From Hyphomonadaceae bacterium (lineage in GTDB: Bacteria; Pseudomonadota; Alphaproteobacteria; Caulobacterales; Aquidulcibacteraceae): 64,000 nucleotides of DNA. The notes beneath the pieces were generated by a model. The model ran no database searches and was not told the DNA's origin. It saw only the letters and a program-made list of their open reading frames with translations. The position numbers and the translations under genes are program-made. How positions within the stretch are numbered: the first letter of the stretch is position 1; every line of letters starts with the position of its first letter. Positions 1 through 64,000 of the stretch are shown piece after piece. Where the stretch lies: positions 62,001-126,000 of the forward strand of contig JAIELJ010000005.1 in the NCBI GenBank assembly GCA_019753105.1, written 5' to 3'.

Positions 1-1
1 C

Positions 2-850
2 ACAATGGAGCGTCTCGGAATGGGCGCGCTTCTGGGCGTCGCTCAAGGCAGCGCACGCCCGGGCCGTCTCGTCACGATGGTGTGGAACGGCTCAAGCGAC
101 AAAAAGGGCAAGCCCGTCGCTCTCGTCGGCAAAGGCGTCACGTTCGATACGGGCGGCATTTCGCTGAAGCCGGGCGCAGGCATGGACGAAATGAAGGGCG
201 ACATGGGCGGCGCCGCCGCTGTCGCTGGCGCGATGAAGGCAATCGCGCTGCGGAAGGCAAAGGCCAATGTCGTCGGCGTTGTGGCGCTGGTGGAGAATAT
301 GCCGGGCGCCAACGCACAGCGCCCTGGCGATATCGTCACGACGATGTCCGGCCAAACCATCGAAGTGTTGAACACCGACGCTGAAGGCCGTCTCATCCTG
401 GCCGATGCGGTTTGGTACGCGCAGGATAAGTACGATCCGAGCGCGGTCATCGATCTTGCGACACTTACGGGCGCAGTGATCGTAGCACTCGGCAACGAGC
501 ACGCTGGCCTCTTCTCCAACGATGAAGATTTGGCGCAGGCGATTACGTCCGCAGCGACCGCCGAAGGCGAGCCCGTTTGGCGCCTGCCGCTCAATGCCGC
601 CTATGACAAGCTGATCGACACGCCGAACGCCGACATGAAGAACATCGCCGGCAAGCCGGTTGCTGGTTCGATCGTCGGCGCACAGTTCGTGAAGCGTTTT
701 GTCAAAGACGGCACACCGTGGGCACACCTCGATATCGCCGGCACCGCCTGGAAGTCCGGCCCGTACGAAGATCCGCTCTCGCCTGCTTGGGCGACTGGCT
801 ATGGCGTGCGCTTGCTCAACAGGCTGATCGCTAATCGCTACGAGGATTGA
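2..850 (+). CDS. pepA: Leucyl aminopeptidase (M17), C-terminal part, truncated by window start
   Basis: Translation contains [16 protein letters not shown] and the M17 signature NTDAEGRL; frame is open to the window edge. Confidence 0.95.
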
Positions 851-1074
851 TGACAGAACCCGCGCCACCCCAAGACCGTTTCTGGGTCTCACTCGTGAAT
901 TTGCTTCTGGCGCTCGCGGTGATCTGGGGTGGAGCAGCGTTGATCATGAGCGCGCCGATGGGGGCGAATGACTGGGTCGGCATAGGCCCGCTCTTCATTG
1001 TCCCGGGCGTCTTTCTTCTGTTTATCGGCGTGGTGTTGGTCGTCACTATGCTTAGTCGAAAAAGCCAGGACTAG
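850..1074 (+). CDS. Small two-TM membrane protein
   Basis: ATG overlaps the pepA stop (TGATG); two hydrophobic segments. Confidence 0.6.
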   Translation: MTEPAPPQDRFWVSLVNLLLALAVIWGGAALIMSAPMGANDWVGIGPLFIVPGVFLLFIGVVLVVTMLSRKSQD

Positions 1075-1078
1075 GCCG

Positions 1079-1534
1079 ATGGCTGAACTCTGGTTCTACC
1101 ATCTTGAGCGCAGCGACCTTGAACGTGCGCTGCCGCCCTTGTTGGAGAAGTGTCTGCAGCGCGGTTGGCGGGCGCTTGTGCGCGGCGGTTTGTCGGAGCG
1201 GCTGGACTCTCTCGATGCGACGCTGTGGAGCTACAAGGACGAGAGCTTCTTGCCGCACGCTGTCGATGGCGGCGCAGGTGTTGATCCCTCGCGCCAGCCC
1301 ATTTTGCTGACGGGCAAAGGCGGCAACCCAAACGGTGCGCAAGTGCTCTTTCTGATCGATGGCGCCGAACCCGGAGACATTAGCGGCTTTGAGCGCGCTT
1401 GCCTCGTCTTCGACGGGCGCGACGAAGCTGCCTTGGTTTCGGCCCGTTCGCGCTGGAAAGAGGCCAAAGAGAGCGGCATTGTCGCGACTTACTGGTTCGA
1501 AAGCGGAGATGGGAAGTGGGAGAAAAAGGGCTGA
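1079..1534 (+). CDS. holC: DNA polymerase III subunit chi
   Basis: MAELWFYHLERSDLERALPPLLEKCLQRGWRALVRG, typical HolC, follows pepA. Confidence 0.9.
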   Translation: MAELWFYHLERSDLERALPPLLEKCLQRGWRALVRGGLSERLDSLDATLWSYKDESFLPHAVDGGAGVDPSRQPILLTGKGGNPNGAQVLFLIDGAEPGDISGFERACLVFDGRDEAALVSARSRWKEAKESGIVATYWFESGDGKWEKKG

Positions 1535-1845
1535 TCCGGGCGCTCGCGGGCGTTGCGCTTTTAGCGCTGGCCGCGTGCGCGTCACCGGCGCCGACCAATC
1601 GCGATCTTGAGCGTTTGGGCCGCAACTATGAGGATTCCGGCGTCAGCCCGCTCGCCGATCGCGGCGCAAGCTGCGGCGCCAACCAACATACGGCGCGGAT
1701 CGGCACTGCGATCGCCGATTGGACCCCGCCTGCGGGGGCGCGCGTTATCCGCCCAGGAACGCCGGTCACACGCGATTTCCGCCGTGAGCGGTTGAACGTC
1801 ATCGTCGACGCCGAAGGGCGTATTACTTCGTTGGAGTGTTACTAA
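1516..1845 (+). CDS. I78-type peptidase inhibitor family lipoprotein (copy 1)
   Basis: Lipobox LALAAC; SCGANQHTARIG...PAGARVIRPGTPVTRDFRRERLNVIVDAEGRITSLECY; GTG start is inferred. Confidence 0.75.
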   Translation: MGEKGLIRALAGVALLALAACASPAPTNRDLERLGRNYEDSGVSPLADRGASCGANQHTARIGTAIADWTPPAGARVIRPGTPVTRDFRRERLNVIVDAEGRITSLECY

Positions 1846-2165
1846 TGATCCGCGCCTCTTTGTTTGCATTCGCCCTGCTGGCCGCCGCTTGTACGCCGCC
1901 GGCTGAAACGCCGCCGGAGCAACCCGTGGCCGAAGAACCGACCGCGCTGCCGCAAACCGCCGCTGAAGCGACCGCGCAAGATACGTGCGGCGCAGCCCAG
2001 TATCGCGATCTTGTCGGCCAGAACTTCGCCGCCGTCTCGCTGCCGGCCGGCAACAACATCCGCATCATTCAGCCTGACACGATGGTGACGCAGGATTTCA
2101 GCCCTACGCGGATCAACATGATCGTCGGCGCTGACGGCATCATCACCGCGTTCGAGTGCTACTAA
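1845..2165 (+). CDS. I78-type peptidase inhibitor family lipoprotein (copy 2)
   Basis: ATG overlaps previous stop (TAATG); lipobox; TCGAAQYRDLVGQ...TMVTQDFSPTRINMIVGADGIITAFECY. Confidence 0.75.
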   Translation: MIRASLFAFALLAAACTPPAETPPEQPVAEEPTALPQTAAEATAQDTCGAAQYRDLVGQNFAAVSLPAGNNIRIIQPDTMVTQDFSPTRINMIVGADGIITAFECY

Positions 2166-2167
2166 AG

Positions 2168-2464
2168 ATGCGCGCGCTGATCATTGCAGCCTTCGTTGGT
2201 TTGGCGTCGGCGTGTGCGAGCACGCCGACGCCGCCAGCGTCAGCGCCGGACACTGCTGAAGAGGCCACACAGGCCGATACATGCGGCATCGCCCGCTTCC
2301 GGCATTTGATCGGCACGCGCGCCGATCAGATTGACCGGGCGACGTTGCCGGCAGGCACGCGCGTCATCACGCCGGATATGGCCGTCACCATGGATTTCCG
2401 GGCCGATCGCCTGAACATCATGGTCGGCACAAACGGCGTCGTTGGCTCGATGCGCTGCTTCTGA
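2168..2464 (+). CDS. I78-type peptidase inhibitor family lipoprotein (copy 3)
   Basis: LASACAS lipobox; TCGIARFRHLIG...LPAGTRVITPDMAVTMDFRADRLNIMVGTNGVVGSMRCF. Confidence 0.75.
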   Translation: MRALIIAAFVGLASACASTPTPPASAPDTAEEATQADTCGIARFRHLIGTRADQIDRATLPAGTRVITPDMAVTMDFRADRLNIMVGTNGVVGSMRCF

Positions 2465-2604
2465 GGGCACGCCTCAAAGGTGAAGAATTCGCGACGAGGC
2501 GGAATAGGGCGCCAGGTAGCGAAATCTGGCGCTCCTGTCGCACTTGGCGAGTGCAGGTGCGAAGGTTATAGACCGCGCTTCAAATCATGCCGGAGCGCAC
2601 AAAA

Positions 2605-3027
2605 ATGGCCGTCGAACGCACCTTCTCGATCATCAAGCCGGACGCGACCAAGCGTAACCTGACCGGCGCGATCAATGCCGTGATCGAAAAGTCGGGCCTG
2701 CGCATCGTCGCGCAAAAGCGCATCCAACTCTCGGAAGGCCAAGCCGAAGGCTTCTACGCCGTCCATAAAGAGCGCCCGTTCTTCCGCGATCTCGTGAACT
2801 TCATGATCACCGGCCCGGTCGTGGTCCAAGTGCTCGAAGGCGAGAACGCAGTTGCCGCCTATCGCGACATCATGGGCGCCACCAACCCGGCCAACGCCGC
2901 CGAGGGCACGATCCGCAAGCAGTTCGCGGAATCGATCGAAGCCAATTCGGTGCACGGTTCGGACAGTCTCGAGAACGCCGCGCGCGAAATCGAGTTCTTC
3001 TTCCGTGACGACGAGATCGTCGGCTAA
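2605..3027 (+). CDS. ndk: Nucleoside diphosphate kinase
   Basis: [24 protein letters not shown]..., NSVHGSDS active-site motif. Confidence 0.97.
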
Positions 3028-3051
3028 GCCGCGTCTCACCGCAGAAATAAG

Positions 3052-3088
3052 AACGGGCGCTCTCGTAAGGAGCGCCCGTTTCGTTTTT
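3052..3088. terminator. Intrinsic terminator downstream of ndk
   Basis: AACGGGCGCTC-TCGTAAG-GAGCGCCCGTT followed by TCGTTTTT. Confidence 0.85.
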
Positions 3089-3203
3089 ACTTCTTGCCGC
3101 CTTTGGGGCCGGGCTTGGCTGGGGCGGTCCCTTTGCCGGGCGCCGGGTTCTTCGTGCCCGTGCCGGTTTGCTTCGGCATCGAGCCGCCTGGTCCTTTTGC
3201 CAT
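3087..3203 (-). CDS. Small basic protein of 38 aa (not in supplied ORF track)
   Basis: MAKGPGGSMPKQTGTGTKNPAPGKGTAPAKPGPKGGKK*; GAGGAG Shine-Dalgarno upstream of ATG; stop abuts the ndk terminator. Confidence 0.6.
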   Translation of the reverse strand: MAKGPGGSMPKQTGTGTKNPAPGKGTAPAKPGPKGGKK

Positions 3204-3266
3204 TGTCAGCGCTCCTCTGGTTCGTTTGCGCGGACGAATCCTACGCCCGCGTTTTGAAACGCGCCA

Positions 3267-4076
3267 CTATTTGCGCGCGATGATTTCCAACACGAGCGGC
3301 GTCACCATAAGCGTGCCCGGCTGTTGGCTCACGCGTTCAAACTCATCGCGCATGTCCTTGGCCATTTGCGGGGTGATGCGATCGAGTTCGAGCAGGCGGT
3401 CGATGTGGATGTCGAAAAATCCAATCGGCCAGCGCCAGACATTATCGTCCTTGGAGACGACGTCGACATAAGGCTTCAGGAACTCGACCTTGAGGCCCAT
3501 TTCGGTGAGCCAAGCCGGCAGATGGCGCGCGATGTCGGGCTCGCCGCCAGAGGCGCGCCAGTTCGCGGAGACCTCATCGACGAACTTCTCGAAGTTCGGC
3601 GCAGGCGGGGCGAGCTTCCAGGTTTGGTAATCGATGTATTCGTGGAAAACGAGCGCGCCGCCCGGCTTCACTGCATCGACCAGTTTTTTCAGTGCCTCTT
3701 TCGGCTTCGGCAGGAACGCGAATATCCAGCGCGCCCAGGCGGCGTCGGCGCCGCCGACTGGAATCGCGTCAGTCATAACGTCGACCTCGTGCGCCTTCAC
3801 TTGGCTGAAGCCGCGCGCCTTCGCTTGCGCTTCCAGCGTATCGAGAAAGCGACGCGAGCGTTCGAGTGCATGCACCGCGCCGTGCGGGCCGACCATTTCG
3901 GCGAGATCCATTGTTGCGAAGCCCGGCCCCGCACCGAAATCGATCACCTTGCAGCCATCGCCAATCTTTGCGCGCGCCCACGCTTCGAGCGCACGCGGTC
4001 GCCAGACGCGGTGTTGGAACCCAAGCCGGTAAATCTCGTCATCGTGGGTGCCGAGAACGTAATCGCGTTCAGCCAT
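3267..4076 (-). CDS. Class I SAM-dependent methyltransferase
   Basis: VIDFGAGPGFATMDLAEMVG motif I, PGGALVFHEY. Confidence 0.85.
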   Translation of the reverse strand: MAERDYVLGTHDDEIYRLGFQHRVWRPRALEAWARAKIGDGCKVIDFGAGPGFATMDLAEMVGPHGAVHALERSRRFLDTLEAQAKARGFSQVKAHEVDVMTDAIPVGGADAAWARWIFAFLPKPKEALKKLVDAVKPGGALVFHEYIDYQTWKLAPPAPNFEKFVDEVSANWRASGGEPDIARHLPAWLTEMGLKVEFLKPYVDVVSKDDNVWRWPIGFFDIHIDRLLELDRITPQMAKDMRDEFERVSQQPGTLMVTPLVLEIIARK

Positions 4077-4353
4077 GAGATGTCTCCTGAGCCGAAGATA
4101 TAGGCGCGCGCCAAAGCTGCGTCTCGCCAGAAGCGGACCGGCCAAGTGTCAGGAGACGGGGACGCAGACGTGTAAATGGTCTTTCGTCTGATGCCGGCCC
4201 TTCGAGGACATTCGGTGTGTAAAGCGCATGCGGCTGGCGCCAGTGCCCTGCACTCAGTGGTTGGTGGTCCGAGTGTGCGGTACCTAACCGGCAATGCTCG
4301 AACCTATGGTACAATAACGTATAAGGACCTCGAATCGGTCTGCAGGTGCCGAA

Positions 4354-4569
4354 ATGAATTTCGACCGGTTGAGCGACGAAGGGCTGAGCGCCATCTTTAA
4401 CGAGCTCTATTTCGGGGGCTCTCGCGAAGGTTGGCGTTATGAGGATTTAAGCGGCGCTCAGATGCTCGCGTCGAAAGCTTTTACTTGGGCCCGACAAATT
4501 GATGACCATGGCAATGCCGGCGCCTGGACGTTGCTTCCTTGTTCGAAAGTTGAAGCACGTCGCCTGTGA
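4354..4569 (+). CDS. Hypothetical protein, possible orphan
   Basis: Isolated 71-aa ORF in a lower-GC intergenic region; no family recognised. Confidence 0.35.
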   Translation: MNFDRLSDEGLSAIFNELYFGGSREGWRYEDLSGAQMLASKAFTWARQIDDHGNAGAWTLLPCSKVEARRL

Positions 4570-4624
4570 AGCCGCCGCACATCGGATGTACCCTCGCGCA
4601 GATCGGACGCTACTCGCAGCGGGG

Positions 4625-5356
4625 CTAGTCGTCTTCGCCTTCGAAAGAATGCTCTCCCACTTCCGCGCCCAGTCCAGGGCTCGCTGAAGGTGGCTGCGTG
4701 ATGAGTGCGAGGCTGACACACGCGCCTGCGCTCAAGGCCACGATGAGTGCAACGAGACCTGCGCGCTTGGCGTCATCGCCGGGTTCGTCAGGGCGGCGGC
4801 GCTTGGCGCCTGTGATCATGGCGGGAACCAGCGCGTCTTTGGTTTTGAAAGACTCGACCACCACGCCGAGGATGTGAATCGCGACGAGGGCTTGCAGTGC
4901 GCGAAAGAGAGCCTCGTGAACCTCGGAGAGCTCCAGGCCCCATAAGCCGGCGAACGGACCCGCATTGGCCTCTCCGCCGCTGAACAAGCCGGTGAAGACG
5001 ATGCCTGCTGTGATTGCCAGCAGCAGAAACACCGCGACGCCGCCCAGCGGATTGTGTCCGAGGTGGCGCTTGGGTTGTTTCGAGAAAAGGTCGCGCACGT
5101 GTGCGATGATGGCCGAAGGGCCGGCCGCGAAGTCGGCGAAGCGTGCACGTTCTCCGCCTGCGAAGCCCCAGATCACGCGAAAGACGAGCAAGCCTGCGAT
5201 GGCTTCACCGGCGTAGCGATGCAGGCTTGCGGCTGCGCCTTCTTCTTCGCCAGTGAACCAAGCGACAACGACAAGCGCGAGCAGGCTCCAGTGAAACAGG
5301 CGTGTCGGCAGATCCCAGACGTGGACTTGGCGTTCGCCGTAGGCGATCGTGCTCAT
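4625..5356 (-). CDS. Cytochrome b561-type membrane protein
   Basis: VWDLPTRLFHWSLLALV...HRYAGEAIAGLLVFRVIWGF and EVHEALFRALQALVAIHILGVV heme-binding helices. Confidence 0.85.
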   Translation of the reverse strand: MSTIAYGERQVHVWDLPTRLFHWSLLALVVVAWFTGEEEGAAASLHRYAGEAIAGLLVFRVIWGFAGGERARFADFAAGPSAIIAHVRDLFSKQPKRHLGHNPLGGVAVFLLLAITAGIVFTGLFSGGEANAGPFAGLWGLELSEVHEALFRALQALVAIHILGVVVESFKTKDALVPAMITGAKRRRPDEPGDDAKRAGLVALIVALSAGACVSLALITQPPSASPGLGAEVGEHSFEGEDD

Positions 5357-5627
5357 TGAGTGGCTCCCTCATGAAAGGCGCAGTCGGCGTCTTTCGCCAC
5401 TCATGCACCATCTGCGCTGACGGGCTCGTGACAGCCCCTGTCAGCGTTGCGTCAGCTTGTTACGCAACCCCGCGAGATCGCGGCCTGGTAGTGACTGGCG
5501 CGATTAATGAATTTCGGGGACGGCATGTATTGTCGCCGAGGGCGATGTCGCGCCGGACGGGGATGCTCGAACGATAACGTGCCCGCATTTCCGGTTCTTT
5601 AGCGGAGGGGCGCTAAGACACCCCGAG

Positions 5628-7052
5628 ATGTTCGCCTATTTCGACGCCCTCTGGGAGCGATTGTCGGGTACGCCCGAGCTTGACGCTTCCTTGCTGCATG
5701 TCACGCGCAAGCGCTTGTTAACTTTCACAGCGCTGCTGACGATCGTCATCGCTACGATTTGGGTTGTGCTGACCAGCGGCAGCGTCATCGGCGGACGCCC
5801 CGTTGTGGCGTTCCTATGTGCGCTCACGCCGTTTGCGTTTGCGCCTTTCCCGTACTTGGCGCTGCGCTCGAAAATCAATTTAGACCTGCTCTGCCACGCC
5901 TACCTCGTCACACTCTACCTTATCGTGACGCTAACGGCCGCGACGCTCGGTGGTGTCGTCTCGACCACGTCATTCTTTCTCATGTTACTGCCGCTACTCG
6001 GCGCGCTGATGCTGGGCGCTCGCGTGGGTCTGGTTTGGGTGTTGGTCGTGACCTTGACCTATGCCGGCCTGCACCTCGCGCGCGAGGCGTTGCCGCCTTC
6101 GAGTTATGAGGCGCTGGGCGTTGCGCCAAACGATTGGTTGCGTATGGAGGATGTTTCCTTCTGGAACGCGGCCATGATGACGTTGCTGGCTCTGGCTGCG
6201 AGTCTTTCCGTCTCCAATTTTCGCGCAGTCGTTGGTAAGTCGAGCGCGTTGCTCATCGAAGCTGCCAACAATACGAGAGACGCCCGTCAGGGGCAGGCGG
6301 CGGCAGAGGAACTCGCCCGCTCGAAGTCCGAGTTCATCGCCAATGTGAGCCACGAACTGCGCACGCCCCTCAACGCCATTATTGGCTACAGCGAAATGTT
6401 GATCGAGGACGCCGATGAGAGTGGCGCCGGTGAAGCGGCCGCGGATAATCGCCGCGTGCTTGAAGCGGCGCTCAAGCTGCGCAGCATGGTGAACGATGTT
6501 CTGAAGCTTGCGGCGATCGACGCGGGAAAAATCAGCATCGACGTTGATGAATGCCGGCCGACAGAGTTTGTACAAGAGGCCGTTGATGCAATTGAGCCGT
6601 TTGCGCGCGCCAATGGCAATGAGATCCACATTGTCGACACAACAGAGCCGGGCGTGTGGCTGACAGACGGCGATAGGCTCAGCCTTTGTCTGCGCGGTTT
6701 GCTCTCCAACGCGGCGCGCTCGACAGCCAATGGCCGAATAGAGGTTCGCATCTCGCAGAGTGTTGGTGAGAGCATCTTCTTGCTGGTGATCGAGATCGAG
6801 GACAACGGCGTCAGTTTGGATCCGAACCGCTTGGCGGAGTTGTTTGAACCATTCAGCCAGCCTGACAGCGCCCAGACGCGGCACTTTGAGGGCATGGGTC
6901 TAGGGCTTGCGCTCAGCCAACGTATGGCGCGCTTGTTGGGTGGCGACGTGTCGGCCTCATGCGCGGCTGCGGGCGGCGCGTGCTTTCGCGTCGAAATTCC
7001 AGCGCGATTTTTCTCCAACGCGGCTTCTGCTGCGCCGCAGCGCGCGGCGTGA
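5628..7052 (+). CDS. Membrane sensor histidine kinase
   Basis: N-terminal TM helices; SKSEFIANVSHELRTPLNAIIGYSE H-box; GMGLGLALSQRMARLLGG G-box. Confidence 0.92.
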   Translation: MFAYFDALWERLSGTPELDASLLHVTRKRLLTFTALLTIVIATIWVVLTSGSVIGGRPVVAFLCALTPFAFAPFPYLALRSKINLDLLCHAYLVTLYLIVTLTAATLGGVVSTTSFFLMLLPLLGALMLGARVGLVWVLVVTLTYAGLHLAREALPPSSYEALGVAPNDWLRMEDVSFWNAAMMTLLALAASLSVSNFRAVVGKSSALLIEAANNTRDARQGQAAAEELARSKSEFIANVSHELRTPLNAIIGYSEMLIEDADESGAGEAAADNRRVLEAALKLRSMVNDVLKLAAIDAGKISIDVDECRPTEFVQEAVDAIEPFARANGNEIHIVDTTEPGVWLTDGDRLSLCLRGLLSNAARSTANGRIEVRISQSVGESIFLLVIEIEDNGVSLDPNRLAELFEPFSQPDSAQTRHFEGMGLGLALSQRMARLLGGDVSASCAAAGGACFRVEIPARFFSNAASAAPQRAA

Positions 7053-7139
7053 ACCACGTCCAAGACAGTTGAGTGATTGGATTGCGAATGGTTGGCCGTT
7101 CGCCGATCATGCGGGCCGGGGGAGTTTGGAGAGTCCGCC

Positions 7140-7559
7140 ATGGCAAAAAAGCCAGCGACGATGAAGGGAACGCCTGACGATCCTTGGGTGCTCAAGACTC
7201 CGCCGCTCACCTCAGAGTTCACAATGCATCGCGACGTGAAAGACGGAAAAGACGTGCTTGTCTGCACCGTCGGCAAGACCGTTCTATTGTATGATGCGCG
7301 CTGCCTGGACGATCTTCACAAGATGCTCAAGAAGCACGGCGACTGGATGGAGCTCGGCTCCGCCGACGAACAGAAGGACGCCAAAGACGGCACGGTTGAA
7401 GCGTGGGGCCGCTCAAGCAGCAATCCGATTGGCGGCTGGTACGGCCTCAAAAAGGGGTTGCGCGGACGTTTCGGCATGTACGTGCCGCCCTTAATGGAAG
7501 CCCTCGGGCTTGCGGAGGTCGAGCACAATCTGCGCGGCAATCGAATGCGAGCGATCTAA
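7140..7559 (+). CDS. Conserved hypothetical protein
   Basis: MAKKPATMKGTPDDPWVLKTPPLTSEFTMHRD...; good coding composition; family not recognised. Confidence 0.65.
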   Translation: MAKKPATMKGTPDDPWVLKTPPLTSEFTMHRDVKDGKDVLVCTVGKTVLLYDARCLDDLHKMLKKHGDWMELGSADEQKDAKDGTVEAWGRSSSNPIGGWYGLKKGLRGRFGMYVPPLMEALGLAEVEHNLRGNRMRAI

Positions 7560-7617
7560 ACTGGCGCCGTGTCGAACGTTGTTCTTCGGCCTAAATGCGG
7601 ACCCCGTGTCTGTTCAC

Positions 7618-8535
7618 TCAACCCCGCGAGATCGAGGCCTGGTAATAGCTCGCTGCGTCATGCCCGAAAAAGCGGATGTCGAGCGATGCTGGCGTCAGCG
7701 TACAGGCGACGAAACCGGGGCGCGTAAGCACGAAGCGCGATTGCGGCGCGCTGGTGACGGGTCGAACCTCGGCCCCTGAGCCCGAGCAGATATAGTTCAC
7801 GCCCTCAGCTTCCAGATGTTCGAGATCGTGATCGTGGCCATTGAAATAGGCTTGCACGCCGTAACGTTGCAGCAGTGGGCGCACGTGCTCGTACACGCCG
7901 CGCGAGCCGCCATGTGCGCCGCTTGAATAAACCGGGTGATGGCCGACGACGATGCGCCACGGCGCGCGGCAGGAGGCGAGTTCGCGTTCAAGCCACATGA
8001 TCTGATCGCGCGCGCCGAAATCGGCTTGCGGAACGTCGTCTCGCAGTCCGATCAGGTGTGTGATCGGCGTTGTGTCGATGAAGAAGAACGCGACCTCGGA
8101 GCCGTCTGCAAGCGTAGCGGTTTGGCTCCAATAGCGCGACGGCATGCGCCAGCGCGGGCTGGTGCGTGTGTATTCGACCTCGGCGCCGGGCGAGCCCATA
8201 TAATCGTGGTTGCCGAGCACGACATACCAAGGCCGCTGCAATGCCGGCGCGGTGTAGACCTCTTCGAACGTGCGCTGCCACTGCGGGTCGGCGATCGATT
8301 CCACGCCTTGTCCGTAGAAATTGTCACCTGTCGAAATGACGAAGGCGCTGTGAAGATCGGCGCCGACGCGGCCCATCGCCTGCGCGACGGGCCTTTGGTA
8401 GGGCGTGCGCTCGCCCCAATCGCCGATCACGAGAAAAGATAGATCAGGCGTATCGGCGTACGCACATGGCGCGAGTACGCTAGCCGCCGCGCCCAGAAGA
8501 AATCCGCGCCGCGATGCCGGTCGGTTAAGCTGCAT
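7618..8535 (-). CDS. Secreted metallophosphoesterase (acid phosphatase-like), Tat-like signal
   Basis: RRGFLLGAAASV; GDWGE, STGDNFY, LGNHDY, VGHHPVYS, NGHDHDLEH metallophosphoesterase motifs. Confidence 0.9.
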   Translation of the reverse strand: MQLNRPASRRGFLLGAAASVLAPCAYADTPDLSFLVIGDWGERTPYQRPVAQAMGRVGADLHSAFVISTGDNFYGQGVESIADPQWQRTFEEVYTAPALQRPWYVVLGNHDYMGSPGAEVEYTRTSPRWRMPSRYWSQTATLADGSEVAFFFIDTTPITHLIGLRDDVPQADFGARDQIMWLERELASCRAPWRIVVGHHPVYSSGAHGGSRGVYEHVRPLLQRYGVQAYFNGHDHDLEHLEAEGVNYICSGSGAEVRPVTSAPQSRFVLTRPGFVACTLTPASLDIRFFGHDAASYYQASISRG

Positions 8536-8687
8536 AAGTGTCTCCCGCACGCTAAGCGGTGACGGGGGATGCAGGCGGAAGCATGGCCGCCTGTTGAGAC
8601 TGCGAGCGACTTGCGCCCAGGCGCCATCAGAGGGTGCGCGGGCAGAATTTTGCGTTAGCTTGGAGCGCGAAATTTGGAGCCGCCGAT

Positions 8688-8987
8688 ATGACGGAACACG
8701 CCAGCGCCTATTCCGAGAGCGCGTTCAAGACCAAGCTCAGCACCCTAGCTGGCCTCGACAAGCTGATTGATGCGGCAAAGCAGGTTCACACCATGTTGCG
8801 CGATCCCGCGACGCCGCTCTGGGTGAAGGGGCTGTGCATCGGCGTGCTCGGCTATCTGATCGTGCCGACGGATGTGGTGGCGGATTTCGTGCCGGTGCTT
8901 GGCTATGGCGATGATCTTGCGGCGCTGACGGCCGTGATCGCGACGATCGCTGCGCGCTTGCCGAAAGCGGAAGCCGCGAACGATTAG
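8688..8987 (+). CDS. YkvA family (DUF1232) protein
   Basis: PLWVKGLCIGVLGYLIVPTDVVADFVPVLGYGDDLAAL. Confidence 0.85.
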   Translation: MTEHASAYSESAFKTKLSTLAGLDKLIDAAKQVHTMLRDPATPLWVKGLCIGVLGYLIVPTDVVADFVPVLGYGDDLAALTAVIATIAARLPKAEAAND

Positions 8988-9556
8988 AGATTGCGCGCCA
9001 ACTCCGCCAAGCAACGCGGATAGAGCTCGTGCTCCAGTGTCAGCACGCGCCCTGCGAGCGTCTCGGGCGTGTCGCTAGCGATGATCGGCATGCGCGCTTG
9101 GCCGAGGATGCGGCCCGCGTCCACTTCTTCGACGACGAGATGGACGGTGCAGCCATGTTCGCTCTCCCCCGCCGCGAGCGCGCGTTCGTGGGTTTTGGTG
9201 CCGGGGAATTTCGGCAGCAGCGACGGGTGGATGTTGACCAGGCGCTCTTTCCACGAGTTTACGAAGTAGGGCGTCAGCACGCGCATGAAGCCAGCGAGCG
9301 CGATGATCTCAACATTACGTGCGCGCAGCAGCGCGTTGAGTTCGCGCTCGAACGCTTCGCGGTCTTTGCCGAACTGTTTGTGGTCGAGCGTCAGCGCTTC
9401 GATGCCGGCGGCGCGTGCGCGTTGAAGGCCGCCTGCGTCGGGGATGTTGGAAACGACAGCGACGATTTCGTAAGCGTCTTGGTCAGCGTCGATCAGCGCC
9501 TGCAGATTGGTGCCGCGGCCTGAGATGAGGACAGCCACTCGCCTTTTCGCGCTCAT
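8984..9556 (-). CDS. purN: Phosphoribosylglycinamide formyltransferase
   Basis: RVAVLISGRGTNLQALID...ALAGFMRVLTPYFVNSWKERLVNIHPSLLPKFPG. Confidence 0.97.
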   Translation of the reverse strand: MSAKRRVAVLISGRGTNLQALIDADQDAYEIVAVVSNIPDAGGLQRARAAGIEALTLDHKQFGKDREAFERELNALLRARNVEIIALAGFMRVLTPYFVNSWKERLVNIHPSLLPKFPGTKTHERALAAGESEHGCTVHLVVEEVDAGRILGQARMPIIASDTPETLAGRVLTLEHELYPRCLAELARNL

Positions 9557-9602
9557 TTGCGTCCCCAATCGTCATCCTGGGGCAATGCGAAGCAGGCGCG
9601 GA

Positions 9603-10637
9603 TCACGGGTTCTTCAGCACGCCGATCTTGAACGCGCTCTCGCCGGCGCCATCGAGCATCGCCACAACCTCGTCCGCCTTTTCAGGCGCGACGATCAGGA
9701 TCATGCCGATGCCGAGATTGAAGGTGCGGCGCATATCTTCTTCGGGCACGCCGCCGGTTGCTTGCAGCCATTCGAACACGGCAGGGCGCTGCCACGCGTT
9801 CCAGTCGAAGTCTGCTTCCAGGTGATCGGGCAGCGCGCGCGGTGTATTTTCGACGAGGCCGCCGCCAGTGATGTGCGCAGCTCCCTTGGCGAGCTTTGCG
9901 TCGAACACAGGCTTCAGCGCCTTTGCGTAAATCCGCGTAGGCTGAAGCAGCGCTTCCGCCATCGTCTTGCCGGCAGCGAACGGCGCCGGCGCATCCCAGG
10001 CGAGGCCGGAGCGCTCGACAACTTTGCGCACCAGCGAATAGCCGTTCGAGTGCGGGCCGCTTGATGCAATGCCGACGATCACATCGCCCGCCTGCATTTC
10101 GCTCACACGCGGCAGCAACGTGCCGCGCTCAGCTGCGCCGACGGAGAAACCCGCGAGGTCGTAATCACCCTTGGCGTACATGCCCGGCATTTCCGCCGTC
10201 TCGCCGCCAGCCAAGGCCGCACCCGCTTGGCGGCAGCCTTCGGCGATGCCCAGAACAACCTTGGCCGCTTCCTCGGCGTTCAGTTTGCCGGTGGCGTAGT
10301 AGTCGAGGAACATGAGCGGCTCGGCGCCTTGGGCGGAGAGATCGTTCACGCACATGGCGACGAGATCGATGCCGACAGTCTCATGGCGTCCGCTTTCAAT
10401 GGCGATTTTGAGCTTGGTGCCGACGCCGTCGGTGGTCGCCAGGAAGATTGGGTCCTTGAAGCCTGCGGCCTTGGGGTCGAACACGGCGGCGAATCCGCCC
10501 AGAGCCGCTTCCGCCCCCGGACGGGCTGTGGATTTCGCCGCGGGTTTGATCAAATCGACCAGACGCTCGCCCTCGTCGATATCGACGCCAGCGTCGCGAT
10601 AAGTCAGCCCGTTGGTTCCGTTTGGATTATTGGTCAC
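9603..10637 (-). CDS. purM: Phosphoribosylformylglycinamidine cyclo-ligase
   Basis: [21 protein letters not shown]...GGFAAVFD...[16 protein letters not shown] start inferred. Confidence 0.96.
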
Positions 10638-10718
10638 GTGATGAGTCCAGAAGCCGCCACATTGATAGGCGATTCCGCGCCGGATAGGGTGCCCGCGCCC
10701 CCACTTAGAGGTTTGAGC

Positions 10719-11780
10719 ATGAAAACTACGCCCCTGGCCACCGTCGCCGCGTTGTTCGCCGCGGCCTTGTGCGCGTTCGCGCCAGGCCTCGCAACCGCTC
10801 AGACCCGCGACAATGTCTACGTCGTTTCGGGTGTGACTGTGGATCAGACCGCCGCCAACGCCGCCGCTGCCCAACAGGCTGGTTTGGCCGCCGCCCAGCA
10901 AAGAGCGTTCGAGCGCCTAGTGCGCCGCCTGACGTTGCCCGAGGACTTGGTCGCGCGCGGCATGCCGGTGGCGGATGGTGCGGCGATCGAGCGGCTCGTG
11001 CTTAGCGTGGATGTTGAAGAAGAGCGGCGCTCAGGCACGCGCTATATCGGCCGGCTGACGTTGCGCTTCGATCCAACGGGCTTTCGTACGCTGCTCCGTC
11101 AGCATGGATTGACGGTGGTCGATACGCGCACCTCACCGGTTCTCGTTGCGGCCGTTGTCGGCGATGGCGTCACGCCAGAAACAGCGGCGGTCTGGCGTGA
11201 AGTGTGGGCCAATGCGGGATATGGCGATGAACTCGTTCCGCTGACTGTCGCGCCCGAAGGCCTGCGCGGCCCGCCGAACTGGCAGACGGCTCAGCCTTTC
11301 GCGCAAGCGGCAGGCGCGACTTCGGTGATCTTCGCCACGCTGCGAACGCAAGGCGGCACGGTCGTGGCTTCGCTGGTGGAAGTAGATGCCAACGCGCGCC
11401 GTGAGCGTGCGGACGTTGCTTCGCGCATCGATGGCGATAACGGTCTGCGCGCAGCGCTCGCATCGCTCGCAGAGCAAGCCAACACGCGCGTCCAAAACGA
11501 GTGGCGCGCGCGTCTGGCCACCGGCGCCGGGCAACGCGAACGCGTCACCGCCTCGGCGCTCTATAGCGATCAGACGCAATGGGAGCAGATCAAGGACGCG
11601 CTCGAGGCCGCTGCCGCGACGATTATCTCGGAGATCCGCATTCAGGCTGTTGGCCGCGAGGGCGCGCTGGTGTCGTTCTCGTACGTCGGCGATCGCACGC
11701 AATTGGTGGCCGAACTGACGCGACGCGGGGTGAGCGTGCAGGATACGCCGCAAGGCGTCGTACTGCGCGTCGCGCGCTAG
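10719..11780 (+). CDS. Secreted DUF2066-type protein
   Basis: Signal peptide; [41 protein letters not shown]; located before hdaA. Confidence 0.75.
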
Positions 11781-11791
11781 CCAGCGAAGCA

Positions 11792-12481
11792 ATGAACGAG
11801 CAGCCGCGCCTATTCGAGTTCCGCATGGGCGAGCGCTCGCCCGATAGCTTGGTCGTCACCGAAGCCAATAGAGACGCCGCGCATCTGCTGACTCAATGGC
11901 AGTCCTGGCCTAACGGGGCGTTGGCGCTTGTGGGGCCGAAGGGCGCTGGAAAAACGCACTTGGCGCTGGCTTGGGCGCTGGAAGCCGGGGCGCGGCAGCT
12001 CTCGCCAAGCGCGCCGGCGGATGAGGCGGCGGCGCTGTTCCGTGCCTCTGGGGGCCGTCTGTTTATCGATGATGCAGAGGGCCCGCGCGACGATGGCATG
12101 CTCTGGCGACTACTGGATTTGGCCAGAACCGAGGGCGGCGCGGTTCTCTTAACCGGGTCTGAAAGCCCGTCACGCTGGCAGGTCAAGACGCCCGATCTCG
12201 CCTCGCGGCTCAAATCCCTGGCCGTCGCCCGCCTGCAAGAGCCCGATCAGGCGCTGATGGAGGTGGTTTTGCGCCGCATTTGTCGCGAACAATTCATTTA
12301 TCTGAGCGATGATGCCGTTCGGTTTTTGGCGCTCCGCCTGCCGCGCACCTTCGAGGCTGCGCATCAGGCGGCGGCGGCGTTAGACGCGGACCTGGTCAAG
12401 GGCGCTAAGCCTATCTCGCTGAAAGCGGCGAAGGCGGCGCTCGAAAAAGTCCAAGCCGCGTGGGGTGGTGGAGACGGTTAA
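11792..12481 (+). CDS. hdaA: DnaA-related regulatory inactivator HdaA
   Basis: Walker A LVGPKGAGKTHLA, DnaA/Hda-type AAA+ architecture; hdaA-ppk-ppx order. Confidence 0.85.
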   Translation: MNEQPRLFEFRMGERSPDSLVVTEANRDAAHLLTQWQSWPNGALALVGPKGAGKTHLALAWALEAGARQLSPSAPADEAAALFRASGGRLFIDDAEGPRDDGMLWRLLDLARTEGGAVLLTGSESPSRWQVKTPDLASRLKSLAVARLQEPDQALMEVVLRRICREQFIYLSDDAVRFLALRLPRTFEAAHQAAAALDADLVKGAKPISLKAAKAALEKVQAAWGGGDG

Positions 12482-12484
12482 CAG

Positions 12485-14689
12485 ATGGCGAAGACGCGCA
12501 AGAAAACGCGCGCGACGACGCAAAACGCGTCGCTGCTGACGAGCCCCAATCGGTTCATCAATCGAGAGCTCTCCTGGCTCGCGTTCAACACGCGCGTGCT
12601 GGAAGAAGCGGAGAACGAAAACCATCCGTTGCTTGAGCGGCTGCGCTTTCTCTCGATCTCGGCGTCCAACCTCGACGAATTCTACATGGTCCGCGTCGCC
12701 GGCTTGCATGAGCAGGTGAAGGCGGGCGCAAGCGTGCTCAGCCTCGATGGCCTGACACCTGCTGAACAGCTTTCGCGTATTCACGCCGCCGCAGCGGAAT
12801 TGCTGACGCGCCAGCAGCAACGTTGGCGCGCGCTGCGCGCCGAGCTGCGCGCGGCTGGCATCGCCGTGCTCGACCCTGAAGAACTTACCTCGGAAGAGCG
12901 TGCATCTCTGAAGCCGTTTTTCATGGCGGAAGTGTTTCCACTTCTGACGCCGCTCGCGGTGGATCCAGCCCACCCTTTCCCGTTCATCCCGAACTTGGGC
13001 TTCGCTATCGCGCTGAAGCTGAAGCGCAAGGGCGATGGCCGGACGTTGAACGCGCTGATCCCGGTGCCGACGCAGGTGGCGCGTTTCATCGACGTGACGC
13101 TGGCGCATCCGCAAACCGATCTCGCGCCAGGCGAGCGCCCGCAGCGCCGCTTCCTCACCCTCGAAAACACCATCGCGCTCTTCCTCGACGAGCTTTTCCC
13201 GGATTATTGGGTCGAAGCGCAGGGCGCGTTCCGCGTCGTTCGCGACAGCGACATTGAAATCCAGGAAGAGGCCGAAGATCTCGTCCGCGAGTTCGAAGCG
13301 CGTCTAAAAGAGCGCCGCCTCGGCGATATCGTGCGTTTGAAGGTCGAGGCTTCGATGGCCGATGACCTGCGCGCCTTCATCGTGCGCGAGATCGAAGCCG
13401 ATGCGCGCGATGTCATTATCATTGACGGCATGCTCGGCATGGCCGCACTTTCGGCGCTGGTCAGCGAAGAGCGCCCCGAACTGAAATTCCCGCGCTACGA
13501 GCCGCGCTTCCCGGAGCGCATCAAGGATTTCGGCGGCGATAGCTTCGCGGCAATCCGCGCCAAGGACATCCTAGTCCACCACCCGTTCGAGTCATTTGAC
13601 TCGGTGGTTCAGTTCCTGCGCCAAGCCGCCGCCGATCCGGCCGTGGTCGCCATCAAGCAAACGCTTTACCGCACTTCGCGTGACTCACCGATCGTGGCCG
13701 CCTTGGTCGCTGCCGCTGAGGCCGGCAAGAACGTCACGGCCGTCATCGAACTGAAGGCGCGCTTCGACGAAGAGACAAACCTCAATGTCGCGCGCAAACT
13801 CGAAGCCGCTGGCGCCTCGGTCATCTACGGCTTTATCGACTTCAAGACCCACGCAAAGGTGAGCATGGTCGTGCGCCGAGAGGCTGAGGGCCTGCGCACC
13901 TACACGCACTACGGCACCGGCAACTACCACCCGATCAATGCGCGCATTTACACCGATCTGTCGTTGTTCACCTGCGATCCTGCTTTCGGGCGCGATGCAA
14001 ACCGGTTGTTCAATTTCGTCACCGGCTACGCGCGCCCGGCGGCGCTCGAGAAGATCTCGATGTCGCCATTCAATTCGAAGGCGACGCTGCTGCAGCTCAT
14101 CCAGGATGAGATCGATCACGTCAAAGCCGGCCGCGACGGCGCGATCTGGGCCAAGCTCAACTCGCTCGTGCATCCTGAGATTATCGACGCGCTCTATCGC
14201 GCCTCTAATGCCGGTGTGAAAATCGAACTGGTGGTGCGCGGTATCTGCTGCTTGCGCGCCGGTGTTCCCGGGCTCTCGGAGAACATCCGCGTCAAGTCGA
14301 TCGTGGGGCGGTTCCTGGAGCACTCGCGCATCGTTTGTTTCGGCGCCGGGCGAAAACTCCCCAATCCGGACGCCAAGGTCTATATTTCTTCGGCTGACTG
14401 GATGCCTCGAAACCTCGAACGCCGTGTTGAGGTTCTTTGCCCGATTGAAAACCCGACCGTTCACCAGCAAGTACTCGACCAGATCATGGTCGCGAACCTC
14501 AATGACGAGGCGCAATCCTGGTACATGGACCAGGATGGAGTATTCAAACGGGTCGATGTCTCAAAGCTCGAAAATCCGTTCTCGGCGCACGTCTACTTTA
14601 TGCGCAATCCGAGCCTCTCGGGCCGCGGTCGCGCGCTCAAGGGCGACGCACCCGCAGCCTTCGATCACATCGGCGCACGCGGCTCCTAA
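12485..14689 (+). CDS. ppk1: Polyphosphate kinase 1
   Basis: [20 protein letters not shown]...IKQTLYRTS...[23 protein letters not shown]. Confidence 0.97.
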
Positions 14690-14704
14690 GTTTGAGCCCG
14701 CGCG

Positions 14705-16201
14705 ATGAGCGCGGGCAAACTCCGCCCCTCGCAGGAAGCCGCCGTCATTGACGTAGGCTCCAACTCGGTGCGCTTGGTCGTCTATCGCATCGATGGACGC
14801 GCGATGACGCCGATCCTGAACGAGAAGGTCATGGCAGGCCTCGGCCGCGATCTCTCGCGCAAGGGATTGCTCTCGAAGGATGGCGTCGAGGTAGCGCTCG
14901 CTGCGCTAAAGCGGTTTGCGACAATCATCGAAGCGCTCGATGTGCGCGATGTGTTTCCCGTTGCGACCGCTGCGGTGCGGGACGCGAAAGACGGCCCAGC
15001 GTTCGTGCAGCGCGTCACTGATGAGACGGGATTCAAGCTACGCGTCTTGAGCGGCGAAGACGAAGCGCGGCTTTCTGCGCTCGGTGTCGCTGGTGGATCG
15101 CCTGATGCGGCAGGCATCGTCGGCGATCTTGGCGGCGCGAGCCTCGAACTGGTTGAGATCGGCCCTAAAGGCTTAGGCCGCGGCGAAACGTTTCCGCTTG
15201 GGCCCCTGACGCTCGCGGAAGACGCGGAATTCGATTATGGCCGCGTTGGAGATCACGTCTCCGACGTGCTGGAAAAAACCAAATTGCTCGGCAAACGCGG
15301 TGGCGCCTTCTACGCCGTCGGCGGCGCTTGGCGCGCGCTCGGCCGCATTGATATCGCGCTTTCCAATCACCCGCTCGGCGTGCTGCATCAACACGAGATG
15401 AACCGCAATCAGGTGATGAAAGTCGTTGATGTCGTGCGCAAGCAAAGCAAGCGCTCGCTCGAAAAACTGGAAGAGGCCGCAGCAAAGCGCGCTGATACAT
15501 TGCCGTATGCCGCCGTCGTGCTCGAACGCGTAATGGTGGCGGGCAATTTCGATCGCGTAGTGCTTTCCGCGTTCGGGTTGCGGGAAGGCGTGCTCCTAGA
15601 ACAGATGAGCGAAGAGGCGCTTGCGGTGCATCCGCTGATCGCCGGCGCTGAAGCATTGGCGGGGCGCTGGAGCCGCGCGCAGGCCTTCGGTCAAGCGCTC
15701 GATCATTGGATCGCGCCGATGTTCACCAGGCAAGAGATCATCTTCAGCAAGAAGCATGACGAGATCATTCGTGGGGCGGCGGCGCGGCTTGCCGATGTCG
15801 GCGGGCCGCTCCATCCGGATCAGCGCGTCGAGATCATGTTTGATCTCATTCTGCGCGCCCCGCTCGCGGCCATCAGCCACGCTGAGCGTGCGTTTCTTGC
15901 TGCCGCCATCCATCACCGCTACACCAAGGCGCCGCCCCGCCACGTCGAGGCGTACAACCGGCTGCTCTCCGAAGAGCAGCAGGCCGCAGCCGCTGCTTTG
16001 GGCGCAGCGCTCCGCCTGGGCGCTGATCTTTCCGGCCGCAGCGAGCCTTTGCTGGCCGGATTTGAGGTCCGTGCTGTTGACGGCAAGCTGGTGCTTCGTG
16101 TGAAGAAGGCGGTGGCGCACTTGGTCACGGAGACCGTACAGCGCCGGCTCGAAGCCGCCGCCCACGCGCTCGGCCTCACCGCGGAGTTGAAACAGGTATG
16201 A
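14705..16201 (+). CDS. ppx: Exopolyphosphatase
   Basis: AAVIDVGSNSVRLVVYRIDG ... GIVGDLGGASLELVEIG; adjacent to ppk1. Confidence 0.93.
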   Translation: MSAGKLRPSQEAAVIDVGSNSVRLVVYRIDGRAMTPILNEKVMAGLGRDLSRKGLLSKDGVEVALAALKRFATIIEALDVRDVFPVATAAVRDAKDGPAFVQRVTDETGFKLRVLSGEDEARLSALGVAGGSPDAAGIVGDLGGASLELVEIGPKGLGRGETFPLGPLTLAEDAEFDYGRVGDHVSDVLEKTKLLGKRGGAFYAVGGAWRALGRIDIALSNHPLGVLHQHEMNRNQVMKVVDVVRKQSKRSLEKLEEAAAKRADTLPYAAVVLERVMVAGNFDRVVLSAFGLREGVLLEQMSEEALAVHPLIAGAEALAGRWSRAQAFGQALDHWIAPMFTRQEIIFSKKHDEIIRGAAARLADVGGPLHPDQRVEIMFDLILRAPLAAISHAERAFLAAAIHHRYTKAPPRHVEAYNRLLSEEQQAAAAALGAALRLGADLSGRSEPLLAGFEVRAVDGKLVLRVKKAVAHLVTETVQRRLEAAAHALGLTAELKQV

Positions 16202-16446
16202 GTGACGAACTTCCCGATCGCCTGGCCGTCGATCCGGACAGCCCCTATTACAACGAGGCCGCGCTGGAGCGCGGCGTCGGCATCCGTTTCAAGGGCCAGG
16301 AAAAGACCAACGTTGAGGAGTATTGCGTGAGCGAGGGCTGGGTGCGCCTGGCTGTGGGCAAGACGCTCGATCGCAAGGGCAAGCAGCTCACCATCAAATA
16401 TTCCGGTACGGTCGAACCATATTGGCGCGAGCCGGCTGGCGAATAA
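16198..16446 (+). CDS. DUF3297 family protein
   Basis: LPDRLAVDPDSPYYNEAALERGVGIRFKGQEKTNVEEYCVSEGWVRLAVGKTLDRKGKQLTIKYSGTVEPYW. Confidence 0.85.
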   Translation: MSDELPDRLAVDPDSPYYNEAALERGVGIRFKGQEKTNVEEYCVSEGWVRLAVGKTLDRKGKQLTIKYSGTVEPYWREPAGE

Positions 16447-16498
16447 GCCTGCGCTAGCCCTGGCGGCTTGCTAGGCTCTCCCGTCCAAGGGGAGCTCC

Positions 16499-18541
16499 AT
16501 GAGCGAGGAACCTGGCGCGCGGAAGCTGGCGGCGATCCTGGCGATCGATCTCGTCGGCTACTCGGCGCTGAGCGAAGAGGATGAGGCGCAAGCCGTGACC
16601 GCCGTGTCGCGTCTGCGCGACGCGTTGGAGGGTGCGGCCCTCGTTCATGGCGGGCGCATCTTCAACACCGCGGGCGACGGCTTCATGCTTGAATTCTGTT
16701 CCGCCGCCGGCGCCTTGGGCGCAATCGACGAATTGTGGAACGCATTTGAGCGCTCGAGTGTGCGTATCGGTGTGCACATGGGCGATGTGCTCGCAACGCC
16801 GTCTGGCGACCTGCTCGGCCACAGCGTCAATGTCGCGGCGCGCCTGCAGCAAATCGCGCAGCCTGGCGCGGTGATGGTCTCGATGGACGTGCGCCGCGCC
16901 GTTCGCGGAAAGTTACAGCAACGCCTTCACGCGGCTGGCGCCATTCAACTCGACAAGATGAGCGAGACGCTCGACGTTTTCACGTTGGAAGTTCATGCCA
17001 TCGTCAACGACAAGCCGCGCCCGCGTAAGCCCGAGCCCGTGCTGGCTGTCCTGCCGTACGACAATGATAGTGACGAGCAGGAGATGGAATTCTTCTCCGA
17101 TGGCGTCGCCGATGAAATCATTTCGCTGCTGTTGAAGCATTCGAAGATCAAGGTGATCGGCCGCACATCGGCCTTTCAATTCCGCGGCGACCGCAAAGGC
17201 GAAGCGGCGCAAGCGCTGGGGGCGTCGCACCTGCTCGACGGCGCAGTGCGCTGCACGAAGACAGCGCTGCGCGTGAACGCCCAGCTGATCGATGCAGGCA
17301 GCGGTATGGTGTTGTGGAGCGAACGCTATGAGGGCGCGCGCACCGATGCGTTCGCGCTCGAGGACGAGATTGCCGGCAAGGTGGCCGCGTCGCTCCGCCG
17401 CTCGCTGACCAGCACCGATCGTGCGGCGCAGGCGATCGATCCCGCCGCGCACGAGCTTTATCTCAGGGCACGCCAAATCTGGCTGATGCTGAGCGATATC
17501 GAGGAGGATCAGGCTGAGATTCTGCTCGAACGCTGCGTAGCGCTTGCGCCCGAGTTCGCCGACGGATGGGCCGTGCTGGCCAGTGTCCGTGCATTTCTTC
17601 TGCCGCGTGACCGCGACATGATCGGAGAGCCGCAACACGATGCGGCGCTCGCAGCGGCGCATCGCGCGCTGAAGCTCGATCCAGAGTGCGCGCAGGCAAT
17701 GGCGGCGCTCTCGCTGCTGAAGCCGGCGTTCGGCGAGCACGCTGAAAAGCTGCGGCTGGTCAATGAGGCGCTGAAACGCACGCCGAACGATTCCTCCTTA
17801 CACGTCGCGCGCGCCGCTTGGCTCTATAGTGTCGGGCGTATGCGCGACGCGATGACGGCGCTCGATGTCGCCAGCAGGCTCGATCCGTTAGGCCCGGCTG
17901 TGGAGGGCCTGCGCGCCAGCTTGCTCGCGGCGCATGGCGATCTCGATACCGCAATCGAGATCATGCAAGCCGCTTGGGCGCGGTGGCCGGACTCCGCGTT
18001 CATTTGGTACATCACTTGGAGCACGCTCTGTGCGGCGCGGCGCCTGGACGAAGCCGAAGCGCTCGCCGCCAAAGGCGTAGCGCCCAAGCGTGGCGTGAAC
18101 GAGCGCGATATCGCGATACTGCGCAATTACGTTGCGCTGCTGCGTGTGCAGGGCGACGACCGCCGCGAAGCCTGCCAGCACCTGCTCGCGCAAGTCGCGG
18201 CAAGTGAAGGCGCGTTGCCGCTCTCAACGGTGATCTTCGCCGCCAGCAATGGCTGCGCCGATCAGGCCTTTGACGTGCTACACGCCGCGCTAGACGCCGG
18301 CCGCAGTATTCGCCCCGACAATCACGACGCCTTCGGCATGGCGCGCGCGCAAGCGGCGCTGCAGCTCTTCGCCGCCAATGGCGGTGAGCCGCTCTGGGCG
18401 CATCCGCGCTTTCCCGCACTCGCGGCGCGCCTCGGACTCGCGCAATATTGGGTCGAGACCAAGAAGTGGCCCGATTGCGCTGCAAAGACCGCGTATGACT
18501 TCAAAGCCGGTTGCCGCGAAGCCATCGCGGCGCTCGCTTAG
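16499..18541 (+). CDS. Class III adenylate/guanylate cyclase domain + TolB-like region + TPR repeats
   Basis: [58 protein letters not shown], repeated TPR-like helices. Confidence 0.88.
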
Positions 18542-18699
18542 TTAAGCGCGAGCGCCGTCACCACGTCCGCCCAGCTCACATATTTGAAGTTCTGAAAGCC
18601 GTTCGGGTTCGTGTTCTCATCGTCCTGAACGACGAACATGCCTTGTGGAAACTCCGCGCTGAGCGGGGTGGAGACAACGTCGATGCCATCTGTGGCCTT
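18538..18699 (-). pseudogene. 3' remnant of a beta-propeller phytase
   Basis: Minus-strand frame reads [53 protein letters not shown], resembling a phytase C-terminus; in-frame TAG directly upstream; no 5' part. Confidence 0.7.
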
Positions 18700-20161
18700 C
18701 TACGTTCGCACCGATCGCACCGAGACCGAATTGTCGCGTACGTTCGAGGACGAAACCAGCGTCGCCGACGCCGACCTTGTGGAAGTGACGCCGCAGTTCG
18801 AGGACATTCTTCAGCAGAACTACTCGCTGGCGGCGGAACTGACCTTCCCGTCCTTCGGTGGCGAGACCCAAATCGAACTGGGCTTCGCCCGCTTCGAGGA
18901 CGATATCGTCGGCACCGAGGAAACCAGCGAATACGATCCGTTCCCGACGCTAGATTCCTTCGAGGGTACGCGTGAATTGATCGACATGGTCGACGAAGAG
19001 ACCAGCCTCGAATTGCAGCACGAGCGTGATTTCGGTTCGATGCAGCTCGAATTCGGCGTCGACTATCGTCTGAAACAGCGCGATTCTCTCGTCACCCTCG
19101 CCGAGATCGGCGCGCCGGGCGATCCGTACAACGCGTTCGAGCTGGACTCGGAGTTCGGTCTGCGTGAGCAGCGCATCGATCCCTATGTCATGCTTACCGG
19201 GCGTAGCAATGCGTTCCAGTGGGAAGCGGGCCTGCGCTACGAAATGACTGAACTCGAGATCGAAGGCTACGCCGACTACAACGATGATGACGTCGACGAT
19301 TTCGACCGCGCCGATAGCGACTACGCCTTCCTGCTGCCGTCAGCGCACCTGCGCTTCGATCTGACTGAGGATGATCGTCTGAACTTCTCCGTGGCGCGCA
19401 CCGTGCGCCGCCCGAACTTCGACACGCTCTCGCCTGTCGCCGAAGATGAATCGCCGACCGAGGATTTCTCGTTCATCGGCAATCCAACGCTTGAGCCGGA
19501 AACCGCGTGGGGCGTTGACGTTGGCTACGAGCGCCGTCTCGGCCGCGGCGGTATCGCCGGCCTCAACTTCTTCTATCGCGGCATCCAAGACCTGATCGAA
19601 GTTGCCGCCACCGGCGACACATGCGAAGGCCTACCGCTCTTGAGCCCGCAGAATGTCGGCGACGGCTCGGTATGGGGCATCGAGTTCGACTTCTCCGCGC
19701 CGCTCACATTGTTTGGCTTGGAAAACACCGGCGTGTTCGTGAACTATTCTTGGCTCGACAGCGAAGTCACCGATCCGGTGACGGGACAGGAACGCCGCTT
19801 CAACGATCAGGCGGAGTCGGTGTTCAATGTCGGCTTCATCCAAGATCTGCCGACGCTCAACACCAGCTTCGGCGCCAGCTATCGCGAGCAAGGCGATGCG
19901 TTCTTCCGCATCCAGGGCGAAGAAGGCACGACGATCTATAGCGGCGATCTCGAAATTTTCATCGAGCACCGCATCGGTGACAATTTCACGCTTCGCTTCA
20001 CCGGCTCGAACCTGCTCGATGCAGAGAAGGAAAAAATCTATCGCACCTACGAAACGCTGGCGTCCCAGCTCAACCCGGCGATCGAGTCCGGCGAAGAGCT
20101 GGAGTTCGAGCGCGAAGAGTCGGGCCCGGTATTCCAACTGGTCGGCCGCTACGCGTTCTGA
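18690..20161 (+). pseudogene. TonB-dependent receptor beta-barrel fragment lacking signal peptide and plug
   Basis: [21 protein letters not shown]...LNFSVARTVRRPNFDTLSPV...GNPTLEPETAWGVDVGYERRLG...GPVFQLVGRYAF; starts mid-protein, inside the antisense of the phytase remnant. Confidence 0.8.
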
Positions 20162-20184
20162 TCTGAATTGAACTGCTGAAAATG

Positions 20185-20213
20185 CGGCGCTCGGCGAAAG
20201 CCGAGCGCCGTTT
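20185..20213. terminator. Intrinsic terminator/hairpin between TonB receptor fragment and rnd
   Basis: CGGCGCTCGGC-GAAA-GCCGAGCGCCG then TTT; perfect 11-bp stem. Confidence 0.8.
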
Positions 20214-20217
20214 GCGT

Positions 20218-21369
20218 TCAGGCGTCTTCGACGCTGACCTTGCCGTCTTTGAGCTTTAGCGCCAGACGGCCATGCTTCAGCGCCAGTGCGCGTTCGCCGA
20301 ACACTTTGCGCCGCCAGCCGCGCAGCGCTGGGACGTCGGCTTCGTCGTTAGCCGCAATCGCTTCCACATCAGCCGCCGATGCGATCAAACGCGGCGCGAC
20401 ATTGTGGTGGTCCGCTTCGAAGCGAAGCAGGACTTTCAGCAATTCGACCGTTGGCCCCAGCCCGGGCGGCAACGGTGGCAAACGCTCGTGCTTGTATTGC
20501 GCACGGTTCGGATCGTTAAAGGCGCGGTCGAGCGCTTGGATCAGCTCTTGAGCAGAGCGCGAGTTACCGAAGCCGCGCGGCACGGCGCGCATGCGTTCGA
20601 AGTCGGCCGCGCTCTTTGGACGCTGCTCGGCAATCTCGTAGAGCGCTTCGTCTTTCACGATACGCCCGCGCGGCACGTCGCGTGCTTGCGCTTGCCGCTC
20701 GCGCCACGCCGCCGCAACTTGCAGGCCGAGAACGTAATCAGCGGTCGTCTTGCGTAGCTTCAAGCGCTGCCAGGAATTCTCCGGCGTCGTATCGTAAATG
20801 TCCGGATTGAGCAGATTGGCGTGCTCTTCGTCGAGCCAGCTCAAGCGATCGTCGCGTTCGAGCTTGTCGCGCATCTTTGGGAAAAGATCGCGCAGGTGCG
20901 TGACGTCGGCGAGTGCGTAGGTGAGCTGGTTTTCCGAAAGCGGCCGGCGGCTCCAATCGGTGAAGCGCGAAGACTTGTCCAAGCGCCGCTTCAGGATTTG
21001 CTGCACGAGCGCGTCGTACGCGATTGTATCGCCGTAGCCGCACGCCATCGCGCCGATCTGGGTATCGAACACCGGCGCGGGCAGGGCGTCGCCGAGCTTC
21101 AGGAAGATTTCCAAATCCTGGCGTGCAGCGTGGAACACCTTGAGGATGCTCGTGTCGGCCAGCAGCGCCATGAACGGCGCGAGGTCGAGGCCTTCGGCGA
21201 GAGGGTCGATGACCGCCTCCACCCCGTTCGAAGCCGCCGCCTGGATCAGACAAAGCTTCGGCCAGTAGGTGGTCTCGCGCATAAATTCGGTATCGACCGC
21301 GACGAAGTCCGCCCCGGCCAATTCCTGGCGGAACGCTTCAAGATCAGCGGTCTTCGTAATCAGACGCAT
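20218..21369 (-). CDS. rnd: Ribonuclease D
   Basis: FVAVDTEFMRETTYWPKLCLIQAA...KVFHAARQDLEIF...DVTHLRDLF. Confidence 0.96.
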   Translation of the reverse strand: MRLITKTADLEAFRQELAGADFVAVDTEFMRETTYWPKLCLIQAAASNGVEAVIDPLAEGLDLAPFMALLADTSILKVFHAARQDLEIFLKLGDALPAPVFDTQIGAMACGYGDTIAYDALVQQILKRRLDKSSRFTDWSRRPLSENQLTYALADVTHLRDLFPKMRDKLERDDRLSWLDEEHANLLNPDIYDTTPENSWQRLKLRKTTADYVLGLQVAAAWRERQAQARDVPRGRIVKDEALYEIAEQRPKSAADFERMRAVPRGFGNSRSAQELIQALDRAFNDPNRAQYKHERLPPLPPGLGPTVELLKVLLRFEADHHNVAPRLIASAADVEAIAANDEADVPALRGWRRKVFGERALALKHGRLALKLKDGKVSVEDA

Positions 21370-21470
21370 GAGGGGTGGTTGAGGCGTGCAGCCCTTGGGG
21401 TCAAGGGCCGGGGCTGAATTGGCCCGCCTCCTGCGACGCCAGAGCCGAATCATTCTGGAGTTGCGCCGAT

Positions 21471-21992
21471 ATGAAACGCGCTGCGCTTTTTGCCGCCCTA
21501 TTCGCATTAACGACCCCGGCCTTTGCCCAGGTCTCGGACACGGGCGGCCCGATTACGTCCCAGGCTGAGCGTGACGCCACGGCCGACCGCGTCCGTAGCG
21601 GCGCTTCCTGCGCTTCCTGCGATCTTTTCCAGATCGATCTGGCCTACCAGAACGTCTCCGGTCGCGACTTCCACGGCTCACGCATCCGCCAGGCCGATCT
21701 CACCATCTCCATCGCCGACCGTACCAATTTCGCCGGCGCCAATCTCTCGCTGACCAACATGTTCGGCATGCGCGCCACACGCGCTGACTTCACAGGCGCC
21801 AACCTCTCGGGCGCTTCGCTCGTCGGCGCTCATCTCGGCAGCGCGCGGCTCAATGGCGCGGTGCTCGCGGGCGCGAACCTCTCGGGCGCGGAACTCGCGG
21901 AAGCCATCGGGCTCACTCAGGAACAACTGAATACTGCTTGCGGCGACGCAACAACCACGCTGCCCAGCGGCATGACTATCGCCCGCTGCTGA
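21471..21992 (+). CDS. Secreted pentapeptide-repeat protein (copy 1)
   Basis: Signal peptide; CASCDLF; ADFTGANLSGASLVGAHLGSARLNGAVLAGANLSGAELAEA; GLTQEQLNTACGDATTTLPSGMTIARC. Confidence 0.85.
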   Translation: MKRAALFAALFALTTPAFAQVSDTGGPITSQAERDATADRVRSGASCASCDLFQIDLAYQNVSGRDFHGSRIRQADLTISIADRTNFAGANLSLTNMFGMRATRADFTGANLSGASLVGAHLGSARLNGAVLAGANLSGAELAEAIGLTQEQLNTACGDATTTLPSGMTIARC

Positions 21993-22064
21993 AACAATAA
22001 GTAACAATTCTCGCTTACTGCAAGTTCACTGGCGCGAATGCTTGGGCAAGCATAGTCCGGCGCC

Positions 22065-22613
22065 GTGCTGACACAATTCCGCCTCGCGCTGATAGTGGCG
22101 GCCATGCTGGCGACAGTATGGACGGGGCAGGCGTTTGCGTTCTGGCCGTTCGGCGCGCCATCCCGGATAGCGATCGCGCCGGCTTATGGCGGCGTCTGCG
22201 AGGAGTGCGATCTCTCCGGCCGCTTGCTCTCCGGCGCCAAGATGACGAACTCCGTCTTCAACGGCAGCGACTTTTCCGGCGCGGTGATGACACGCGTCGA
22301 TGCGACGAACTCGGAGTTCGAAGCCGCGAACTTCACCGAAACCGATCTCCGCCGCGCCACGCTCGCCGACGCACATTGCCCGCGCGCACGTTTTGAACGC
22401 GCGAGCTTGATCAACGCCGACGGAAGGCGCGCCAATTTCACACGCGCCAGCTTCGCCGGTGCTGACGTAACAGACATGAATTTCGACGGCGCAGATATCT
22501 CCGGCGCCGACCTCCGCAGCGCACGCGGCCTCACGCAAGCGCAACTGGATGATGCGTGCGGCGATGCGCTCACGAGGCTGCCGCGCGGGATGCGCGTGGG
22601 GCGGTGCGGCTAG
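22065..22613 (+). CDS. Secreted pentapeptide-repeat protein (copy 2)
   Basis: Signal peptide; CEECDLSGRLLSGAKMTNSVF...; GLTQAQLDDACGDALTRLPRGMRVGRCG; GTG start. Confidence 0.85.
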   Translation: MLTQFRLALIVAAMLATVWTGQAFAFWPFGAPSRIAIAPAYGGVCEECDLSGRLLSGAKMTNSVFNGSDFSGAVMTRVDATNSEFEAANFTETDLRRATLADAHCPRARFERASLINADGRRANFTRASFAGADVTDMNFDGADISGADLRSARGLTQAQLDDACGDALTRLPRGMRVGRCG

Positions 22614-23263
22614 CCCGCTTCTAGCTCAGCCAGCGTGCTTGGTTGTGAGCGCCGGCCGGCGCGAATGTCGTCGGCAATCTCGATGAGATTGAGCGCGATT
22701 TCATCGCCTGGTGCTATCTCTAGTGCGCGTTGCGCCTCGGCCCGCCCTTCGTCTAGCCGGCCTTGTAGGATCAGCAGCAACGCAAGTCGGCACCGAAGCT
22801 CGAGACTGTCGGGTGCACGCCGCAAAGCTGCTGTCGTCGCCTGGAAGGCAAAATCCAACTCACCCAGACGCATCGCCTCGATCGTCATTTCGTTAGCCGT
22901 CATTGGCTCGCTTGGCGCTAGTTCATAAGCGCGCCGAAAGGACTCAAACGCGGCGCGTGTTTCGCCCAAAGCCTGGTGCGCTTTGCCCTTCATCATCCAG
23001 GTGGCCCAGTTGCCGTTATAGATGGTGAGCGCTTGATCAAACAGGGCAAGCCCGCGCCGCACGCGCGCTTCATCGAGCGCAAGTGTCGGGCGATTGTGGA
23101 TCAGTATAAACGGCTCCACGAGACGGTGCGCTTCGTCGACAAGAGCGTTGAATTCGCGCGCTTGCGCTGCGGTGACGGGCGCGGGCTGGCTCTGCGCCAG
23201 TGCAGGAACCGTCGCGAGCAGCGAGGTGACGAGCGCGAGGGCCAAAGTCTTCAAACTATGCAA
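22610..23263 (-). CDS. Secreted TPR-containing protein
   Basis: Signal peptide MHSLKTLALALVTSLLATVPALAQ; tandem TPR-like helices. Confidence 0.75.
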   Translation of the reverse strand: MHSLKTLALALVTSLLATVPALAQSQPAPVTAAQAREFNALVDEAHRLVEPFILIHNRPTLALDEARVRRGLALFDQALTIYNGNWATWMMKGKAHQALGETRAAFESFRRAYELAPSEPMTANEMTIEAMRLGELDFAFQATTAALRRAPDSLELRCRLALLLILQGRLDEGRAEAQRALEIAPGDEIALNLIEIADDIRAGRRSQPSTLAELEAG

Positions 23264-23420
23264 GTGCGCTCCCGCCGAGACGCGTACATCCTAGGCGGGA
23301 AGGGAGGTGTTTGCCAGCACCACCGGCCCAGACCAACACTACCTCTAATGGTCTGGACAGGTCCGGTTATCCGTGTCCATTCTTGCACCGCGAGGACAGG
23401 GACTGATCGGGGAGGGGCTC

Positions 23421-25160
23421 ATGCGCTTTTGGCGTTGGGCGATGCTCGCGGTGTTGGCTGCTTGCCTGATGCAGACGGGGACGACGCCTGCAAGCGCGCA
23501 GGATCCAGTCGAATGCACGTTCTTGCTCCCCGCCGATCCCAGTGATCTTGAATGGCTGCCGCCGGAAGTGCGGGATGCAAACTGCATCGAGCGCGATCGC
23601 TTTACGGCTGGCGGACGCCAATTCCTGGTCGCTGACTTCGTTGGCTACAGCGGCGGCTTGCCGGACCGCATCGAAGCCGTGCGTGAGGCGACCCAACTCG
23701 CGGTCGCTTACTATGGCAGCTGGTTTTCGGTGCCGGACACGATCTTCATCTTCGGCCGCATCGACTCGCTGCGCCGCATTGAAGGCCGCGGCCAAGCGCT
23801 CGCGGCGACGACGGGCGACGATTATAGCTGCGTGGTGTCTGTCGAGAGCGCGGCCGAGCATGCCGGCAGGCTCGCCAGCGACGATCGCATCGAGTTGATG
23901 CACACAATAGCGCACGAGCTCTTTCACTGCGTGCAACGCACCGATCGGACCTTGCACAATTCCTACGTCGTGTGGCGTGACGAGGGAACGGCGGAATACT
24001 TTTCGGGCCGCGCGATTCCGGGCTCGACCTACAATGGCGCCTACGGGCGCCATATGGATCAACTCGTCAGCCAGCCGCTCTACGAACTCAACGAAAGTGC
24101 GGCGCCCTTCATTTTCTATCTCGGTGCGCAGCAGGGTGAGGAAGCTGTAGTCAATCTCCTGCGTGGGGCATCGCGCGGCACGACTCCTAACCACGACCTC
24201 GAAACGTTGCGCCGTACGGCAGACATTGAAGACCTTTGGCACCGCTTCGTGCTGGCTTGGGTCGATGGATTATTAGTCGACTTTCGTGGGCGGCGGATCG
24301 ATGTGCCGGTCGCGTCATACGGGCCCGCGCAGCCCGTAGAACGCGCGCAAGTCGTCACTGTCGGCAGCACCAGCCCATTCATGGTCGCCGGGCAGCTCTA
24401 TACGTTGAATGACTCGATGGCGTGGGAGCTGCGCGCGCCTGACGATCGCAATGCGCGCGCGAGTTGGCGCATCGCCGACGAAGCCGATTGGTTGCAACTT
24501 CCAACCACGATTGATTCCTGCAGCGAGCCGACCACTGGCGCGATCATAATCACGCAGGTCCAAGGCGAGTGGGACGGGCTCTATGAGCAGCGCGTCGATA
24601 TTCTCGAACGGCCTGGCCGGATGGTGAACTGTCGATGCCCGCTCGGTACTTGGAATATGGACATTGAAGCCTTGCGCGCGAGCCCGCTCGGCCGCGGGAG
24701 CGCCGGCGAGCTTATCTCCGGATCAGTCACGATCACGTTCGGGCCCGACCGCGTCGTGGGAGAATTTCGCGGGGTCACGATGGAAGCGGCGATCGACAGG
24801 GACAGCTCAATACGAACCATTACTCACGGTACGATCATATGGAACTGGGTCCGGCGGCCCTGGGATCGGACAATCGCAGGCGAGCCGCCCGGATACGGGG
24901 GCGACATCATAGATGCGATGATGATCGAACGAACCGTGGTGGACTCGACGCTGCGGACGCATGTCGAGTTCTGGGCGCGCGGCAGCATGGTCAGTCGCCA
25001 ACCCGGGAGCACGCAGCCGAGACGTGATCAAGGCTCTGTCAGTCTTCACACGGCATGGTGCACACCGCGTGATCTCACGCTGCGATCCACTAACAATGTC
25101 GGTGACGGCGCGGGGCCGCCATGGGTCGGCACTTTTCAAACCGGGCGCGGCGGGCCCTAG
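23421..25160 (+). CDS. Putative secreted zinc metallopeptidase (HExxH-x18-E)
   Basis: Signal peptide; IELMHTIAHELFHCVQRTDRTLHNSYVVWRDEGTAEYFSG. Confidence 0.7.
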   Translation: MRFWRWAMLAVLAACLMQTGTTPASAQDPVECTFLLPADPSDLEWLPPEVRDANCIERDRFTAGGRQFLVADFVGYSGGLPDRIEAVREATQLAVAYYGSWFSVPDTIFIFGRIDSLRRIEGRGQALAATTGDDYSCVVSVESAAEHAGRLASDDRIELMHTIAHELFHCVQRTDRTLHNSYVVWRDEGTAEYFSGRAIPGSTYNGAYGRHMDQLVSQPLYELNESAAPFIFYLGAQQGEEAVVNLLRGASRGTTPNHDLETLRRTADIEDLWHRFVLAWVDGLLVDFRGRRIDVPVASYGPAQPVERAQVVTVGSTSPFMVAGQLYTLNDSMAWELRAPDDRNARASWRIADEADWLQLPTTIDSCSEPTTGAIIITQVQGEWDGLYEQRVDILERPGRMVNCRCPLGTWNMDIEALRASPLGRGSAGELISGSVTITFGPDRVVGEFRGVTMEAAIDRDSSIRTITHGTIIWNWVRRPWDRTIAGEPPGYGGDIIDAMMIERTVVDSTLRTHVEFWARGSMVSRQPGSTQPRRDQGSVSLHTAWCTPRDLTLRSTNNVGDGAGPPWVGTFQTGRGGP

Positions 25161-25199
25161 CTCTTCGCTTGCTCGGGCACGCGGACCTGCCACTCCTGA
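25149..25199 (-). repeat. Degenerate second copy of the aspS 3' end (see 25586-25637)
   Basis: Minus-strand reading LSQEWQVRVPEQAKS* parallels asp[14 protein letters not shown]; about 80% nucleotide identity over ~46 nt by eye. Confidence 0.65.
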
Positions 25200-25252
25200 G
25201 ACAATGCATGCGGTTTGTGGCGCGTTTCCATTGGGCAGCTTAAGTTACGAGT

Positions 25253-25597
25253 GTGAGTAATGCACGGCGTATCTGGCTCGCTTACGCGATCGGAGCCTCG
25301 ATGCTGTTTGGCGTCTGGGGGTTGCCCCTCATCGCGATTGCGCTCGGTGCTCCTGACGATTGGGTCGGCGCGAGCGCCTTCGTAGGACTACTGACTAGCT
25401 TCGGCCTTTGGATCGCGTACTCGCAATCGCGGTGGTCGAAATGTTGGCGCTGTCGCGAACCGCTGTCGCGAAAGTGGGGCTGGTATCAAGCGATCGTCTG
25501 GTGGCGCTCTTGTCCGAGCTGCGGAGTACGCCACGCGGCGACGCCGGATGACGTCCGCACCAATCCAATGAAGCACCTCAAGTCGGGCGGGCCTTAG
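25253..25597 (+). CDS. Two-TM protein with CxxC...CxxC zinc-ribbon-like motif
   Basis: [32 protein letters not shown]; two hydrophobic helices; GTG start. Confidence 0.6.
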
Positions 25598-27396
25598 CTC
25601 TTCGCCGGCTCCGTCACGCGGATATGCAACTCTTTGAGCTGCTTCGGCGTGACTTCGCCCGGCGCGTTCATCATCAAATCTTGCGCTTGCTGATTGAACG
25701 GGAAGACGATGACTTCGCGGATGTTCTCGACGCCTGCGAGCAGCATGACGATGCGGTCCACGCCCGGCGCTGAGCCGCCGTGGGGCGGTGCGCCGAAGCG
25801 GAAGGCGTTCAGCATGCCGCCGAACTTCTCTTCGACGACTTCCTTGCCATAGCCCGCGATCTCGAACGCCTTGATCATGATCTCAGGCTTGTGGTTGCGG
25901 ATCGCGCCCGATGAGAGCTCAACGCCGTTGCAGACGATGTCGTATTGGAACGCCGTGATCTTCTCGATCGTGTCGCGATCGTTCGGATCGAGCGCCAAGA
26001 ATTTCTCGTGATCGTAGTTCGGCATCGAGAAGGGGTTGTGCGAGAAGTCGATGCGCTTTTCTTCTTCGCTCCACTCGTACATCGGGAAGTCGACGATCCA
26101 GCAGAACTTGAACTGGTCTTTGTCGGAGAGGTTCAGTTCATCGGCGACTTTGTTGCGCGCGATGCCGGCGAATTTGTAGAACGTGCTCGGATCGCCCGCG
26201 ACGAAGAACGCCGCGTCGCCGACTTTCAAGCCAAGCTGATTGCGGATTGCTTCGGCTTTCTCCGGGCCGATGTTCTTTGCGATGGGACCAGCGCCGCCCT
26301 CTTCGCCTTCGCGCCAGAAGATGTAGCCCAAGCCGGGCTGGCCTTCGCCTTGCGCCCATGAATTCATGCGGTCCGCAAACGCGCGCGAGCCGCCGTTCGG
26401 CGCAGGCACGGCCCACACCGCCGTCTTCGGCTTTTCCAAGATGCGCGCGAACACGCCGAAGCCGCCGCCGCGGAAGTGTTCGCTGACGTCTTGCAGGATG
26501 AGCGGATTGCGCAAGTCCGGCTTGTCGGAGCCGTACTTCGAAACCGCTTCAGCGTACGGAATGCGCGGAAACTCAGCCGCCGGCGTCACACGCTTGCCGT
26601 TGCCGAACTCCTCGAACACGCCGGCGAGCACCGGGCCGATGGCGTTGAACACATCTTCCTGCGTAACGAAGCTCATCTCAAAATCGAGTTGATAGAATTC
26701 GCCTGGGCTGCGGTCGGCGCGCGCGTCTTCATCGCGGAAGCAGGGCGCAATTTGGAAATACTTGTCGAAACCCGCGACCATGAGCAGTTGCTTGAACTGC
26801 TGCGGCGCCTGCGGCAGCGCGTAGAACTTGCCCGGATGCAAACGCGAGGGGACGAGGAAGTCGCGCGCACCTTCCGGCGACGAGGCCGTCAGGATCGGCG
26901 TTTGGAACTCAGTGAAGCCCTGGTCGATCATGCGGCGGCGCAGTGAGGAAATCACTTGGCTGCGCAGCAGGATCGAACGGTGCAACTTCTCGCGGCGCAG
27001 ATCGAGGAAGCGATATTTGAGGCGCGTCTCTTCCGGATAATCCGGCTCGCCGAACACCGGCAGCGGCAGCTCTTCTGCCGCGCCCAAAATCTCAGCCGAC
27101 GAAACACGCACTTCGATCTCGCCGGTCGCCAGATCCTTGTTCACCGTTTCCTTCGCGCGCTCGATCACTTTGCCATCGACGCGCACGACGCTTTCAGCAC
27201 GCAGACGCTCGAACAGGGGAAACGCGTCCGAGCCCGGGTTCGCGACCAATTGGGTGATGCCGTAATTGTCGCGCAGGTCGATGAAGAGCACGCCGCCCAA
27301 ATCGCGTTTGCGGTGGACCCACCCGGCGAGGCGCACGTCTTTGCCCGCGTCAGCCGTTCGAAGGGCGCCGCAAGTATGTGTGCGATAGGCGTGCAT
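25594..27396 (-). CDS. aspS: Aspartyl-tRNA synthetase
   Basis: [43 protein letters not shown]; class II motif [16 protein letters not shown]. Confidence 0.97.
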
Positions 27397-27542
27397 GACT
27401 GAACTCCCGGCCGCCGCCCGAGTCACAAAGCGGGGCTAAAATTTGGCGCGACAGGCGCACGGAGGCCTCGGCCTTGTCAAGGCGCGGCGAGGGCCTTCAG
27501 AACAGCGCTGCGCAGATGCAAGCCCATTTCATCGGAGGAACC

Positions 27543-27812
27543 ATGTCCGTGACCATTTCTGTCAGAGCAATCGTCGCCTTGGCCGCAGCTTTGCTGTCGG
27601 TCGGCCTCGCGGCGTACGCCGTCGGCGCAAATGCCCAGCCGGCGCCGAGCGAGCGCGCCATCGGCTATGCCGTCTACGCGCGCTCCCACTATATGCTTCT
27701 CCAGCGCGCCGACGGCAGCCTTCGGTCGTGCGAGCAGGATCGCCAAACCTTGTTGCGCCAGAACCCAACCTGGGTCTGCACCAACCTCGGCGCCGTCCCG
27801 CCGCCGACCTAA
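27543..27812 (+). CDS. Small secreted hypothetical protein
   Basis: Signal-peptide-like N-terminus followed by ~60 aa with two Cys. Confidence 0.55.
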
Positions 27813-30607
27813 CCCCCGCTGGCTTCGCCCTTGGCGCCGCACGCAGCACACGCGCCGCTTTGCTCGACGGTGAAGTGGCCGCATGCGCCGCAGGGCTCGT
27901 TGCGATAGCCGGTGGCGGCGGGCTTTGCCGGTTGCGTCTTGATCTCGCGCTTTTCGCGCGCTGCGTCCGCGCTGGTGCGCGGGCGGAGCATGACGAGGTT
28001 GTCGGGCGCCGCACCCCGCGAGAAGCCGCGCGAGATGAGACGCGCTGCGCTCTCGGCGTCGATCGCGCCTTTGCTCAGCCCGTCGCTGCGTACATCGAAC
28101 GGATCGACATGTGCGAGATCGGCGCGGCCGAGGTAAGAGACCGCGAGTTCGCGGAAGATATAGTCGAGGATCGACGTCGCTTGGCGGATGGTCTCGTTGC
28201 CCTTGACCTCGCCCGCCGGTTCGAAGCGGGTGAAGAGGAACGCGTCGACATACTCCTCAAGCGGCACGCCATATTGCAGGCCGATCGAGATCGAGATGGC
28301 GAAATTGTTCATCAGCGAGCGGAAGGCAGCGCCTTCCTTATGCAGATCAATGAAGATCTCGCCGAGCTCGCCATCATCGTATTCGCCGGTGTGCAGATAG
28401 ACTTTGTGTCCGCCCACGGTGGACTTCTGGATGTAGCCTTTGCGCCGCTCAGGCAGCCGGCGGCGGCGTTCTGATGGCGGCGTTTCGATGGTGAGAGACG
28501 TTGCCGCCGCTGCGGGTGCAACGACCGGCGCTTCAGCTTCATCGTCGATTGGCGAAAGCGACAGCGTGATCGGCGGCGCCTCAACGAGGATGGTAATGAG
28601 CCCAACGCCAGCTGCTTTCGCGGCATCAAGCAATGCGGCGCGCTTTTCGATCTGGGCTCCCGATAGCGTCAGCGACACCGCAACGCGCGCGAACGGTGCG
28701 ACCGCCGCGGCGATAGCGATGCGTGCATCCGCGCCGATTGCGCGCTCGCCCGCGAATATGGCGGCGTGCTTCGGCGAGAGCGCCGTGGCTGCCGTGAAAT
28801 CGGCGCTGCCCATGCAGAAGGCTTCGGCTGCGGCGATATCGGCTTCGGTGAAACCGAGCGTCATCAAGAGATCGCCGCGTTTACCCGCCGCCACATCAGG
28901 CGGCAGCTTCAGCACGTCTTCGCAGAAGCCCGGCCCGATCACGAGCGGGTGCACGGCCGCGCGTAGATTGAACGCATCGCACGCCGCATCTTCGATCGCA
29001 TCGAGTGCGGGCTCCGTCAGCCCTTTCGACGCGAGCGCCTCCAGGCTCACGCCCGGTGCGTTGCGCAGCGTGCGTTTGCCTTCGATGTGTTGCGCAAGTG
29101 CTGCAATCGCATCTTCGTCATAGCCGAGCGTCGCCAGTGCAATGCGTGCGTCGCCGGTGAGGATGCGGCCGAACACGCCGTCGTCGCGTTCGCCATAAGC
29201 GGAAGGCGCTGCCAGCGGGGCGATGCCTGAGGCGGCAACGCCCGAACGCCGCGCGCTTGCGCCATCGTCAGCGAACGCAATCGCGATCGAGAGACGCAAA
29301 CCGCCATTCTTCGGACCAGGCAGGGCGCGGTAGAGCGCCTGCGCGCGCGCGCCGATGTCGCCCTTGAGCGTTGCCGAAGCTTCGCGTGCGGTGCGGATGA
29401 GCGCTTCTTCGCTGCGCTTGGCGGCTGACCAATCGGGATAAGCGCTTGTCGCTTGCGCCAGAGCGGAGCTCTCCGAAACCGCCGCCGCGTGCGCGAGTGC
29501 TGCAACACTTGCCGCTAACGTGCGCGCTTCGTCGCTATCGTAGGCCAAGCCAGAGCGCATGATGAGCGCCGCCAAGCCCTCTAGCCGGATCACGATCGGG
29601 CGGCGTGGCGAAGCATTTCCGCCATGTGCGCCATCCATCGCGCGGCAGAGCGTGCGCACAGCGGTTTCGAACGCATCAGCATCGAAGCCGGCTTCAACGC
29701 TATGGAAGCGCGGCAGGACAACGCTTGCAGCGATGATGCTGCATTCAACGTCAGACACTGCAGCGCCAGTTGGATCGAGTGCGACGCCCGCGAATGCCGA
29801 GATCGGATGCGTGCCGGTTTCGGGCGCGGCTATCACTATCCGCCGCCGCGCGGTGTCTGCGCCTGCATCGAGTGCAGCGCTATACGCGCCGCGCGCCGCC
29901 TGGCCGTTCAGAGCGGCGACAATATCGCCATCCGGTGCGCCGGAGAGGCGCGCCTCAGCGGCTTTGCGCTGCACGCCGCCATGTTCTGTGTTCAAGCCGT
30001 TGCGCACCGCTTCAATCGCGAGCTCAGCCAAAACCGCATCCAGCGCGCGCGCGCCGGCAAGCAGTGCGGTGCTCGAACGCATGCGCGACGCTTCGTCGGC
30101 GATGAACCCGCCAGCGTCTTCCGCCTTCGGCTTCACCAAGATTGCAGCGCCATTGGCGCCTTGCGGGTCGGCGATGCGCGCCGCTGCATCAAGGGCATCG
30201 AGTGCGGCTTGCGTCGGTGCGCCGGCAATGCCGATGCGCGCGCCGGCCGAGAGCAGTGTCTGCACGCGGCCGATTGCGCCCAGTTCTTCGCGGCGATCGC
30301 GCGGCCAGTGCAGCAACGCGGCCGATGTCGCCAACTCGGCGCCCGGCGAGAGTGTGGCGCGGATAAGTGGGGGATCGAGCATAATCCGGCCCGCGAGCAG
30401 GAGCGGCTCAATCTGGTCGGCGAGGGCCTCATCATCAGCCCATTCGCCCAGCCGGGCGGCGACGCGTGCGACCGCCTCGGTCACGCTCAAGCCGCCGCGC
30501 GTCTCGATCGCCAAACCCGCCTCTACCGCGGCCTGAACCATGGTTTCCGGCCACGCCGGGGACGCGTCTGCTGTGAATACCGTCTCGCGCTCGATCGCCT
30601 CGGCCAT
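27809..30607 (-). CDS. NrdJ-like (class II ribonucleotide reductase-related) protein with divergent N-terminal half and TSCPD-type/zinc-ribbon C-terminus
   Basis: C-terminus [86 protein letters not shown]...[16 protein letters not shown] plus CGACG...CAACG; N-terminal half lacks NrdJ catalytic motifs. Confidence 0.8.
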
Positions 30608-30802
30608 CGAAACCCTCCATGTCGCCCGTGGAGGATACCCTTGCTTCGGGCACGCAATCAATATTTAGTATGTGACAACTGGGAATAACCCCCAGGGATT
30701 GTTTCGCAACCGCACTGGACTGGGATAAGTCCCTTCGCCATAGTGCGCGCCGATTTGCTGGCCGGCCCCGATTCCGGCCTCTCCGGAGCCTCATAAAAGC
30801 CC

Positions 30803-31234
30803 ATGCTTACGCGGATTTTCACCTGGTGGAACGGCGCCACCCTGGGGGCGCTTTTCGATATCGGCCGGCGCGGGGTTTTCGTGGGCGAAGACGAGCAAGG
30901 CAATCGCTATTACGAGGAGCGCCGTCCCAGCATCGAGGGCCGCAAGCGCCGCTACGTCATCTATAACGGCCTCGCCGAAGCGTCGCGCGTGACGCCGGAT
31001 TGGCACGGCTGGATGCATCACACGATCGCCGATCCGCCGACCGTGTCGCCGTTGAAGAAGCAGAAATGGGAATTGCCGCACGAGCCCAACATGACAGGCA
31101 CGGTGCGCGCCTATCGCCCGAAGGGCTCGCTGGCGCGCGGCGGCGTGCGCCAAGCTTCGACGGCTGACTACGAAGCGTGGTCGCCAGATGCAAAGACAAC
31201 GTCTGTGACGAAATCTGGGGAGCGCTCGTCATGA
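30803..31234 (+). CDS. NDUFA12 family NADH:ubiquinone oxidoreductase accessory subunit
   Basis: FTWWNGATLGALFDIGRRGVFVGEDEQGNRYYEERR...RRYVIYNGLAEASRVTPDWHGWMHHT. Confidence 0.93.
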   Translation: MLTRIFTWWNGATLGALFDIGRRGVFVGEDEQGNRYYEERRPSIEGRKRRYVIYNGLAEASRVTPDWHGWMHHTIADPPTVSPLKKQKWELPHEPNMTGTVRAYRPKGSLARGGVRQASTADYEAWSPDAKTTSVTKSGERSS

Positions 31235-31707
31235 AGATCAATTTCGAACGCTGGGGCGAGACCATTCTTGGCGCCGCCGTCGCTGTGGTAGCTGTCGGCT
31301 TCTTTGTGTTCGCGGCTGCTCAAGCGGGCCAAAGCGGCAGCGCTTCCGGCTATGATCTCGTTGCCCGCTTTCAGCGCGTCGATGGCATCGCTGTGGGTTC
31401 AGATGTGCGCGTATCTGGCGTGAAAGTCGGCGTTGTGCGCGCTGTCGAGCTTGATACGGAAACGTATATGGCGCGCCTGACGCTCACCATTTCGAACGGC
31501 GTTCAGGTGCTGGATGATTCCACTGCACGGATCGCTTCAGACGGGCTGCTGGGCGGTGCATACGTTGCGATCGAGCCTGCGGGCATGGATGCGCTCGCCG
31601 CCGGCAGTGAGATCCCGAACACGCAAGGCTCCGTCGATCTGCTGACGCTTTTCTCCAGCTTGGCCCAAGGTTCGGGCGGTGGCGACTCTCAGGAAGAGAT
31701 TCAATGA
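31231..31707 (+). CDS. mlaD: MlaD family outer-membrane lipid asymmetry protein
   Basis: YDLVARFQRVDGIAVGSDVRVSGVKVGVVRAVELD...DGLLGGAYVAIEPG-type MCE domain. Confidence 0.88.
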   Translation: MKINFERWGETILGAAVAVVAVGFFVFAAAQAGQSGSASGYDLVARFQRVDGIAVGSDVRVSGVKVGVVRAVELDTETYMARLTLTISNGVQVLDDSTARIASDGLLGGAYVAIEPAGMDALAAGSEIPNTQGSVDLLTLFSSLAQGSGGGDSQEEIQ

Positions 31708-32072
31708 TCCGTGCTTTTGTCGCAGCGTTTGTGTTCATGTTCGCGGCTGTCGGCCCTGCATACGCGCAGAGCGCGGTGATCCGCGGCCTCGACAAGATCA
31801 CCGGCCAAGCGCGGGACTACACGATCCCGGTTGGGCGCTCGGCGCGCATTGGCTCGCTCGAAGTTATCGCGCGCGCCTGCGATAAAGCAGCGCCGGAAGA
31901 GCCCCCGGAAGTGCGCATCTATGTTGAAGTGTACGACACGCCGCCGGTGCGTGAAGGCGAGGAGGCCGAGCGCCGCGAAATCTTTCATGGCTGGCTGTTC
32001 GCTTCGAGCCCCGGCCTGAGCGCACTCGATCACCCGACCTACGACATTTGGGCGGTCGACTGCCGCTCGTAA
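31704..32072 (+). CDS. DUF2155 secreted protein
   Basis: Signal peptide; AVIRGLDKITGQARDYTIPVGRSARIGSLEVIARACDKAAPEEPPEVRIYVEVYD...FHGWLFASSPGLSALDHPTYDIWAVDC. Confidence 0.85.
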   Translation: MIRAFVAAFVFMFAAVGPAYAQSAVIRGLDKITGQARDYTIPVGRSARIGSLEVIARACDKAAPEEPPEVRIYVEVYDTPPVREGEEAERREIFHGWLFASSPGLSALDHPTYDIWAVDCRS

Positions 32073-32084
32073 CGCGCGCTTCGA

Positions 32085-32137
32085 AGGGCAGTAGGACCGT
32101 ACCTATTGCCTTAATGCCGTACTGCCCTATTGCCTTC
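32085..32137. repeat. Intergenic GG(C/G)A(A/G)TA-type repeat with 9-bp inverted ends
   Basis: AGGGCAGTA ... TACTGCCCT perfect inverted repeat; CTATTGCCTT twice. Confidence 0.6.
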
Positions 32138-32141
32138 GGCT

Positions 32142-32936
32142 ATGCGCATTCTCTGCACCAACGACGACGGCATTCACGCGACGGGCCTCGCGGTCCTCGA
32201 AAAGATCGCGCGCACGTTTAGCGACGATGTCTGGGTCATCGCACCGGAGGAGGAGAAATCCGGCGCGTCGCGTGCGCTTACGCTGACCGCGCCAATCCGT
32301 GTGCGTAAAGTCAGCGAGAAGCGCTTTGCTGTTTCCGGCACGCCAACAGATTGCGTGTTGCTCGGCATCGAGCACTTGATCGAAGGCGCGGCGCCCGATC
32401 TTGTGCTCTCCGGCGTCAATCGCGGGCAGAACATCGCCGAGGACGTGACGTTTTCTGGCACCATCGCCGGCGCTATGCAGGGCATGCAACTTGGCATCCG
32501 CGCCATCGCGCTTTCACAAGCGCGCGGCTTTCGCGGTGAAGAAGCGCCGATCCCATGGGAGACGGCGGAGACGTTTGGCCCAGCAATCGTTGGCAAGGTG
32601 CTCGAAGCCGGTTGGCCGAAGGATGTGCTCATCAACATCAACTTCCCCGATCTGCCGCCCGATGAGGTCAGAGAGATCGAGACGACGGTGCAGGGCTTTC
32701 GGGATCAGCACATCATCTACGCTGACAAGCGCACCGATCCGCGCGGCGGCGCGTATTTCTGGCTGGGTTTCCGCGGCAAGCTCTCTAATCCGCCGCAAGG
32801 CACTGATCTGCGCGCCATCTATGAAGGCCGCATCTCGGTGACGCCGCTGCATATCGACCTCACGCACATGGAGACAGTGCACAAACTGAAGGGCGTTCTT
32901 GGCGGTGCTGCGCCCAGGTCGGTCAACAAGGAATGA
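32142..32936 (+). CDS. surE: 5'/3'-nucleotidase SurE
   Basis: [23 protein letters not shown] ... [25 protein letters not shown]. Confidence 0.97.
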
Positions 32937-33571
32937 GCGATCCCGCGCGCCTCATGCGCTTCGTCCTCGAAATGCGCCAAGCGGGCATCACCGATCCGCG
33001 CGCGCTGGCGGCTCTCGAACGGACCCCGCGTACGCACTACGCACCTGCGCACCTAGAAGGCTTGGCGCTCGATGATGTCGGCTTGCCGCTTGCGCACGCG
33101 CAGACGATGACCAAGCCATCGATCGTGGGGCGCGTCGTCGCTGCGCTGGCTGCGCAACCGACCGATGTCATTCTCGAAATTGGCACCGGCTCAGGCTTCC
33201 AGGCTGCGGTGCTCTCAGACATGGCGCACAAGGTTGTGACGCTTGAGCGCTGGCGCGATCTCGCCGCCGATGCGCGCGGGCGCTTCGGAACGGCGCGGCT
33301 GATGCGAACTTACGCGCATGTCGCGGATGGCTTCGATGGTTGGAGCGACGATGCCCCGTACGACCGGATCGTCCTGAATGTCGCCGTCGAAAAGGTGCCG
33401 CCTGTGCTGTTCGACCAGCTGAAGCCCGGGGGCGTGATCGTCGCGCCGATCGAGGACGCGAGCGGGCAGCGTTTAGTCCGGATTCGTAACGATGTGCGAG
33501 AGGATTTGGGCCCGGTGAAACTGGGCGCCCTGGAGCGCGGCGTAGAAGAGGGTGGCGCGCAGACAACGTAA
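32933..33571 (+). CDS. pcm: Protein-L-isoaspartate O-methyltransferase
   Basis: [26 protein letters not shown]; follows surE. Confidence 0.93.
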
Positions 33572-33608
33572 TTTGCGCGCTTCCATGATTCTCGGCGATG
33601 ATGTCGCG

Positions 33609-34682
33609 ATGTCGCGCGCGTTCATCTTGCTTGCGCTCCTAGCCGGCGCCTGCGCAAGCGGCGCGCCTGCGCCGATATCGTATGGCGGTGGAGGCGGTGG
33701 GCAGGCCGAGCCAGCGCAAAGCCGTCCGCGCGCGCCGATCGAACGGCGCGAAATCACGCGTCCGCAACAACAATCCCAACGCTCCCCCGAGCAAACACAA
33801 GAGCGGCCAGAGCCGCGCGTGCAGCAAGCGCAAGAGCAACCAAACTGGGCCGATGGCGAGGGCCGTGCGCTTTCGGATTTCGCGCTACGCCCCGAAGACG
33901 TGCAGCCGTTCGATCCCGCGAACCTGCCCGCTACGCATCGCGTCAGCGGCAGCGAGACGCTCTACGACATCGCCACTACCTACCAAGTGCCGCTGCGCGC
34001 GCTGATAGATCAGAATAACCTCGAGCCGCCCTACGCGCTAAGCGAAGGCCGTGTTTTGCGCTTGCCGCCGCCGCGTTTTCACGCCGTTGCGCGCGGTGAA
34101 AGCTTTGAAGACGTGGCGCGTCGATACAACATCGATCCGCGCTCGCTTGCGCTGCTCAATCGCATGCAGCCGCCCTATCAAGTGCGCCAAGGTGATCGTT
34201 TGGTGTTGCCTGCGATGGCGCGCGCCGAGCCGGCGCCGTCACCAACGCCAGCGCCGCAACCGGCGCCCATTGAACCGATCGTTCGAGGCTCGGGTCAGTT
34301 CGCGTGGCCGCTCGACGGCGACGTCATCGCGCGCTTTGGCGCGCAGCCCAACGGCGCGCGCGTTGACGGCATCGAAATCGCAGGCCTTGAGGGCGCGCCG
34401 GTCGTTGCAGCCGCTGACGGCGAGGTTGTGTATGCCGGCGCTGACCTGCCGGAGTACGGCACGCTCGTTCTCATCCGGCATGCCGACAACTACGTCACGG
34501 CCTATGGCCACGCCCGGCGATCCCTGGTGCGCGAGGGCCAACGCGTACGCGCGGGGGAGCGTATCGCTGAATTGGGCCCCAATGCCCGAGGCGCGCCGCG
34601 CCTGCTTTTTCAGGTCCGCCAAGGTAGTAGCGCCGTAGATCCCGTACCGCTTATGGGCGAGAGGGGAGAGCGGCGCCGTTAA
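33609..34682 (+). CDS. LysM + M23 peptidase domain lipoprotein (NlpD-like)
   Basis: Lipobox LLAGAC; LysM HRVSGSETLYDIATTYQVPLRALIDQN and VARGESFEDVARRYNI; M23-like C-terminal domain. Confidence 0.88.
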   Translation: MSRAFILLALLAGACASGAPAPISYGGGGGGQAEPAQSRPRAPIERREITRPQQQSQRSPEQTQERPEPRVQQAQEQPNWADGEGRALSDFALRPEDVQPFDPANLPATHRVSGSETLYDIATTYQVPLRALIDQNNLEPPYALSEGRVLRLPPPRFHAVARGESFEDVARRYNIDPRSLALLNRMQPPYQVRQGDRLVLPAMARAEPAPSPTPAPQPAPIEPIVRGSGQFAWPLDGDVIARFGAQPNGARVDGIEIAGLEGAPVVAAADGEVVYAGADLPEYGTLVLIRHADNYVTAYGHARRSLVREGQRVRAGERIAELGPNARGAPRLLFQVRQGSSAVDPVPLMGERGERRR

Positions 34683-34827
34683 CTGCGGCGATACGGCGCG
34701 CGCATACGGCCGGCGGGCGTTGAAATGGCGGGGGCGAACTATATAGTCCCGGCCTTCCGCGAAGCCTGCTTCGCGCCATCAATTTCAGGCCCGAACGGCG
34801 CGTCCTGCGCCGCTCTAGCGAGGTTCA

Positions 34828-35178
34828 ATGTTCATCTCTGAAGCTTACGCGCAAACCGGAGCCGCCGGCGCCGATCCCACGACGGCTATGATCATGCAGA
34901 TCGCGCCGTTGGTTCTTGTCTTCATCGTCTTCTACTTCCTGCTGATCCGTCCGCAGCAACAAGCGCGCAAGCGCCACATGGAAATGGTTGCGGCGCTTAA
35001 GAAGGGCGACGTCGTCGTCACCTCGGGCGGTCTGATCGGTAAAGTGAAATCGGTGCAGGACGACGAAGTGCGCGTTGAACTGGCGCCGAACGTCGATGTT
35101 CGCGTCGTGCGCGGCACCATCGCCGAAGTGCGCTCCAAGACCGACCCCGCGCCCGCCAACGATTCCAAGCCGGATTAA
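34828..35178 (+). CDS. yajC: Preprotein translocase subunit YajC
   Basis: FYFLLIRPQQQARKRHMEMVAALKKGDVVVTSGGLIGKV. Confidence 0.95.
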   Translation: MFISEAYAQTGAAGADPTTAMIMQIAPLVLVFIVFYFLLIRPQQQARKRHMEMVAALKKGDVVVTSGGLIGKVKSVQDDEVRVELAPNVDVRVVRGTIAEVRSKTDPAPANDSKPD

Positions 35179-35184
35179 TTTCCC

Positions 35185-36786
35185 ATGCTGCAAGTTGCGC
35201 GCTGGCGCGTCATTCTGGTTGCTGTGGTGACCGTCATGGGGCTCGCGTTCGCGTTCCCCAATTTCGTTCCGCAGAGTGTGCGCGACAGCCTGCCGGGCTT
35301 CCTACCCCGGCAAGCGATCAATCTCGGGCTCGATTTGCGCGGCGGCTCGCAACTGTTGCTTGAAGTCGATGTCGAGGAATTGCGCCGGCAGCAGCTCGAA
35401 AACACCGCCGACCAAATGGCGGCTGCTCTGCGCGACGCCGAGCCGCGGATCTCCTATACCGGCCGCGGCGTAGTGGGCGATGCAGCGCGGGTGCGGCTAG
35501 TCAATCCGGCGCAAGACATGGAACGCGCGCGCGAGCTGATGCGGACGCTCGCGCGGCCGCCACAAGGTGGCACGGACGCCATCTATCAGTACACCGAAAG
35601 CGCCGACGGGCTGATCGAAGCGCGGATCACGGATCAGTATCTTTCAGCGTTGAGCCGGCAAGCCGCGCAGCAATCTATTGAGGTTATCCGCGATCGTATC
35701 GACCCGAACGGCACGAGCGAAGTTTCGATCGCGCGTCAGGGTGATCGCCGCGTCATCGTGCAAGCGCCTGGTGTAACCGACCCGCAACAACTTAAAGACC
35801 GCATCGGTCAAACCGCGCTGATGACGTTCCACCTTGTGCGTGAGGTGTCGCCTGAGGAGGCGGCGCAGGGCCGTTTGCCGCCGGGCACGATGGTGGCTCA
35901 GCCATACGGCTCGATCGGACAGACCGCGGAAGTTGTTGAGCGCCGGGCGCGGCTAACCGGTGAGCACTTGTCGCGCGCCAGCCCAAGCACTGATGCGCAG
36001 ACCAGCGAATTCGTGCTGAGCTTTCAGCTCGACAACGAAGGGTCGCGCATTTTCTGCCGCATTACACGCGAGTACGTGAATCAACGTTTCGCCATTCTGC
36101 TCGACAATCAGGTGCTGACCGCGCCGCGGATCAACGAACCGATTTGCGGCGGCAGCGGGCAGATTTCCGGCAATTTCAGCGCGCAATCGGCGAGTGAGTT
36201 GTCCTTGATGCTGAATGCGGGCGCGCTGCCCGCGCCATTGACGGTGATTGAAGAGCGCACCGTGGACGCGAGCCTTGGCGCAGACGCCATCTCGTCTGGC
36301 GCCACGGCGTCGATTGTTGCGGGCCTCGTGACGCTGGTTTTCATGGTGCTTGCGTATGGGCTCTTCGGCGTGTTCGCCGTCGTTGCACTCGTCATCAACT
36401 TCGTCCTGTTGCTCGGTGCGATGTCGATGGTTGGTGCTGCGCTGACGCTTCCGGGCATTGCGGGCTTGATCCTGACGATCGCAATGGCGGTCGACGCCAA
36501 CGTGATTATCTACGAACGCATGCGTGAGGAGGCCGCCGCCGGACGCGGGCCAGCGCTTGCGATCGATGCAGGTTTCGCGCGCGCGATGATCACCATTATC
36601 GACGCCAACCTGACGACGATCCTTGCGGCTATGATCCTCTTCCAGTTCGGCGCCGGCCCTGTGCGTGGTTTCGCCTGGACGCTCTCGATCGGTGTCATCA
36701 CTTCGGTGTTCACCGCCGTTCTGGTGACGCAACTTCTCATCGCTTGGTGGTTCCGCATCGCGCGGCCCAAGCAGCTGCCGATTTAA
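35185..36786 (+). CDS. secD: Protein translocase subunit SecD
   Basis: LGLDLRGGSQLLLEVD...AMAVDANVIIYERMREE. Confidence 0.97.
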   Translation: MLQVARWRVILVAVVTVMGLAFAFPNFVPQSVRDSLPGFLPRQAINLGLDLRGGSQLLLEVDVEELRRQQLENTADQMAAALRDAEPRISYTGRGVVGDAARVRLVNPAQDMERARELMRTLARPPQGGTDAIYQYTESADGLIEARITDQYLSALSRQAAQQSIEVIRDRIDPNGTSEVSIARQGDRRVIVQAPGVTDPQQLKDRIGQTALMTFHLVREVSPEEAAQGRLPPGTMVAQPYGSIGQTAEVVERRARLTGEHLSRASPSTDAQTSEFVLSFQLDNEGSRIFCRITREYVNQRFAILLDNQVLTAPRINEPICGGSGQISGNFSAQSASELSLMLNAGALPAPLTVIEERTVDASLGADAISSGATASIVAGLVTLVFMVLAYGLFGVFAVVALVINFVLLLGAMSMVGAALTLPGIAGLILTIAMAVDANVIIYERMREEAAAGRGPALAIDAGFARAMITIIDANLTTILAAMILFQFGAGPVRGFAWTLSIGVITSVFTAVLVTQLLIAWWFRIARPKQLPI

Positions 36787-36798
36787 GGGACAAGAATA

Positions 36799-37854
36799 AT
36801 GGCTATGTGGCCCCTGATCCGGCTGCTCCCGAAGCAGACCAAGTTCAAATACGTCAAGTTCGCTTGGTTCTTCGGCATTGTGTCGATCGTCGCGTGCGCG
36901 GTGTCGCTCGTTTCGATGTTCACCGGCGGTCTGCGCGAAAATCCGATTGCTGTGTATCAGGAAGCCGAAGGCACGCCGCTTGCGCGCATGGGCGCCATCT
37001 TGGAGCACGGCTTCAATCTCGGCATCGATTTCCGCGGCGGCATCGCGATCCTGGTTGAGGCGCCAAACCCGATCGACGTCGGCGCGCTTCGTGCGCTTGG
37101 CAATGCCGTGCAGGATGGCGGCTCAGAAGTGCAGGGCACAACCTGCCGGCCGGTCGATGGCCCGCCTTATTGCGCTATTCTGAGCCTCGGCGTCACCGAA
37201 GGCGGCACCAATGCCGTTGAAGCCGTGCGCGCGGGCTTGCCGGCGGTCGCTGACGGCGCACGCATCGCTAACGTCGACGCGGTGAGCGGCAAGGTCTCCG
37301 AAGAGTTGTTCTCTGGCGGCTTGATCGCGCTCGGCCTCGCGATCCTGCTCATGCTCGTTTACATCTGGTTCCGCTTCGAGTGGCAGTTCGGATTGGGCGC
37401 GGTCCTCGGCCTCTTCCACGACGTGATCTTGACGCTCGGCATGTTCTCGCTCTTCCGCATCGAGTTCACGCTGACGATCATCGCAGCGCTTCTCACCATC
37501 ATCGGCTACTCGATGAACGACACAGTCGTTGTCTACGACCGCATCCGCGAGAACCTGCGTAAATATAAGAAGATGCCGCTGGGGGATCTGATCGATCTTT
37601 CGCTCAATGAAACGCTCTCGCGCACGATCATGACGGGCTGTACGGCGCTGATGGCGCTCGTTGGCTTGCTTATCCTCGGCGGCGAGGCGCTTTCCGGCTT
37701 CGCCATCGCCATGATATTCGGAATCGTCATTGGCACGTATTCGTCGCTCTATGTCGCCGCACCGGCGATCCTGATTTGGGGCGTGAAACGAGGCCGTGAG
37801 GGCGGCGGCAAGCAAAGTGCTGGCGGCGCGGCGGAGAGCCCGGCGGGAGTCTGA
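36799..37854 (+). CDS. secF: Protein translocase subunit SecF
   Basis: LGIDFRGGIAILVEA...IIGYSMNDTVVVYDRIREN. Confidence 0.97.
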   Translation: MAMWPLIRLLPKQTKFKYVKFAWFFGIVSIVACAVSLVSMFTGGLRENPIAVYQEAEGTPLARMGAILEHGFNLGIDFRGGIAILVEAPNPIDVGALRALGNAVQDGGSEVQGTTCRPVDGPPYCAILSLGVTEGGTNAVEAVRAGLPAVADGARIANVDAVSGKVSEELFSGGLIALGLAILLMLVYIWFRFEWQFGLGAVLGLFHDVILTLGMFSLFRIEFTLTIIAALLTIIGYSMNDTVVVYDRIRENLRKYKKMPLGDLIDLSLNETLSRTIMTGCTALMALVGLLILGGEALSGFAIAMIFGIVIGTYSSLYVAAPAILIWGVKRGREGGGKQSAGGAAESPAGV

Positions 37855-37884
37855 GCCTCTCCCGCCCGGTCGGAGGGAGAGATC

Positions 37885-38514
37885 ATGGCGGTGTTTCTGA
37901 GCAATCTGCGCTTCGTGGCGTGGACCGCTTTGGCGGTCGGCGTGCTGTTTTTGATCTACTTCGCCGTCGGCGTCGGCAGTTGGGACTTCGGCACACAGGT
38001 GTTCTGGGAAGCGCTGCTGCGCTGGAGCCATGTGCTCGTCGGCATCATGTGGATCGGGCACCTCTACTATTTCAACTTCACGCAAATCCCGAACATGCCG
38101 AAAATTCCGGATGAGCAGAAACCGGCCGTGACCAAGGTGATCGCGCCCGCTGCGCTCTACTGGTTTCGCTGGGGCGCAATGGCGACGCTGATCACCGGCC
38201 TCTTGCTGGCATGGAACCAGAATTATCTTTTCCAGGCGCTGACGCTGGGCGGCGCCAGTGATCCGAGTTTTGCCGCGCCGAAGGAAATCCTGATCGGCAT
38301 CGGCATGTGGCTCGCCATCATCATGTGGTTCAATGTCTGGTTCATCATCTGGCCGAACCAGCAAAAGGCGCTGAACATCAACAACAAGTATCCCGATCTC
38401 GACGCCGCCGCGAAGGCCGCGGCGGGCAAGACGGCGATGCTGTTCTCGCGCACGAACACGTTTCTCTCCGTGCCGATGCTCGTAGCGATGACCGGCGCCA
38501 GCACGCTGTTCTGA
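37885..38514 (+). CDS. PuuD-like (urate hydroxylase-type) membrane protein
   Basis: WSHVLVGIMWIGHLYYFNFTQIP...WLAIIMWFNVWFIIWPNQQKAL. Confidence 0.8.
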   Translation: MAVFLSNLRFVAWTALAVGVLFLIYFAVGVGSWDFGTQVFWEALLRWSHVLVGIMWIGHLYYFNFTQIPNMPKIPDEQKPAVTKVIAPAALYWFRWGAMATLITGLLLAWNQNYLFQALTLGGASDPSFAAPKEILIGIGMWLAIIMWFNVWFIIWPNQQKALNINNKYPDLDAAAKAAAGKTAMLFSRTNTFLSVPMLVAMTGASTLF

Positions 38515-38594
38515 GCGCATTTCGCGGAAAATGCAGAAGGGACGTCGCGAAGCCGTGGCGTCCCCTTTTGCTGGGCGCTAGGCAGAGCGCACGC

Positions 38595-39326
38595 ATGGAA
38601 GACTTATCATCCACCATTCGCCGCGCCGACGAAGATCGCTGGCTCGCAAGCGGGTTTGCGTCCGCGCACGTGCGTGAGCGGCTGATCGCGCTCTACGCTG
38701 TGAACTACGAAATCGCACGCAGCGCCGAGATCGTGAGCACACCGGCGCTGGGCGACATACGCCATGTCTGGTGGCGCGATGCGCTTGATGAAGTGCACGA
38801 TGGGAAACCAGCGCGGGCCCATCCTGTTGTTGAGGCCTACGCTCGCGCGCATGCGCAGGCGCCATACTTGCGTCAGCCATGGAGCACGCTCATCGCTGCA
38901 CGCGGAGCTGACCTGGAGACCGCGCCGTTCGACAGCTTTGAAGCCCTCACACGCTACGTCGACGGCACGGCTGGCGCGCTGATGCACCTGGCGATCGGCG
39001 CGATAGATGCTTCAGCGCCGGCGCAAACACTTGCCTTCATCCAACCTGCGGCGCGGGCTTGGGGTTATGCCGGTCTCTTGCGTGCGGCGCCTATCTGGGC
39101 GGCGCGCGGGCGAACGCTTGGCGTTGATGCAGAGACACTGAAGCGCGCCGGTGAACGCGCGTGCGTTGAAGCGCAGCGCTTAGCCAAAGACCAGCCCGCG
39201 CATCTTTTTCCGGCATTCGGCTATGTTGCGTTGGTCTCGCGCTATCTGCGCAAACCCGATCGCGCACCGTCCTTGTTCGAGCGCCAAGTGCGCCTGGTTG
39301 CGGCCTCCGCGACAGGCCGGCTCTAG
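38595..39326 (+). CDS. Squalene/phytoene synthase family protein (NDUFAF6-like)
   Basis: DRWLASGFASAHVRERLIALYAVNYEIARSAEIVSTPALGDIRHVWWRDALDEV. Confidence 0.85.
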   Translation: MEDLSSTIRRADEDRWLASGFASAHVRERLIALYAVNYEIARSAEIVSTPALGDIRHVWWRDALDEVHDGKPARAHPVVEAYARAHAQAPYLRQPWSTLIAARGADLETAPFDSFEALTRYVDGTAGALMHLAIGAIDASAPAQTLAFIQPAARAWGYAGLLRAAPIWAARGRTLGVDAETLKRAGERACVEAQRLAKDQPAHLFPAFGYVALVSRYLRKPDRAPSLFERQVRLVAASATGRL

Positions 39327-40027
39327 CGGCGCGCCTCGCGCGTTGCTTCGCGCAAGCGCGCTTCGAGCAGTTCGCGATTATAGCCCGCGATCAACTCGCC
39401 ATTGATCAGGAAGAGTGGCGTCGCCGTGTTCTCAAGCTCGATCGCCAGGCCGCGATTGTCCTGCAGTATTTGCGTTACGTCTTCGCTCGCCATTGCGCGG
39501 CGCATACGCGCAACATCGATGCCGCTTTCGCGCGCGAGCTGATCGATGCGCGCCGAGGTGAGATCACCACGGAAACCCATCAGCGCGCGATGGAACTGCC
39601 AATACCGACCCTGTGGCATCGAAGCGATCGCTGCGCGCGAGGCTTCCATCGATTCAGGCGAGAGGATCGGAAACTCTTTTAGCACAACGCGCACGTCGCG
39701 GCGGGTGCGTGTGATGTCCGTCACCCACTCAAGCGCTGCATGGCAATAGCCGCAGCGATAATCGAAGAACTCCACAATCACGATCGGCGCATCCGCCGGT
39801 CCGATGGAGAAGTCGCGCGAGTCCGAACGTGCGCGACGCCAAAGCTCGGATTGCCGGCGCGCCTCCAGCGCATCCTGGGCTTCGCGCAGCACATCGGGAT
39901 TGTTGACCAAATACTCGCGGACAATGGCGCGGATTTCGGCTTGCTCTTGCGCGTTGAACGTCTGTGCAGAAGCCGGGAGCGCGAACGCGAACAGCGCCAG
40001 GAAGGCGGCGTAAATCCAACGCGTCAT
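39323..40027 (-). CDS. DsbA family periplasmic thiol:disulfide protein
   Basis: Signal peptide; FFDYRCGYCHAALEW; TATPLFLINGELIAGY. Confidence 0.92.
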   Translation of the reverse strand: MTRWIYAAFLALFAFALPASAQTFNAQEQAEIRAIVREYLVNNPDVLREAQDALEARRQSELWRRARSDSRDFSIGPADAPIVIVEFFDYRCGYCHAALEWVTDITRTRRDVRVVLKEFPILSPESMEASRAAIASMPQGRYWQFHRALMGFRGDLTSARIDQLARESGIDVARMRRAMASEDVTQILQDNRGLAIELENTATPLFLINGELIAGYNRELLEARLREATREARR

Positions 40028-40088
40028 GAACCGGCTCTCCTTAGACAAGAGCGGATCACATGGCGGCTTTCACGTGCCTGGGCAAGCG

Positions 40089-41477
40089 TTAGCGGCGGCC
40101 ACCGCTGCCACGCTGGCGTTCCATGTCGCGGACTTCGTTGCCGGCGAAGGTCACGAGGTCCATCGCGCGTTGATAGTCCGGCGTGTTGCGCGGCAGCTCT
40201 AAGCGCGCGCGTTCGGCAAAGCTTAGAGCGGCGGGGTAATTGCCGATCGAGAAGTTCTGCTCAGCCGAGGCCAATTGCGCGAGAGGCTCGTTGCCTTGTG
40301 CGCTGCGGGCTTGCGCCATTTCCCGCCAGGCAAAGCCGTTGGTCGGCTCTTCTCGCACCGTGGCGCGCAAAAGCTCTACGGCGCGGTCCGCGCCTTCACG
40401 GCCACGCGCTGCCGTAAGCGCGCGCGCGAGATTGATCTGGAACAGCGGTTCGTTCGGACGCAGCGCCAGAGACCGCTCGTGATACGGGATCGACTCTTCG
40501 GCGCGGCCGTTCTCGAACAGGATCTGGCCCATCAGCTCCTGATAGTAAGGATTGTTCGGATCCTCGGCGATCAAGCTCGTGAGTTCGCGGCGCGCCGCTG
40601 GCAAATCCGCCACGCGATAATAAGCAACCGCGCGCGCCAGACGCGCCGGCGCGGAGGTATCGCTCGCCGGATAGCGCGCGAGTGTCTGCCCCTGCGTGCG
40701 CAGGAAGCCGATCAGCTTGGCTTGCATGAAGCGGAAGCGCGTCATGTATTCCTCGCTGTCGGGCTGCGCGACATAGGGGCTCGCCGCAACGCGTTCGCGC
40801 AGAGATTCCACACGATCTGACGAATAGGGGTGCGTCATCATGTAGGGCGGGGCGCGGCGCGCGAGGAATTCGTACGGGCGAATGTTCTCGTTGAAGAAGT
40901 CGAGCAGGCCTTGCGGCGACTGCTGGCTCTGGCGGAGATACTCGACCGCTGCTTGGTCGGCGGCGGATTCTTGCACTTGCGTGTAGCGCACGAAGCTGCC
41001 CATCGCGAACGCTTGCGAACCTGAGATGAGGGCCGCGCCTGCATCCGGTGCGCCGCCGACAATGGCCAGGACGCCGAGGCCGATCGACAACAGCGCCGGC
41101 GCCATGGCCTGCTGCATGGCTTCGCGCGAGCGCGCCAAGTGACCGCCCGCTATGTGGCCGGTCTCGTGCGCGAGCACGCCAATGATCTCGTTCGGGTTGT
41201 CAGCGGCGAGGATAAGGCCGGTGTGAACAAAGATGTTCTGACCGCCGGCGACGAACGCGTTAATGCTCGGATCGTTGACGATGTAGATGGTGACGTCGTT
41301 CGGATCGAGGCCCGCAGCGCGCAGCAGCGGCTCAGTGTAGAGCCGCAACGTCTCTTCAATTTCCGCGTCGCGGATGAGGCTTTGTGCCGAAGCGTTTTGT
41401 GACGTCGCCAGTGCAAACACGGTGGCGAAAACCGCCATCACCGCGCCCTGCACGAAACGGTTGAACGCTCGGGTCAT
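40089..41477 (-). CDS. M48 family metallopeptidase with TPR repeats (BepA-like)
   Basis: NAFVAGGQNIFVHTGLILAADNPNEIIGVLAHETGHIAGGH; C-terminal TPRs. Confidence 0.92.
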   Translation of the reverse strand: MTRAFNRFVQGAVMAVFATVFALATSQNASAQSLIRDAEIEETLRLYTEPLLRAAGLDPNDVTIYIVNDPSINAFVAGGQNIFVHTGLILAADNPNEIIGVLAHETGHIAGGHLARSREAMQQAMAPALLSIGLGVLAIVGGAPDAGAALISGSQAFAMGSFVRYTQVQESAADQAAVEYLRQSQQSPQGLLDFFNENIRPYEFLARRAPPYMMTHPYSSDRVESLRERVAASPYVAQPDSEEYMTRFRFMQAKLIGFLRTQGQTLARYPASDTSAPARLARAVAYYRVADLPAARRELTSLIAEDPNNPYYQELMGQILFENGRAEESIPYHERSLALRPNEPLFQINLARALTAARGREGADRAVELLRATVREEPTNGFAWREMAQARSAQGNEPLAQLASAEQNFSIGNYPAALSFAERARLELPRNTPDYQRAMDLVTFAGNEVRDMERQRGSGGRR

Positions 41478-41560
41478 CGTCCCATCCATAGAAGCTATCG
41501 CGCCCGGTTTGAGCCCCGCTTTACGGCAGGAGCAAGGCCGGGCGCGTTAGCGCTTGGTCA

Positions 41561-43873
41561 TCAGCCCTTCTTCCCCCAACGGGAGAAGCGCGACAGAAAT
41601 TTGTCACGCCGCTCCTGGTCAGGCTCGTAGTCCAGGGCCGCATTCGTGTCGTAGCGCGGAGCAGCTTCGGCAGCTTCCGCTTCGGCTTCGGCGACTACAG
41701 CGATTGCTGCTTCGTACGCCGGCTCCGGCTCGATCGAGGCAGCTGCCGCGGGATGCGCGATTACCTCGGCTTCCACGACCGCTTCGATCTTCGCGTCAGC
41801 TTCGGCTTCTGCGTCCTCGATCACGGCCTGAATGTGCGCATCGCCGTTGCGATGACGACCCTCCGGACGGGGCGAGAGCGACTTTAGATCCGCGCCGACG
41901 AAATCGAGCCATTCGCCGCCATCAACTTCATACACACGCCGGCCACGGCCACGGCCGCGACGGCGGCGTTTGCCATTGCGGCCACGCTCGTTGCGCTCGC
42001 CACGTTCAGCAACGGCGGCGACCGGCTTTGCTTCGGCCTCGGCATCTTCGCCGGCCTCGCCCGGCGCTTCGCCTTGGCGGCGACGGCCGCCTCTGCGGCC
42101 GCGACGACGGCGCCCACGGCGCTCATCGTCGCCTTCAGCGTTGGCGCGACGCGGCTTGACTTCCGTTTCTTCCGCTTCTTCGGTTTCCTCGTCTTCGACG
42201 TCGTCCTCGATCTCTTCGACCTCGACTTCGGGCTCTTCAGCGACAACTTCGCGCGCGCGGCGCGGCGGCGCTGCTTCCGCTGCTTCATCCTCGTCAAACG
42301 CATCGCCGCCGATGTTCAACTCGAAATCGCCGGAGTGCATTTGGCTATGGGCGGTGACGCGAACCCGGACATGCCGATTTTCTTCGATCGTCGCCAGAGC
42401 GTCGCGCTTCTCGTTCAGGATATAGAGCGCGGTATCAGTTGCGGTGCGCGCTTCGATCTCGCGGTTCTTTTGCTTGAACGCAGCTTCATCGAGCGCACGC
42501 AGCAGAGCAAGCGCGGCCGATTCCACCGAACGCACACGCCCCGAACCTTGGCAGTGTTCGCAAACGTGGCTGGTGCCTTCCAGCACGCCTGTGCGGCGGC
42601 GCTGGCGAGAGAGTTCGAGCAAGCCGAAGCCGCTGATCTTGCCCATTTGCACGCGGGCGCGATCGAAGCGGAGATTTTCCTTCATCCGCTTTTCAACGGC
42701 GCGATCGTTCTTCGGCTCTTCCATGTCGATGAAATCGATCACGATGAGGCCGGCGAGGTCGCGCAGACGCATCTGGCGCGCCGCTTCGTCAGCGGCTTCC
42801 ATGTTGGTCTTGAAGGCGGTCTGTTCGATGTTGCGTTCGCGCGTGGCGCGGCCGGAGTTCACGTCGATGGCGACGAGCGCTTCGGCTTGGTTGATGACGA
42901 TATAGCCGCCGCTCTTTAGCGTCACGACTGGAGAATAGATCGAGTCCAGCTGACGTTCGACGCCGTGCTTGGCGAAGATCGGCGTTGAATCTTTCCAGAG
43001 ATGCACGCGCTTGGCATGCGAAGGCATCAGCATGCGGACGAAGTCTTTGGCTTCCTTGTAGGCCGCATCGCCATCGACGTGCACTTCATCGACGTCTTTG
43101 TCGTAGAGATCGCGGATCGCGCGCTTCACCAGTGAGCTTTCCTCATAGATGAGCGCCGGCGCGATCGACTTCAGAGTCTCGTCGCGAATGGTTTCCCAGG
43201 CGCGCGAGAGATATTCGTAGTCGCGCTTGATCTCCGTCTTCGTGCGCTTTGCGCCGGCGGTGCGGATAATCAGGCCCTGGCCTTGCGGCACTTCGAGATC
43301 AGTCGCGATCTTCTTCAGCCGCTTGCGGTCTGTCGCTTGCGTGATCTTGCGCGAAATGCCGCCGCCTCGGCCGGTGTTCGGCATGAGGACGCAATAGCGG
43401 CCGGCGAGTGAGAGATAGGTCGTGAGCGCAGCGCCTTTGTTCCCACGCTCTTCTTTCACCACTTGCACCAGCATGACCTGGCGGCGGCGAATGACTTCTT
43501 GGATCTTGTAGCGACGCGTCAGGATGCGGCGGCGGCGCTCATCGCGCGCCTCATCATCTTCTTCGGCGTCTTCGCTTTCGGCGTCGGCCTTGGCGAGTTC
43601 GGCTTTGATCGCTTCCTGATCGTCGTGCGGGATCGCGTAATAGTCGGGGTGGATTTCCGAGAAGGCGAGGAAGCCGTGGCGATTGCCGCCGTACTCCACA
43701 AAGGCAGCCTGGAGCGACGGCTCAACGCGCGTCACCTTGGCGAGATAGATATTGCCTCTGAGTTGTTTTCTGCTGGCTACCTCGAAATCGAAATCTTCAA
43801 CGCGGTTTCCGTCGAGCACCGCGACCCGGGTCTCTTCCGGGTGTGCGGCGTCGATCAACATTGTCTTGGCCAT
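41561..43873 (-). CDS. rne: Ribonuclease E/G
   Basis: MAKTMLIDAAHPEETRVAVLDGNRVEDFDFE..., S1 domain region, GLIVIDFIDMEEPKNDRAVEKRMKE, CEHCQGSGRVRS, acidic/Arg-rich C-terminal tail. Confidence 0.96.
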   Translation of the reverse strand: MAKTMLIDAAHPEETRVAVLDGNRVEDFDFEVASRKQLRGNIYLAKVTRVEPSLQAAFVEYGGNRHGFLAFSEIHPDYYAIPHDDQEAIKAELAKADAESEDAEEDDEARDERRRRILTRRYKIQEVIRRRQVMLVQVVKEERGNKGAALTTYLSLAGRYCVLMPNTGRGGGISRKITQATDRKRLKKIATDLEVPQGQGLIIRTAGAKRTKTEIKRDYEYLSRAWETIRDETLKSIAPALIYEESSLVKRAIRDLYDKDVDEVHVDGDAAYKEAKDFVRMLMPSHAKRVHLWKDSTPIFAKHGVERQLDSIYSPVVTLKSGGYIVINQAEALVAIDVNSGRATRERNIEQTAFKTNMEAADEAARQMRLRDLAGLIVIDFIDMEEPKNDRAVEKRMKENLRFDRARVQMGKISGFGLLELSRQRRRTGVLEGTSHVCEHCQGSGRVRSVESAALALLRALDEAAFKQKNREIEARTATDTALYILNEKRDALATIEENRHVRVRVTAHSQMHSGDFELNIGGDAFDEDEAAEAAPPRRAREVVAEEPEVEVEEIEDDVEDEETEEAEETEVKPRRANAEGDDERRGRRRRGRRGGRRRQGEAPGEAGEDAEAEAKPVAAVAERGERNERGRNGKRRRRGRGRGRRVYEVDGGEWLDFVGADLKSLSPRPEGRHRNGDAHIQAVIEDAEAEADAKIEAVVEAEVIAHPAAAASIEPEPAYEAAIAVVAEAEAEAAEAAPRYDTNAALDYEPDQERRDKFLSRFSRWGKKG

Positions 43874-44276
43874 TAAATAGGGCTCCGTGAGCGCCGGGCG
43901 CACAGGCTTTCGAACGTCCGGACAGAGCCGGGGCGAAAGCGGCGAGGGGGCGCAAAGTCATAAGTGATCCTGCGCGATCGACGGCCCGGGCTTGGAAGCC
44001 TCCGGCGCTGAGATCGATCGCGAACGAGATCATAGGTTGCTCCAAATTGACGCCGTCTAAATGGCGGCGTTTACGCTCCGGCAACGGATGGCCTTCCGGT
44101 CCGAACGCGGGCGCAAAGAAAGCGCGCGACCGCAGGGGCCTGGTTCGCCGATCCGCTTAGCGGGAGCGCGCCGGGCGCTCTTGGGGACCTCCCCTGACGG
44201 CGCAACCGGCGATGGACCAAAGCTTTGCATGATTTGAACGGCAAAAGAAAGTCGTTCGGGCGGTATTCCGGGGCTC

Positions 44277-45560
44277 TTATGGGCTCTGATCCGCATCCGA
44301 AATGCGAACGATCGTGAGCACGCCCGGCGCCGAGGTCGGCGAGAGCCCGTAGCCCGGATTGAGGGTCAGCGACCAGCCAGGGCCAGCCAGGCCGGTCGCG
44401 TCCGGATTGGCGGCGACGACGCGCTGAAAGTCGGTCGAGATCAGAGCGCCCTCGGTGCGGAGTTCGCCCCAGGCGTCGCGGACGGTGAGGCGCCCATAGT
44501 AAGAACCCAGGTCCGGGACCGGCGTGATCTGGCTCGGATTGAACTCCATCCGCATGCTGATCAGCGGCGCTTCGAGCCGCGGGCCTTCGGCATAAAGCCG
44601 CCGGAGTTCCGCTCGGCGTACAACGAGCGCCTGCGCCCGCTGCTGCTCAGCGGCGGCGATCTCGGCAGCGCCATATCGCTCCCGTGCCTGACGCAGCGCC
44701 CCGCGATTACCGATCCGTGGCTGGAGCTCGTTCAAGAGCAGGTCGGGTGGCGAGTATGGACCGAGTTCAGTACGCCAGCGTGGGACGATGTCATCGAGGA
44801 GCAGCCCATACCCTGGCCCAGCGGCATAGGCGAAGGCGCGGGCATAGGCTTCATGGGTGTCGAAATCGTCGAGCGTGCGGGCGGCATAGAGATCCGGGTT
44901 CTCCCGCACACCGAGGCGAACGCCTGTGTAGGAGGCTAAGCCCTCATTGCGGAAAAGCGCTGCTTCGGACGCCGCGGCCGCAGGCGAAGGCGCGCTACGC
45001 TCTGTGCGGAAGAGCAACGCGTCGCTGGTTGCTTGCCTTCGGGCTCGGCCGCGCGAGCGCAGCGCTGTTGCAAGTGCGCGAAACTCAAGGCGCAACAGCA
45101 CGCGCGCTTGTTCGTCATCGAGATGAAGCGCATCGGCGCCGCGCGTCGCGGCGAGACCGAGCTGCGGCTGAATACGGTGCCATGCTTCGTGGGCGACCAG
45201 AGTGCGGCGCTCGACGTCGCTGTCAGGCAATGGCGCGATCAACATGATCCAGCGCCGCCCAGCCCATTCAACGGCGGTGTTGGCGACCGTCACATCCGCC
45301 GGCAACGTGCCGGTCCAGCCAGCGCCGGTGTCTGAAAAGACGCCAGCGCCATCGCTTTCACTCGCCCACGTCGCGCGTGTCGCCGGATCGACGACGAGCA
45401 TCGGACCGCAGATATCGACGCCCCATAGGCGGCCTCGATCTTCGGCGCAGATGGTTTGGAGGTCGCGATAGGCGCCGGACGCGGCCATGACGTCCTGCGC
45501 TGCCGCAACGGGCGCGAGACTGGTGAACGCGGCGAAGGCCAGAACCGTTAATGTCCGCAT
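44277..45560 (-). CDS. Secreted protein with HExxH motif (putative metallopeptidase)
   Basis: Signal peptide; RRTLVAHEAWHRIQPQLG ... FRNEGLASYTG. Confidence 0.6.
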   Translation of the reverse strand: MRTLTVLAFAAFTSLAPVAAAQDVMAASGAYRDLQTICAEDRGRLWGVDICGPMLVVDPATRATWASESDGAGVFSDTGAGWTGTLPADVTVANTAVEWAGRRWIMLIAPLPDSDVERRTLVAHEAWHRIQPQLGLAATRGADALHLDDEQARVLLRLEFRALATALRSRGRARRQATSDALLFRTERSAPSPAAAASEAALFRNEGLASYTGVRLGVRENPDLYAARTLDDFDTHEAYARAFAYAAGPGYGLLLDDIVPRWRTELGPYSPPDLLLNELQPRIGNRGALRQARERYGAAEIAAAEQQRAQALVVRRAELRRLYAEGPRLEAPLISMRMEFNPSQITPVPDLGSYYGRLTVRDAWGELRTEGALISTDFQRVVAANPDATGLAGPGWSLTLNPGYGLSPTSAPGVLTIVRISDADQSP

Positions 45561-45683
45561 GGCATAAGGTTGAGCAGGGTTGACGCTGCGACACAACGTG
45601 CACGCGACGAACTGTGGTTAGCGCTCCATTCACCTTCCTTTTCAACTGGATAGTAGGCCGCTTGCGCTACTTTCCCGATCTTC

Positions 45684-46829
45684 ATGGACGTTACTCGTCG
45701 CACTTTCGCCCTGGCGGGCTTCACCGCCCTGAGTAGCGCCGCTTTGAGCGGGCGCGCTTGGGCCGATGATCCCGCTGCTGTGCGCCAAATCTTGGTCGAG
45801 CCGTCGGGCGTCAACGCCCGGGTTTCAGTGGCGCTCGACCGGCATACGCAAGTTAGGACTTTTTTCCTGCCTCAGCCCGATCGTTTCGTAGTCGATATCT
45901 CCAACTCACGCTTAGCCTTGCCACAGGGCCCATCGGGCGGCGGAGCGGGTGGCGGCGTGATCCGCGGTTATCGCTACGCGCCGCGCCCGGACGGTGTTTC
46001 GCGCCTGGTGCTCGATCTCGAGGCGCCGGCGCGGTTGGTGCGCCAGGATCTGGGTGGGCGCCGTCAGCCTTTGGTGAGCTTTGACCTCGCGCCCAACGCG
46101 CCGTTCACGGCAGCGCCCGCGCCGTTGCAGCGCCAGGGCCGCGATAGCCGCCAGCGCACCATCGTGATCGACGCCGGCCACGGCGGACGCGATCCGGGCG
46201 CAATCGGTGTGACAGGCGTCCGCGAGAAGGACGTCGTTCTGGATTCGGCGCTGAAGCTGCGCCGCGCGCTTGAGCATCGCGGTCATCGCGTCGCGATGAC
46301 CCGCGACGCCGATACCTACGTTGAACACAGCCAGCGCGTGCGCTTTGCGCGCCAGCAAAATGCTGACCTCTTCATCTCGGTTCACGCGGATTCCCACGCC
46401 AATCGCGAGGCTGCGGGCGCGTCTGTCTATACCCTTTCTGAGCGTGGGGCCGACCGCGCACAGGGCATGATGGACGCGCAGAACTGGAACGTGGACCTGG
46501 GCGACGCGCCGCGCGAAGGCCTGGCGCACGACATCCTGCTCGATCTGCGCCAGCGCGAGACCATCAACAATTCGGCGCTGTTCGCTCAAACTGTGATCCC
46601 GCGCATCGCTTCGGTCGCGCCTCTACTGCGCAACACCCACCGTAATGCCGGTTTCTTCGTGCTCCTGGCCCCGGATGTTCCGGCCGTGCTGATCGAGACG
46701 GGTTTCCTCTCCAATGTCGAGGACGAGCGCCGCCTGGCCGATCCGAACGCCCGCGAGCGGCTGGCGGAGGCGATGGCCCGGGCTGTGGACGATTACTTCG
46801 CCGCGCCGGCGCTTTACGCGAGCGCCTAA
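45684..46829 (+). CDS. amiC: N-acetylmuramoyl-L-alanine amidase (AMIN + Amidase_3)
   Basis: TIVIDAGHGGRDPGAIGVTGVREKDVVLDSALKLRRAL...ISVHADSH...VLIETGFLSN. Confidence 0.94.
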   Translation: MDVTRRTFALAGFTALSSAALSGRAWADDPAAVRQILVEPSGVNARVSVALDRHTQVRTFFLPQPDRFVVDISNSRLALPQGPSGGGAGGGVIRGYRYAPRPDGVSRLVLDLEAPARLVRQDLGGRRQPLVSFDLAPNAPFTAAPAPLQRQGRDSRQRTIVIDAGHGGRDPGAIGVTGVREKDVVLDSALKLRRALEHRGHRVAMTRDADTYVEHSQRVRFARQQNADLFISVHADSHANREAAGASVYTLSERGADRAQGMMDAQNWNVDLGDAPREGLAHDILLDLRQRETINNSALFAQTVIPRIASVAPLLRNTHRNAGFFVLLAPDVPAVLIETGFLSNVEDERRLADPNARERLAEAMARAVDDYFAAPALYASA

Positions 46830-46952
46830 AATGGGTGCGAATCTTGCGCTAGAGACAGGCTCGCCCCTAATGCCGCGCAGGCCATAATCGCGCCGCATTG
46901 GAAGGCGAGGCCGAGCCGAACGTTGTTTTAAGCGCGCAAAATGCGGGGCGCC

Positions 46953-49526
46953 ATGTCGCGATACGACACTTACGAAGAAGACGACCATCGCGGCTGGGGC
47001 CGCCATGATCGCGGTGACGATCGTGGGCCGCCGCGCGGCAACATTCCGTGGCGCAAGATTCTGATTGGCCTTGGGATCGCGATTGGCGTCGGCTTCCTGC
47101 TGGTTGTCGGCTTCATTATCGCGGCGCTGCAGGGTCTGCCGAGCCTCAGCGATCTTGAGAATTACGAACCGCCGGTCACCAGCCGCGTTCACGCCGGCGA
47201 TGGTGCGCTTGTCGCCGAGTTCGCACGTGAGCAACGCGTGTTCGTGCCGATTGAGCAGATGCCCGATCACGTGCGCAACGCGTTCGTCGCGGTTGAAGAT
47301 GCGCGCTTCTTCGAACACTCCGGCATCGACTATCAGGGCCTGGCGCGCGCAGTGCTGCGCATTCCGCTCGATGTCATCCAAGGCCGCCGGGTGCAGGGCG
47401 CATCGACGATCACGCAGCAGGTCGCCGGCAATATGCTGACCGGCCGCGCCGCCAGCTGCCCCGATGGCATCGGCGGCATGTTCTGCGCGATCTGGACCAA
47501 ATTGCGTGAAGGGCTTGTGGCCCAGCGCATCGAGCGTGTGCTCGATAAGGACCGCATTCTCGAGCTTTATCTGAACCAGATTTATCTCGGTAACCGCGCC
47601 TATGGCGTGGCGGCTGCTTCGCTCAACTATTTCAACAAGCCGCTCTCGGAACTCACCGTCGCGGAGGCCGCTTATCTCTCCATCCTGCCGAAGGGGCCGG
47701 CAAACTATCAGCTGCCACGCAACCGCGAGCGCGCGATCGACCGGCGTAATTACGCGATCGGGCGCATGCTTGAGCGCGGGTACATCACGGAAGAACAGGC
47801 AACCGCCGCCCGTGCGGAAGATATTGTCGTCACCAACCGCTTGGCCGGTGATGAATTCATCGCCGCTTCGCATTTCGTCGAAGAAGTGCGACGCCAGATT
47901 CAATCGCAGTACGGTGAAGAGGCGCTCTATAATGGCGGCCTCTCGATCCGATCGACCATCGACACGCGTCTGCAACTCGTGGCCGCGCAAGCTTTGCGCC
48001 GTGGGCTTGAATCCTATGATCGCCGCCATTCCTGGCGCGGCCCGATCGGCAACGGCGACGCGTCCGGCGATATTCAAGCACAATTGCGCGAAGCCGCTGC
48101 GCCACCTCAGCTTTCAAGCTGGATCCGCGCGATGGTCACCGCGAGCGGCAATAACGGCGTCACTGTCACCGATGAGAATGGCGCAACAGGCCGCTTGCTG
48201 AACGATGACGCTTCATGGGCCGCTCAGGGCGCGCGGAGCGAAGCCTCGCGTGCGTTGCGCGCTGGCGCGATCATCTATGTGACCCGCGGCTCGAATGGCC
48301 GTTACACGCTGCGGCAAGTGCCGGAAGTGCAGGGCTCCCTCGTAGCGATGGATCCGCACACCGGGCGCGTGCTGGCGATGGTTGGCGGTTATTCGTTCAA
48401 TGATGCGAACGGCCTGAACCGCGCGACGCAAGCGATGCGTCAGCCTGGTTCGTCGTTTAAGCCGATCGTTTATGCGGCAGCCCTCGATTACGGCTTGACG
48501 CCGGCAACGCTCGTCGACGACGGCCCGCTTGCGATCGAAGCCGGTGACGGCACGAATTGGTCGCCGGAAAACTATTCGCGCGAGTTCTACGGCCCAACGA
48601 CATTGCGCCGTGGCTTGGAGCTTTCGCGGAACGCGATGACGGCGCGCGTGGCCTATGAAATGGGTCCGGAGCGCGTGCTCGAGTACGGTCAACGTTTGGG
48701 CGTTTATGGTGAGAACACGACGCCGGTCTTCTCGCTCGCGCTCGGCGCCGGTGAAACGACCTTGATGCGCATGACCACGGCCTACGGCATGTTCGTCAAT
48801 GGTGGGCGCCGCATTCAACCGATCATTATCGACCGTATCCAGGATCGCACCGGCCGCTCGGTGTTCCGCCGCGATCAGCGCGAGTGCGATGGCTGCAACG
48901 CTGAATGGCGCCGTGGCATGGCGCCACCGAGCTTGCCGGACACGCGCCAACAAGTGCTCGATCCGGTCACGGCGTATCAGATCGTGTCGATGAGCGAAGG
49001 CGTCGTCTCGCGCGGCACGGCGACGGTTATCGCCGATCTGGGCTTTCCGCTCGGCGGCAAGACTGGCACGACGAACGATTATAAGGACGCTTGGTTTATC
49101 GGCTTCTCGCCGGACCTGGTTGTTGGCGTGTGGGTTGGCTTCGATCAACCGCGCAACATGGGTGAAGGCGAAACCGGCGGCCGGATATCAGCACCGATCT
49201 TCCGCGAGTTCATGCGCGAAGCGCTGCGCGATGTGCAGCCGGCGCCGTTCCGCATTCCGGCTGGCGTCCGCCTCGTACGCGTCGATACGCAAACCGGGCT
49301 GCTGCCAAGTGCAACCACGACCTCAACGATCCTCGAAGCGTTCCGCCCGGATACGGAGCCGACTCGTGACGTGGCGGCTTCGCCGTTCGTCTTCGGCGGC
49401 ACCGACCCGCTCGATCCGCGCGTGCTTTCGGGCCTCGACGCCGATTATGGCAACGAGCGCGAGCGTGAACGCGAGCAAAGGCGGCTGCAGGAAGAGCAGT
49501 CTGAGGATTTGGGCGGGCTCTATTAG
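46953..49526 (+). CDS. mrcA: Penicillin-binding protein 1A
   Basis: FVAVEDARFFEHSGIDYQGLARA, GASTITQQVAGNM, RQPGSSFKPIVYAAALDYG, GKTGTTNDYKDAWFIG. Confidence 0.96.
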   Translation: MSRYDTYEEDDHRGWGRHDRGDDRGPPRGNIPWRKILIGLGIAIGVGFLLVVGFIIAALQGLPSLSDLENYEPPVTSRVHAGDGALVAEFAREQRVFVPIEQMPDHVRNAFVAVEDARFFEHSGIDYQGLARAVLRIPLDVIQGRRVQGASTITQQVAGNMLTGRAASCPDGIGGMFCAIWTKLREGLVAQRIERVLDKDRILELYLNQIYLGNRAYGVAAASLNYFNKPLSELTVAEAAYLSILPKGPANYQLPRNRERAIDRRNYAIGRMLERGYITEEQATAARAEDIVVTNRLAGDEFIAASHFVEEVRRQIQSQYGEEALYNGGLSIRSTIDTRLQLVAAQALRRGLESYDRRHSWRGPIGNGDASGDIQAQLREAAAPPQLSSWIRAMVTASGNNGVTVTDENGATGRLLNDDASWAAQGARSEASRALRAGAIIYVTRGSNGRYTLRQVPEVQGSLVAMDPHTGRVLAMVGGYSFNDANGLNRATQAMRQPGSSFKPIVYAAALDYGLTPATLVDDGPLAIEAGDGTNWSPENYSREFYGPTTLRRGLELSRNAMTARVAYEMGPERVLEYGQRLGVYGENTTPVFSLALGAGETTLMRMTTAYGMFVNGGRRIQPIIIDRIQDRTGRSVFRRDQRECDGCNAEWRRGMAPPSLPDTRQQVLDPVTAYQIVSMSEGVVSRGTATVIADLGFPLGGKTGTTNDYKDAWFIGFSPDLVVGVWVGFDQPRNMGEGETGGRISAPIFREFMREALRDVQPAPFRIPAGVRLVRVDTQTGLLPSATTTSTILEAFRPDTEPTRDVAASPFVFGGTDPLDPRVLSGLDADYGNEREREREQRRLQEEQSEDLGGLY

Positions 49527-49527
49527 C

Positions 49528-49619
49528 GGGAATAGGGAGTAGGGAATTGGGAATGGGGCGCGATAGCCTTGAGTTTGTGCGCCCCAATCCCTATTCCCAA
49601 TGCCCCACTCCCTATTCCC
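49528..49619. repeat. GGGAATA-type heptamer array arranged as a large inverted repeat (hairpin)
   Basis: GGGAATAGGGAGTAGGGAATTGGGAATGGGGCGC ... GCGCCCCAATCCCTATTCCCAATGCCCCACTCCCTATTCCC. Confidence 0.85.
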
Positions 49620-49630
49620 TGAGACCAAAC

Positions 49631-50762
49631 ATGCGCGCCGAAATCGCCGCCCTTTCTGAACAAATCGAATCCGCCGTCGCTTTGCTGCGGAGGCGTCTTT
49701 GACTGGGATCGCGCCCAGGTCCGATTTGACGAACTGACTGCGCTCTCCGAGCGCCCGGATTTCTGGAACGATCCGGAGAAAGCCCAAAAGCTGATGCGCG
49801 AGCGCACCAAGCTCGAGAACGGGATGAACAACATCACCGCGCTTGAGCGGGATTTGCGCGATGGTGTCGAGCTTGCCGAAATGGCCGAAGCGGAAGGCGA
49901 TGAAGGCCTGATCGCTGAAGCGCAGCAGAGTTTGGAAGCCGCGAAAAATCGCGCCGCGGAAGCCGAGCTCGAAGCCCTGCTCTCGGGTGAAGCCGACGCG
50001 AACGACGCTTACATAGAATTCAATTCCGGCGCAGGCGGCACGGAGAGCCAGGATTGGACCTCGATGCTGCTGCGCATGTATCTGCGCTGGGCGAACGCGC
50101 GCGGCTTCAAAGCCGAATTGCTCGAAGAGCAGGGCGGCGATACTGCTGGCATCAAGTCCGCGACGGTGCTCATCCAAGGTGATAACGCCTATGGCTGGCT
50201 GAAAACTGAAGCAGGCGTGCATCGCCTTGTGCGCATCAGCCCGTACGACTCGAACGCGCGCCGTCACACGTCATTTGCGAGCGTATGGGTCTATCCGAAG
50301 ATCGATGACTCGATCGATATCGAGATCCTCGACAAGGACGTGCGCACCGATACGTACCGCGCCTCCGGCGCGGGCGGTCAGCACGTCAACAAGACCGATT
50401 CCGCGGTTCGCCTAACGCACATCCCGACCGGGATCGTTGTCGCCTGTCAGGCGGAGCGCTCACAGCACAAGAACCGCGCCGCGGCGTGGGACATGCTCCG
50501 CGCGCGGCTCTACGAGGCGGAGCTGCAGAAGCGCGAAGCCGCCGCTCAGGCGCAAGCGGACAGCAAGACCGAGATCGGTTGGGGCAGGCAGATCCGCTCG
50601 TACGTGTTGCAGCCGTATCAGATGGTCAAAGACCTGCGCACCGGTGTTGAAACGTCGGATACGGGCGGTGTGCTCGATGGCGATCTCGATCCGTTCATGG
50701 CCGCATCGCTTGCCGCAAGAGTGAGTGGCGCGGCCGACAAAACGGTGGAAGATATCGACTAG
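49631..50762 (+). CDS. prfB: Peptide chain release factor 2, with programmed +1 frameshift
   Basis: Frame 1 49631-49702 ends CGGAGG-CGT-CTT-TGA-C; +1 frame from 49701 continues [29 protein letters not shown]...; [19 protein letters not shown] (GGQ). Confidence 0.95.
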
Positions 50763-50783
50763 CCCTGATCGCAGGGAGAGCAA

Positions 50784-51779
50784 GTGGTGGGGGCCATGAG
50801 CGAGACAGTCGAGGCAGTTGTCGAGCCTGGCGGGTGGTTGGCCGAACACCAGCGCGCCCAGCTCAGTGGCGCGTCGCCGCTCGCCACGTACCAAGGCCTT
50901 CTCGTTGATGAGATCGTGCTGCCGCAAAGCGCTCTGGAGTACGCGGATCCGGCGCAGCTTGTGCTCGCGTCTTGCGCATGGACGGAGGCGCTTCTCGATC
51001 AGGTGTTCATGCTGCACGGCGAGTTCGCGCCGGAATCTTCGTTCGGCTATTTCGCGCACGATTACCTAGTGCAGACTTCCGCCGGCGGTCACGCGCACTA
51101 TTTCGAACGCCGCAAGCATGACGAGCTCGCGCTCAAATGTGCGCAGCAAGGTCTACGCAGCATGCTGGCTGCGCCGCATCTTGAGCTCTTTCAGCTTAAT
51201 GTGCGCTTGCATCGCTTGCCTCCGCCAGGCGCGCGTAAACTTGCTGTGCAGAAGGGCTATCGCGATGTGAAGGCAGCGCTCCGCGATCTCGATAAGCGTT
51301 TGGCTGAACTCGAAACGCGCGAACCTCTGACGCCGCGCCACAAGACTTGGCTGAAGAGCTTGCGCAAAGTGCAGTTCGTGCCCGATGCGGAGATGACCAA
51401 GCATCTGGGCCGCTTCGCGCATCGAAACGCACTGCGCGTGCCGCGCAAGGAAGAGGCTGATCGCTTGCGCGTTGAACGCGATGCGACCGATCCAGCTTTC
51501 ATCGCTGCGCGGGCATTGTGCGAGATGGCTGGGCTGCAGTTCACCGGCTTGAAGCCGATGGGGACGACAAAGCTGCGTGAGGTCTGGTCGGAAGGGCCGG
51601 ATAAGCAGGGCTTTGCGTTCCGCGTGGAAACCACTGCCGGCCCGCGCGGCGCTCTCTTCTATGTTGAAGGCGCGATCTTCAAAAAGCGCCTCGCGGTTTT
51701 GATCGAGAACGGCAATCCATTGCCGCTGGGCTCGCTTTCGCCCAGTGAGGCGGACTTCGAGGCAATCATCTCGCGCTGA
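50784..51779 (+). CDS. Conserved hypothetical protein
   Basis: 331-aa ORF with good coding composition; family not recognised. Confidence 0.65.
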   Translation: MVGAMSETVEAVVEPGGWLAEHQRAQLSGASPLATYQGLLVDEIVLPQSALEYADPAQLVLASCAWTEALLDQVFMLHGEFAPESSFGYFAHDYLVQTSAGGHAHYFERRKHDELALKCAQQGLRSMLAAPHLELFQLNVRLHRLPPPGARKLAVQKGYRDVKAALRDLDKRLAELETREPLTPRHKTWLKSLRKVQFVPDAEMTKHLGRFAHRNALRVPRKEEADRLRVERDATDPAFIAARALCEMAGLQFTGLKPMGTTKLREVWSEGPDKQGFAFRVETTAGPRGALFYVEGAIFKKRLAVLIENGNPLPLGSLSPSEADFEAIISR

Positions 51780-51856
51780 AGGGGCGGCGGCTGGGCGCCT
51801 GGGCTTGACTTCCGCGGCCCGTCGCTCTTGATTGAATGTTCAAACAAGAGGCGAGC

Positions 51857-52429
51857 ATGCGCGTTTCGACCCTGGTTGCGGTGACTTTCGCGGTTTTTAC
51901 GTTTGGTGGGGCCGCTTCCGCCCAGCCCCTCGATTGTTCACGCACTGAGCCCAGCGGCGAGCGGACGCTCTGCCACGAAGAGGTCATCGATGCGCCGGTG
52001 GCCGAGGTTTGGCGGCTTTTCACGACGAACGACGGATTGAGTTCGTGGCTCGGGCCAGTGGTGGCGATCGATCTCCGGCCAGGCGGGATGATGGAGGCGT
52101 CGTATGATCGCAACGCTCGTCTCGGCTTGCCGGGCAACATTTTCAACCGCGTGATTGGCGTCGCGCCTGAGCGCTTATTGGTCATCCAGGTCGCGAATGC
52201 GCCGGAAGGTTTTCCGCACGCCGATCTTGTGGAAACTTTGGCGACGGAAATTTCCTTTGAGCCGATCGATGCATCGCGCACCCGTGTCCGGGTCACGATG
52301 GTTGGGTATCGCGATGGCGAGGACTTCGATGCGCTGTATCGCTTCTTCGCGCGCGGCAACGCCCAGACGTTGGCTGCGCTTGCCGCGCGAGCGGTGAACG
52401 GTCCAACCGATTGGAGTGCAGCGCCATGA
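51857..52429 (+). CDS. Secreted SRPBCC/AHSA1-like domain protein
   Basis: Signal peptide; HEEVIDAPVAEVWRLFTTNDGLSSWLGPVVAIDLRPGG. Confidence 0.82.
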   Translation: MRVSTLVAVTFAVFTFGGAASAQPLDCSRTEPSGERTLCHEEVIDAPVAEVWRLFTTNDGLSSWLGPVVAIDLRPGGMMEASYDRNARLGLPGNIFNRVIGVAPERLLVIQVANAPEGFPHADLVETLATEISFEPIDASRTRVRVTMVGYRDGEDFDALYRFFARGNAQTLAALAARAVNGPTDWSAAP

Positions 52430-53025
52430 GCGCGAGTCCGCGCGAAAAGATCATCCATGCAGCGATGGAGCTCTTCTGGCTGAAGGGATACAACTCGACC
52501 TCGATCGCCGATCTGCTCTCGCGCACGCAGCTGAATTCCGGCTCGCTTTATCACGTGTTTCCGTCAAAGCAGGACGTGCTGATCGGCGTGCTTCAAGCGT
52601 ATCGCGATGGCATCGGCGAAATGCTCCTGGAGCCCGCTTGGGGCGCTGTCGACGATCCAATCGAGAAGATTTTTGCGCTGTTAGGCGGCTATCGTACGGC
52701 GATCGCGGAGAGCGACTGCGCGTATGGCTGCCCGATTGGTTCGCTTGCGCTCGAACTGCACGAACCCGATCCGCAAGTGCGCGAACTGCTTGCGGTGAAC
52801 TTCGAGAATTGGACGCGCGCGGTTGAGCGCTGCATTGAGAACGCCGGGCCGCGCATCCCCGCGCATGTCGATAAGCGCGCGCTCGCTGAGTTCGTGCTGA
52901 CCTCGATGGAAGGCGGCGTCATGCAGGCGCGCACCTATCGCGATGTTTCTTATTTCGACCGCACGGTGAAGCAATTGCGCGATCACTTTGCGCTGTTGGA
53001 GCAAGCCGCGAAACAAGCGGCGTAA
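52426..53025 (+). CDS. TetR/AcrR family transcriptional regulator
   Basis: PREKIIHAAMELFWLKGYNSTSIADLLSRTQLNSGSLYHVFPSKQDVLIGVL. Confidence 0.92.
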   Translation: MSASPREKIIHAAMELFWLKGYNSTSIADLLSRTQLNSGSLYHVFPSKQDVLIGVLQAYRDGIGEMLLEPAWGAVDDPIEKIFALLGGYRTAIAESDCAYGCPIGSLALELHEPDPQVRELLAVNFENWTRAVERCIENAGPRIPAHVDKRALAEFVLTSMEGGVMQARTYRDVSYFDRTVKQLRDHFALLEQAAKQAA

Positions 53026-53044
53026 AGCCGGGGAGGGCTTTGTC

Positions 53045-53434
53045 ATGGAGATCAATTGGCTGGCGGTGTTTGCCGCGGCGGTGAGTTCGTTCGTCTTGGG
53101 CGGCGTTTGGTATTCGGCGCTCTTCGCCAAGGCGTGGCAGAGCGCGGCGGGTGTGACTGATGAGCAGATCAAGAACGCCAATATGGGCCTCATCTTCGGC
53201 GGCTCGTTCGTGTTGGCTTTGATTTCTTCGGCATCGTTTGCGGTGTTTCTAGGCAGCGAACTCGATGCGATGACGGGCGCTCTTTATGGCTTCACGGCTG
53301 GCCTCTGCTGGGTGACTGCGTCGTTGGGGATGAACTATTTATTCGAGCGCAAGAGCCTCAGGCTGTTCCTCATCAATGGCGGCTACCACACGCTGCAGTT
53401 CACATTGATCGGCGCCATTCTCGGTGCATTCTGA
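53045..53434 (+). CDS. DUF1761 membrane protein
   Basis: INWLAVFAAAVSSFVLGGVWYSALFAKAWQ...; TM helices. Confidence 0.85.
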   Translation: MEINWLAVFAAAVSSFVLGGVWYSALFAKAWQSAAGVTDEQIKNANMGLIFGGSFVLALISSASFAVFLGSELDAMTGALYGFTAGLCWVTASLGMNYLFERKSLRLFLINGGYHTLQFTLIGAILGAF

Positions 53435-53919
53435 TGCGCGCAGTGTTGCTCGCGCTGGCGCTCAGCGCTTGCGCGGCCAGCGCGCCGGCCGATCCGATGG
53501 CGCCGCTGCAGCCCTTGATGGGGTGTTGGCGCGGCGTGTTTCCGGATCAACCGGACATCCATGATGAGCGCTGCTTCGAAGCGCTCGGCGCGCATATTGT
53601 CGATCGCCACTATGTGCGCCCGACAACCTATGGCGGCGAGACGACCTATCACCATGACGATGCGCAGGACGAGGTGATCTGGGCCTATGCGGCGAACGAT
53701 GGTGGGCGCAGCAACGGCGTGGTGACGGAGCGCGGCGATGCGCTTGTGTTTCCGCCACACACGTTCCGTAGCGCAGACGGGGCCGAGATGCGTTTGCGCT
53801 CAACGTGGACGTTTAACGGGCCCGATCGCTTCTCTGTGTTTTCAGAGCGATTTGAGAATGGCGCGTGGGTTGTGCTGATGCGCATCGATTACGAACGTGT
53901 CCCTTCAAGTCGTGAGTGA
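53434..53919 (+). CDS. Hypothetical lipoprotein
   Basis: Lipobox LALSAC; PLMGCWRGVF...; start overlaps preceding stop. Confidence 0.65.
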   Translation: MRAVLLALALSACAASAPADPMAPLQPLMGCWRGVFPDQPDIHDERCFEALGAHIVDRHYVRPTTYGGETTYHHDDAQDEVIWAYAANDGGRSNGVVTERGDALVFPPHTFRSADGAEMRLRSTWTFNGPDRFSVFSERFENGAWVVLMRIDYERVPSSRE

Positions 53920-53939
53920 CCGTTTGAGCGCGGGGGGCG

Positions 53940-54047
53940 TTAGCCGCTGAACGCCCACCAGAGCCAAGCGGTCGTGACTGCCAGCCAGAGGACAAGCAGC
54001 ACCACGCCGAACCATTCGAAAGGCGGCCCCCGCCTATTATCGTCCAT
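53940..54047 (-). CDS. Small single-TM protein of 35 aa (not in supplied ORF track)
   Basis: MDDNRRGPPFEWFGVVLLVLWLAVTTAWLWWAFSG*; polar N-terminus + TM helix; no clear Shine-Dalgarno. Confidence 0.45.
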   Translation of the reverse strand: MDDNRRGPPFEWFGVVLLVLWLAVTTAWLWWAFSG

Positions 54048-54120
54048 CCGCTGAACATGCGAGGTAGTGGGGCGCCGCCGCTATAAACTTTGACATAGCG
54101 GCTGCACGCAGCGTGCAAAG

Positions 54121-54150
54121 AAAAAGCCCCGGCATTTAGCCGGGGCTTTG
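54121..54150. terminator. Intrinsic terminator (bactofilin operon end)
   Basis: AAAGCCCCGG-CATTTAG-CCGGGGCTTT. Confidence 0.8.
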
Positions 54151-54171
54151 CAGTCTTGCCCTGAAAGCGAA

Positions 54172-54714
54172 TTAGTTCGACGTGCCGGTGACGATCACGC
54201 CCGAAACCATGCGGTCGTCATTCGACGGTTCGCCGAACACTGAGCCGCTATAGCTCTGTTGCGATTGCACGATTTGCGGCGAGGCCGGGGTGCCCGGGCC
54301 AGCTTGTGAGAGCGGATCTTGCAGATAACGGCACTGGCCTTCGAACACCGCGCCCATCTCAACGGAGAGCGATTGGTGGACGATGTCGCCGAGGACGTGA
54401 GCGTTGCGCGCCAGCATGACCTTGCGCGCGCGTACCGAACCTTCGACGCGGCCGTGCACGGTCACGCTTTCGCTGACCATGTCGCCCTTGACCATCCCAG
54501 TGTCGCCGACCGTAACCGAGCCGCCGCGGACGTTGCCGTCGATTTCGCCGTCGATTTGCAGCTCGGCGCCTTCAGCTTCGATCGTGCCCGTGATCTTCAC
54601 GCCATTGGCGATGATCGACGCGATACCGCTGCGGACAGGAGCGGAACGGCGTTGGGGGGCTGGATCTGGCAAAGCTGGCACGTTGGAGTCTGGTTTACCC
54701 TTGTTCGTGAACAT
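54172..54714 (-). CDS. Bactofilin
   Basis: GVKITGTIEAEGAELQIDGEIDGNVRGGSVTVGDTGMVKGDMVSESVTVHGRVEGSVRARKVML. Confidence 0.93.
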   Translation of the reverse strand: MFTNKGKPDSNVPALPDPAPQRRSAPVRSGIASIIANGVKITGTIEAEGAELQIDGEIDGNVRGGSVTVGDTGMVKGDMVSESVTVHGRVEGSVRARKVMLARNAHVLGDIVHQSLSVEMGAVFEGQCRYLQDPLSQAGPGTPASPQIVQSQQSYSGSVFGEPSNDDRMVSGVIVTGTSN

Positions 54715-55924
54715 GCCGTCCTGCCCTCAAGAAGTTGACAGGATCAACCGCCCTGCCGCGGAACCACACTTCGTAATGAAGGTGGGTTGCAGTGCTCCGC
54801 CCCGTAGACCCCATCGAGCCGACACGTTGTCCAATGGCGACGCGATCACCGCGTTGCACTTGGATATCGCGCAAGTGTGCGTACCGGGTCTTGAAGCCGT
54901 GGCCGTGGTCGATTTCGACCACATTGCCATAGCCCGACCGGACGCCAGCAAAAGAAACAGTGCCGGGGGAGGTGGCCACGACCGGAGCGCGCTCGAAGGC
55001 GGCAAGGTCGAGGCCGGCGTGGAATGTCGGACGGCCGTTGAACGGATCGATCCGTTGGCCGTAGCCGGAAGTCGTGCGGTAGTCGACGGCCACTGGGGCT
55101 GCCAACGGTGTGGCGCCGGCGATAGCGCCGAGGCGGCGGGATTCACCGATCCGAGCGGCCACCTGGCTGACGCGGTTAGCGAAGGCTGGGTTCAGGCCGC
55201 TGTCACGCAGGTAGGCGACGAAGTCTTGCGGAACGAGCGGGCCGCCCATGCCGGCGTCAGCGCTGTCGACGTTCGGCATCGAGACGCCGGTCAGACGAAG
55301 AACGCCGCGAACTTGCTCCGAGCGCTCGACGACGGAGTCTTCAAGCTCCGAGAGCGTTTGCTCTTGATCCGATTCCAACCGGTCGCCACGGGCACGGAAG
55401 CCAACGGTGGTGACTTGATAGGGCTCGGACGTGATGGCGCGGGACTGGCGCGGCTCGGCCTCGTCGATCGAGGCGGCCATGATGATGCGGGCCCCGTCAC
55501 GCTCGATCGGGCGCGAGGCCGCGAGCTGGAGGGTCTGGCCGCCGGCGTACTCAAGCAGCGAGCGCAGGACTTCGTGGCGGCTTTCAAATTCAGCGGTGGC
55601 TTGGTCGAACTGGCGGGTGCGTTCTTCGAGTTGCGCCTGATAGGCGGCGGCCTGGGCGCGGCTCTCGTTGAGCCAGCGATCATACTTCGCGCGCTCGCGT
55701 TCGATTTCGTTATTGGAGGCGCTCGCCTGCGGGCCTTCCATGACGACGTTAGCGGTCGCGTAGACGCACCAGCTTGCAACGCCCACAGCACCCAGCGCCA
55801 GAAGCGCTTGTTTGCCAGGAGACAAGGAAACGTAGCGGACGGTGCCGCCGCTACGATGGTAAATCTGTCGTTCCGGGAAAATGCGGTCAAAAAATGCCCG
55901 CGCCCGCGATCCGAACTGACTCAT
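54695..55924 (-). CDS. Membrane-anchored M23 peptidase, bactofilin-linked (LmdC-like)
   Basis: TM helix; HAGLDLAAFERAPVVATSPGTVSFAG...HGFKTRYAHLRDI...THLHYEVWFRG; overlaps bactofilin start. Confidence 0.9.
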   Translation of the reverse strand: MSQFGSRARAFFDRIFPERQIYHRSGGTVRYVSLSPGKQALLALGAVGVASWCVYATANVVMEGPQASASNNEIERERAKYDRWLNESRAQAAAYQAQLEERTRQFDQATAEFESRHEVLRSLLEYAGGQTLQLAASRPIERDGARIIMAASIDEAEPRQSRAITSEPYQVTTVGFRARGDRLESDQEQTLSELEDSVVERSEQVRGVLRLTGVSMPNVDSADAGMGGPLVPQDFVAYLRDSGLNPAFANRVSQVAARIGESRRLGAIAGATPLAAPVAVDYRTTSGYGQRIDPFNGRPTFHAGLDLAAFERAPVVATSPGTVSFAGVRSGYGNVVEIDHGHGFKTRYAHLRDIQVQRGDRVAIGQRVGSMGSTGRSTATHLHYEVWFRGRAVDPVNFLRAGRHVHEQG

Positions 55925-56106
55925 GGTCCGCCGCCACCCACTAACTCAGTGCCAAAAAAATGCCGTTAGCCCCCGCCGGAACCAACCAAACCCGAAACCC
56001 TCTCGAAATGCAACAGGGCCAAGCCGCTGTTTACGGGAATTTCAGGCTTGTTAACGAGGCGTCTGCGAAAAGCACGCCAAATATGAGGTTAACTACGCCA
56101 AAAAGC

Positions 56107-56586
56107 CTATTTGCCGGGCTTTGCGTTAACTTCTTTCAGGACTTCATCCACATGTCTTGGCACGCGGACCTTGCGCCAAACGCGCGCGATCGCCCCCTTG
56201 GAGTCGATCAGGAAGGTTGAGCGTTCGATGCCCATGAAGGTCCGGCCGTAGAGCTTTTTCTCCTTCCAGACGCCGTAGCGCTCACAGACTTCGCCGTCCT
56301 CGTCAGCCGCAAGAATCACAGACAGCCCGTGTTTGGCCGCGAACTTGTCATGCTTTTCGACGCTATCGCGCGATACGCCGATAACCATGACCTTCGCAGC
56401 TGCGAAGGCTTTTGCGTTTTCAGTAAAGTTTAGAGCTTCTTGGGTACAACCTGGTGTGTCGTCCTTAGGGTAAAAATAGAGGACGGCCCGCTTACCCTTA
56501 AGCGTGCTCAAGCTGACGCGCCCGCCTCCGGCCGTCGGTAGATCAAAATTGGGGGCGGGGTCTCCGGGTTTGAGTTCTTTCGCCAA
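56107..56586 (-). CDS. bcp: Thioredoxin-dependent peroxiredoxin (BCP type)
   Basis: LKPGDPAPNFDLPTAGGGRVSLSTLKGKRAVLYFYPKDDTPGCTQEALNF; TTG start with GGAGG upstream. Confidence 0.92.
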   Translation of the reverse strand: MAKELKPGDPAPNFDLPTAGGGRVSLSTLKGKRAVLYFYPKDDTPGCTQEALNFTENAKAFAAAKVMVIGVSRDSVEKHDKFAAKHGLSVILAADEDGEVCERYGVWKEKKLYGRTFMGIERSTFLIDSKGAIARVWRKVRVPRHVDEVLKEVNAKPGK

Positions 56587-56721
56587 TACAGGCCTCCAGG
56601 CAGGGGCGGCGCGCGCGCCGTTGGCCAGCCCGGCGCACTGCGTCGGGGCTGGAGCTTTGCTTTGCTTTATAATGGTTTCCCGCGCTAGAGCTTGTGACGG
56701 GGCGGCTTTGGATTTGCGCGG

Positions 56722-59700
56722 ATGATACGCCGCTCGACGCTCATTGCAGTCGAGATTTTGCTCGGTCTGGTCGCGGCCCTCGCGATCGGCATCGGTGTCG
56801 CGTGGTGGCGGCTGAGCCAGGGCCCAATCGAGCTCAATGCGCTCCGAGACACAGTCCAGACCGAGCTTTCGGCTGCCCGCGGCGGCCGGCCCGTCGGCAT
56901 TGAGGGCGTCCAGCTGGCTTGGAGCCGCGAAGGTAATGCGCTCGAACTGCTGGCGATCGGCGTATCTATCGAAGATGGGCGCGGCGGCGTTCTCTCCCAA
57001 ATCGAGCAAGCGCGGATCGAATTGAATGTGCTGCCGCTGCTGATTGGGCGCGTATCGCTGCGGCGTGCGGAGTTCATCGGCGGCGAGATTACGTTCCACC
57101 GCAAGGTGAATGGCGCGCTGCACATAGCCTTTGGGCCGGAAGGCACGCCCGCAGACATCATTATCGATCCGCCACCGCCGAACGAGACGCTTGAAGCGCG
57201 CGTCGCGCGCGTGCTCGACAGTATGGAAGAAGCATTCCGCTCAGTCGGCCCTGGCGGGGGCTTGCGGGAAGTGAGCGTGCGCAGCGCCAATCTCACCATC
57301 ATCGACGATGGCGGCGGCCGCTGGACTGCGGACAACGCAAACTTCCAGGTCGCGCGGCGCGGTCGCTCGCTGGCGCTTGTCGCGGATGCGCGCCTGGAAG
57401 GCGCAGAGGGCCTGGCGCCGGCGAGCCTGCGTATCACCACGGACACGCGCTTCACCAATGCAGTGATTGAGTTCGGCGCAGAGAATGTGCGGCCCCGCGC
57501 GATTTTCTCGCAGGCAGCTCTAGGGCCGTTCGCGGGGCTCGATGCGCCGATGACCGCGCGGATTTCTGTTGGCCTCGACCGGGACGTCGGCGTCAATCAA
57601 TTCGACGGTGATGTCGAGTTTGGCCGCGGATCGGCCGCCATGGGCGGCGGGCGGTTTGATCTTGATGGCGGCCGCATGCGTGGCCGCTACGATATCGAGA
57701 GCGACGAACTCATCATCGATGAGATCGCCTTTGCGGGCGATCGCACGCGCATCGACGGCGAGGTCCGCATTCGTGACGTGACGCGCATCATGCGCGCCGC
57801 GCCCGACGAGCCGGCGGCGTTCGACATCTCCTTGCCCGCTGCGCGCCTTGCCATGCCAGGCACGTTTGCTGAGCCGGTGGCGTTCTCTAACGTACGTTTG
57901 GTCGGTTCGATCGTTAGCAGCGAACGCAGTATCCGATTCACCCAGATCACTGCGCAGAATGGCGAGGGGACGATCCACGCCACCGGCCGCGTCTATTGGG
58001 CCGAGGCCGGCCAAGGCGAACGGCGGCGCACCTATACTGGCATCGAACTCGATGGACGCGTCGACGGCGCGATCGATGCGCGCGTTGTGCCCGCTGTTTG
58101 GCCAATGGGCGTCGGCGAAAGCGCACGCGAGTTTTTGGGCCGTTCAATTCAGGCGGGGCGCGTGACCGATGTCGTGGCGCGGCTCGATATACGACCATTG
58201 GATCGCGCTGCGGGCGTCTATCGCAACGAAGCGGTGGATGTGCGCTTCAACGTAAGCGGTGCGCAGATGCAGTTCGTATCGACGATGTCGCCGGTGATGA
58301 ACGCGCGCGGTTCGGGCATTTTGCGCGGTAACAGCTTTCAGATGACGGTGCCGGAGGCAACGCTGAACGGGGTCGCGATCAGCGGCGCTAGCGTTGATGT
58401 TCCGCGGTTCAAGCCAAGCGGCGACATGCTGACGATCAGCGCTCGCCTCGATGGCAACGCGCGCAATCTGTTCGAATTGCTGACGCAAGAGCCGATTTCG
58501 CTGGGTGATCGTCTGCCGGTCGATGCGGCGAGCGTTGCTGGTCGTGGCAGTGTGAACATTCGCCTGCAGCGGCCGATGGTGCGCGAGGCGCCGTTCGAGA
58601 CGTGGCGCTTCAATGTCGATGGCACGATCCGCGATTTCGCAGGCAACATGACGACACGGCGCATGGCGTTGAGCCAAGGCCAGCTCACTGTGCGCGGTGA
58701 TCAGCGCTCGATCACTGTCGCGGGGCCAGTGCGCGCCGGCGCGTCGGCGATTGACAATGTGCGCTGGGTCGAAGTGCTGGGCCGTGACGGACAAGAGGGG
58801 CGCTCTGAATATCAGATCTCCGGAATCTTTGACGCGGACGATCTGGAGCGCCTCGGCTATCCGGTGGCGGACTATGCACAAGGCCGTATCGGCGTGACCG
58901 TCAGCGGCCAAGGGCGCGGGTTTGACGTCGACAACGCGCGCATCGAACTCGATCTCACGAATGCCGCTGTCGACGCGATGAACTCGTTCTGGACCAAACG
59001 CGCCGGCGTCACCGCGTCCGCACGTTTCGACGTGCATCGCCAAAGCGATGGCAGCTTGGCCTTCACCAACATCGATGCGCGTGGCGGCGGTTTGACCGCG
59101 CAAGGGCGCATGCAGATCACGCGCGATAACCGGCTCATGAGCGTCGATCTCACCCGATTGGCCGTCGAAGGGCGCTCGGATGCGCGCTTGACGGCGACGC
59201 GCGCCGCCGATGGCGGCATGGATGTCGCGGTGCGTGGCGCTCTCTTTGATGCGGCGCCGTTCATGGGGTCGGACTCGCCGCCATCGCAGACGCCGCAAGC
59301 GATCGCCGCCGCGCGTACTGCGGCGCAGGCGTCGCCGCCGTTGCGCGTGAGCGTTATCGTTGATCGTCTAAAGATGCGTGGCGGCGCGACTTTGGCCAAC
59401 GCGCGTGTTGAGCTGACGATGTTGCGCGGCGGACTCTCGACGCTGACGGTGGAAGGCCGCACGCCAAATAGCGGCGCGCTCTCGCTTTCGTTGAATCAGC
59501 GCCTGCGTTTCCGTTCTGACGATGCGGGCTTTGCCGTGCGCGCGCTGACGGGCATGGAAAATGTCGTTGGCGGCACGGCGTCAGCTGACGGGGATTGGCG
59601 TGGCGGCTTGCCCGCGCAAGCGCGGTTCACCGTGCGGATGCGCGATTTCAACGTTCAGCGTTTGCCGGCGATGGCGCAGCTCTTGTCGTCCGCCGGATCG

Positions 59701-60261
59701 CTGACGGGGTTGGTCGATACGCTGAACGGCGAAGGCATCGGCTTCAACGCGTTGGAAGCCGACATGGTGTATGCCAACGATCGCGTGTCGTTCACCGAAG
59801 GCCGCATGGCTGGGCCGGCTATGGGGCTGACCGGTACGGGCTCGTACGATTTGCGCGCCGACAATCTCGATATCGATGGCGTTGTTGCGCCGTCGCCGGT
59901 GTTGAACTTGTCGATGTTGGGCGAGATTCCGGTGATCGGCAATCTCATCGTCTCGCGCCGCGGCGAGGGCGTGTTTGGCATGACCTACTCGATCAATGGC
60001 CGCGCCGAACAGCCGCGCGTCGGTGTGAACCCCGTCTCGGCGCTAACGCCAGGCATTCTGCGGCGCATCTTCGAACCCGTGCGCGCGCCTGAAGGCGGCG
60101 CCCACTCGTGGCAGCCGGATGACGAGTCTCGCGCCGTCGAAGACGCGCGCGAAGCGGCGGCGAATGCGACCGAGCTTGTGCCGGCGGTTGAGGACGCCGC
60201 GAACGATAATGCGGCGGGTGGTGACACTGTCGCCGATACGGTTGTGGCGGCTACGCCCTAA
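56722..60261 (+). CDS. AsmA/YhdP-like large envelope protein
   Basis: N-terminal TM anchor, 1179 aa, QLAWSREGNALELLAIGVSIEDGRGGVLSQIEQARIELNVLPLLIGRVSLRRAEFIGG. Confidence 0.85.
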   Translation: MIRRSTLIAVEILLGLVAALAIGIGVAWWRLSQGPIELNALRDTVQTELSAARGGRPVGIEGVQLAWSREGNALELLAIGVSIEDGRGGVLSQIEQARIELNVLPLLIGRVSLRRAEFIGGEITFHRKVNGALHIAFGPEGTPADIIIDPPPPNETLEARVARVLDSMEEAFRSVGPGGGLREVSVRSANLTIIDDGGGRWTADNANFQVARRGRSLALVADARLEGAEGLAPASLRITTDTRFTNAVIEFGAENVRPRAIFSQAALGPFAGLDAPMTARISVGLDRDVGVNQFDGDVEFGRGSAAMGGGRFDLDGGRMRGRYDIESDELIIDEIAFAGDRTRIDGEVRIRDVTRIMRAAPDEPAAFDISLPAARLAMPGTFAEPVAFSNVRLVGSIVSSERSIRFTQITAQNGEGTIHATGRVYWAEAGQGERRRTYTGIELDGRVDGAIDARVVPAVWPMGVGESAREFLGRSIQAGRVTDVVARLDIRPLDRAAGVYRNEAVDVRFNVSGAQMQFVSTMSPVMNARGSGILRGNSFQMTVPEATLNGVAISGASVDVPRFKPSGDMLTISARLDGNARNLFELLTQEPISLGDRLPVDAASVAGRGSVNIRLQRPMVREAPFETWRFNVDGTIRDFAGNMTTRRMALSQGQLTVRGDQRSITVAGPVRAGASAIDNVRWVEVLGRDGQEGRSEYQISGIFDADDLERLGYPVADYAQGRIGVTVSGQGRGFDVDNARIELDLTNAAVDAMNSFWTKRAGVTASARFDVHRQSDGSLAFTNIDARGGGLTAQGRMQITRDNRLMSVDLTRLAVEGRSDARLTATRAADGGMDVAVRGALFDAAPFMGSDSPPSQTPQAIAAARTAAQASPPLRVSVIVDRLKMRGGATLANARVELTMLRGGLSTLTVEGRTPNSGALSLSLNQRLRFRSDDAGFAVRALTGMENVVGGTASADGDWRGGLPAQARFTVRMRDFNVQRLPAMAQLLSSAGSLTGLVDTLNGEGIGFNALEADMVYANDRVSFTEGRMAGPAMGLTGTGSYDLRADNLDIDGVVAPSPVLNLSMLGEIPVIGNLIVSRRGEGVFGMTYSINGRAEQPRVGVNPVSALTPGILRRIFEPVRAPEGGAHSWQPDDESRAVEDAREAAANATELVPAVEDAANDNAAGGDTVADTVVAATP

Positions 60262-60384
60262 AGGAGCGCGGGTCTTCCGACCCGCATGTTTTGCATCACA
60301 CACCTGCCTCAGCGTGACCCTGGACTCGATCCGGGGGAAGCGGGTAGCGCGAGGCCATGCGGGTCGGAAGACTCGCGCTCCTTT
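60260..60384. repeat. REP/BIME-like element: two inverted 29-nt arms, each itself a hairpin
   Basis: AAAGGAGCGCGGGTCTTCCGACCCGCATG / CATGCGGGTCGGAAGACTCGCGCTCCTTT (one mismatch) between convergent genes. Confidence 0.85.
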
Positions 60385-60390
60385 GGTGCA

Positions 60391-61647
60391 TCACTCCACC
60401 TTCAACAGTGCGTGCTTCTTCTTGCCGAATGAAAGTTTGATCGCGCCGTTGACGATGTCAGCGTCGGTCAGAATAGCCGTTTCACTCTGCACTATGGCGT
60501 TGTTGACACTGACTGCGCTGTTGGCGATCGCTCGTTTCCCTTCGCCGTTGGACGCCACTAGCTTTGCGACCGTCAAAGCGTTTGCTACGCGAAGACCTTG
60601 CGCAAATTCTGCCGTACTCACTGTGAAGGTCGGCAGGTCATCGCTGCGCGCGCCCTGTTCGAACGTCGCGCGTGCGGCGTTCTCGGCTTTCAACGCTTCT
60701 TCGCGGCCGTGGAGCAGAGCGGTGGCTTCGGTGGCGAGCACTTTCTTCGCGTGGTTGATCTCAGCGCCTTGCAGCGCCTCTAGACGCGCGATCTCTTCAA
60801 GCGAGAGATCGGTGAAGATTTTGAGGAAGCGGCCGACATCGGCGTCTTCGGTGTTGCGCCAGTATTGCCAGTATTCGTAGGGGCTCTTCATGTCGGCGTT
60901 GAGCCAGACGGCGCCGTCAGCGGTCTTGCCCATCTTGGCGCCGCTCGACGTCGTGATCAGCGGCTGGGTCAGGCCGAAGAGTTCGAAGCTCTCCATACGG
61001 CGGCCCAATTCGACGCCGTTGATGATGTTGCCCCATTGATCGGAGCCGCCCATCTGAAGCTCACAATTGTAGCGCTTCTTCAGTTCGACGAAGTCGTAGG
61101 CTTGCAGGATCATGTAGTTGAACTCGATGAAGCTCATGGGCTGCTCGCGCTCTAAGCGGAGCTTGACCGAGTCCATCGAGAGCATGCGGTTGACGCTCAT
61201 GTGGCGACCGACCGTGCGCAGGAAATCGAGATAGTTGAGCGGCATCAGCCACTCTGAATTGTCGACCAGGATGGCGTCGCTCTTGCCGCTGCCGAAGGTC
61301 AGAAACTTATCGAACGTGTTGCGGATCGAGTTGGTGTTTTTGACGATCTGCTCTTCGGAGAGCATCTGGCGCATTTCGTCCTTGCCGGAGGGATCGCCGA
61401 CGCGCGTCGTGCCGCCGCCGAGCAATACGATCGGCTTGCCGCCAGCCTGCTGGAGACGGCGCAGGTACATGATCTGGGTGAGGTTGCCGACATGGAGCGA
61501 CGGCGCGGTCATGTCGAAGCCGATATAGCCGGTGACGCCGCGGCCTGCGGCTTTGTCCAAGCCTTCGAGGTCGGTGCACTGGTGAAACTGCCCGCGCGCG
61601 ATGGCGTCGCGGAGGAAGGCGGACTGGACGGATGCTTCGGTGGTCAC
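60391..61647 (-). CDS. tyrS: Tyrosyl-tRNA synthetase
   Basis: [17 protein letters not shown] (HIGH region), GAKMGKT (KMSKS region); GTG start after AGGAG. Confidence 0.96.
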
Positions 61648-61882
61648 GAGGAAACTCCTGGCGGGGCTTTTGGGGCCGGGAGTGTGTGTTTGTCGAGCGC
61701 ACATCCCGGCCTGAACGGCGGGCGTGCTGTCGCGGGCCCGCTAAATCAGCGGGCGGTAATAGCTGGCGAGGGGGTTAAAGCGCGACATGGGTGCGTGGGT
61801 ACGGGCGTGCGGCGTGGCGGTCAAGCCGAGGCGCTTACAAAGCTACGCGCCGTTAAAGGAGATCGGGTCTAAGAAGACTCGC

Positions 61883-62395
61883 ATGCTCGTCTCTCTTCAC
61901 CCGCACCCGGATACGCCCGCCAACGCCGTGAGCGCGATTGCGGTGGAGGTCGTGCGCGAGGATGGCGTGCTGCGGCTGAGCTATCGTGCGACCGGGCGGA
62001 TGAGCGATCTGCTGGTGCCGGCGCCGGCGGAGTTCGAGCGCGCCGACGAGCTTTGGAAAGAGACCTGCTTCGAGGCGTTCGTGCGCGGGCCGGGTGATGC
62101 CTATTGCGAGTTCAATTTCGCGCCGTCGACGCGCTGGGCGGGGTATGCGTTCGATGGCTACCGAAGCGGCATGCGCAATTATGAAATCGCGCCGCTTTTT
62201 CTTGAAACGAATGTCGGCGACGATTGGTTTGAGCTGAACACCGCGGTCGCGCCGGGCGCGGATGGCGTTTGGCGCGTCGGCTTGTCGGCGGTGATTGAAG
62301 AGATGGACGGGACGAAGTCCTACTGGGCGCTGGCGCACGCGCGCGGCAAGCCGGATTTCCACCACGCGGATGCTTTCAGTTTGGAGCTTGCATGA
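61883..62395 (+). CDS. DOMON-like domain protein
   Basis: LWKETCFEAFVRGPGDAYCEFNFAPSTRWAGYAFDGYRSGM. Confidence 0.75.
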   Translation: MLVSLHPHPDTPANAVSAIAVEVVREDGVLRLSYRATGRMSDLLVPAPAEFERADELWKETCFEAFVRGPGDAYCEFNFAPSTRWAGYAFDGYRSGMRNYEIAPLFLETNVGDDWFELNTAVAPGADGVWRVGLSAVIEEMDGTKSYWALAHARGKPDFHHADAFSLELA

Positions 62396-63597
62396 AGTAC
62401 GGCATTGAGCGGCTGCTTGAAGACGCGAGCTTGCGCGCGCCGCTGAAGGGCAAGCGCGTGGCGCTGGTGGCGCATCCGGCTTCGGTGACGCGCGATCTCA
62501 CGCACTCGTTCGATGCGCTGATGGCGTGCGAGGACATTCGCATCACCGCTGTGTTCGGCCCGCAGCACGGTATGCGCGGCGAGAAGCAGGACAATATGGT
62601 CGAGAGCGAGGACTACACCGATCCGCTGCACGGCGTGCCGGTGTTCTCGCTCTATGGCGAAGTGCGGCGGCCGACGGGGCAGATGCTGTCGACGTTCGAT
62701 GTGGTGCTGATCGATCTGCAGGATCTCGGCTGCCGCATCTACACCTTCATCACGACGCTGCTCTACATGCTCGAAGCGGCGCACGAGCACGGCAAGGAAG
62801 TCTGGGTGCTCGATCGCCCCAATCCTGCAGGACGCCCGATTGAAGGGCTGACGCTGCGTGCTGGCTGGGAGAGTTTTGTCGGCGCGGGGCCGATGCCGAT
62901 GCGACATGGTTTGACGCTTGGCGAACTCGGTCACTGGTTCATCGACCACTTCAAACTCAACGTGCCGTATCGCGTGATTGAGATGGGAGGTTACAAGCCC
63001 GACGAAGCGCCAGGCTATGGCTGGCCGATTGGCGAGCGCACCTGGGTGAACCCATCGCCGAATGCGCCGAACCTTTGGATGGCGCGCGCCTATGCCGGGA
63101 CGGTGATGCTCGAAGGCGCGACCTTGAGCGAAGGACGCGGTACGACGCGGCCGCTGGAATTGTTTGGTGCGCCGGATATCAATGGGCGCGATGTGATCGC
63201 CGAGATGCAGGCGCTTGCGCCGCATTGGCTTGATGGCTGCAAGCTGCGCGAATGCTATTTCGAGCCGACGTTCCATAAGCACGTGAAAAAGCTCTGCAGC
63301 GGCGTGCAGATCCACGTCGAAGATCCGACGCACTATGATCACACGGCCTTCAAGCCGTGGCGCGTGCAGGCGCTTGGCTTCAAGGCCATTCGTCGCCTCT
63401 ATCCGAACTACGATCTGTGGCGTGATTTTCCGTACGAGTACGCGTTCGGCAAATTGCCGATCGACGTCATCAACGGCTCGCCGCTGCTGCGCGAATGGGT
63501 GGACGATCCGAACACTGGCCCCCGCGATCTCGACGCGCTCACGCTGCCGGATGAGCAGGCGTGGGCGGCGGAGCGGGCAAAGTATTTGATCTATTAA
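62392..63597 (+). CDS. DUF1343 / NamZ-like exo-beta-N-acetylmuramidase
   Basis: FGPQHGMRGEKQDNMVES...VPVFSLYG...DLQDLGCRIYTFITTL...WVLDRPNPAG...EGRGTTRPLELFGAPDI. Confidence 0.9.
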   Translation: MKYGIERLLEDASLRAPLKGKRVALVAHPASVTRDLTHSFDALMACEDIRITAVFGPQHGMRGEKQDNMVESEDYTDPLHGVPVFSLYGEVRRPTGQMLSTFDVVLIDLQDLGCRIYTFITTLLYMLEAAHEHGKEVWVLDRPNPAGRPIEGLTLRAGWESFVGAGPMPMRHGLTLGELGHWFIDHFKLNVPYRVIEMGGYKPDEAPGYGWPIGERTWVNPSPNAPNLWMARAYAGTVMLEGATLSEGRGTTRPLELFGAPDINGRDVIAEMQALAPHWLDGCKLRECYFEPTFHKHVKKLCSGVQIHVEDPTHYDHTAFKPWRVQALGFKAIRRLYPNYDLWRDFPYEYAFGKLPIDVINGSPLLREWVDDPNTGPRDLDALTLPDEQAWAAERAKYLIY

Positions 63598-64000
63598 TCG
63601 CCCGGGCGCCAGCCGCTTGCCGCGAGGAAGGCGCGGGCGTCCGTGCCTTGCAGGATGTCGCGGATAGCTTGGCGCTTGTCGGGTGCGCGCTCGTAGTAGG
63701 CGCGCACGATGCGATAGCCGACCCAATAGCCGAGATCGCCGGGCGCTTCGCGCGTGCCGACGCCATTATAGAGCCATTGCGAAAGATCGCGGCTATCCAT
63801 ATTGGCGGCGAAGCGTTGTTCGATCTCGGCTTCGCGTCCGGCGGTCCAGTCGATGAGATGGTTGTTTGAGATGCGCCCTGTCATCAGTTCGGCGATGAAC
63901 TCGGCCGCACCCTCGTTGAGGGATTGAGAGAGCACCGTCTCGCCCGCGAAGCCGCTCTGCAGCGAATGCACCATTTCGTGCGCGATGATGTGGGTGAGGC
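63594..64000 (-). CDS. DUF2268-type HExxH putative peptidase, 5' end beyond window
   Basis: Frame open to edge: LTHIIAHEMVHSLQSGFAGETVLSQSLNEGAAEFIAEL. Confidence 0.75.
   Translation of the reverse strand, partial: LTHIIAHEMVHSLQSGFAGETVLSQSLNEGAAEFIAELMTGRISNNHLIDWTAGREAEIEQRFAANMDSRDLSQWLYNGVGTREAPGDLGYWVGYRIVRAYYERAPDKRQAIRDILQGTDARAFLAASGWRPGD

Follow-up and report, generated by a model that had tools for sequence, protein, structure and literature searches.

In Flavobacterium johnsoniae, the phytase-linked receptor of Fjoh_1367/1368 is induced by low phosphate (PMC8115612), and in Citromicrobium bathyomarinum a receptor gene adjoins a phytase gene (PMC3400609). The locus described here displays the same partnership as each of these systems, but both of its genes are truncated at one junction, and the passages on the partnership in either source mention no truncation.

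The locus lies in the window, as we call the whole 64,000-nucleotide stretch of DNA that was analysed, which contains no N. We consider it highly probable that one deletion of ~1.83 kb made a young pseudogene pair out of a divergent phytase/receptor pair, and that this route to phytate was lost with it. The features of the locus are as follows:

16499 to 18541, plus strand: left neighbour, adenylate/guanylate cyclase-like and TPR protein (PF00211, TPR); syntenic anchor
18538 to 18693, minus strand: beta-propeller phytase remnant, last ~52 codons and stop, with the 5' ~85% gone
18638 to 18697, plus strand: first 20 codons of the 507-aa ORF, a spurious N-terminal extension antisense to the phytase tail and without receptor homology
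18694 to 18699, no strand: putative deletion junction GGCCTT, placed by comparing protein and DNA with those of six intact pairs
18698 to 20161, plus strand: TonB-dependent receptor remnant, C-terminal ~487 barrel residues, frame unbroken; matches PF00593/PF14905 only
18700 to 18702, minus strand: in-frame TAG of the phytase frame (plus-strand CTA), in receptor-derived sequence according to sequence and alignment
20218 to 21507, minus strand: right neighbour, ribonuclease D-like exonuclease, named by sequence reading rather than profile search; syntenic anchor

Further upstream (12485-16201), sequence reading points to a polyphosphate kinase and an exopolyphosphatase, a phosphate-metabolism neighbourhood.

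A phytase tail on the minus strand

The frame at 18538-18699 is present in the window as the first-pass annotation had quoted it, and its assignment to the C-terminal segment of a phytase is borne out. In a profile search it matched the Pfam family Phytase (PF02333) with an E-value of 1.8e-10 and 40.8 bits, against a cut-off of 21. The solved Bacillus beta-propeller phytases 1poo, 3amr and 1cvm matched it with E-values of ~1e-6 to 1e-5, the 52-residue tail aligning with their residues 285-331. By sequence comparison, these matches are far above chance. The tail is also 65-73% identical to the C-termini of the phytases found at the same locus in relatives.

The PF02333 match spans only positions 307-357 of the 375 in the model, and of the propeller domain no more than ~52 C-terminal codons are left, without a start of their own. 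Compared with the Bacillus phytase (PF02333; 1poo/3amr), the tail is alike, but ~85% of the protein is gone from the window, and with it almost the whole propeller. The window phytase is thus a remnant and not a working member of the family. Its stop codon TAA (plus-strand TTA at 18538-18540) overlaps the cyclase stop codon by 4 bp (TTAG), and the same arrangement is seen in G011, a genome of the same genus that carries an intact pair.

A receptor barrel without plug on the plus strand

The 507-aa ORF (18638-20161, plus strand) matched the PF00593 barrel at positions 60-436 with an E-value of 1.6e-34, and the receptor remnant also matches PF14905. The profile search gave no match of the plug domain PF07715 in this ORF, while the plug was found in all three intact receptors of relatives that were scanned. 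Signal peptide, TonB box, plug and first barrel strands are all missing from the remnant, and receptor homology begins with FYVRTDR at base 18698. The abrupt, plug-less start noted at about 18690 in the first pass is therefore real as to the barrel, with its position refined to 18698 and with about the first 120 barrel residues gone as well. The C-terminus, ...VGRYAF, has the aromatic end residue expected of a TonB-dependent receptor barrel.

The remnant is 43-53% identical to intact receptors of 757-828 aa. Full-length homologues without a plug, which had been named in advance as evidence against a truncation, did not appear: the close homologues of the barrel are open frames of 771-828 aa, none of the close matches was plug-less, and the three that were scanned all have the plug.

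The 487 codons of the barrel frame contain no stop and no frameshift, and the barrel retains 52 of the 53 positions that are universally conserved across 28 receptors. Could selection be retaining the 507-aa barrel because it works as a plug-less porin or in some other role? The open frame and the 52 retained positions would fit this, but a clean frame is also expected after a recent event. Moreover, no signal peptide is apparent in the sequence, the start region is antisense to phytase, and no plug-less close homologue was seen. The receptor strand gave no sigma-70-like match; the sole one in the region lies on the opposite strand, about as expected by chance. Such a function is extremely unlikely, and the 507-aa ORF should not be named a functional receptor in annotation.

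Of 149 columns that are otherwise invariant in the genus, the window barrel departs at 20 (other members, 0-6), and we considered whether this divergence reflects decay. Decay was rejected, since the barrel departs at only 1 of the 53 positions conserved over all 28 receptors and the receptor tree puts it on a separate branch of the family. A different receptor subtype is the more likely source of the excess of genus-level differences, judging from these sequence comparisons.

Intact divergent pairs in relatives

A head-to-head phytase and related receptor were seen in several of the 61 genomes searched. In three genomes of the same genus (G008, G011 and G024), the intact divergent pair occupies the identical site, with the same flanks and strands, and further divergent pairs were found in one Phenylobacterium MAG, three Sphingopyxis and one Sphingomonas. 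The divergent ancestor proposed in the first-pass annotation has intact counterparts in relatives, three of them between the same neighbours. The ribonuclease D-like orthologues (76-88% identity) adjoin the pair or directly adjoin the cyclase in relatives. Compared with the intact pairs in G011, G008 and G024, the window has the same site, strands and flanks; it is 1.83 kb shorter, and the promoter region is part of the loss.

The missing DNA is a single contiguous block of 1817, 1828, 1829, 1830, 1837 or 1841 bp, depending on which of six intact pairs is compared. Because this size is nearly constant across the six, a single deletion fits, in agreement with the earlier proposal that one internal deletion took both 5' halves and the shared promoter. 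The alternative is that two or more successive deletions occurred, or that a rearrangement united independently truncated genes. The state of the site does change often in the genus, where receptor-only and empty loci are known; however, order, strand and flanks are exactly as in the intact loci, and both homologies end within the same 6 bp, which one deletion accounts for alone. We give a history of several events very little weight, and a single deletion is our preferred reading.

Within the block lies the intergenic region that the two genes share, and in it a conserved Pho-box-like element. Upstream of the receptor, a 27-bp element is present in 8 of 8 same-genus loci examined, whether pair or receptor-only. 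It follows the pattern ATCAC, sixteen bases, (T/C)GTCA(C/T), with constant spacing, and resembles 11-bp-periodic Pho-box arrays. The clearest arrays are those of the Sphingopyxis loci, where GTCA(C/T) is repeated at 11-bp steps. The Pho-box-like pattern was not found in the window. From the motif, the promoter of the ancestral pair was probably PhoB-controlled.

The junction

Homology to phytases runs out at about 18693-18696 and receptor homology starts at 18698, so that the two meet within 6 bp. Alignment to the intact pairs places the junction at 18694-18699, inside the interval of about 18685-18700 expected from the first pass. At the protein level, the phytases of the genus read VQGTDGID at the breakpoint and the window reads KATDGID, with homology ending upstream of TDG; the receptors read (D/S)G-F/V-Y-V-R-T-DR or similar, and the window A-FYVRTDR. 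In DNA, the phytase side of relatives is GTGCCTTG and their receptor side GGCTTC or a close variant, against TGTGGCCTTCTACG across the junction of the window.

The in-frame TAG reported just upstream of the minus-strand frame does exist. It is not a mutation of the phytase, since TAG 18700-18702 lies on the receptor side of the junction in the alignment. The Lys codon before ATDG is likewise no phytase sequence: it too belongs to the receptor half, at or past the junction.

Judged from relatives, CTT at 18697-18699 fits both ancestral sides (phytase GCCTTG, receptor GGCTTC), and a microhomology of about 3 bp is possible. One base at the junction is accounted for by neither side, again as judged from relatives; because the window barrel sits on a separate branch, no close relative supplies the exact ancestral breakpoint sequence. 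No long direct or inverted repeats were found at the junction. Of the short direct repeats suggested for the breakpoints, then, only this possible microhomology was seen, and we infer from the lack of long repeats an illegitimate, microhomology-level event.

The own genome and the question of assembly

The genome that contains the window (3.87 Mb, 20 contigs, 99.98% complete) holds no second copy of what is missing. The phytase remnant is its sole PF02333 match in the profile search, and the intact G011 phytase used as query matches this locus only, with no other phytase found. The intact G011 receptor matched the truncated barrel and distant receptors only; for its N-terminal part, the rest of the genome gave nothing close, the best match (33% identity) being to other receptors with long intact frames.

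These searches bear on the possibility that the cell has an intact pair and that some 1.8 kb of it was lost in assembly. A draft of 20 contigs leaves room for such an error, but the junction lies deep within a 228-kb contig and has no long repeat to mislead an assembler, and none of the other contigs carries the missing sequence, at a completeness of 99.98%. Misassembly is thereby made unlikely, and we see only a slim chance of it.

Proposed origin, age and consequences

We propose that the ancestor had a divergent phytase and TonB-dependent receptor pair, probably PhoB-controlled, between the cyclase/TPR and ribonuclease D-like genes. In one illegitimate event, involving no more than a few bp of microhomology, some 1.83 kb would have been deleted and the last ~52 phytase codons joined to receptor residue ~305 (G011 numbering), with the loss of both 5' parts and the entire shared promoter region. 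The deletion very probably killed both genes, as the head-to-head stubs would give no working enzyme or transporter. Intact orthologues at the syntenic site and one contiguous missing segment were both found, as for a pseudogene pair. Since the stubs cannot work, the locus would be a young pseudogene pair and the organism would have lost this route to phytate phosphorus; it should not be called a phytate user on account of this locus. A PhoX match is retained in the genome, so other organic phosphate can probably still be used.

The age was bounded by neutral simulation of the substitutions before a first disabling change, which depends on the assumed indel rate: the median was 0.4-1.5% substitutions and the 95% limit 1.7-6.4%. 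The flanking genes show ~20-25% nucleotide divergence from the nearest relatives. If the remnants were unselected, the intact frame would therefore put the event at no more than about 2-6% neutral divergence, late on the branch leading to the window. The retention of 52 of 53 conserved barrel positions agrees with a recent event, and the earlier suggestion of recency is thus supported by the intact frames, the simulated bound and the conserved positions alike.

This is an ordinary kind of gene-loss event, a pseudogene pair, in a new instance that is well resolved here. A literature search for receptor-deletion scars was empty, and the three papers found to combine phytase and TonB receptor carry no such topic in their titles. 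The locus offers a clean, roughly datable snapshot of the loss of phosphorus scavenging: an enzyme and the transporter presumed to serve it are disabled together by a single deletion that spans the promoter they share.

Turnover of the site in the genus

With one genome per species, 23 genomes of the genus were found to have a cyclase/TPR orthologue, the window genome among them. The intact pair was found in 3, the receptor alone in 3, the truncated pair in 1 (the window), and a phytase with a same-strand, unrelated receptor in 2; 10 have no phytase or related receptor between the cyclase and the ribonuclease D-like gene, and 4 are unassigned. Because these states are scattered across the genus tree, repeated loss, gain or replacement has occurred at the site. 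Together the genomes form a small natural series for the study of accessory nutrient cassettes: intact, receptor only, phytase with a swapped receptor, truncated and empty.

On a broader reading, selection would repeatedly remove or swap an accessory phytate-uptake cassette at this site, for instance because its receptor is exposed to phage or because another phytase elsewhere makes it redundant, and the window would be a partial loss caught midway. We regard this as rather unlikely.

Several states of the site are clear in individual genomes. Between the near sisters G001 (L103) and G011 (L066), about 92% identical in nucleotides, the whole 3.6-kb phytase-receptor cassette (G011 8316-11910) is exactly absent from G001, from the stop codon of the cyclase gene to that of the ribonuclease D-like gene. 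In G022 (L104) and G002 (L113), the site phytase stands beside a distantly related same-strand receptor, its partner swapped. The receptor-only genomes G005, G019 and G023 (L071, L072 and L073) retain the receptor and the Pho-box-like element, with phytase cleanly missing. Each of the three also has, at another place in its genome, a two-domain phytase of about 690 aa that may have rendered the local phytase redundant; the window genome is without one. In G023, a phytase at C1:437703-438673 (L074) lies in two overlapping frames and is apparently frameshifted.
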